Origin: a virus
Direction: 5' to 3' (one strand)
DNA length: 27,684 bases
IMG/VR virus record: IMGVR_UViG_3300028400_000027
Location: 1 to 27,684 of that record
The position numbers and the translations under genes were made by a program. The notes under the pieces were generated by a model. The model made no database searches. It saw only the letters and a list, made by a program, of their open reading frames with translations, and was not told the DNA's origin. Numbering within the stretch: position 1 is the first letter of the stretch; every line of letters starts with the position of its first letter. Below, piece after piece: positions 1 to 27,684 of this stretch.

Positions 1-1415
1 TCAATCGTAACATTAAAATCTTCGCGTCGATCCATTATTGCTGTATATTCAATAGTACCAAACAATCCTTCCCATGCTTCAGCAAACGACGATCCTTTCT
101 TTTTCTTTGTTTTGCCATTGGGTAGCTTGACGATTTTGTCTTGCATTTTTTCAGCGATATATTTGTCGGTTTCAATTGGTAAAACCTGACCAACAATTGT
201 TTCTGGTCCCATATTTAATGCTCGAATAGCCGAAGGATATAGACTATTAATATCAACTGAACCGACCCATTTGTGTAACCCTTTTTTAGGATAAGCTACA
301 TAAGCACCAGCCGCTTGCGTGTCGCCTTCGTGCTTTTCTTTGTTTGGAACAATTAAACCTAATTCATGAGCTTCATTAATAATGGCTTGTTCTGTAACTG
401 CTACCGCGCCCATAACCTTCGGAATTAGAACAGTATTATCATGAGCAATTGTGTTAGCAAGATCGATAAATTTTAATTTTTGATCGAGACGGTGAAGAAG
501 CATGGTATCTTGTCTGTTATACTCGATAAATTTCTCAAAATCAGTATTATACAATTGATCAAGCGTACCTTCATAAACAACCTTTGTTTCGCCTAATTCA
601 TGTTCTGCAATTGCATCAAGGCTGTACGAATGCATTTCATGATATGTATATTTTCGATATAATTGCATGTAGTCCAGATGAACTCGGCCAATTAAATCAT
701 AAGTAACATGATCCGACCCATACCTTTCAAAAGTACGTTTTTTTGGTAATTGATCCCAAAGACAAAATCGCCTGGTATCGTTTTTACTTAGAACTCTGGT
801 TATTCTATTAACAAGATAAGGAATATCATAACCTTCACTGTTCCAACCACTTAATACATCTGCATCTTCAATAAAATCGAGAAAATCATTTAATAATTTC
901 TTTTCATCTGTATATAGAATAGTATTTTCAAATTTATTACAGATTTCTTTTGCAATGACTGGATCAATAGATCTAGGGGGAATAACTAAAGTAATGCATT
1001 GATCAACCCAATTAAGATATAGAGATATTGCAGTAACTTTATTAAAAGGATCATCAACAGGACTAAAACCTTTTACCTTATCAAAGTCAACCTCAATATC
1101 AAAAAATGCAGTTTGTAATTGTGGAGGTTCTTGCCCTTTATAATTCCGTTCAAGACATCTTTGTAATGGTGTTATATCGCTTTCAAAAAGGCTTGATGCA
1201 TTATGCATCCGTTTTTCGCGAGCATATTCTTTGTAATGTTTTGATGAAAATTTAGAAACTCGATCACCAAACAATGTTTGGTATTTGCCTTTATTATCTA
1301 AATAATAAAAGGTATATTCTGCGGGGTATTCAGTAAAGATACGTTTACCGTGTTCTCTTTCGACAACATGAACGAGGTCTTTGCCTCGTTCATAAAAAGC
1401 ATCAACATATGACAT
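1..1415 (-). CDS. 43: DNA polymerase, family B, T4 gp43-like (3' part cut off by window edge)
   Basis: Replicative DNA polymerase with proofreading. The 471 visible codons hold the N-terminal and 3'-5' exonuclease domains and the start of the palm. Exo I is FFDIEVDFD, with the D-x-E pair at residues 106/108. Exo II is GWNSEGYDIPYL and Exo III is YNRQDTMLL. Near residue 420 the palm motif A DINSLYPSAIR appears, followed by NMGPETIVGQ, close to T4 gp43 (SLYPSIIR, then ISPETI). The ATG at 1415 is preceded by AGAGGA at good spacing. The C-terminal part (motifs B and C, thumb) lies outside the window, so integrity and possible inteins cannot be judged. The DsbA-like gene lies just upstream on the same strand. 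The leader carries a hairpin with an 8-base loop that may be an autoregulatory operator. Confidence 0.96.
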   Translation of the reverse strand, partial: MSYVDAFYERGKDLVHVVEREHGKRIFTEYPAEYTFYYLDNKGKYQTLFGDRVSKFSSKHYKEYAREKRMHNASSLFESDITPLQRCLERNYKGQEPPQLQTAFFDIEVDFDKVKGFSPVDDPFNKVTAISLYLNWVDQCITLVIPPRSIDPVIAKEICNKFENTILYTDEKKLLNDFLDFIEDADVLSGWNSEGYDIPYLVNRITRVLSKNDTRRFCLWDQLPKKRTFERYGSDHVTYDLIGRVHLDYMQLYRKYTYHEMHSYSLDAIAEHELGETKVVYEGTLDQLYNTDFEKFIEYNRQDTMLLHRLDQKLKFIDLANTIAHDNTVLIPKVMGAVAVTEQAIINEAHELGLIVPNKEKHEGDTQAAGAYVAYPKKGLHKWVGSVDINSLYPSAIRALNMGPETIVGQVLPIETDKYIAEKMQDKIVKLPNGKTKKKKGSSFAEAWEGLFGTIEYTAIMDRREDFNVTI

Positions 1416-1430
1416 TTTATTTTTCCTCTT

Positions 1431-1446
1431 CCCACTTCTGGCTGGG
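1431..1446 (-). promoter_or_regulatory. Hairpin with 8-nt loop just before the polymerase ribosome site (possible translational operator)
   Basis: In the mRNA sense CCCA (1446-1443) pairs with TGGG (1434-1431) around the loop GCCAGAAG. The AGAGGA ribosome site follows directly. T4 gp43 represses its own translation by binding a hairpin with an 8-base loop beside the gene 43 ribosome site. The geometry matches, although this stem is 4 bp and the loop sequence differs from the T4 loop (AATAACTC). The role is inferred. Confidence 0.4.
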
Positions 1447-1494
1447 TTACCGTGTCTACACTAACTTATTGTTAGCTGAATTTATATTTTTTAT

Positions 1495-1758
1495 TTACAC
1501 TTTTCGTCCGACGGTATCGAGAATATTTTCCAAAAGCTCGAACTCAGACTCAGTTTGATGGAAATTTGACTTGTATGCTGTACGAATAGCTTTATTTAAA
1601 ACAGATGCTTTGATGTCCATTTCTTCAGCAACGGCTTTAACAGTATCATTAAGACCGCCACGTAATGCTTCGATTTCAGCTAATACTGAAAGACCTTCAG
1701 ACATTAGATGTTGTAATTTTGCTTTTTCTTCGGCATTAAAAACTTTGTTATCAGACAT
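1495..1758 (-). CDS. dsbA: DsbA-like double-stranded DNA-binding late transcription regulator
   Basis: An 87-residue, helical, charged protein. It resembles the small DsbA proteins of T4-like phages, which bind double-stranded DNA near late promoters and stimulate late transcription. The core GLNDTVKAVAEEMDIKASVL followed by NKAIRTAYK and ending in ILDTVGRKV fits the pattern I recall from marine T4-like relatives. The ATG at 1758 is chosen over an upstream methionine because AAGGAGAA lies just before it. It precedes the polymerase gene by about 80 bases on the same strand. The assignment rests on recalled similarity and size, and another small helix-turn-helix protein is possible. Confidence 0.65.
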   Translation of the reverse strand: MSDNKVFNAEEKAKLQHLMSEGLSVLAEIEALRGGLNDTVKAVAEEMDIKASVLNKAIRTAYKSNFHQTESEFELLENILDTVGRKV

Positions 1759-1829
1759 ATTGTTCTCCTTATTATTGTAATTGATAAATATTAGCATTAT
1801 TTACTGAAAAATACAAGCGAAAAAGAAAA
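1759..1829. promoter_or_regulatory. Divergent intergenic region with two late-promoter-like cores
   Basis: The gap separates the minus-strand dsbA-like gene from the plus-strand kinase gene. On plus, GATAAATA (1783-1790) ends 39 bases before the ATG at 1830. On minus, GTAAATA (1798-1804) ends 39 bases before the ATG at 1758. Both resemble the T4 late promoter core TATAAATA. No convincing sigma70 -35/-10 pair was seen. The symmetrical spacing suggests a back-to-back late promoter pair, by inference only. Confidence 0.45.
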
Positions 1830-2558
1830 ATGAAATCATTTGAATTTTTAGACGAATCAATAAACGATAAAGGAATTTTTAAGGCCGTATTTTTCGCTGG
1901 AATTCCAGGTGCTGGAAAATCATATGTTTTAACTGAAATCAACGATGGTGGCATTGATGCTCGAATTGTTAATACTGATAAAATGCTAGAATTTTTAGCT
2001 AAATCAAAAGATATTGATATCAGTTCAAAAGAAAATCAAAAGGCTATCCTCGATAAAAGTAAAACGCTAACTATAAATCAACTTGCTAATTATATTAATG
2101 GAATGCTTCCTTTATTCATTGACGGAACTAGTTCAAATGCTTCGTCTACTTTAAGGCGGTCGGGTATTTTAGAAAGTTTTGGATATGATGTTGGTATGAT
2201 CTGGGTTGACACTGACCTAGACGTAGCTATCAAAAGAGCACAACAAAGAGAAAGAAAAGTTGACGAAGATTTTATTCGAGCAGTATATGAAAAATCAGCA
2301 GCCAATAAAGAATTCTTCGCTGAGAAATTTAATTTTTTTAAAACTATAAATAATAATGATGGCGAATTATCAGATAAAGTAATATTAAAAGCATTCAAAG
2401 AAGCACGTGGATTTTTTGAAGCACCATTAAAAAATCCAATTGGTAATCGAATAATCGAAAAATTAAAAGAAGAACACGAATCATATTTAGTGCCAACAAT
2501 TTTTTCAAAAGATGAAATTATTAAAGCCGTCTCCCAATGGTATGCCAAAGGAATATAA
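1830..2558 (+). CDS. P-loop kinase (zeta-toxin/polynucleotide kinase-like) with capsid-targeting-like N-terminus
   Basis: A 242-residue protein with Walker A GIPGAGKS at residues 24-31, directly after a hydrophobic strand (FKAVFFAG). The later segment WVDTDLDVAIKRAQQRER looks like the strand plus arginine-rich lid of zeta-toxin and polynucleotide kinase families. The substrate cannot be told: zeta toxins phosphorylate UDP-N-acetyl sugars, other relatives phosphorylate nucleic acid ends or nucleosides. The N-terminus MKSFEFLDES matches the T4 capsid-targeting pattern (MKTYQEFIAE), with LDE|S as a possible gp21 cut. It is followed without a gap by the ART-like gene. Only a weak purine-rich ribosome site precedes the ATG. 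Confidence 0.75.
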   Translation: MKSFEFLDESINDKGIFKAVFFAGIPGAGKSYVLTEINDGGIDARIVNTDKMLEFLAKSKDIDISSKENQKAILDKSKTLTINQLANYINGMLPLFIDGTSSNASSTLRRSGILESFGYDVGMIWVDTDLDVAIKRAQQRERKVDEDFIRAVYEKSAANKEFFAEKFNFFKTINNNDGELSDKVILKAFKEARGFFEAPLKNPIGNRIIEKLKEEHESYLVPTIFSKDEIIKAVSQWYAKGI

Positions 2559-3431
2559 ATGAAATCAAAAGAATTTTTATTCGAAGAAAAAAAGGTATCT
2601 CTTCTCCCGTTAAAAATAATTAATACTCTGCATCAATATTGCAGTGATTTTATTGCAAATACAAAAAAACCTCTATATAGAGGAATTAATGCAGATATAC
2701 CTCTTCTCTCAAAGAGACCTATTAGAAAAAATAGATGCCCACGAGATACATCATATGAAATAACTGCTGCATTTAATTATATATTTGAAGCACATACTGG
2801 CTATCCAGCAATAAGAAACACTTCGGCATTCACTACAATGGATGAAGCCCAGGCTGCTGATTATGGAGCTCTACATTTGGTTTTTCCAATTAACGGAACT
2901 CATTATTTATATAATAGTAAATATTCAGACTTATTCGCGGAACAAGATATTTTTGATTCTTTATCAAATTTTGAATATTTTCTCGAATCTAAAATTTCTA
3001 ATTTAGAACGCATAGATAGAATATTATCCGAATATGAGCCAATTAAAAACTTAATTTATAAAAAGTGTGGAGCCATAACAAAAGCTCAAATTGATAAATT
3101 TCTAAATAACTCTTCTGAGCTAAAAAAATATTGGTTAAAATACACAGGATTTTTTGGTAAATTTCTTAATAGTTACTATATTTACGATGGCTTTCATCCA
3201 GAATTGAACAATTCAAAAGGCGAAATTCAATTATTTGGAACTAACTATTTTTATATGATTAACCAATACAAAATAATCGAGAAATATAGAAAAACAAAAA
3301 CAAATTCAACTCCTGAGATTTTTATAGGTAAAAATGATATTGATCGGTCTGATTTTTTCGAAAATCTTACTGAATATGTTTTTAATGCTATTAAAAAGAA
3401 ACAAGAAATATATATGATTCTTAATCGATAG
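2559..3431 (+). CDS. Possible ADP-ribosyltransferase-fold protein with capsid-targeting-like N-terminus
   Basis: A 290-residue protein starting MKSKEFLFEE, again the capsid-targeting-like pattern with LFE|E as possible protease site. KKPLYRGIN (near residue 38), then NTSAFTTMDEAQAADYG, resembles the R...S-T-S arrangement of ADP-ribosyltransferases and of phage proteins annotated as ART-like. A later glutamate in KGEIQLFG could be the catalytic acid, but a clear E-x-E is missing, so activity is uncertain. AAAGGA lies in the end of the previous gene and the ATG follows its TAA directly, so the two are cotranscribed. Its 3' end overlaps the oppositely oriented next gene by 11 bases. Confidence 0.45.
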   Translation: MKSKEFLFEEKKVSLLPLKIINTLHQYCSDFIANTKKPLYRGINADIPLLSKRPIRKNRCPRDTSYEITAAFNYIFEAHTGYPAIRNTSAFTTMDEAQAADYGALHLVFPINGTHYLYNSKYSDLFAEQDIFDSLSNFEYFLESKISNLERIDRILSEYEPIKNLIYKKCGAITKAQIDKFLNNSSELKKYWLKYTGFFGKFLNSYYIYDGFHPELNNSKGEIQLFGTNYFYMINQYKIIEKYRKTKTNSTPEIFIGKNDIDRSDFFENLTEYVFNAIKKKQEIYMILNR

Positions 3432-4254
3432 AACCTGGCACAGTTAAACCTTTAGCCTTAGCAGCTTGTGCCAATCCTTTTATTTTTGGTAAAAGACGTT
3501 TGCGAGTTGCTGCATCAGCATTACGATATACACGCATTATACGAGCCCAATTATCATTAAATTTCTTTTGATCAAGTGTTTTCTGTGCTAATTTTTTGTG
3601 TTGGGTCCCATACCCAGTATCTCGTGTAATCCCTTTAAGACCACGCATTTCCGGCTGAGGTTCAAAATCTATTCCACCTTCGTAGTTATAGTCATCATCT
3701 TCTGTTAAAATACGTGTCATTGATTCGCAAAGTTTAATGGTAGTTTCAACAATTTTATTTTCGTTCATGTATTTTTCAAAATCTCTATAGCCTCGACGTC
3801 TTAGCTCACGCTTGATAGCTTTAATTTGAAAATTACGTGGTGTTCCACTCGTTGCAGCTTGATTTTTTTCGTAAGGATAAGCATGTAAAAGATTAAGTAA
3901 TTGCTCATCTGAGAATTTTTTAACCTGATCTAAAATATCTTTTGGATTGGTATCTCCCCACCAAAATGCTTTACTAAGTTTGCGTGTGAAACTATCGCTT
4001 CTTGCTTCGCGAACACGGCCTTCGTTGGACATGGCTTTTTTAAGATCTTTTACATTAAATATATGTGTATTCCCCCAATCATCTTTAACCTTAACAGAAT
4101 TCTGAGATACCGATACAACTACCATTGGTTCGTAATCTTTATCACTTTCCCATTCTGGATATACTTTATCACCAGGTTTTAAATTCCTGCTGTTTCTTGA
4201 TTCTTTAATTCTTAATGGGTTGTTTTTACTTTCGAATAATTCATAAAGATTCAT
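3421..4254 (-). CDS. Putative internal virion protein with SH3/KOW-like segment and capsid-targeting-like N-terminus
   Basis: 277 residues, function not recognised. It begins MNLYELFESK, a variant of the capsid-targeting pattern with LFE|S as a possible prohead protease site. Further (L/I)xE sites follow (RIKE|S, KIVE|T, ILTE|D), as in processed T4 head proteins. Residues 26-75 (LKPGDKVYPEW to FNVKDLKKA) look like a small KOW/SH3-type barrel. The middle is helical (DEQLLNLLHAYPYEK, FQIKAIKRELRRRGY) and the C-terminus is basic and helical (RKRLLPKIKGLAQAAKAK), suiting contact with packed DNA. GGAAAA in the end of the upstream gene serves as ribosome site. Confidence 0.55.
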   Translation of the reverse strand: MNLYELFESKNNPLRIKESRNSRNLKPGDKVYPEWESDKDYEPMVVVSVSQNSVKVKDDWGNTHIFNVKDLKKAMSNEGRVREARSDSFTRKLSKAFWWGDTNPKDILDQVKKFSDEQLLNLLHAYPYEKNQAATSGTPRNFQIKAIKRELRRRGYRDFEKYMNENKIVETTIKLCESMTRILTEDDDYNYEGGIDFEPQPEMRGLKGITRDTGYGTQHKKLAQKTLDQKKFNDNWARIMRVYRNADAATRKRLLPKIKGLAQAAKAKGLTVPGSID

Positions 4255-4256
4255 TG

Positions 4257-5027
4257 TTATTTTCCATTTTGTTTGCGAATATCTTGTACCGCTTTAACAA
4301 TTTTTTTAGCTAATGCTATAAAAGTATCACCATTATTAACGCGGAATTCTTCTTTAATTGAATCCATTGAATCACCGAAGAAACATATATTATCAATAAC
4401 AGCTTTTAGGTCTGTTAAACCAGTGACTTCGGATTCATTAATAGTATCAGTTAATTCATATTTGCCATTGTTGGCTTTCTTTAGTTTTTTCTCTTTTTGT
4501 AAATTATTATATAATTCTTTTTCTAAACGCTTTTTCTTTTCTTCTTCTGTTTCTTCGAGTGATTTAAGAACGTCAACAAACGAATTTTCTTTTTTATGAA
4601 CATCACTTCTAGGCTTACGTTGTGCTATAATATCTTCGTCAACAAGTTCAGCATTTTTAATCCACCCTGAATAAAGTTTATTGTCATGGTCGCCTTTAAT
4701 ATAAACTTTACCGTCCTGAATTTTAACTACCTTGCCAGAAACTCCTGCGCCGCCTTTGGTTGCATGACCAAGATGAACATGATCACCAATATCAAATTCT
4801 TGTGTTGGTACCCACTGTGGACCATTTACTGTTTGAACAACTCTCATCGACGGTTCATAATCATCATCTTGATCTGTTTCATTGAAAACTTGTGCCGATT
4901 GAAGATTTTCGAGAATAGTTTTCATGGCATTTTTATCTTCGGATACTACCGAAGTTGAACCAACTCTATTTCCTTTTTCAACACTATCAAAATTTGATAA
5001 GATATTAAGCATATCTGGGTCTTTCAT
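4257..5027 (-). CDS. Unknown protein with KOW/SH3-like segment and charged coiled coil
   Basis: 256 residues, family not recognised. The N-terminal third is polar. The segment FDIGDHVHLGHATKGGAG through KVYIKGDHDNKLYSGWIKNAELV looks like a KOW/SH3-type barrel, similar in layout to that in the neighbouring downstream protein; both also carry a DYEP motif. A strongly charged helix follows (EETEEEKKKRLEKELYNN), then the C-terminal helix ALAKKIVKAVQDIRKQNGK. AAGGAT precedes the ATG at 5027. It probably works with the adjacent gene, which starts two bases after its stop. Confidence 0.5.
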   Translation of the reverse strand: MKDPDMLNILSNFDSVEKGNRVGSTSVVSEDKNAMKTILENLQSAQVFNETDQDDDYEPSMRVVQTVNGPQWVPTQEFDIGDHVHLGHATKGGAGVSGKVVKIQDGKVYIKGDHDNKLYSGWIKNAELVDEDIIAQRKPRSDVHKKENSFVDVLKSLEETEEEKKKRLEKELYNNLQKEKKLKKANNGKYELTDTINESEVTGLTDLKAVIDNICFFGDSMDSIKEEFRVNNGDTFIALAKKIVKAVQDIRKQNGK

Positions 5028-5036
5028 ATTAAATCC

Positions 5037-5249
5037 TTATACAAAATTCTCAACAACACGAATCGTTTCGCTTATCTGATCAAGAACTTCGTTTCGTCGT
5101 TTGTTTGATAATGGTTGACCATGTGCAATAACACTTCTAGCCATCTGGAGGGTTTTAAGAATTTCATCTAAAACTTCAATTGGAACCGGCATGTCCTCGT
5201 TTAATTGAAGTGATTCGATCATTTTAATAAATTTTTCTAATCTGTCCAT
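5037..5249 (-). CDS. Small helical protein of unknown function
   Basis: 70 residues, almost entirely helical and amphipathic, with no cysteines and no membrane segment. No family recognised. There is no Shine-Dalgarno sequence; instead ATAAATA ends five bases before the ATG, the arrangement seen at several genes here. The small size and position among putative virion cargo genes fit a head-internal or accessory protein, by context only. Confidence 0.5.
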   Translation of the reverse strand: MDRLEKFIKMIESLQLNEDMPVPIEVLDEILKTLQMARSVIAHGQPLSNKRRNEVLDQISETIRVVENFV

Positions 5250-5254
5250 AACTA

Positions 5255-5261
5255 TATTTAT
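5255..5261 (-). promoter_or_regulatory. Late-promoter-like ATAAATA, 5 bases before ATG
   Basis: The core reads GATAAATA on the minus strand, overlaps the stop codon of the upstream gene and is followed by TAGTT and the ATG at 5249. T4 late promoters (TATAAATA) start transcription about six bases downstream, so this mRNA would begin at or near the ATG. Confidence 0.5.
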
Positions 5262-6196
5262 CTTAAATATTCGTATTCGGAACGTTTCATTCCCGGTCTA
5301 CTAAAAAGTAATACCTTTCCTGAATTATTAGATAAAATGCCAGGTTCGACCGTAAACCCTTTAAGAACTGTTTTCATTAAATCTTTTTTTAATCTTTTGT
5401 CAATTTCAGGTGAGATATCACTATCAAAAGCAAATGTTGAAACATCATCATTATAGTCTAAAAAGTTTTCTAATTTGTTCTGAACATATGATAGAATTTT
5501 CTGATATGTTTCTTCGTCTGAAGTATTAAATTGTTGTTGTGGAGAAATATCGCCACTATTATAAACATATACAAACGGAAAAACACCTTGCTTAAAATCT
5601 TCTGGATCAACAGTAAATTTTACATTATAAAAACCAATTTTTTGAGATTCTTTAATTTTTTTCTTTTTCTTACCATATATAGACGAACTACGTGTTAATG
5701 GTGCACTTAATTGTCCAACTGTTGAAGCAATTGCACCTGCACCTGTAGCACCAGCAGAAGCTGTTTCATAAAAATTTGTACCATAATTAAAAACAATTCC
5801 AACACCTTTCTTTGTTTTTAGTGGACTTGGTACCCAACTCTTAAAAATACTAGTGGCAAGATCCGTAATAATTTTCTTATTAATTTGTGGATCAATATCA
5901 ATGATAATACCAATTTGTTTTGGCCAGTACATCATCCATATTTCATCCTGCCATTGCATAAATTTCTTTTTTACATCTCTAAGAATTTCTCTATAAACTT
6001 GTTCATCAGAAAAATTAATTTTATCTTTAAAAGATAATTGTTTTTCATTATCAGTTGACTCGGGCGAAACAAATGTAAAGTAAGCAACCGGAAGCTCGCC
6101 GCCTTTATATTCCTTACCTTTTACTAATTTAGTAATTAGTTTCAGCTCAGTGAATTTTGTGTCAATATTTTCAATTACAAATTCTTTTGCTCTCAT
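5258..6196 (-). CDS. Putative internal virion protein with duplicated domain and capsid-targeting-like N-terminus
   Basis: 312 residues beginning MRAKEFVIEN (VIE|N as possible cut), close to the capsid-targeting pattern. The protein appears to contain two related halves. FSDEQVYREILRDVKKKF...IDIDPQINKKIITDLATSIFKSW in the first corresponds to TSDEETYQKILSYVQNKL...SDISPEIDKRLKKDLMKTVLKGF in the second. Between them lies an Ala/Gly/Ser-rich linker (about 150-185) with a KKKKK run and a second possible protease site, IKE|S. Processing there would release the halves separately. AGGTG precedes the ATG. The function of the repeated domain is unknown. Confidence 0.55.
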   Translation of the reverse strand: MRAKEFVIENIDTKFTELKLITKLVKGKEYKGGELPVAYFTFVSPESTDNEKQLSFKDKINFSDEQVYREILRDVKKKFMQWQDEIWMMYWPKQIGIIIDIDPQINKKIITDLATSIFKSWVPSPLKTKKGVGIVFNYGTNFYETASAGATGAGAIASTVGQLSAPLTRSSSIYGKKKKKIKESQKIGFYNVKFTVDPEDFKQGVFPFVYVYNSGDISPQQQFNTSDEETYQKILSYVQNKLENFLDYNDDVSTFAFDSDISPEIDKRLKKDLMKTVLKGFTVEPGILSNNSGKVLLFSRPGMKRSEYEYLR

Positions 6197-6203
6197 TATT
6201 CAC

Positions 6204-6488
6204 CTATAAAATTTCAAATTCGTTATTGTTTAGTATCTTAGCAGGCCCGTAATCAACTACTGGTTCAGTAAATTCGAATTCACCGGTTTTTGGTTCGAGT
6301 TGCTCAATTCTAATTTTATAAATTCCTGGTTCTGCTTTAATTTGTAAAATTTCTTTTAGGTAAAATCGTTTATCCCATCGATATTCACGATCAACAAATA
6401 ACTCATCATTAACATATATACGATATTCGGGCGGAAAACCGATCCACTTACACCGTACTTCAAAAGTTATTTTTACAAATTTTTCCAT
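6204..6488 (-). CDS. Small beta-rich conserved phage protein
   Basis: 94 residues from the ATG at 6488; a GTG directly before it (6491) is an alternative start. The sequence is rich in alternating hydrophobic and aromatic residues (EYRIYVNDELFVDREYRW, PGIYKIRIEQLEP), predicting a beta-sandwich like those of carbohydrate-binding or tail accessory proteins. I recall similar small proteins in marine T4-like phages but cannot name a function. ATAAATA lies six bases before the ATG and no Shine-Dalgarno sequence is visible. Confidence 0.5.
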   Translation of the reverse strand: MEKFVKITFEVRCKWIGFPPEYRIYVNDELFVDREYRWDKRFYLKEILQIKAEPGIYKIRIEQLEPKTGEFEFTEPVVDYGPAKILNNNEFEIL

Positions 6489-6493
6489 CACAT

Positions 6494-7033
6494 TTATTTA
6501 TCAGGTTTTGTATATTCTATTAAACCATCTGGATGTTGTGGCGGCGAATAAACAGTATATAATTTCAAATCTTCAGATTCTGATGTGTTAATGATATTAT
6601 GTTCGGTTCCAGCTGGCACATCAACAACAATACCATCGCTTATATTATATTCTTGACCGTTTAGAATAGATAGACCCGAACCAGCTTCAATTCGAATAAA
6701 CTGTGCACCATTATGAACTTCAGATCCAATTTCTTCACCTGGTTTTATAGACATTACAACAACCTGATTATTTTTTGATGTATATAAAACTCGACGATAT
6801 GCATCATTTTCGAGTGTTGCCTCTTCAATATTAATAACTAATGGTTCTTTTTTCTGCTTATCTTCGTTTGTTATGGCTTTAATTCTTTTTTCTACTTTCT
6901 TAACCCATTGTTCACTTGGCTTACCGTGACCGCGATAATATTGAAGAACTTTTTTTGGGTTTGATTTACTGACTAATGCCCATCTACCGTTTACTTTTTT
7001 TAACGTTTCGTTAAGAAATTCTTTTGATTTCAT
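6494..7033 (-). CDS. Cupin-domain protein with capsid-targeting-like N-terminus
   Basis: 179 residues in three parts. MKSKEFLNET is the capsid-targeting-like leader (LNE|T as possible cut). Residues 14-52 form a short basic module (NGRWALVSKSNPKKVLQYY, then KPSEQWVKKVEKR) that I associate with other phage proteins. Residues 70-175 are a cupin barrel: EVHNGAQFIRIEAGSG (105-120) and VPAGTEHNIIN (139-149) supply likely metal ligands E105, H107, Q111 and H145. This pattern matches a bacterial stand-alone cupin subfamily related to mannose-6-phosphate isomerase. The substrate is unknown. AGGAAAA overlapping the previous stop is the ribosome site. Confidence 0.8.
   Translation of the reverse strand: MKSKEFLNETLKKVNGRWALVSKSNPKKVLQYYRGHGKPSEQWVKKVEKRIKAITNEDKQKKEPLVINIEEATLENDAYRRVLYTSKNNQVVVMSIKPGEEIGSEVHNGAQFIRIEAGSGLSILNGQEYNISDGIVVDVPAGTEHNIINTSESEDLKLYTVYSPPQHPDGLIEYTKPDK
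6495..6501 (-). promoter_or_regulatory. Late-promoter-like ATAAATA, 6 bases before ATG
   Basis: GATAAATA on the minus strand overlaps the last codons of the cupin gene (Asp-Lys-stop) and lies six bases before the ATG at 6488. Coding constraint could explain part of the match. Confidence 0.35.
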
Positions 7034-7034
7034 T

Positions 7035-7415
7035 TTATTTTCCTGAATTTAAATATCTTAAATCAGACAATAGGTGCAAAATATCTGAACGAGCTAATGA
7101 TTGCCCGCGATAGAAATGAAAATCATCGCCTTTAGATTTAATTATTTGCTTTCGATACCAATCTCTATCTTTTTCCATTTGTGTATGAATTTTTCTCATT
7201 AGTCGTCGTGCTGTTGAATTCTTTTTTGATTGTTTAATTATTTCGTTTAGTTGATTAAGAAATTCTTTTAATACCTTAAAATAATTCTCTTTCACAATAG
7301 GATTGATATCACTAAATTCAATCATTTTTTGCACGCCGAGAGTTTTTATTTTTGATAATATATCTTTTAACTGATCTATAAAATCTTCATTCTCTTCAAC
7401 TTCAAAAATTTTCAT
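7035..7415 (-). CDS. Helical protein of unknown function
   Basis: 126 residues from the ATG at 7415, preferred over an upstream ATG at 7427 because it overlaps the preceding stop as ATGA and gives MKIFEVEEN, in line with neighbouring starts. The body is mostly amphipathic helix (KVLKEFLNQLNEIIKQSKK, RRLMRKIHTQMEKDRDWYRK) ending with HFYRGQSLARSDILHLLSDL. The leader only weakly matches the capsid-targeting motif, as no clean (L/I)xE follows. No family recognised. Confidence 0.55.
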   Translation of the reverse strand: MKIFEVEENEDFIDQLKDILSKIKTLGVQKMIEFSDINPIVKENYFKVLKEFLNQLNEIIKQSKKNSTARRLMRKIHTQMEKDRDWYRKQIIKSKGDDFHFYRGQSLARSDILHLLSDLRYLNSGK

Positions 7416-7990
7416 CCGTAAATCCAACTGTTAACTAATTTATATTTTATATTTAGAGCATTCATAAACAATGTTAATTCTTTGAGGCATTCATGGCGGC
7501 CACCGCCGCCCATTAAGGAATTATTTAATGATTTTAATTCACTTAAACTAATGTCTGGAATCCATAATGGATCATTTAATGGCACATCGTAACCGCCAGT
7601 TAATTCTTCAATAATTTCAGAATCAATATCTCTGCTGTCATTAATACGATTTGTTACCATATATCTTACAACCTTAATAATTATTGATTCGGGGACGCCA
7701 TCATCCATCCAACCTCTTAACCAGGCATATGATTTCTCTCTGAGAGTAAATAAATGAACCAAATTTTCATCTAAGCCATTTTCAATATAATGCCAAATTA
7801 CCTCATCTTCTGTATCATAAATTCCAACATCAGTCCCATTAAAAAATGCCAAAACTTTTGGCTGTTTTTTGTTAATATATTCGATAGCCGCAGATAAAGC
7901 CGAATAATAATCTGGCGTGCCAAGTTCACCGTATGCTGGTTGAAAATCAACTAAAATTACACTGTTACGACGCGCTTCAAATATCTTCAT
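7412..7990 (-). CDS. Possible isochorismatase-fold (cysteine hydrolase-like) protein
   Basis: 192 residues. NSVILVDFQPAYGELG at the N-terminus recalls the first strand and catalytic Asp of isochorismatase-like hydrolases. GGGGRHECLKELTLFMNALNIKYKLVNSW at the C-terminus resembles their nucleophile-cysteine helix (G...C...A...). The central lysine of the triad is not clearly identifiable, so this may be an inactive or different Rossmann-like protein. The start MKIFEARRN is only a weak match to the capsid-targeting motif of neighbouring genes. It overlaps the following gene by four bases (ATGA). Confidence 0.4.
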   Translation of the reverse strand: MKIFEARRNSVILVDFQPAYGELGTPDYYSALSAAIEYINKKQPKVLAFFNGTDVGIYDTEDEVIWHYIENGLDENLVHLFTLREKSYAWLRGWMDDGVPESIIIKVVRYMVTNRINDSRDIDSEIIEELTGGYDVPLNDPLWIPDISLSELKSLNNSLMGGGGRHECLKELTLFMNALNIKYKLVNSWIYG

Positions 7991-7991
7991 T

Positions 7992-8885
7992 TTATGTCAT
8001 TTTATCTTTAAGAATTTTCATTTTAAGATCTTTGATCTTATTATATTCATTCTTGCCCATAAGTAAAAGTATTTTAGCAAATTTTGCCGCTGCTGCTGGT
8101 TCTTCATCTAATAAACGAAGAAACTCTCTTCTGTTTTTGTAATAGCTTCCGATATCTTTGTAATAATTCCCATACGTTCTTATAAATTTGCTAACTAAAT
8201 CTTTTGTGAAACCTCGATCAATAACGGCCTCGATAAATTCAGCGGCTTGTAATGCCCTTTGTCTAGCTGAAATCATTGGATTACCAATTATAGAATATTT
8301 TTCCAAATGATTGGGATCATATTTTCCTGTGGCACTATAACCTCGCGGAATATCTCTTAATGTGTCATAAATTTCATCGACGTAATTTTGTAATTTATTT
8401 CTAATCCTTGGCAAAAATACTTTATTCAGATAAGGAAAAATATTTTCATTACTTAATCGACCAACTCTTTCTCGACGTTCAACATCTTTAACATCTGAAG
8501 ACGGTTTTTTGTCTCGAGCTCTAAAAGTATCTCTTGAATAATTTTTAATATAATAAAATTTTCCGTTACCTTTTTTGATACCTAAATATTTTTTTGCATC
8601 ACTAAATTTTTCTTCATGATGTACAGTAACTTTTCCTGATTCAGGATCATAAGAAAAAATAACCCACTCGTTTCTTAATTTTAATATCGCTCCTGCACTA
8701 CCGTCGTTGTTTACACGGATTAAAATACCAGTACCTAAATCTTTTACTGTTATTTTTTCAACATGTTTCGGCTCAACATCATGAGATAAATTAAATTTTT
8801 TAAATAAAACTCGTGTTAAAGGTTTCGGGACTCCAATTTTATCAAAACCCGGAGCAGCTTCCATAATGACGTCAAATGTTTTCAT
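7992..8885 (-). CDS. Putative internal virion protein, unknown function, capsid-targeting-like N-terminus
   Basis: 297 residues beginning MKTFDVIMEAAPGF, similar to the T4 internal protein leader with IME|A as a possible gp21 cleavage. The mature part would be basic. Residues about 40-110 look beta-rich (ILIRVNNDGSAGAILKLRNEWVIFSYD), and the C-terminal two thirds is helical, with an alanine-rich run EEPAAAAKFAKILLLMGK. No known family recognised. The stop precedes the next start by one base, as in the rest of this operon. Confidence 0.55.
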   Translation of the reverse strand: MKTFDVIMEAAPGFDKIGVPKPLTRVLFKKFNLSHDVEPKHVEKITVKDLGTGILIRVNNDGSAGAILKLRNEWVIFSYDPESGKVTVHHEEKFSDAKKYLGIKKGNGKFYYIKNYSRDTFRARDKKPSSDVKDVERRERVGRLSNENIFPYLNKVFLPRIRNKLQNYVDEIYDTLRDIPRGYSATGKYDPNHLEKYSIIGNPMISARQRALQAAEFIEAVIDRGFTKDLVSKFIRTYGNYYKDIGSYYKNRREFLRLLDEEPAAAAKFAKILLLMGKNEYNKIKDLKMKILKDKMT

Positions 8886-8887
8886 TT

Positions 8888-11875
8888 TTATCTCCTATAA
8901 TAATCTATATCTTTCATTAAATTCTTAAAAACAATATTATTTGCTTTTTCCTCATTATTATATTTTGGCATTTCAACTTCTAAACCTTCGAGGAAACGCA
9001 ACGATGCAATTTCGTCATCAATATTATATTTGTCAGCAATTTGTTGAATAGCATCAATTTTATTTTTTGGTTGATTTTCGCTTTCTGTTTTCGAAAGCAA
9101 AAGTTTTTTCAATTCATCTTTATCGATCATTCCCGAACTAAAGCCAGCAAAAATCGAAACAATATCTTTCTTTTTTTCGTTTGTAATCGATGATAATAAT
9201 TTGTATAATTTTTTACCGTACTCTTTTTTATAAGCCTCTGGATCCGCTGCCGCAGCATAAGCTACAATAAATCGATTTATTGTATTAACAATTTTATCGA
9301 AATCGTCAAGATAATCTTCGCCGCCAGGCGATCTAAATTCAACATAATCACCACGCGGATTCACTGAAACATATTTGTTTAATTTTAATTTGTTTTCGAG
9401 TGTATCTTCAATGACTCGATTAATTTTATATTTCATATTCTTTATTACTTTTGCAAATGCTTCAGCTACTTCTTGTCGATCTCTTTCAAAGGCAGATTCT
9501 GGATTCAATAAATTTTGAATATGTTTCAATGTACTTGCTGCGTATGAATTTAATTCTCGCCCAAATTGTTTTAACACATACTCATCGCCTAATAAAAGAA
9601 CCAGTTTGACATAATCAATTTTTGAGTTATCAATTTTTGAAAAACTTATATTAATATGAAATCCAGTTGAACTATTTGTGTAAGCGCCTTTAGATTTTAA
9701 GTATTCAATAACTCTTTCGAGATCCCATATACCTTCATCGTATGGTGTTGGCGGCATTGTGATTTCAATGCCCTGATCATTTTCATCATCCGGAGTAATA
9801 CTCTGATCAGGTTTAATTACCCAAACCTTACTACTGTCAGCTTCTTCGGCATAAGCATCTGATATTTCAACATCATACCCCATACTTGACAAATCATTTT
9901 CTAACATTGATGTCAAGTTTGGATCCAATTTATCTGAATATAAAGCACCGCCTGTCCAGATCAAATCATCCTGATATTGAAAATAAAGATCGCCCATATT
10001 ATTAATATGTTTTTCTAAAAGAAAACGCCCAATGGTGTATTCATCACCATTCGGAACTTCGCTATTAGCGAATTCATCGTGCAACTCGTTATAAATATAA
10101 TTCTTAAATTTGTCCTTTTCTTCGATGAAAATTTCATAATATAATTTTGATTCAGTATCTAATTTGTTATAATCCCATTCTGATGCATTACCATATTCTT
10201 TATATGATTGTTGTGCTTTTCTTAAAATTTGTTTTGCTTGATCCTCAGTTAAATCTGCGTCATTTTCATCGCCAGTTATTTCGGTAACTAAATCAATAAT
10301 ACTGTAATCAGGATCCCATTCATCGGTTATATATTCAATCTTATTGAATTCTTCTTCAAGCGGATAATCAACAATTTCGTCAACTCTTTTTTCGATCCAT
10401 TCGTCTGATTTTTTAAAGAGCCACGAATTATAATCTTGTTCAAGAAATTCAAAATCGCTATCTGTATTATATTCAAAAAAATCTTTTATATCGTCTAATG
10501 TTGTATGCCAAGTAATTTTTGGGTTTCCTTTTTCTGAAGGAAATATTACTTCAAATTCAACACCAATAACCGGACCATATTTCTTTTCTATTCTTTTAAC
10601 CTCTTTTTCGAGGTATTTTGGAGACATTTTTAATTCATTAAGTAACTTAATACCTTCAAGTATTTTTGATTTTTTACCATTGGTTTTTAAAAGAGGAGGA
10701 ACGCCATCATTTGTTGTTTTAAATCCTAATTTTTCTGCTTCGATACGTGTTTGTGCTTCGCCAACATCAGGTGTAACATTACTGCCTTTGCGAATAAGAC
10801 CAACCCCTTCAACAGCAAACTCTTTACCTTTTAATTTTGTACCAGTTACTTTCTGAATAAGTTGCCATGCTTCTTTATACTTGTGTGCTGCAATGAGTTT
10901 TGTTAAAAGATCAATTTGTTTTTTTGTCCCTTTTTGATAAAAGTCAAAAACCTCCATTGCACCAATATTACCTTCATAACTTGCTTCTAATGTTGCAATG
11001 GTTTCAGATAATTTATAAATTTGATCAAAAGAATATTTGTCGAATAATGAAGGGTTCGATTTTGTTATATCTTCAAAAATTTGTTCAACTCTTTTTCTTG
11101 AAAAACCTTTCTTTAATTCTTCAGACAATTCTTGTACAATTTCATCAGTTGATCCATCATCGTTGTGTTCAAGACTTAATCTTTTGTCTTCGAATTCTCG
11201 TTTTTTATCCCATAATTTTTGAAAATAGCCATCTGTTCTTAACATTTTAAAGGCGAGGTTCTCGGGACTAAATTCACCTTTTTTGGATAATCCAGCTTTT
11301 CTATACCTTTTTATAATATCTAATACATGATTAAGATATTTTTCATTATCTGAAGCAAGAGCTCTTATTGCTAATTCCTTTAATTTTTCATATTTCTGAA
11401 ATGTTGCAATATCATCAAGATTAGCACGTTTTTTAGTTGGAATTCTATTCCATTCATCTCTAAGAACGCTATATTCGCCTAAACTTGAATGTGGTTGGTC
11501 TTTATCTTGAACATATAACTCAACATCATAACCTTTAATTTTGATGTCATGTAAATCATTATATTGGTATTTTTTTGCATCAAACAATTCACGAAAAACT
11601 TCATCGTGCGGCAGGCGGTCAAAATCAACTATCAGATGAAGATCAATATCAGAATGCGGCGTATAACTGTAAGCGGCATTAGACCCACTTACAGTAATAT
11701 CAACCAATGCAATGTCTTCAATGCCAAGGAATTCCCTAAAATCGTCAGCTATTTTTAATAACTGTTTTCTAATTTCGGGGCGCATTTTTCCATTATAATA
11801 AAGTTGAGGATTCAACTCATTATGAAATTCAATGGCTTTTGAAAGTTCGTATTTGTCAAGTTCGCTGATATTCAT
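8888..11875 (-). CDS. Large nucleotidyltransferase + amidoligase-like fusion protein
   Basis: 995 residues from the ATG at 11875. An earlier in-frame start would run into the upstream gene. Residues 60-120 show a polymerase-beta-type nucleotidyltransferase: SGSNAAYSYTPHSDIDLHLIVD (GS at 64-65, D76-x-D78), with a third acidic pair at D117/E119 (GYDVELYV). Residues about 418-870 resemble amidoligases of the glutamine synthetase-like fold: GVEFEV (438-443), KPDQSI then GIEITMPP (702-709), TGFHINISF (737-745) and YVEFRSPGG (844-852). Amidoligases form amide bonds between carboxylates and amines using ATP. The target is unknown. A helical tail follows. No Shine-Dalgarno sequence is visible; ATAAATA lies eight bases before the ATG. 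Confidence 0.75.
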   Translation of the reverse strand: MNISELDKYELSKAIEFHNELNPQLYYNGKMRPEIRKQLLKIADDFREFLGIEDIALVDITVSGSNAAYSYTPHSDIDLHLIVDFDRLPHDEVFRELFDAKKYQYNDLHDIKIKGYDVELYVQDKDQPHSSLGEYSVLRDEWNRIPTKKRANLDDIATFQKYEKLKELAIRALASDNEKYLNHVLDIIKRYRKAGLSKKGEFSPENLAFKMLRTDGYFQKLWDKKREFEDKRLSLEHNDDGSTDEIVQELSEELKKGFSRKRVEQIFEDITKSNPSLFDKYSFDQIYKLSETIATLEASYEGNIGAMEVFDFYQKGTKKQIDLLTKLIAAHKYKEAWQLIQKVTGTKLKGKEFAVEGVGLIRKGSNVTPDVGEAQTRIEAEKLGFKTTNDGVPPLLKTNGKKSKILEGIKLLNELKMSPKYLEKEVKRIEKKYGPVIGVEFEVIFPSEKGNPKITWHTTLDDIKDFFEYNTDSDFEFLEQDYNSWLFKKSDEWIEKRVDEIVDYPLEEEFNKIEYITDEWDPDYSIIDLVTEITGDENDADLTEDQAKQILRKAQQSYKEYGNASEWDYNKLDTESKLYYEIFIEEKDKFKNYIYNELHDEFANSEVPNGDEYTIGRFLLEKHINNMGDLYFQYQDDLIWTGGALYSDKLDPNLTSMLENDLSSMGYDVEISDAYAEEADSSKVWVIKPDQSITPDDENDQGIEITMPPTPYDEGIWDLERVIEYLKSKGAYTNSSTGFHINISFSKIDNSKIDYVKLVLLLGDEYVLKQFGRELNSYAASTLKHIQNLLNPESAFERDRQEVAEAFAKVIKNMKYKINRVIEDTLENKLKLNKYVSVNPRGDYVEFRSPGGEDYLDDFDKIVNTINRFIVAYAAAADPEAYKKEYGKKLYKLLSSITNEKKKDIVSIFAGFSSGMIDKDELKKLLLSKTESENQPKNKIDAIQQIADKYNIDDEIASLRFLEGLEVEMPKYNNEEKANNIVFKNLMKDIDYYRR

Positions 11876-11876
11876 A

Positions 11877-12464
11877 TTACACGTATTTATGAAGAATTGG
11901 TTTAACTTTGGTATGAATCCAGGTCCTGCCACCTAGATCCTGCCACCGTCGAGAAAATTCTTGATTTATAGGTATGATTTTTCCGTTTCGTTTACCAAGT
12001 TCAAAAAATGATTTCATTAGATCATTACCAATTACTAATTCATGGTCCTGAAGATAGATTAAAGCCTCTTTACTTATCATAACAAATGAATGATCAATAA
12101 ACGAAACTTCTGAAATATTTCCTTCGACAATCATTGAATTGGTTCTCTGAATTATTGGCGTCGATGCACCAATAATATGTTTTTTTGATGACAACAATGC
12201 CAATATATGCCACGGCTCAAATTTTGTCCAAGGATCAACAATCATTAAATGAGTCATTGGTGGGTTTTCGAAAAATGATTTAACAATAAGATTTAAATCG
12301 CCATGAACATTAGAAGTCCATACCAAATTCATTGTCGTGGCGACTTCGCCAAAACGCAAAATACTTGAAAACGTATCAGCAGAAATTACATTATTAGCCG
12401 CGTTTATTGATATTTGAACTTGTTGATTTTTAAGATAGTCAAGGGGAGCTAAATCAATATTCAT
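11877..12464 (-). CDS. Glycosyltransferase-like protein (GT-A type, atypical)
   Basis: 195 residues. The segment THLMIVDPWTKFEPWHILALLSSKKHIIGAS has the layout of GT-A glycosyltransferases, where a hydrophobic strand ends in a D-x-D and is followed by 'p..v..ll....divga'. Here the D-x-D is replaced by D-P-W, so metal binding would differ or be lost. Upstream, an alternating region (QVQISINAANNVISADTFSSIL) fits the nucleotide-binding half. It sits between the NMNAT-like gene and the amidoligase-like gene. TTAAATA ends five bases before the ATG and no ribosome site is seen. Confidence 0.4.
   Translation of the reverse strand: MNIDLAPLDYLKNQQVQISINAANNVISADTFSSILRFGEVATTMNLVWTSNVHGDLNLIVKSFFENPPMTHLMIVDPWTKFEPWHILALLSSKKHIIGASTPIIQRTNSMIVEGNISEVSFIDHSFVMISKEALIYLQDHELVIGNDLMKSFFELGKRNGKIIPINQEFSRRWQDLGGRTWIHTKVKPILHKYV
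11884..11890 (-). promoter_or_regulatory. Late-promoter-like ATAAATA, 8 bases before ATG
   Basis: CATAAATA on the minus strand lies inside the last codons of the upstream gene, eight bases before the ATG at 11875, with no ribosome site between. Consistent with a very short or absent leader. Confidence 0.4.
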
Positions 12465-12469
12465 GCATA

Positions 12470-12476
12470 TATTTAA
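12470..12476 (-). promoter_or_regulatory. Late-promoter-like TTAAATA, 5 bases before ATG
   Basis: TTAAATA followed by TATGC and the ATG at 12464. It lies in the 29-base gap after the NMNAT-like gene, so it is not forced by coding sequence. One base differs from the ATAAATA seen elsewhere. Confidence 0.45.
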
Positions 12477-12493
12477 TTGAATATATGCGTAGA

Positions 12494-13150
12494 TTAAAAG
12501 TTTTCGACAAATTCTATAAATTCTTGAATAATACTTTCTGTTTGTTGATTACTAAGTCGTTTGTCAAATAATTTTTTGAGCCACGATGGTACCTTACCAT
12601 AAAGATCTTTAAGTATCTGAATTCGCTGTTTATCGTCGGCGTTTGCGTACATTTCGCGAATTTGTGTTGCGCCTATGACTGGTTGACCAGCAACCTTAAA
12701 TTTTATGGTTGGAGTAAGGACAACGTATATATGACCTGCTGATACGGGTCCTGCATCATCTCTTAGCCATTGAATAGCTGCGCGTTCACCATTCTTCTTA
12801 AGAGCATATCCTTCCTCATCAGTATTTTTTCCAATTAAACGGTCAGCATCTTTTTTACTCAATGCAAGAATTAAAATAGTATTATCAGGATCATAAGGAA
12901 TTGCTTCATTAATAAAGTGAGCATTATATACACTTTTCACTTCGATAAATTTATCTGGTGGTAGACCCATCATTGTAAAGATTTTTTTCTTCTCGTCCCA
13001 AGTAAATGGATCTTTTGGACCGATGGGTTTATTAGCCGATGCTACATAAACATTATCTTCGCCGAATTTTTTAACGAGATGATCATAAGAAGCTTTATGG
13101 CCACGATGAGGTGGCTGGAATCTTCCTCCATAGATGACTAAAGTTCTCAT
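12494..13150 (-). CDS. Nucleotidyltransferase of the NMN adenylyltransferase (NadM/NadR-like) family
   Basis: 218 residues of the HIGH-type nucleotidyltransferase superfamily. YGGRFQPPHRGH (7-18) is the ATP-binding HxGH motif in the GRFQPxHxGH form typical of NadM/NadR adenylyltransferases, and IGATQIREMY (159-168) is the ISSTxIR-type second motif. The expected reaction is transfer of AMP from ATP to a nucleotide such as NMN. Some large T4-like phages encode NAD salvage enzymes (KVP40 has NadV/NatV), which makes that plausible, but substrate is not certain. An insert near 105-140 (GKNTDEEGYALKKNGERA) is unusual. ATAAATA ends five bases before the ATG and there is no Shine-Dalgarno sequence. 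Confidence 0.85.
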   Translation of the reverse strand: MRTLVIYGGRFQPPHRGHKASYDHLVKKFGEDNVYVASANKPIGPKDPFTWDEKKKIFTMMGLPPDKFIEVKSVYNAHFINEAIPYDPDNTILILALSKKDADRLIGKNTDEEGYALKKNGERAAIQWLRDDAGPVSAGHIYVVLTPTIKFKVAGQPVIGATQIREMYANADDKQRIQILKDLYGKVPSWLKKLFDKRLSNQQTESIIQEFIEFVENF

Positions 13151-13155
13151 ATCTA

Positions 13156-13162
13156 TATTTAT
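13156..13162 (-). promoter_or_regulatory. Late-promoter-like ATAAATA, 5 bases before ATG
   Basis: ATAAATA then TAGAT and the ATG at 13150, nearly identical to the arrangement at 5249 (ATAAATA, TAGTT, ATG). It overlaps the stop codon of the upstream gene. Confidence 0.5.
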
Positions 13163-13485
13163 TTATTTTTTGGAAATTGCAAGATATCAGCGTTTTGTTT
13201 TGCTTCTGCTGTTATTTGTTGAAGGTTAACTGCTTGTTGAAATTCTGAAAATTGATCCCAAAACATTTTTATCATTGCATTATATCGTGCAAGCGGATCT
13301 TTATATTTTCGAAGCTCTTGCTCTAGACGCCATTGAAACTTTTTACATCTTTCGAGACGCTCGGGGCAATCACCACATATACGCTCAATTTGCTTGTTTA
13401 TATAAGCCTTTCGATATTCTTCAAAATCTTCAGGGCTTTTTTCTAAAAGATCAATCAAATCATCAAATGTTTTTTCATCACACAT
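13159..13485 (-). CDS. DUF3135-like protein with extra cysteines
   Basis: 108 residues. The pattern TFDDLIDLLEKSPEDFEEYR, then KKFQWRLEQELRKYKDPLARYNAMIKMFWDQF matches the DUF3135 family (FD.L..L...DP..FE..R ... LQ...E..R.A.NPLA...L...M). That family is known to me from gammaproteobacteria and has no assigned function. Between the halves the phage protein has C37-x-x-C40 and C47, which could bind a metal. AGGATAT precedes the ATG, one base after the upstream stop. A bacterial origin by transfer is likely but not proven. Confidence 0.7.
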   Translation of the reverse strand: MCDEKTFDDLIDLLEKSPEDFEEYRKAYINKQIERICGDCPERLERCKKFQWRLEQELRKYKDPLARYNAMIKMFWDQFSEFQQAVNLQQITAEAKQNADILQFPKNK

Positions 13486-13851
13486 TTAATATCCTATCGA
13501 AATTTTCTCAATGACTCCTGCTGTAAATTGTTCAATGGTGACACGAATCCAGGTATAATTACCTTCGATATTTTGAAAATTATTTTCTGAAAGAGGATTA
13601 ACACCATCGCCAAGGACAAGAATAGGAAAGTAATTTGACGTATCTGGGTCTTTATCAAGAGTGGCTTCAAATTTTACTACTGCTACTAAATTTGACAAAT
13701 ACCACGAAACTGTTTGTAGGCTTTTGGTTTTCGAATAATAGGCCGCGGCTTTTACCGGATCGCTACTAAACGATGACGACACGCCATCATAATTATCGTT
13801 TGCAGTACCAAAAGTAATTGTCGGTAATAAAGTGTATGATGATGTTTTCAT
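13486..13851 (-). CDS. Probable virion beta-sandwich protein
   Basis: 121 residues, entirely beta-like. The arrangement YTLLPTITFGTANDNYDGVSSSF, then YYSKTKSLQTVSWYL, then FEATLDKDPDTSNYFPIL and GNYTWIRVTIEQFTAG recalls a small jelly-roll/discoidin-like domain I know from structural proteins of marine phages, usually tail- or neck-associated. ATAAATA ends five bases before the ATG and no ribosome site is present. It probably belongs with late genes. Confidence 0.55.
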   Translation of the reverse strand: MKTSSYTLLPTITFGTANDNYDGVSSSFSSDPVKAAAYYSKTKSLQTVSWYLSNLVAVVKFEATLDKDPDTSNYFPILVLGDGVNPLSENNFQNIEGNYTWIRVTIEQFTAGVIEKISIGY

Positions 13852-13855
13852 ATTG

Positions 13856-14275
13856 TTATTTATCTTCTGTAATCACATATAATCCTGCGTCACCAAAAAC
13901 CCACTTTTTAACGATTGCGGCTGGTGTTAAAAATTTAGCTCGCGGATCCTGGACAAAATTTACCGAAATTAAAGACCCAATTGGGCCGGATTGATCGCGA
14001 TTTGATATAAGCAATTGTGGCTTTACTATAATACTATTCAATTTATATAATTCTTTTGCGGTGGCGCCAGCGTCAACCTTGTCAAGAAAATTAAATTTTA
14101 CTTTTACAAAATTATTTTCGAGATAAAGTGATGCTTTAGCAGCCGCTGTCATTAAGTTATTTGAATGATGACTAGACAAAAAAATGAGTCCTTGACATTT
14201 ATTAAAATGGTCAATTAAAGACTTATAATCAGTCCCTGGATATTCCAAACAATTTATAATTTTAGCTGAATACAT
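13856..14275 (-). CDS. Unknown protein next to clpA
   Basis: 139 residues, family not recognised. Mixed alpha/beta with a hydrophobic strand (QGLIFLSSHHSNNL), an alanine-rich helix (MTAAAKASLYL) and a C-terminal beta region ending KKWVFGDAGLYVITEDK. The start overlaps the clpA stop as TAATG, so it is translationally coupled to clpA and may act with it, but no adaptor motif can be named. Confidence 0.5.
   Translation of the reverse strand: MYSAKIINCLEYPGTDYKSLIDHFNKCQGLIFLSSHHSNNLMTAAAKASLYLENNFVKVKFNFLDKVDAGATAKELYKLNSIIVKPQLLISNRDQSGPIGSLISVNFVQDPRAKFLTPAAIVKKWVFGDAGLYVITEDK
13857..13863 (-). promoter_or_regulatory. Late-promoter-like ATAAATA, 5 bases before ATG
   Basis: GATAAATA on the minus strand, then ACAAT and the ATG at 13851. 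It overlaps the Asp-Lys-stop codons of the upstream gene. Confidence 0.5.
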
Positions 14276-16536
14276 TATCTTGGTTTAAATTGGTCCAAAA
14301 CAATATATTCTTCATTAGTAACTGCTGGAGATTCATAATTATCGCGAAATACTATTTCATCATTAACAAAATCAACTGTAATATTTGCATCTTTAAGATT
14401 CTCAAAAAGAATTCGTTTACTTAATGGTTTCTTAATTAAATTATCAATTGTCCTTTTAATTGGGCGAGCTCCCATTGCTGGATCATATCCAACTTTCGCA
14501 ATATGATCAATTGCAGCTTGCGTTACATCCAAAGCGATATTTTTTTTCTGAAGAGAATTTTGAAGATCTCGAATAAATTTAAGAACAATTTTCTTAATAT
14601 CAAGATCACTAAGTTTCTTAAATTTAGCAATACCATCTAAACGGTTTCGAAATTCTGGTTTAAAAAATTCCTTAACCGCTTTATCATCTTCTCCGGTGCG
14701 TTGAAGATCACCGAAACCAATTCGATTCTTTTCATTTTCTGCTGCACCAAGATTTGATGTTAAAATAATAATGGCATTGCGAGCACTTGCTGTTTTTCCT
14801 TTATTATTGGTAATTTTCCCTTCATCAAGAACTTGTAAAAGAACGTTAATTACATCTGGGTGGGCTTTTTCGATTTCATCAAATAGTACTACTGAATAAG
14901 GATCTTTAGATAGATCTGTAATTAACTGACCGCTACCACCTGCTTCATCATAACCAACATAACCTGGTGGTGCTCCAATTAATTTCGCCACGGCATGTTT
15001 TTCCATATATTCAGACATATCATAGCGAATTAATTTCATATCAAGATTTTCACTAATTAATTTAGCAAGCTCAGTTTTACCACAACCAGTAGGACCAAGA
15101 AATAAGAAACTTGCAACTGGTTTATTTTCTTCGCTCAACCCGCTGAAGTTAACATAAATTTTATCAAGTACTTCCCTAACTGCTTCTTCTTGTCCATAAA
15201 GTTTATCATCGATATTATTTTTAAGTGTAATAAGAGCCTGGCTCTGATCATGTTTTAATCGTTCAACTGGTACACCAGTTAATTTGCTAACTTGAGCAAT
15301 AATCTTATCATAATCGATAATTTCTTTTTCGTTATCGTTGGCACGTTCGCGAGCACATGCAGCATCGAGAATATCGATAGATTTATCTGGGTTCATTCGA
15401 TCATGAATATAACGTGTACTTAGTGTTACCGATGCTTCAATTGCGTCTGGAGTAATTTCAACATTGTGGAATTCTTCGAGACGCTTTGCAACACCTGTAA
15501 GAATTTTAATGGTTGTATCATGATCTGGTTCATTAATTGGCAAATTATAGAACCGCCTCATTAACGCTTTATCTTTTTCAAAATTTTCGTAATACTCGTC
15601 CCATGTGGTATTTGCAATTACTTTAATCTTTCCCCTGGTAATTACAGGTTTAAGCATATTAGCAAAATCAAGACTCGAACCATTGCCAGCACCTGCACCT
15701 TTCATGGTATGTGCTTCATCAATAAACAAAATTCCATTACCTGATGATTCAAGTGCGCTAATTACTTTCTTAAACTTTTCTTCAAAATCTCCACGGTACT
15801 TGCTACCAGCTAACATATTACTAATATTGAGTTCCCATACAGTATGATCCTTAAGGAATTCTGGAACGTCTCCTTCAACAATCTTCTGTGCAAGACCTTC
15901 TACTATAGCCGTTTTTCCGACACCTGGCGAACCAATCATTAAAACATTCGATTTAAATTTCTTAGCAAGAATTTCTATTGCATCTTTAATTTCTTCGGAA
16001 CGACCAATAATTGGTTCAAGTTCGTTATTTTTTGCTGCTTCAGTTAAATTTCGACAATGTTCTTCGAGAAGCTCAGCAGATTGAGAACTAGTTAAACCAG
16101 CCTGGCTTGTATTATAGTGTTCGTTCCAGAATTCAGCAAAATCTTCCTTATTGTCAATACCGTATTTGAGAATAAAATAATGAGCATGGCTATTTGTTTC
16201 GCTTGAGATACTAATAAAAAGATCAATTGTAGTGATATAATTTCTACCTGAAAACATTACTTGAGTGACTGCCCGATTAAAAACTCGTTCAATACTATTA
16301 GTTTTCTTTGGTTGATCGTTTGCATGAGCAGTTGGCGGGAGATTATCTAGATAATCAACAATTTCGTCTATCATGTCATCTACTTTAACACCATATTGTT
16401 TTAACACATGATAAAATGGTTCGTAGCTTATGAGAGCAAAAAGTAGATGTTCAAGTAAAACATATTCGCTTCCTTTCTTTTTAGCGTAAGCGGTTGCATA
16501 ATCAATAATTTGTTCGATTTCGGGATTGGTTTGCAT
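14275..16536 (-). CDS. clpA: ClpA-like AAA+ unfoldase with ClpP-docking-type tripeptide
   Basis: 753 residues, close to E. coli ClpA in length. An N-domain with two Clp repeats (about 1-140) leads to D1 with Walker A GSPGVGKT (202-209), Walker B ILFIDEAH (269-276) and pore KYRG (246-249). D2 has Walker A GPTGCGKT (481-488), Walker [14 protein letters not shown] (549-561), pore GYVG (525-528) and FRNRLD (629-634). There is no ClpB-type middle coiled coil, so it is an unfoldase rather than a disaggregase. IGF at 606-608 sits where ClpA has IGL, ClpX IGF and ClpC VGF, the loop that docks ClpP. No clpP is in the window, so it may recruit host ClpP. It has its own sigma70-type promoter. Confidence 0.93.
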
Positions 16537-16567
16537 ATTTGGTCTCTCTTTTTAATAATTTGAGTTA

Positions 16568-16596
16568 ATTGTAGTATAATTTTGTGGAATTGTCAA
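16568..16596 (-). promoter_or_regulatory. Sigma70-type promoter for clpA
   Basis: On the minus strand TTGACA (16596-16591), a 17-bp spacer and TACAAT (16573-16568). Perfect -35 and near-perfect -10. The start would fall about 25 bases before the ATG at 16536. It predicts early transcription by the unmodified host polymerase. Confidence 0.8.
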
Positions 16597-16606
16597 GTAA
16601 AAATAT

Positions 16607-17314
16607 TTAGTCACCTAATTGATTAATCAAAACCAACAAAGGTTTAGGTATATCTTCAGGAATGAATGCATCTAATTCAACTAATAGGTCACCTTTTTCT
16701 AATAAATTTCTAGGAGACTTTAAACCTTTATTTTTGATTCTCATCATAGTCCCCGGTTGTGTTCGAGGAGGAATCTTAATACGTATTTTTGTTCCATCTA
16801 ATAATTCAACATCTAAATCACATCCTTTAATAAGGTTCCAAATACTTATTTTTTGAATTTTAATAAGGTCAATACCAGAAAGTTTCCATTCTGGATCATC
16901 TTCAACGATAAATGTTATTATTATATCAAAATTTTTAATAAGATTCGGATAACGAATTTTAGTGCCGGTAGTGACGCCTTCGGGAATTTTTATTTGGACA
17001 ACTTCTTCTTTTCTGCGTGCAGGAATTTTCACATAATGAAAACCACCGAGAATCGAATCTTTAAATGATATTTTAACTGTTATGCCAATTTGAAATCGAT
17101 GTTGAAATATTGATTCGTTATAAGTGAAGGTGATATTTTCAGTATTCTTTTTCTGATTTTTAATCTTTTCGTAGGCGTCAGTAATTTCTTTGAATTTTTC
17201 CTCAGATCCACCACGGTCAGGATGATATTTCATTGTAAGGCGTTTGTAAGCCTTTTTTAATTCATCGTCTGAGATATTTGGATCAACACCTAGAATTTTA
17301 TATGGGTCGCTCAT
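16607..17314 (-). CDS. DnaJ-like co-chaperone (type II, no zinc finger)
   Basis: 235 residues from the ATG at 17314. The J domain (1-60) has [20 protein letters not shown] and the HPD tripeptide at 31-33, required to stimulate DnaK ATPase. The zinc-finger region is absent. Two substrate-binding beta domains follow ([48 protein letters not shown]), as in CbpA. It is shorter than CbpA (about 300 residues) because the Gly/Phe linker is nearly missing. It presumably works with host DnaK. It is next to clpA and both have strong early-type promoters. The -10 box ends six bases before the ATG, so the mRNA would be leaderless or nearly so. Confidence 0.9.
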
Positions 17315-17320
17315 TAGATG

Positions 17321-17349
17321 AGTATAGCACATCAAAAAGAAAAAATCAA
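17321..17349 (-). promoter_or_regulatory. Sigma70-type promoter for dnaJ-like gene
   Basis: TTGATT (17349-17344), 17-bp spacer, TATACT (17326-17321) on the minus strand. The -35 overlaps the upstream stop codon. The expected start site coincides with the ATG at 17314, which predicts a leaderless transcript. Confidence 0.7.
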
Positions 17350-17930
17350 CGACGATTCATGTGTGCCCATTTAGATAGATCTTTATCGGTTATTTTATTT
17401 GTTTTTGTTTTTAATTGTGCCAAAGTTCGTAATTCGTTAATTTGAGTGTCTTCGCTATTGTAAATATTTTTAGTAGGTAATCCAGCAATTGTCCTCATTT
17501 CATTTAAATCTATTTCTTTAATTTCTCGATATTCTTTTGGGCTTAAAATTAAAATGTTTCGTAATGTATCGGCATCTGCAGGATAATCATTACCATCAAA
17601 TGTAATTTTCCAATCTGTAAGAGTAAATTCAGTTAAACTTTCGAGATCCTCAATCATCTCTATAAGTTGTTCTGGAACATGCATTCGACGTTTCATTTCA
17701 ACAAAAACAAGATAGCGATTTGGTTTGATTTCGCCAGGTGAACGGTCAGCATCAATAACCCATTTATATCCACTTTCAAACCACTTGACTAAATCGTCAG
17801 CAGCTAATTCACTTCTAACATAAAAACTTAAAACAACATACTCGTCATCGGAACCAACTTTACTCTCAAACTCATCAACAAATACAGTTGGTTTCATTAT
17901 TCCAACTAAATCTTTATATTCAAGACCCAT
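17346..17930 (-). CDS. Conserved T4-like phage protein of unknown function
   Basis: 194 residues. [23 protein letters not shown], then [24 protein letters not shown] and [12 protein letters not shown], form a pattern I recall in marine T4-like phages without known function. An acidic alpha/beta domain is followed by a helical tail with two similar short repeats, [16 protein letters not shown] and [15 protein letters not shown]. The start overlaps the preceding stop (TAATG), with GAGGAAG upstream, so both genes are coupled. A structural or head-associated role is possible. Confidence 0.6.
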
Positions 17931-18517
17931 TAAATTTCTTCCTCTTCTTGTTCTTGAGCTGTTTGTTCAAGATCTTCTTCGTCATTATCTAAAACTGCAT
18001 CTTTATCTAAATCTTCTTCATAAGCTAAATCAAGATCAGCAAGATCAATTTCTTCACCTTCGAGTTCGATACTTCCGCTACGAATATCTGAAATTAAATC
18101 TTTCGGCATTGTAATTTCAACTAACCATATAGGCATTTCAATTAATTTTGGTTTTTTAGTTCCAGATCTAAAATCATCATATCCTTCAATTTTTTTTGGC
18201 ACTTTCATTTTTGTTTTGCGCCAACGAACAACACAATCATATGGAAGTAACCTTTTTGCTCCGCGAGGATCTGGCATCATATGGTAAGGCCACATAAAAG
18301 TACATGTAACTGTATATCGTTTTACAATTGGACCGCTAATGAGTTCTCCTAAAATCCAATTTTTGAAGGCATAAAGATTGATCTCGTCAAGGACTCCTTC
18401 AAAATCTAGTAGAATAGATAAACTTCCATCACTTAAATAGATATTTTTAATGGTTTCGGCGATTGCATAGTAGTCTGTATCGTTTTTGAAGAAATCTTCA
18501 ATACTCTGTTTGTCCAT
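17930..18517 (-). CDS. Conserved T4-like phage protein, possibly virion-associated
   Basis: 195 residues from the ATG at 18517, preceded by AAGGAT. A leftover upstream TTG is less likely. The core VKRYTVTCTFMWPYHMMPDP followed by RGAKRLLPYDC and PIWLVEITMPKDLISDIRSG is familiar from marine T4-like genomes, where it is listed as hypothetical or structural. The C-terminal 50 residues are extremely acidic (runs of D and E, ending EQEEEEI) and likely disordered. Late-promoter-like motifs precede the gene. Confidence 0.6.
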   Translation of the reverse strand: MDKQSIEDFFKNDTDYYAIAETIKNIYLSDGSLSILLDFEGVLDEINLYAFKNWILGELISGPIVKRYTVTCTFMWPYHMMPDPRGAKRLLPYDCVVRWRKTKMKVPKKIEGYDDFRSGTKKPKLIEMPIWLVEITMPKDLISDIRSGSIELEGEEIDLADLDLAYEEDLDKDAVLDNDEEDLEQTAQEQEEEEI

Positions 18518-18669
18518 TAACAAATCCTTAATTATTTACATTATTTATGATGAATCGACTATTGATACACAATCTAAAATATTTAGTTCAAAACCCCCAA
18601 TAATTAACTGAATATACCTTTAATACCTTCTTCTTGAGTAAATATTTTATACAACAAAGGAGAATAAAC
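18518..18669. promoter_or_regulatory. Divergent regulatory region before phoH
   Basis: On minus, CATAAATA (18549-18542) lies 24 bases before the ATG at 18517, with AAGGAT between, so it is a candidate late promoter. A second TAAATA core lies near 18577 on minus. On plus, GTAAATA near 18637-18643 precedes the phoH ribosome site. No sigma70 pair with proper spacing was found on plus. Confidence 0.4.
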
Positions 18670-19362
18670 TTGGCAAAAAAGAGAAAAAGTAAGGTAGTAA
18701 ATTTTAATGAAGCTCTGAAGTCAAGAGATATTAAATTAATTCCAAAAACACTAAACCAAGAGAGGTATATATTAAACTTATTAGACAACAATCAAGATAT
18801 TGTTATAGCTTATGGACCAGCAGGTACAGGTAAAACGTATCTTGCTATGCAAGCCGCCATAAAGAGCTTGCGAAATGGGTTATGCGAACGAATTGTACTA
18901 ACCAGACCCGCAGTGGGAGTTGAAGATGAAAAACACGGGTTCTTGCCCGGAACATTAGAAGAAAAAATGGCTCCGTGGACACGCCCGTTACTAGACGTGA
19001 TGAGAGAATATTATACCCCACCCGAAATTACAAGAATGCTAGATAACCAAATAGTCGAGATAGCACCCCTAGCATTTATGCGTGGTCGAAGTTTTAAGTA
19101 CTCATGGATCATCGCCGACGAAATGCAGAATGCAACGCCAGGGCAGATGAAGATGCTTTTAACCCGTATTGGAGAAGGAAGTAAAATAATTGTTACAGGT
19201 GACGTTGAGCAAACTGATCGGTTACGGGATAATGGCTTAATTGATCTTTGTAATCGTTTACAAGAGTCAACGCAAGGAATTTCATTATGTAAATTAGATA
19301 GTGACGATATTCAACGTCATAAAATTATAGAAACTGTTTTAGAAATGTACAGCGACCTGTAA
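18670..19362 (+). CDS. phoH: PhoH-like P-loop ATPase (TTG start)
   Basis: 230 residues. Walker A GPAGTGKT (49-56), LTRPAVGVEDEKHGFLPG, Walker B WIIADEMQNATPGQMK and TGDVEQTD are hallmark PhoH motifs. PhoH proteins are RNA-linked ATPases often carried by marine phages; the phage role is unsettled. The TTG at 18670 is chosen because AAAGGAGA stands eight bases before it. The in-frame TTG at 18634 would begin upstream of that ribosome site. It is a lone plus-strand gene within a minus-strand block and its last 38 bases overlap the oppositely transcribed HAD gene. Confidence 0.93.
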   Translation: MAKKRKSKVVNFNEALKSRDIKLIPKTLNQERYILNLLDNNQDIVIAYGPAGTGKTYLAMQAAIKSLRNGLCERIVLTRPAVGVEDEKHGFLPGTLEEKMAPWTRPLLDVMREYYTPPEITRMLDNQIVEIAPLAFMRGRSFKYSWIIADEMQNATPGQMKMLLTRIGEGSKIIVTGDVEQTDRLRDNGLIDLCNRLQESTQGISLCKLDSDDIQRHKIIETVLEMYSDL

Positions 19363-19933
19363 CCATTTCATAAATTTCAGACCAGTTCTTAACTATTGGA
19401 ATGGCAGAATTTTGGTAATGCATGTTGAACCCGTGCTCCATTAAGATTGGTTGGAGCCCAACATCAAGTCCATCTTCTGCATTGCGAACATTATCTTCGA
19501 TCCAAAATAATCCACTATTTTGGAATTGCGAAAGATATTCTTTTTTCGAAGATCCAATGGGCAAGCATTCAATGTGATCAAAAACATCCCCAAAAAGTTT
19601 CTGAAGATTTGCCGTTCTTAATTTTTTAACGTTTTCATCGTCACTTACACTCGAAATAACATGAAAACGATAACCTGCATTTCCTAATTTTCTTACATAC
19701 TCAACAGCATCTCGCAAAGGTGGGAGGAATCCAATCGCTGCTGAATTATTAAAAATTTCGACTGCTCGAATCGACTCTTCGTCAGTTAGTCCATATTGAT
19801 CTGAAATTCTCGATGATAAACCTTTATCGTCGAGGATAGGAAGATGTCCATGATGCTCAAACCAAATTTGAAAGGCATATTCCCAATTTAATAATACACC
19901 ATCGCAGTCTGTTAAAATTATTTTATTCTTCAT
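19325..19933 (-). CDS. HAD-family phosphatase
   Basis: 202 residues. TDCDGVLLNW gives D9-x-D11 (nucleophile and acid), VISSVS (92-97) is motif II, K130/K131 are motif III candidates and WIEDNVRNAEDG (144-155) is the metal-binding motif IV. The layout with a helical cap fits small nucleotide or sugar-phosphate phosphatases, such as phage deoxynucleotidases. The substrate cannot be told. The C-terminal 12 codons overlap the end of phoH, and the start overlaps the next upstream gene's end by 11 bases. Confidence 0.85.
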   Translation of the reverse strand: MKNKIILTDCDGVLLNWEYAFQIWFEHHGHLPILDDKGLSSRISDQYGLTDEESIRAVEIFNNSAAIGFLPPLRDAVEYVRKLGNAGYRFHVISSVSDDENVKKLRTANLQKLFGDVFDHIECLPIGSSKKEYLSQFQNSGLFWIEDNVRNAEDGLDVGLQPILMEHGFNMHYQNSAIPIVKNWSEIYEMVTGRCTFLKQFL

Positions 19934-20231
19934 TCTTTGTTAGAGTTTCTTTTGCAATTTCTAATGCTTCTTCAAGAATCTCATATTTCTTTTCTAATTG
20001 CTTAATGATATCTGGATAATGCTGTTTATAAAAATTATTGATTTTTTCAAAATTCTTTGGATCTTTTGCTAATTCATTTTGAAATCTTGATTTCACAACT
20101 TTTTGATCTTTGTAATCAATAATTACAGACGCTAGTCGTTCATCAGATTTTTTTATTTTATCTGCAACCTTAGCTTGTTCTGTATATTTTCCGTTTGGTG
20201 TTTGATAGTACATTACAATAAAATATCTCAT
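19923..20231 (-). CDS. Small conserved phage protein of unknown function
   Basis: 102 residues. An N-terminal beta segment (MRYFIVMYYQTPNGKYTEQ; LASVIIDYKDQKVVKS) is followed by a helical tail (YPDIIKQLEKKYEILEEAL). I recall similar MRYF-type proteins in marine T4-like phages, always unassigned. It sits directly after the clamp loader gene (TAATG-type overlap), where T4 has gene 62, but no similarity to gp62 is visible. Confidence 0.6.
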   Translation of the reverse strand: MRYFIVMYYQTPNGKYTEQAKVADKIKKSDERLASVIIDYKDQKVVKSRFQNELAKDPKNFEKINNFYKQHYPDIIKQLEKKYEILEEALEIAKETLTKNEE

Positions 20232-21166
20232 TATTCTTTCTCTCTAATTTTAACTAAATCAATAAGAGTAGCACTTAAATTAATTTCTGGATCTGCTACA
20301 AATGAATGATTAACTAAACCATCACGTATAATTAAAATCGCTTCATCTTGTTCGGTTTCAGTATCACCCCAAAGGTCAAGGTTATTATACATCCATCTAA
20401 AAATTTCTTCCATTTCCTCTGGACGAACACTCGAACACAAAACTTTTCGTGCTTCGGTATATTTTTTTTGTTTTAGTAATTCAACAACTTTAAATTTATA
20501 ATCGTCGTTTGAATTAACTACGTCTTTGCTATTTGGTGCTACTAATGTTCCTGTGCCACTATTCATTTGACAAAGATTTAGACATTTGCGTAAATCAGGA
20601 TAAGTTGACTTAACATAATTATCGAGAATATCAATATCAAATTCAATACCTTCGTCAATCAAAATTTGTGCCACTCTTGCAGTAAATTCAACTTGATCAA
20701 TGACATCAATATGAAATCCCTGGCAGCGTGAATGCAACGGACCAATAATACGATGAGGAAAATTACAAGTAAGAATAAATCTTGCTGTTGAAGAATACTT
20801 CTCCATTAGTCCACGCAAAACTGCTTGAGCATTGGCAGAAAGATAATCTGCTTCATCAAGTAATACAACCTTAAAATCGCCAAATGGCATTGTTTGTACA
20901 AATCCTTCAATTGTTTCCCTAATATAATCTACTCCATTGTCGCGACTAGCATTAATTTCTTTTACATCAAAATTGTCGATACCCAATTGATTAATTAAAA
21001 TTTTAGCCAAAGTTGTTTTTCCTGTCCCCGGAGGTCCACTAAACAAAAGATGAGGGATGGATTTTTCCTTTATCCAACTTTCAACTTGGTTCTTTTGATC
21101 TTCATCCCTAAATACATATCCATCAATAGTTTTTGGTCGATATTTTTCAACCCATAATTCTTTCAT
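20231..21166 (-). CDS. 44: Sliding clamp loader large subunit, gp44-like
   Basis: 311-residue AAA+ clamp loader ATPase. WVEKYRPKTIDGYV (5-18), Walker A GPPGTGKT (44-51), DEAD box LLDEADYL (102-109), NFPHRIIGPLHSRCQG with the SRC motif (146-148). It loads the phage sliding clamp together with gp62. Neither gp45 nor gp62 is recognisable in this window. It overlaps the genes on both sides by one base, forming a coupled unit with the TagD-like gene. Confidence 0.95.
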   Translation of the reverse strand: MKELWVEKYRPKTIDGYVFRDEDQKNQVESWIKEKSIPHLLFSGPPGTGKTTLAKILINQLGIDNFDVKEINASRDNGVDYIRETIEGFVQTMPFGDFKVVLLDEADYLSANAQAVLRGLMEKYSSTARFILTCNFPHRIIGPLHSRCQGFHIDVIDQVEFTARVAQILIDEGIEFDIDILDNYVKSTYPDLRKCLNLCQMNSGTGTLVAPNSKDVVNSNDDYKFKVVELLKQKKYTEARKVLCSSVRPEEMEEIFRWMYNNLDLWGDTETEQDEAILIIRDGLVNHSFVADPEINLSATLIDLVKIREKE

Positions 21167-21591
21167 TAAATTCTACTCCTTTGCGATTGAATTCGTTTTC
21201 GTAAACTTGATGTGCTGAATGAATGCTTTCTATTATTATAGACAATTTCTATATTTTTATCAATACACAATTGCCTGCCAGTAAAATCCTTATCTTTATA
21301 TTCTTCACCGATAAACCTTTTGTTTATAGGATAAGTTAAAAGAATATCTTCAACTTCCTTTTCGGTCGTATATGGAATTATTTGATCAACATATTTACAA
21401 CCTCGAAGTTGCACATACCTTTCGAAAACTGTTTGGATTGGTTTATTTTTTTCTGGACGATCAATTGTAGGATCAGTTTGAAGACACGCTATTAAATAGT
21501 CACATTGATTTTTTGCTTCTTCAAGCATTACAACATGACCAGCATGTAAAAGATCAAAAGATGAAAAAGTAATTCCAATTATTTTTGACAT
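21166..21591 (-). CDS. Cytidylyltransferase, glycerol-3-phosphate (TagD)-like
   Basis: 141 residues from the ATG at 21591 with AGAGG upstream. TFSSFDLLHAGH (8-19) is the HxGH nucleotide-binding motif. ERYVQLRGCKYVDQIIPY (58-74), RFIGEEYKDKDFTG (92-105) and STSSLRKRI (126-134, the RTxGIST-type loop) match TagD/TarD-like enzymes, which make CDP-glycerol from CTP. Size fits (about 130 residues). A related activated alcohol or sugar precursor is also possible. The promoter and leader are unusual: an inverted repeat spans the core promoter and contains the ribosome site. Confidence 0.85.
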   Translation of the reverse strand: MSKIIGITFSSFDLLHAGHVVMLEEAKNQCDYLIACLQTDPTIDRPEKNKPIQTVFERYVQLRGCKYVDQIIPYTTEKEVEDILLTYPINKRFIGEEYKDKDFTGRQLCIDKNIEIVYNNRKHSFSTSSLRKRIQSQRSRI

Positions 21592-21597
21592 AATAAA

Positions 21598-21636
21598 ACC
21601 TCTAAACAATATAATAATACATAATTGTTTAGAGGT
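21598..21636 (-). promoter_or_regulatory. 13-bp perfect inverted repeat over promoter and ribosome site of the TagD-like gene
   Basis: ACCTCTAAACAAT (21598-21610) and its exact complement (21624-21636) are separated by 13 bases. The left arm on plus corresponds to the mRNA's AGAGGT, the ribosome site of the gene starting at 21591. Either the transcript folds and hides this site, or the DNA palindrome is an operator covering the promoter. Confidence 0.75.
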
Positions 21637-21639
21637 CAA
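21611..21639 (-). promoter_or_regulatory. Sigma70-type promoter for TagD-like gene / clamp loader group
   Basis: TTGACC (21639-21634), 17-bp spacer, TATTAT (21616-21611) on the minus strand. The -35 and the predicted start lie in the two arms of the inverted repeat. It should drive the TagD-like gene, gp44-like gene and downstream minus-strand genes. Confidence 0.65.
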
Positions 21640-21651
21640 ATTATTTGAGTA

Positions 21652-21984
21652 TTAAATTTCTTCTTGATGTCCGGGTTCCCAAAGTTCGAGTTCTTTGGCG
21701 CCGTGCGTATAGACTCTTATTGGTCCTGGTGCATCATGATGATAATAACGAGTCCAGTAGGTTTCATAATCATCTGGACCGATTCGTTCGGTATGATATT
21801 CTTTGTCCATCCAGCCAAGAGCTTCAACATCTCCTAGAGTATATACAGGTTCGATGGTACTCGAAACATTGTGTACAATAGGAGCCATGCCGGCCTCAAT
21901 TTCAGCTTTGAGACGTGCACGTCTCTTTTCTGGGTCGCGCATCTCACTTTCGATAGATTCAATAATATCGATTAAATTTCTCAC
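21652..21984 (-). CDS. Unknown protein with possible capsid-targeting-like N-terminus (GTG start)
   Basis: 110 residues. The GTG at 21984 overlaps the preceding stop as GTGA and has TAGGA eight bases upstream. The start MRNLIDIIESIESEM has (I)IE|S and weakly resembles capsid-targeting leaders. The rest is rich in aromatic, charged residues (DDYETYWTRYYHHDAPGPIRVYTHG) and has no recognised family. It ends just before the TagD-like promoter. Confidence 0.5.
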   Translation of the reverse strand: MRNLIDIIESIESEMRDPEKRRARLKAEIEAGMAPIVHNVSSTIEPVYTLGDVEALGWMDKEYHTERIGPDDYETYWTRYYHHDAPGPIRVYTHGAKELELWEPGHQEEI

Positions 21985-22322
21985 ACGTCTAATCCTACGG
22001 CATATTCGCCTTTACGTGGTCCAGCATAGACAGCAACAAATATTGATCCTTTGCCTTGTGGTTCGATTTTGAAACCAGGGCCTTTGATTTCAGGATCCAT
22101 TGTATCTATTAATGGGGGAATAAATTTTGTACCGGGAATTTTCTTTGAAAGTTTGGTTGCAAGGTCTTCTAAATTCATTGGTTTATTAGTTGCAAGCCAA
22201 GTTTTTAGAGCGCCAGCGGATTTTTCGCGCTCTTCAACTTTATAACCTAAACTTTTCAAAGCATCAATAATCTGTTTATTGTAAGATTGAACGTTTTCTA
22301 TTAAAAATTCTGATGATTTCAT
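21981..22322 (-). CDS. Small protein with capsid-targeting-like N-terminus
   Basis: 113 residues from the ATG at 22322, chosen over an upstream start because it gives MKSSEFLIEN, a strong match to the capsid-targeting pattern (LIE|N as possible cut). The mature part is alpha/beta: IIDALKSLGYKVEEREKSAG, NLEDLATKLSKKIPG, then GSIFVAVYAGPRKGEYAVGLDV. No family recognised. ATAAATA lies seven bases before the ATG and there is no Shine-Dalgarno sequence, as for other predicted late genes, although neighbouring genes look early or middle. Confidence 0.55.
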   Translation of the reverse strand: MKSSEFLIENVQSYNKQIIDALKSLGYKVEEREKSAGALKTWLATNKPMNLEDLATKLSKKIPGTKFIPPLIDTMDPEIKGPGFKIEPQGKGSIFVAVYAGPRKGEYAVGLDV

Positions 22323-22329
22323 AATATAA

Positions 22330-22336
22330 TATTTAT
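22330..22336 (-). promoter_or_regulatory. Late-promoter-like ATAAATA, 7 bases before ATG
   Basis: GATAAATA on the minus strand overlaps the stop codon of the GroES-like gene and is followed by TTATATT and the ATG at 22322. Confidence 0.45.
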
Positions 22337-22749
22337 CAAAAATCGTCAATGCCGGTGTTATGCAACGATCCTTCGATCTTATGCAAATTCGAATTCACTG
22401 AGATAGCATCGGACCAAGTCTCTGCAGATGGTTCATCACTTACTATCATAATATCTTTTGGATCAACTCTGCGAATTACTTTTTCTTCGTTATTAATTTG
22501 AACTTTAATTCCTCTGGTCCATCGTCCATGATCAACAAGAACCCAATCACCAATTTTAACAGTTGATTGTTCAGGTCCAACTGCACATACTTTACCCCAT
22601 CGGGGTCTGATTCCTTCAGATTTTTTATCATCTGACGGAATAATGATTCCACCGTTGGTGATTCGTTCACTAAAATCCATGCTTTCAACAATTACATGAT
22701 CTTTAATTGGTAAAAGTTCTTTTACTTGAAAAGCCGCTAAAGATGTCAT
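22336..22749 (-). CDS. GroES-like co-chaperonin (functional analogue of T4 gp31)
   Basis: 137 residues. LLPIKDHVIVES at the N-terminus, the mobile loop region ERITNGGIIIPSDDKKSEG (GGIII at 33-37), then GKVCAVGPEQSTVKIGDWVLVDHG and a C-terminal PKDIMIVSD strand match GroES (LRPLHDRVIV, GGIVL, GRVLAVG, VGDIVIF). T4 gp31 replaces GroES to fold the major capsid protein. Here the fold is closer to bacterial GroES, with a 30-residue C-terminal extension and an insert near 75-88. The start overlaps the preceding stop (TAATG). Confidence 0.88.
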   Translation of the reverse strand: MTSLAAFQVKELLPIKDHVIVESMDFSERITNGGIIIPSDDKKSEGIRPRWGKVCAVGPEQSTVKIGDWVLVDHGRWTRGIKVQINNEEKVIRRVDPKDIMIVSDEPSAETWSDAISVNSNLHKIEGSLHNTGIDDF

Positions 22750-23165
22750 TAGATCTTTTTTACTCCGTCTGATTTTCTTTCTTTTTCTTGTGGCGAAAGT
22801 TCTGGTTCTTGTTTAACTTCGCGAGCCTTAGCGATAGCACTAGCTAAGCCGCCTGCAGGAACCTCAACTTTTTTCTTTTTTGGTTTTTTTGGTTTTGCTT
22901 CTTTAACTGGTTCTTGCATTTTTGTTTCGGCTGCACGCTTACTCGTAAAAACCGGCGAATCTTGAGGGACGTTTCCAATTTGCTTTCTATAATTTTTGTT
23001 AACTTGTGCATTGCGTTTTACAATGCTTTTATTTTCGTTACTAATAACATCACCCCGGGCATTTATTCCCATATTTCCAACAGCCCGAACTTCTTCATTT
23101 TTTAAAAGAAGTTTTTGCATGTCAATTTCTTGTCCAGACGCTGTTCTATAAATTCTACCTGACAT
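22749..23165 (-). CDS. Conserved T4-like phage protein, probably structural
   Basis: 138 residues. GRIYRTASGQEIDMQKLLLKNEE and VRAVGNMGINARGDVI resemble a conserved marine T4-like protein (pattern RAVGNMxVNARGD) of unknown, possibly virion, role. The C-terminal half is low-complexity, Lys/Pro/Glu-rich (EAKPKKPKKKKVEVP) and likely disordered. AAGGAATG serves as ribosome site. A late-promoter-like ATAAATA lies 24 bases before the ATG. Confidence 0.6.
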   Translation of the reverse strand: MSGRIYRTASGQEIDMQKLLLKNEEVRAVGNMGINARGDVISNENKSIVKRNAQVNKNYRKQIGNVPQDSPVFTSKRAAETKMQEPVKEAKPKKPKKKKVEVPAGGLASAIAKAREVKQEPELSPQEKERKSDGVKKI

Positions 23166-23189
23166 ATTTTCATTCCTTCGTTATATGCA

Positions 23190-23196
23190 TATTTAT
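23190..23196 (-). promoter_or_regulatory. Late-promoter-like ATAAATA with downstream ribosome site
   Basis: GATAAATA on the minus strand, 24 bases before the ATG at 23165, with AAGGAA between, so a conventional short leader is possible. It overlaps the Leu-Arg-stop codons of the DnaE-like gene. Confidence 0.5.
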
Positions 23197-23714
23197 CTTA
23201 AAAATTCCTTTGGATCTAAATCGTAATACATACTGTTAATTCTATGAACTTTTAATTTATAAAGAACGTACGAACTAACCGAACTCCCGCGACCCACTCC
23301 CCATATAATATTATTTAATTCCATTACATCTACTAGATATTTTAAATATCTCAATAGATCAAGCAAACCGCGTTCTTGATATAGTAATAATTCTTCGCCA
23401 CATCTTTGTAATTCTTCTTGAGTTTCGCAAAGATCTAGGACATATTTGCAAATGTCCATTTCTTTATATGATTCTGGCATGAACCATTTTTGTTGTCTTT
23501 CGATATCAAATTCTTGAATTGATTTGTCTTCTTCGAAATATTTTATTAATGCTTCGTATCCTACCAAAGCATTAGCTTTTTCAATATCGATATCGTCTTC
23601 GATAATAAAAGGACCTGGTTTATATTCACTCAAACCACTACTTGTGTCATGCATTAACACATCAAAAATTTCATCCTCTGTAAAAATTATCTGGCCAAAT
23701 TTATCTTTTTTCAT
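23193..23714 (-). CDS. DNA polymerase III alpha (DnaE)-like fragment lacking the catalytic aspartates
   Basis: 173 residues. LLDLLRYLKYLVDVMELNNI followed by IWGVGRGSSVSSYVLYKL (138-154) and INSMYYDLDPKEFLR matches the DnaE segment 'dfv.yak..gi.vgpGRGS..gSlvaY.lgIt.iDPl...LlFeRFL'. In DnaE the catalytic PDxDxDF follows immediately; here the protein stops at that point. It therefore has a nucleotide-binding palm segment without the active-site acids and cannot be a polymerase by itself. The frame is clean up to the stop and the gene overlaps its upstream neighbour (ATGA), so it looks like an established gene rather than decay. Confidence 0.75.
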   Translation of the reverse strand: MKKDKFGQIIFTEDEIFDVLMHDTSSGLSEYKPGPFIIEDDIDIEKANALVGYEALIKYFEEDKSIQEFDIERQQKWFMPESYKEMDICKYVLDLCETQEELQRCGEELLLYQERGLLDLLRYLKYLVDVMELNNIIWGVGRGSSVSSYVLYKLKVHRINSMYYDLDPKEFLR

Positions 23715-24385
23715 TTTTTTGTAAAATCAACATCAATGATACTATCATCGTCGTTTAATTTTTTATTTAATTCCTGGTCCACTGTAAAAACTATTTCAGA
23801 TTCGTCATCATTTTCTGATTCATCATACCAGCCCAAATTAAACATTTCCCAATCAATAGGCCAGGGATTTTCGCTTTCAATTTCTTCTACATCTACTTCT
23901 GGATCGTATGAAATATATCTTGGCGATGGTGATGCCCACCACAATGCTTCATTATCAAGGTTAATTATTTCGTGCAATTCGTCATCTTCATCTTCATCGT
24001 TCCAAATATATACAATTTCACCCCCATAATAACTTGTAAGTTCAGCAGAGGTAATTATTAACGACTCTTCGAGTATTGCATTCATTTTTGTTACTAAAAC
24101 ATGAAGAATTACAGGATCTAATGGTCCAGGACCTGGAACTGTTAAAACAGGAATATTTGCCTCGTGGTATTTTTCGATAAACTCTGTATTCGAATCTTTC
24201 ATAAAAACTGAACGTTCAACAATCTCACTAAGAAAATTGTTAATCCGTTCAAGACCAATGATCAAATCTTGCACGACATCTGTATTTTTATAAAAATCGA
24301 TCATTAGTCGATAACGATTATAAAATAATTCACCATTGTGGTTAACGCCAGTCATAAAATCATAATACTTCTTAATATGTGACAT
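23711..24385 (-). CDS. Acidic protein of unknown function
   Basis: 224 residues, not recognised. Helical N-terminal half (YYDFMTGVNHNGELFYNRYR; RINNFLSEIVERSV), a proline-rich turn VPGPGPLDPVILHVL, then a very acidic, tryptophan-rich C-terminal half (WNDEDEDDELHEI; PWPIDWEMFNLGWYDESEND) ending DVDFTKK. Such acidity can mimic DNA or bind basic proteins. AGGTATAAT precedes the ATG. It overlaps the DnaE-like gene by four bases. Confidence 0.5.
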   Translation of the reverse strand: MSHIKKYYDFMTGVNHNGELFYNRYRLMIDFYKNTDVVQDLIIGLERINNFLSEIVERSVFMKDSNTEFIEKYHEANIPVLTVPGPGPLDPVILHVLVTKMNAILEESLIITSAELTSYYGGEIVYIWNDEDEDDELHEIINLDNEALWWASPSPRYISYDPEVDVEEIESENPWPIDWEMFNLGWYDESENDDESEIVFTVDQELNKKLNDDDSIIDVDFTKK

Positions 24386-24387
24386 AA

Positions 24388-24864
24388 TTATACCTGTAGC
24401 AATAAAATAACTTCTGATCGTAAAATTAATTCTTCAAGGAACGGATTATTTTGAAATCTTGCTCGTTGAAAAATATCAATACCATCCGAAATTAAGAGTG
24501 GTATTTTTGAAGGGATTTTGCAATGTTTAGGCGATTGGTCTATTATCAGAAGTCTTTCTTTTACATCATCTATATCTGAAATAAATTCTGAAAATTGCTC
24601 AAGACAACTATTTTTTCTTGAAGACGATAAAATAGTAAGATAAGAATCTGGATATCTATTTAATAAAGCAAGCGCAGCGGTAGTATGACCGGCCCTTCTT
24701 GGAAGACTTATTTTCAACGTGCACAATTCTTCTTTGAAGGTTAATTTTGATAATGATCGAAATATTTTTTGTTTTTGAAATTCCTTTGCATTATGCATTG
24801 TATTTTCAACCATTTCGATAATTAATGGTGTATGATAGTTTATAGATCGATCAATAGTAATCAT
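24388..24864 (-). CDS. Unknown protein with degenerate P-loop-like motif
   Basis: 158 residues. LPRRAGHTTAALALL (54-68) after a strand (TLKISL) looks like a Walker A helix in which the usual GK is GH. Later strands SYLTILSSS, RLLIIDQSP and IPLLISDGID could be Walker B-like. A phage ATPase or helicase remnant is possible, but no family can be named. ATGA overlap with the upstream gene suggests coupling. Confidence 0.45.
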   Translation of the reverse strand: MITIDRSINYHTPLIIEMVENTMHNAKEFQKQKIFRSLSKLTFKEELCTLKISLPRRAGHTTAALALLNRYPDSYLTILSSSRKNSCLEQFSEFISDIDDVKERLLIIDQSPKHCKIPSKIPLLISDGIDIFQRARFQNNPFLEELILRSEVILLLQV

Positions 24865-25112
24865 GATATATCAATTTCCCCTGGAACACCACCACTTTTA
24901 TACATTTCATCAAGTAACTCGTGATATGCTCGACGATATGTGTTTAGAACCATCTGTAATTGATTTTGTAACGGAACATTACTAGTTCGGTAAGCAAAAT
25001 TTAATCGCGATTGAAGATCTGAAATTTTACTTTGAATTTCTTCAAACGTTTCTTCTTTTTTAATTTTAGAAACACTTAATCCTGGATATTCTGGAATGAA
25101 ATCATTATTCAT
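24861..25112 (-). CDS. Small coiled-coil protein of unknown function
   Basis: 83 residues with a central coiled coil (TFEEIQSKISDLQSRLNFAY; LQMVLNTYRRAYHELLDEMYK). No family recognised. CTAAATA ends five bases before the ATG at 25112 and there is no ribosome site, so it may be read from its own late-type start. Its end overlaps the next gene. Confidence 0.5.
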   Translation of the reverse strand: MNNDFIPEYPGLSVSKIKKEETFEEIQSKISDLQSRLNFAYRTSNVPLQNQLQMVLNTYRRAYHELLDEMYKSGGVPGEIDIS

Positions 25113-25117
25113 AAAAA

Positions 25118-25124
25118 TATTTAG
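25118..25124 (-). promoter_or_regulatory. Late-promoter-like CTAAATA, 5 bases before ATG
   Basis: CTAAATA then TTTTT and the ATG at 25112. It lies in the 12-base gap after mazG, outside coding sequence, which makes the match more telling than those overlapping stops. Confidence 0.45.
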
Positions 25125-25535
25125 TTAAAGATCATTTACCGCACGATTTTCAGATTCTTCAATACTAAATCCTTCTTTATATCTTGCCATGAGCTTCTCT
25201 TTATTCATTTCGATTATTTCATCGCCAGTCAACCCAAGAGCGATACAAGCTACCATTACATAGAAAAAAATATCTCCTAATTCTCGTTGAAGATGATATT
25301 TGTTTTCTCTATTCAATGGTTTACCTTGATACATCATCTTTTTTACAATTTCTGCAAACTCACCAGATTCAGCAGTCAGGCCATGCGATGCGGTAATTAA
25401 CTCTGGTAAATGAACACCAATTTCTTTCGCGGCTTCATTTAATTCGTTTAACGAATTAATCAATTCATCAAAATTTGATGAAGGTTTAGATAATTTGCTT
25501 GCAACAAACATTTCGTATTCAGTTAGTTTAGACAT
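25125..25535 (-). CDS. mazG: MazG-like nucleotide pyrophosphohydrolase
   Basis: 136 residues. LTAESGEFAEIVKKM (E56, E59, E62) and LQRELGDIFFYVMVACIALG (E85, D88) form the E-x-x-E...E-x-x-D metal site of MazG/all-alpha NTP pyrophosphatases. ARYKEGF is a usual C-terminal motif. These enzymes hydrolyse NTPs or dNTPs to monophosphates; phage MazG was proposed to alter (p)ppGpp or nucleotide pools. AGGAGAAAA precedes the ATG. It sits in a minus-strand group behind a strong early-type promoter. Confidence 0.92.
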   Translation of the reverse strand: MSKLTEYEMFVASKLSKPSSNFDELINSLNELNEAAKEIGVHLPELITASHGLTAESGEFAEIVKKMMYQGKPLNRENKYHLQRELGDIFFYVMVACIALGLTGDEIIEMNKEKLMARYKEGFSIEESENRAVNDL

Positions 25536-25543
25536 TTTTTCTC

Positions 25544-25993
25544 CTAATAATAAAATGAAAATGGGTCATTCTTGTATTCTTCGTTTTTGCGACGCAATTC
25601 GTCGAGAGTCAATGTTTCTAATTGATCGCCATAACTTGTTAATGTTTCTCCAAAGTTATACTGATATTTTTTAATAAAAAGATAATTTTTAACACGACTT
25701 TTTTCGAGAGCTTCATCTGTTAAATTATCTTCAGTGAAACCTTTTGTGTGATCTTTCTTATCATGATTTAATAGATATCCACGAGAGAACTGTTTACATT
25801 TTTTACAATAAATTTTGTGTTCTTTTAGATATTGAAATCCATTTTCATAGAAATATTCGTTGATCAAAATAAGATTTGAGACTTTTGTTTTTTTTCCACA
25901 ATGCTCGCATGTAAACATTTTACGACGTCTGATTTCTTCTTTTTCTTTCTGGAGACGTTCGATTTCAAGGTCTATTTCTTTTTCTCTATCCAT
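25544..25993 (-). CDS. Zinc-ribbon-like protein with N-terminal coiled coil
   Basis: 149 residues. The start (ATG 25993) overlaps the preceding stop. A charged helix (EKEIDLEIERLQKEKEEIRR) leads to C-x-x-C (MFTCEHCGKKT) and, some 35 residues on, C-x-x-C (IYCKKCKQF), four cysteines suited to one zinc. The C-terminal part is polar and helical (LTLDELRRKNEEYK). No family recognised; nucleic acid or protein binding is plausible. Confidence 0.55.
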   Translation of the reverse strand: MDREKEIDLEIERLQKEKEEIRRRKMFTCEHCGKKTKVSNLILINEYFYENGFQYLKEHKIYCKKCKQFSRGYLLNHDKKDHTKGFTEDNLTDEALEKSRVKNYLFIKKYQYNFGETLTSYGDQLETLTLDELRRKNEEYKNDPFSFYY

Positions 25994-26288
25994 TATCAAC
26001 TACCGCTTTTACAATAGCTTCATTCAATGAAGATTGATATGTTAATAATTCTTTTTCGTGATCTGTAAATTGATAGATAAAATAATATCCATCATCATAC
26101 AACAATTCACAATCTTTTTCTTTAATTAAAGATGCCAAAACCATAAAACACTGGTCATCTTTTTCAAGTGGATCCCAAATTACCTCTGGTGCATCTTTGA
26201 TTACACATACCCCTTCTGGATTGAGATCTACATCAATCTTAACTAATTTGGCAAGTTTTTGCAAATCTTCAAATGATAAATCATTCAT
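25986..26288 (-). CDS. Unknown small acidic protein
   Basis: 100 residues, alpha/beta: an N-terminal helix NDLSFEDLQKLAKLV, strand VCVIKD, helix QCFMVLASLIKEKDCELLYD, strand YYFIYQFTD and C-terminal helix LNEAIVKAVVDNG. No family recognised. The ATG overlaps the stop of the preceding 42-codon gene (ATGA), and it overlaps the next gene by eight bases. Confidence 0.55.
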   Translation of the reverse strand: MNDLSFEDLQKLAKLVKIDVDLNPEGVCVIKDAPEVIWDPLEKDDQCFMVLASLIKEKDCELLYDDGYYFIYQFTDHEKELLTYQSSLNEAIVKAVVDNG

Positions 26289-26413
26289 TTTTTGGTTCCT
26301 TCGTTAATCAGAATTGCGAATGCAAATTGGCGTAGCTCCAAAACAAATTTTTCATTCTGGATATCTTCTGAAATAAGGATTAGAATTTCTGCAAACCTTA
26401 CCAAATCATTCAT
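26285..26413 (-). CDS. 42-residue ORF directly behind an early-type promoter
   Basis: Starts MNDLVRFAEILILISEDI and ends LINEGTKK, with the stop overlapping the next ATG as ATGA. Its N-terminus (MNDL) equals that of the following protein, hinting at a partial duplication or shared leader function. There is no strong ribosome site (only TAGATATAG). It fills most of the stretch between 26288 and the promoter. Confidence 0.5.
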   Translation of the reverse strand: MNDLVRFAEILILISEDIQNEKFVLELRQFAFAILINEGTKK

Positions 26414-26447
26414 ATCTATATCTACATTGTTTTGAACCTACAATGCA

Positions 26448-26476
26448 AGTATAGATGAATATTAAGTAAAGGTCAA
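26448..26476 (-). promoter_or_regulatory. Sigma70-type promoter for the mazG gene group
   Basis: TTGACC (26476-26471), 17-bp spacer, TATACT (26453-26448) on the minus strand. Transcripts would begin near 26441 and run left through the 42-codon ORF, unknown genes and mazG. It marks the boundary between early-type genes and structural genes to the right. Confidence 0.78.
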
Positions 26477-26486
26477 GTAATTTTGA

Positions 26487-27230
26487 TTAGAATGTATTTG
26501 CTGCGGTTCGAATCCAGATCAAACTGGTTCCATCATAATCAGCGGTACAAAGGTAGATATATCCAGAATCAAAAGCAATCATACCTGCTTTATCACCAGG
26601 GTTGCCTGTTGAGTTTGCTGGCGGGGATGCAAGATATTGGAGTCTAGCTCTGGTAAGATCGTTAATAGCAATTGTACTTCCACCATCTATAGATGTAAAT
26701 TCGAAAACAAAAGTACCGGTATAAGGAAAAGTAATAGTGTTACCAACAAGATTCTGAATTCCATCTTTTCCAATGGTAACCTCAGCTGGTAAAGTGAGTG
26801 TGTAGGAAGTATCAGTTATTGTAACTTCAACACGAATAGATCTTGCTTTATATTCTGATTCAACAGTGGTTCCTGGAAAATTAGTAAATGAAATAGTTAA
26901 AGGACCATTTAATGACAAATTATAATAATCGGCAGAAGCGGTATCTATATTATATGTACCACTAAGGTTATTTACAGTATGGACGGTATGATGGAAACCA
27001 CTAGTTAAAGCATTTGAAATCGGAGCACCTGCCATATCATTGTCAAGTGTGTCACCAACAAGAGCACTTTTCAAAATGGCCTTATTCTGAAGATCTTCGA
27101 TTTCATCTTTGGCACTATCAAGATTGGTTTTGATATTTGTAAAATTATCACGAAAACCCTGACTATCGTTATCTTGACCTGCTACTGGATATGCTGTATC
27201 AATATTATTTGTGTTGATTGTACTTGCCAT
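26487..27230 (-). CDS. Virion structural protein (tail/fibre-associated, marine T4-like)
   Basis: 247 residues. The N-terminus with IDTAYPVAGQDNDSQGFRDN, then FTNIKTNLDSAKDEIEDLQ and KAILKSAL, is a pattern I recall from structural proteins of marine T4-like phages and includes a short coiled coil. The body is beta-rich with many Thr, Ser, Gly and Asn, and the C-terminal GMIAFDSGYIYLCTADYDGTS followed by LIWIRTA looks like the ending common in fibre or baseplate-attached proteins. A full TATAAATA and AGGAA precede the ATG. It is probably a trimeric tail or fibre component; exact place unknown. Confidence 0.75.
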   Translation of the reverse strand: MASTINTNNIDTAYPVAGQDNDSQGFRDNFTNIKTNLDSAKDEIEDLQNKAILKSALVGDTLDNDMAGAPISNALTSGFHHTVHTVNNLSGTYNIDTASADYYNLSLNGPLTISFTNFPGTTVESEYKARSIRVEVTITDTSYTLTLPAEVTIGKDGIQNLVGNTITFPYTGTFVFEFTSIDGGSTIAINDLTRARLQYLASPPANSTGNPGDKAGMIAFDSGYIYLCTADYDGTSLIWIRTAANTF

Positions 27231-27244
27231 TTATTAAATTCCTA

Positions 27245-27684
27245 TTATGTATTATTTATAATTTTTTCCTTAGAGAACATTACATATTTATTCTTTTTAT
27301 CTGATGCATCAAATACATCAACCGGAGATGTAAACCTACAACTACCACCATCGAAAATTGTTTCGGTTTGATTATCATATTGATCTATATCTTTTGGTTT
27401 AGCATAAGGCGATGGATCAGTAGTTATTGTTTGATTATTTTGATCGGCTGTATAATCGGTACTATCAGCAGTAATATCAGTTCTGTCAGCAGTTATTGAA
27501 GTATGATCTTCTCTATCAAAAGTAGTAAGTTTACCTTCGATCCAACGTTGGTTTAATAAATCCCAGAATTCAGACATTTTTGCATCGAGTGTATATCGAT
27601 CAATATCAAAGTCAACGAGATTTAATTTTGTTCCAAATTTTTCTTTAATTCTGTATTGTAAAAATTTTGATTTTCCTGGTTTGG
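27245..27684 (-). CDS. Probable virion protein with TAD repeats (5' part beyond window edge)
   Basis: 145 visible residues. The frame is open to the right edge, so an internal methionine at 27577 is not the true start. The sequence before it (KPGKSKFLQYRIKEKFGTKL, NLVDFDIDRYTLDAK) is in frame. A repeat of seven-residue units follows: SITADRT, DITADST, DYTADQN. It ends with KNKYVMFSKEKIINNT. Its place next to the structural gene suggests a virion component. No family recognised. Confidence 0.6.
   Translation of the reverse strand, partial: KPGKSKFLQYRIKEKFGTKLNLVDFDIDRYTLDAKMSEFWDLLNQRWIEGKLTTFDREDHTSITADRTDITADSTDYTADQNNQTITTDPSPYAKPKDIDQYDNQTETIFDGGSCRFTSPVDVFDASDKKNKYVMFSKEKIINNT
27253..27260 (-). 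promoter_or_regulatory. Late promoter, full TATAAATA
   Basis: Exact T4 late core on the minus strand, 22 bases before the ATG at 27230, with AGGAA (27243-27239) as ribosome site. It partly overlaps the end of the upstream gene. It is the best match in the window and serves a structural gene, which supports reading the other ATAAATA motifs as late. Confidence 0.75.

What the first reader, a model, noticed from the sequence alone, without database searches (positions are those of the whole stretch)
8888..11875. 995-residue nucleotidyltransferase-amidoligase fusion
A polymerase-beta-type nucleotidyltransferase (GS...DID...DVE) and an amidoligase-like ligase with all its hallmark motifs are in one chain, with about 300 residues of helical linker. 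One half could adenylate, the other form an amide. Targets might be a host protein, peptidoglycan or a nucleotide. I know of no described function for such a combination in phages.
Basis: partly seen in the sequence, partly recalled or inferred. Interest (0 to 1): 0.72.

Follow-up and report, generated by a model that had tools for sequence, protein, structure and literature searches.

The report
Phage cargo polyprotein: nucleotidyltransferase plus amidoligase
A virus of bacteria encodes one long protein that joins two different enzymes; comparison with relatives suggests it is made late, packed inside the virus head, cut apart there at built-in cut sites and injected into the next cell, as a kit of host-modifying enzymes on one chain.

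Summary
The minus strand at 8888-11875 encodes 995 residues: a Pol-beta-type nucleotidyltransferase (NT, 1-236) and a glutamine-synthetase-fold amidoligase (AL, about 415-928), with catalytic residues conserved across relatives and matching folds. It is not a one-off: about 60 distinct phage ORFs carry NT and AL in one chain; 55 also hold a zincin metallopeptidase (MP) between them, which the window's clade lacks. Close relatives encode NT, AL and MP as separate neighbouring genes. Standalone AL, MP and LK genes typically begin with T4-like capsid-targeting sequences. In the fusions the same junctions hold [LIV]xE sites like those the T4 prohead protease cuts; such motifs are 2.6 times enriched in linkers and depleted in domains. 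NT genes have a T4-late-promoter-like element just upstream (60 of 67 against about 0.6% by chance), and the large relative contigs carry the prohead protease. Best reading: a late, capsid-packaged effector polyprotein, cut in the head and injected. Packaging, cleavage and substrates are inferred, not shown. New variant of a known kind (polyvalent / T4 internal proteins). Interest 0.62.

The parts
8888..11875 (-). Focal CDS, 995 aa: nucleotidyltransferase (NT) - helical GN module - LK module - amidoligase (AL)
   Evidence: homologues start at the same ATG
11168..11875 (-). NT domain, residues 1-236: Pol-beta nucleotidyltransferase palm with a C-terminal helical part; GS64-65, D76, D78, E119
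   Evidence: PHROG_36119 E=2.6e-42; NTP_transf_2 in 35 of 36 relatives; invariant residues; fold
10820..10987 (-). GN module, residues 297-352: small helical module that in L075 and L114 directly follows the capsid-targeting-like start of a standalone amidoligase gene
10808..10810 (-). Candidate prohead-protease-type site AVE356|GVGLI; resembles the start of a standalone LK gene in L005 (MRVIEIIE|GVGII)
   Evidence: motif only, cleavage not shown
10673..10792 (-). LK module, residues about 362-401 (conserved short module of unknown function)
   Evidence: HMM hit
10634..10657 (-). Candidate cleavage sites KILE407|G and LNE414|LKMSP; E414 is invariant in 31 fusions
9092..10633 (-). AL domain, residues about 415-928: glutamine-synthetase-fold amidoligase with E440/E442, E704, H740, K834, E846/R848 and a helical insert at about 446-640
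   Evidence: PF12224, invariant residues, GS fold
11884..11890 (-). T4-late-promoter-like ATAAATA, 8 nt upstream of the start codon
   Evidence: same element upstream of 60 of 67 homologous genes
7992..8885 (-). Next gene downstream, starts MKTFDVIMEA (capsid-targeting-like); L068 has a 303-aa gene at the same place starting MKATEFLIEA
6494..7033 (-). Cupin-domain gene starting MKSKEFLNET (capsid-targeting-like)
5258..6196 (-). Gene starting MRAKEFVIEN (capsid-targeting-like)
3421..4254 (-). Gene starting MNLYELFES (capsid-targeting-like)
2559..3431 (+). Gene starting MKSKEFLFEE (capsid-targeting-like)
1830..2558 (+). Zeta-toxin/AAA-type kinase starting MKSFEFLDES (capsid-targeting-like)

Best explanation
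It is a late-expressed cargo polyprotein of a large T4-related phage. Shown from sequence: an NT and a GS-fold AL are fused in one chain; the same modules, with a zincin metallopeptidase, occur fused or as neighbouring genes in related phages; the junctions hold [LIV]xE motifs of the kind cut by T4-type prohead protease; a late-promoter-like element precedes the gene. Inferred: the chain is taken into the prohead with other capsid-targeting-bearing proteins from the same gene island, is cut there (or in the cell) into NT, LK and AL pieces, and is injected with the DNA. In the new host the NT most likely attaches a nucleotide to a host protein or RNA, and the AL most likely makes an amide, for instance by adding an amino acid or amine to a carboxylate of a host protein, as two independent early takeover or counter-defence activities. 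My split: packaged and processed, about 0.55; independent host-directed modification enzymes given that, about 0.6; exact substrates unknown. The confidence given is for the packaged-and-processed core.
For: Fused in about 60 distinct ORFs. NT, AL and MP lie as separate genes within about 10 kb in L076, L114 and L115, among other genes with capsid-targeting-like starts. Standalone AL, MP and LK genes start with such sequences (MRFKEFVIET, MKSTEFILES, MRVIEIIEG). At the AL junction 84 of 89 sequences hold [LIVMFY]xE just before the domain; before GYIP 59 of 68 hold [LIVMF]xE[ASNG]. [LIV]xE[SAGN] motifs: 116 in pre-AL linkers against 44 expected from shuffles, depleted in NT (9 against 49) and in the other domains. 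Published T4 gp21 sites are LIE-9, ITE-6 and LTE-619 (PMC9026906; PMC5694885). gp23 of these phages has the like sequence LAE|SASSG / LKE|NASAG near the expected maturation point. Prohead protease PF03420 is present in 13 of 20 relative contigs, including every one over 265 kb, with gp23 beside it. [AG]TAAATA within 40 nt upstream in 60 of 67 NT genes against about 0.006 expected each; the same element precedes portal and core genes in the relatives; T4 late consensus TATAAATA (PMC1524935). ORF starts match a capsid-targeting pattern in 18.3% against 0.95% at internal Met.
Against: The focal protein has no textbook capsid-targeting start: MNISELDKYEL fails my pattern, though I3-S-E5|L resembles a minimal site. 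No cleavage or packaging is shown, and [LIV]xE is a weak, common motif whose counts come from related sequences. The focal gene's pre-LK site has Ala at P3 (AVE356). The window has no head genes, so its own protease was not seen. The closest cultured relative by clamp loader, PA5oct, shows no match to this protein. A T4-like late promoter 8 nt from the ATG implies an almost leaderless mRNA. No substrate evidence exists for either enzyme.
Confidence: 0.52

Rival explanations
1. Cytoplasmic bifunctional enzyme: an intact chain, not packaged, that works late in infection on a phage or host metabolite or virion protein, with NT and AL acting on one pathway.
For: Recurrent fusion and neighbourhood suggest a functional link; the focal protein lacks a clear capsid-targeting start; catalytic residues of both domains are conserved; the gene sits between replication genes.
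Against: Standalone AL, MP and LK genes carry capsid-targeting-like starts and lie among other such genes; conserved [LIV]xE sites between the domains; other fusions insert unrelated modules such as a peptidase.
Confidence: 0.25
2. Polyvalent protein matured mainly by its embedded zincin peptidase (as proposed by Iyer et al. 2017) rather than by the prohead protease; the focal clade uses a peptidase in trans or none.
For: 27 of 31 aligned fusions hold HExxH between NT and AL and members match metallopeptidase Pfam families; such peptidases are the hub of published polyvalent proteins.
Against: The focal clade of five lacks the peptidase yet keeps the junction motifs; in the NT tree this clade is sister to lineages with unfused genes, so it need not be a decayed version.
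Confidence: 0.2
3. Structural or scaffold-associated head protein whose enzyme folds are no longer catalytic.
For: Late-promoter-like element and processing-like sites fit head proteins.
Against: All catalytic-type residues of NT and AL are invariant among sequences about 30% identical; the gene is patchy and modular, unlike core head genes.
Confidence: 0.05

Closest known systems
Polyvalent proteins of phages and conjugative elements (Iyer et al. 2017, PMC5512222)
   Same: Large multidomain chains that combine unrelated activities, including Pol-beta NTases and zincin metallopeptidases, predicted to be injected with the DNA and to be released by proteolysis.
   Different: That paper's main text names no amidoligase; its NTases are mainly from firmicute mobile elements fused to ArdC-N; the focal protein lacks the peptidase; here the junctions look like prohead-protease sites.
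T4 internal proteins and Alt (capsid-targeting sequence, gp21 processing)
   Same: Late promoter, capsid-targeting-like starts in sister genes, [LI]xE cleavage motifs, S77 prohead protease in the genomes; T4 Alt is an ejected protein cut at both ends.
   Different: T4 cargo is one enzyme per gene; here several enzymes share one chain with motifs between them, and the focal start is not a clear capsid-targeting sequence.
Amidoligase_2 (PF12224) phage amidoligases
   Same: Same family above cut-off, GS fold.
   Different: Many other phage amidoligases are shorter proteins of about 250-560 aa; here it is fused to NT and has a helical insert of about 170-190 residues.
Pol-beta NTases: MNT antitoxins, CD-NTases, aminoglycoside adenylyltransferases
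   Same: Palm fold and DxD...E catalytic set.
   Different: No close sequence relation to any solved one (best E 0.028); own conserved C-terminal helical part (GEFxxEN..FKxLR).

Membership tests
Amidoligase_2 (PF12224) | Profile match above the curated cut-off | tested here: met
   43.5 bits against 22; 28 of 31 relatives match
Amidoligase_2 (PF12224) | Glutamine-synthetase fold | tested here: met
   VIA Z up to 13.5, 197 residues aligned, rmsd 3.4, all 50 best rows GS or GS-like
Amidoligase_2 (PF12224) | ATP-dependent amide bond formation | not testable with these tools
   Needs an assay
Pol-beta nucleotidyltransferase superfamily | GS...DxD...E catalytic set | tested here: met
   G64, S65, D76, D78 and E119 invariant in 36 sequences
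Pol-beta nucleotidyltransferase superfamily | Single-sequence match over the curated Pfam cut-off (an aid to detection, not a biological feature) | tested here: inconclusive
   NTP_transf_2 18 bits against 21 for the focal domain alone; relatives reach E=1.9e-5
Pol-beta nucleotidyltransferase superfamily | Pol-beta palm fold | tested here: met
   Foldseek E down to 3.3e-4 with CdnE and AAD(9), rows dominated by NTases; Z at most 7.1, so superfamily level only
Polyvalent proteins | Several unrelated catalytic domains in one chain | tested here: met
   NT and AL, plus MP in relatives
Polyvalent proteins | Embedded zincin metallopeptidase (common, about 36% of the published set, not required) | tested here: not met
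   No HExxH in the focal, L002, L003 or L004; present in 27 of 31 aligned
Polyvalent proteins | Transfer into the host with the DNA | not testable with these tools
   Only indirect genome evidence
T4-type capsid-targeted internal proteins | N-terminal capsid-targeting sequence | tested here: inconclusive
   Focal start MNISELDKYEL misses the pattern used; standalone AL, MP and LK relatives meet it
T4-type capsid-targeted internal proteins | Cleavage by the prohead protease | not testable with these tools
   Motifs present and enriched; cleavage itself unknown
T4-type capsid-targeted internal proteins | Late promoter | tested here: met
   ATAAATA at 11890-11884, element in 60 of 67 relatives; consensus; sequence match only, no expression data
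T4-type capsid-targeted internal proteins | S77 prohead protease in the genome | tested here: inconclusive
   The window is a 27.7-kb fragment without head genes; 13 of 20 relative contigs have it
RlaP / RNA-repair NTases | Association with RNA ligase, own profile | tested here: inconclusive
   No such Pfam match for the focal protein or NT set; no RNA ligase recognised among the window's ORFs

The most novel reading that the evidence does not exclude
T4-related large phages carry true effector polyproteins: several host-modifying enzymes (nucleotidyltransferase, metallopeptidase, GS-fold ligase) are made as one chain whose junctions are internal copies of the capsid-cargo cleavage signal, so that the prohead protease releases them inside the virion before injection. 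NT and AL may even have been fused twice independently, since the window's clade is sister to lineages with unfused genes.
Probability: 0.4. Interest if true: 0.78.

Novelty: new variant of a known kind. Interest (0 to 1): 0.62.

Why it matters
If right, it joins two known ideas, polyvalent proteins and T4 capsid-targeted cargo, by one testable mechanism and adds two host-modifying chemistries (nucleotide transfer and amide ligation) to what a virion can inject. It also gives simple sequence rules (late-promoter element, capsid-targeting start, [LIV]xE junction) to find injected effectors in unannotated phage genomes, and it explains a large group of 'hypothetical' proteins of 920 to more than 2,500 residues.

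Tried and rejected
PADLOC and NCBIfam gave nothing useful. PDB sequence search found no solved relative for AL and only weak NTase hits, including DrrA at E=0.16, which I do not use. Foldseek on the full 995-residue model was weak (best E 0.064), so NT was modelled alone. The genome-contig scan found only NT relatives in five bacterial assemblies, no NT-AL fusion. Cultured phages hold NT alone or AL alone; no match covered both. Loss of the peptidase in the focal clade was considered, but the NT tree places this clade with unfused lineages (100/98 support for the nine-row group), so an independent fusion is at least as likely; I did not test this formally. The idea that NT adenylates a substrate for AL was rejected for the reasons given. 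Whether Atu_ph07 gp196 was seen in virions could not be read: supplement and figure are not held.

Full report
Observation. The window is a 27,684-base virus record. The finding's coordinates hold a 995-residue ORF on the minus strand. Residues 9-235 match PHROG_36119 (E=2.6e-42, unknown function) and, as a family, Pfam NTP_transf_2 (35 of 36 relatives). Residues 673-853 match Amidoligase_2 at E=4.7e-11. AlphaFold models give pLDDT 73.6 for the whole chain and 89 for NT alone. The amidoligase half aligns to glutamine synthetases at Z up to 13.5; NT is Pol-beta-like at modest scores.

Recurrence. One viral scan with the protein returned 62 loci, and a second with an amidoligase alignment returned 80 (some lie on the same contigs). 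With profiles built from the family, the distinct ORFs fall into 55 NT-MP-LK-AL, 5 NT-LK-AL (the window, L002, L003, L004, L068), 30 AL alone, 14 NT alone, 13 MP alone and smaller classes. MP is a zincin: HExxH with a downstream ENEAN-type glutamate in 27 of 31 aligned fusions, with Pfam M48, M78 or DUF6782 in a few members. NT residues D76, D78 and E119 and AL residues E440, E442, E704, H740, K834, E846 and R848 are invariant.

Fusion and fission. In L076, L114 and L115 the modules NT-LK, AL and MP are separate genes within about 10 kb; in L076 and L115, whose maps I printed, they are interleaved with other genes that start with capsid-targeting-like sequences. In the NT tree the window's five-member clade (100/93) is sister to lineages with unfused genes (L005, L006, then L076, L115; group support 100/98), so its fusion may be independent of the NT-MP-LK-AL type. 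The root is a midpoint and this is an inference.

Signals of capsid cargo. Standalone AL, MP and LK genes begin with sequences such as MRFKEFVIET, MKSTEFILESAA and MRVIEIIEGVG. T4 cargo starts are 10-19 residues (PMC9026906), and published or inferred gp21 sites are LIE-9, ITE-6 and LTE-619. In the fusions the corresponding internal junctions hold such motifs: 84 of 89 AL sequences just before the domain and 59 of 68 before the LK GYIP motif. Across 59 fusions [LIV]xE[SAGN] occurs 116 times in pre-AL linkers against 44 expected from shuffles, and is below expectation in NT, MP, AL and the tail. These sequences are related, so the ratio is descriptive. In the window the sites are AVE356|G, KILE407|G and LNE414|L, E414 being invariant. 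The major capsid protein of the relatives has a like motif near its expected maturation point. Relative contigs carry the S77 protease in 13 of 20 cases, among them every contig above 265 kb, and those 13 also carry gp23.

Late promoter. ATAAATA lies 8 nt before the focal ATG. Sixty of 67 homologous NT genes have [AG]TAAATA within 40 nt, where about 0.4 genes would be expected from the overall density. In the relatives the same element precedes the portal gene and a prohead-core-like gene (recognised by sequence). The T4 late consensus is TATAAATA, and late promoters of T4-like phages were found 5' of late-gene orthologues (PMC1524935). AT-rich stretches in the window give other matches too, some before genes not known to be late.

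Mechanism. The best account is a late, capsid-packaged cargo polyprotein, cut by the prohead protease or, in most relatives, possibly helped by the embedded zincin, then injected. In the cell NT and AL would act as independent modification enzymes. Targets are unknown; a host protein is my leading guess for both, from the precedent of injected T4 Alt and from the predicted role of MNT-type NTases. Coupling of the two reactions is not required, since GS-fold ligases phosphorylate their own substrate (established knowledge).

Known or new. Each domain is known, and some UniProt phage entries already bear 'Amidoligase enzyme' or 'nucleotidyl transferase' names. I found no paper on the fusion or on internal prohead-protease sites in such a chain, within an open-access library only. 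I therefore call it a new variant of a known kind.

Limits. No packaging, cleavage or enzymatic data; the window lacks head genes; the focal start is not a clear capsid-targeting sequence; most relatives are metagenomic contigs without isolates.

Noticed in passing
window 2559-3431 (+): 290-aa gene starting MKSKEFLFEE; by eye it has ADP-ribosyltransferase-like features, but no Pfam match and only PHROGs of unknown function (phrog_11975), so this is unverified.
   Followed up: partly
window 1830-2558 (+): Zeta-toxin/AAA-type kinase with a capsid-targeting-like start, a candidate injected kinase.
   Followed up: partly
window 23193-23714 (-): 173-aa ORF with a bacterial DNA polymerase III alpha match (E=2e-6) in a phage that also seems to encode a family-B-like polymerase at 3-1415 (by eye); resembles the split minimal PolIII reported for jumbo phages (PMC7824862).
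   Followed up: no
window 20231-21166 (-): Clamp loader 57.8% identical to Pseudomonas jumbo phages PA5oct and Paride, so the window is probably from a large phage distantly related to them.
   Followed up: partly
L003 about residues 600-705 of the 1705-aa fusion: Insert with a ParB-like GDGNHR motif by eye and phrog_17560 (E=4.6e-5): a further module in the chain.
   Followed up: no
L013 and L137: Two amidoligase ORFs next to each other in tandem.
   Followed up: no
L149, L150, L151: NT relatives in Melainabacteria (Gastranaerophilales) assemblies as single genes of about 244-272 aa; not known whether chromosomal or viral.
   Followed up: no
L117, L121, L099: Fusion ORFs of 2,092-2,560 aa, so the chain can be much longer than in the window.
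   Followed up: no
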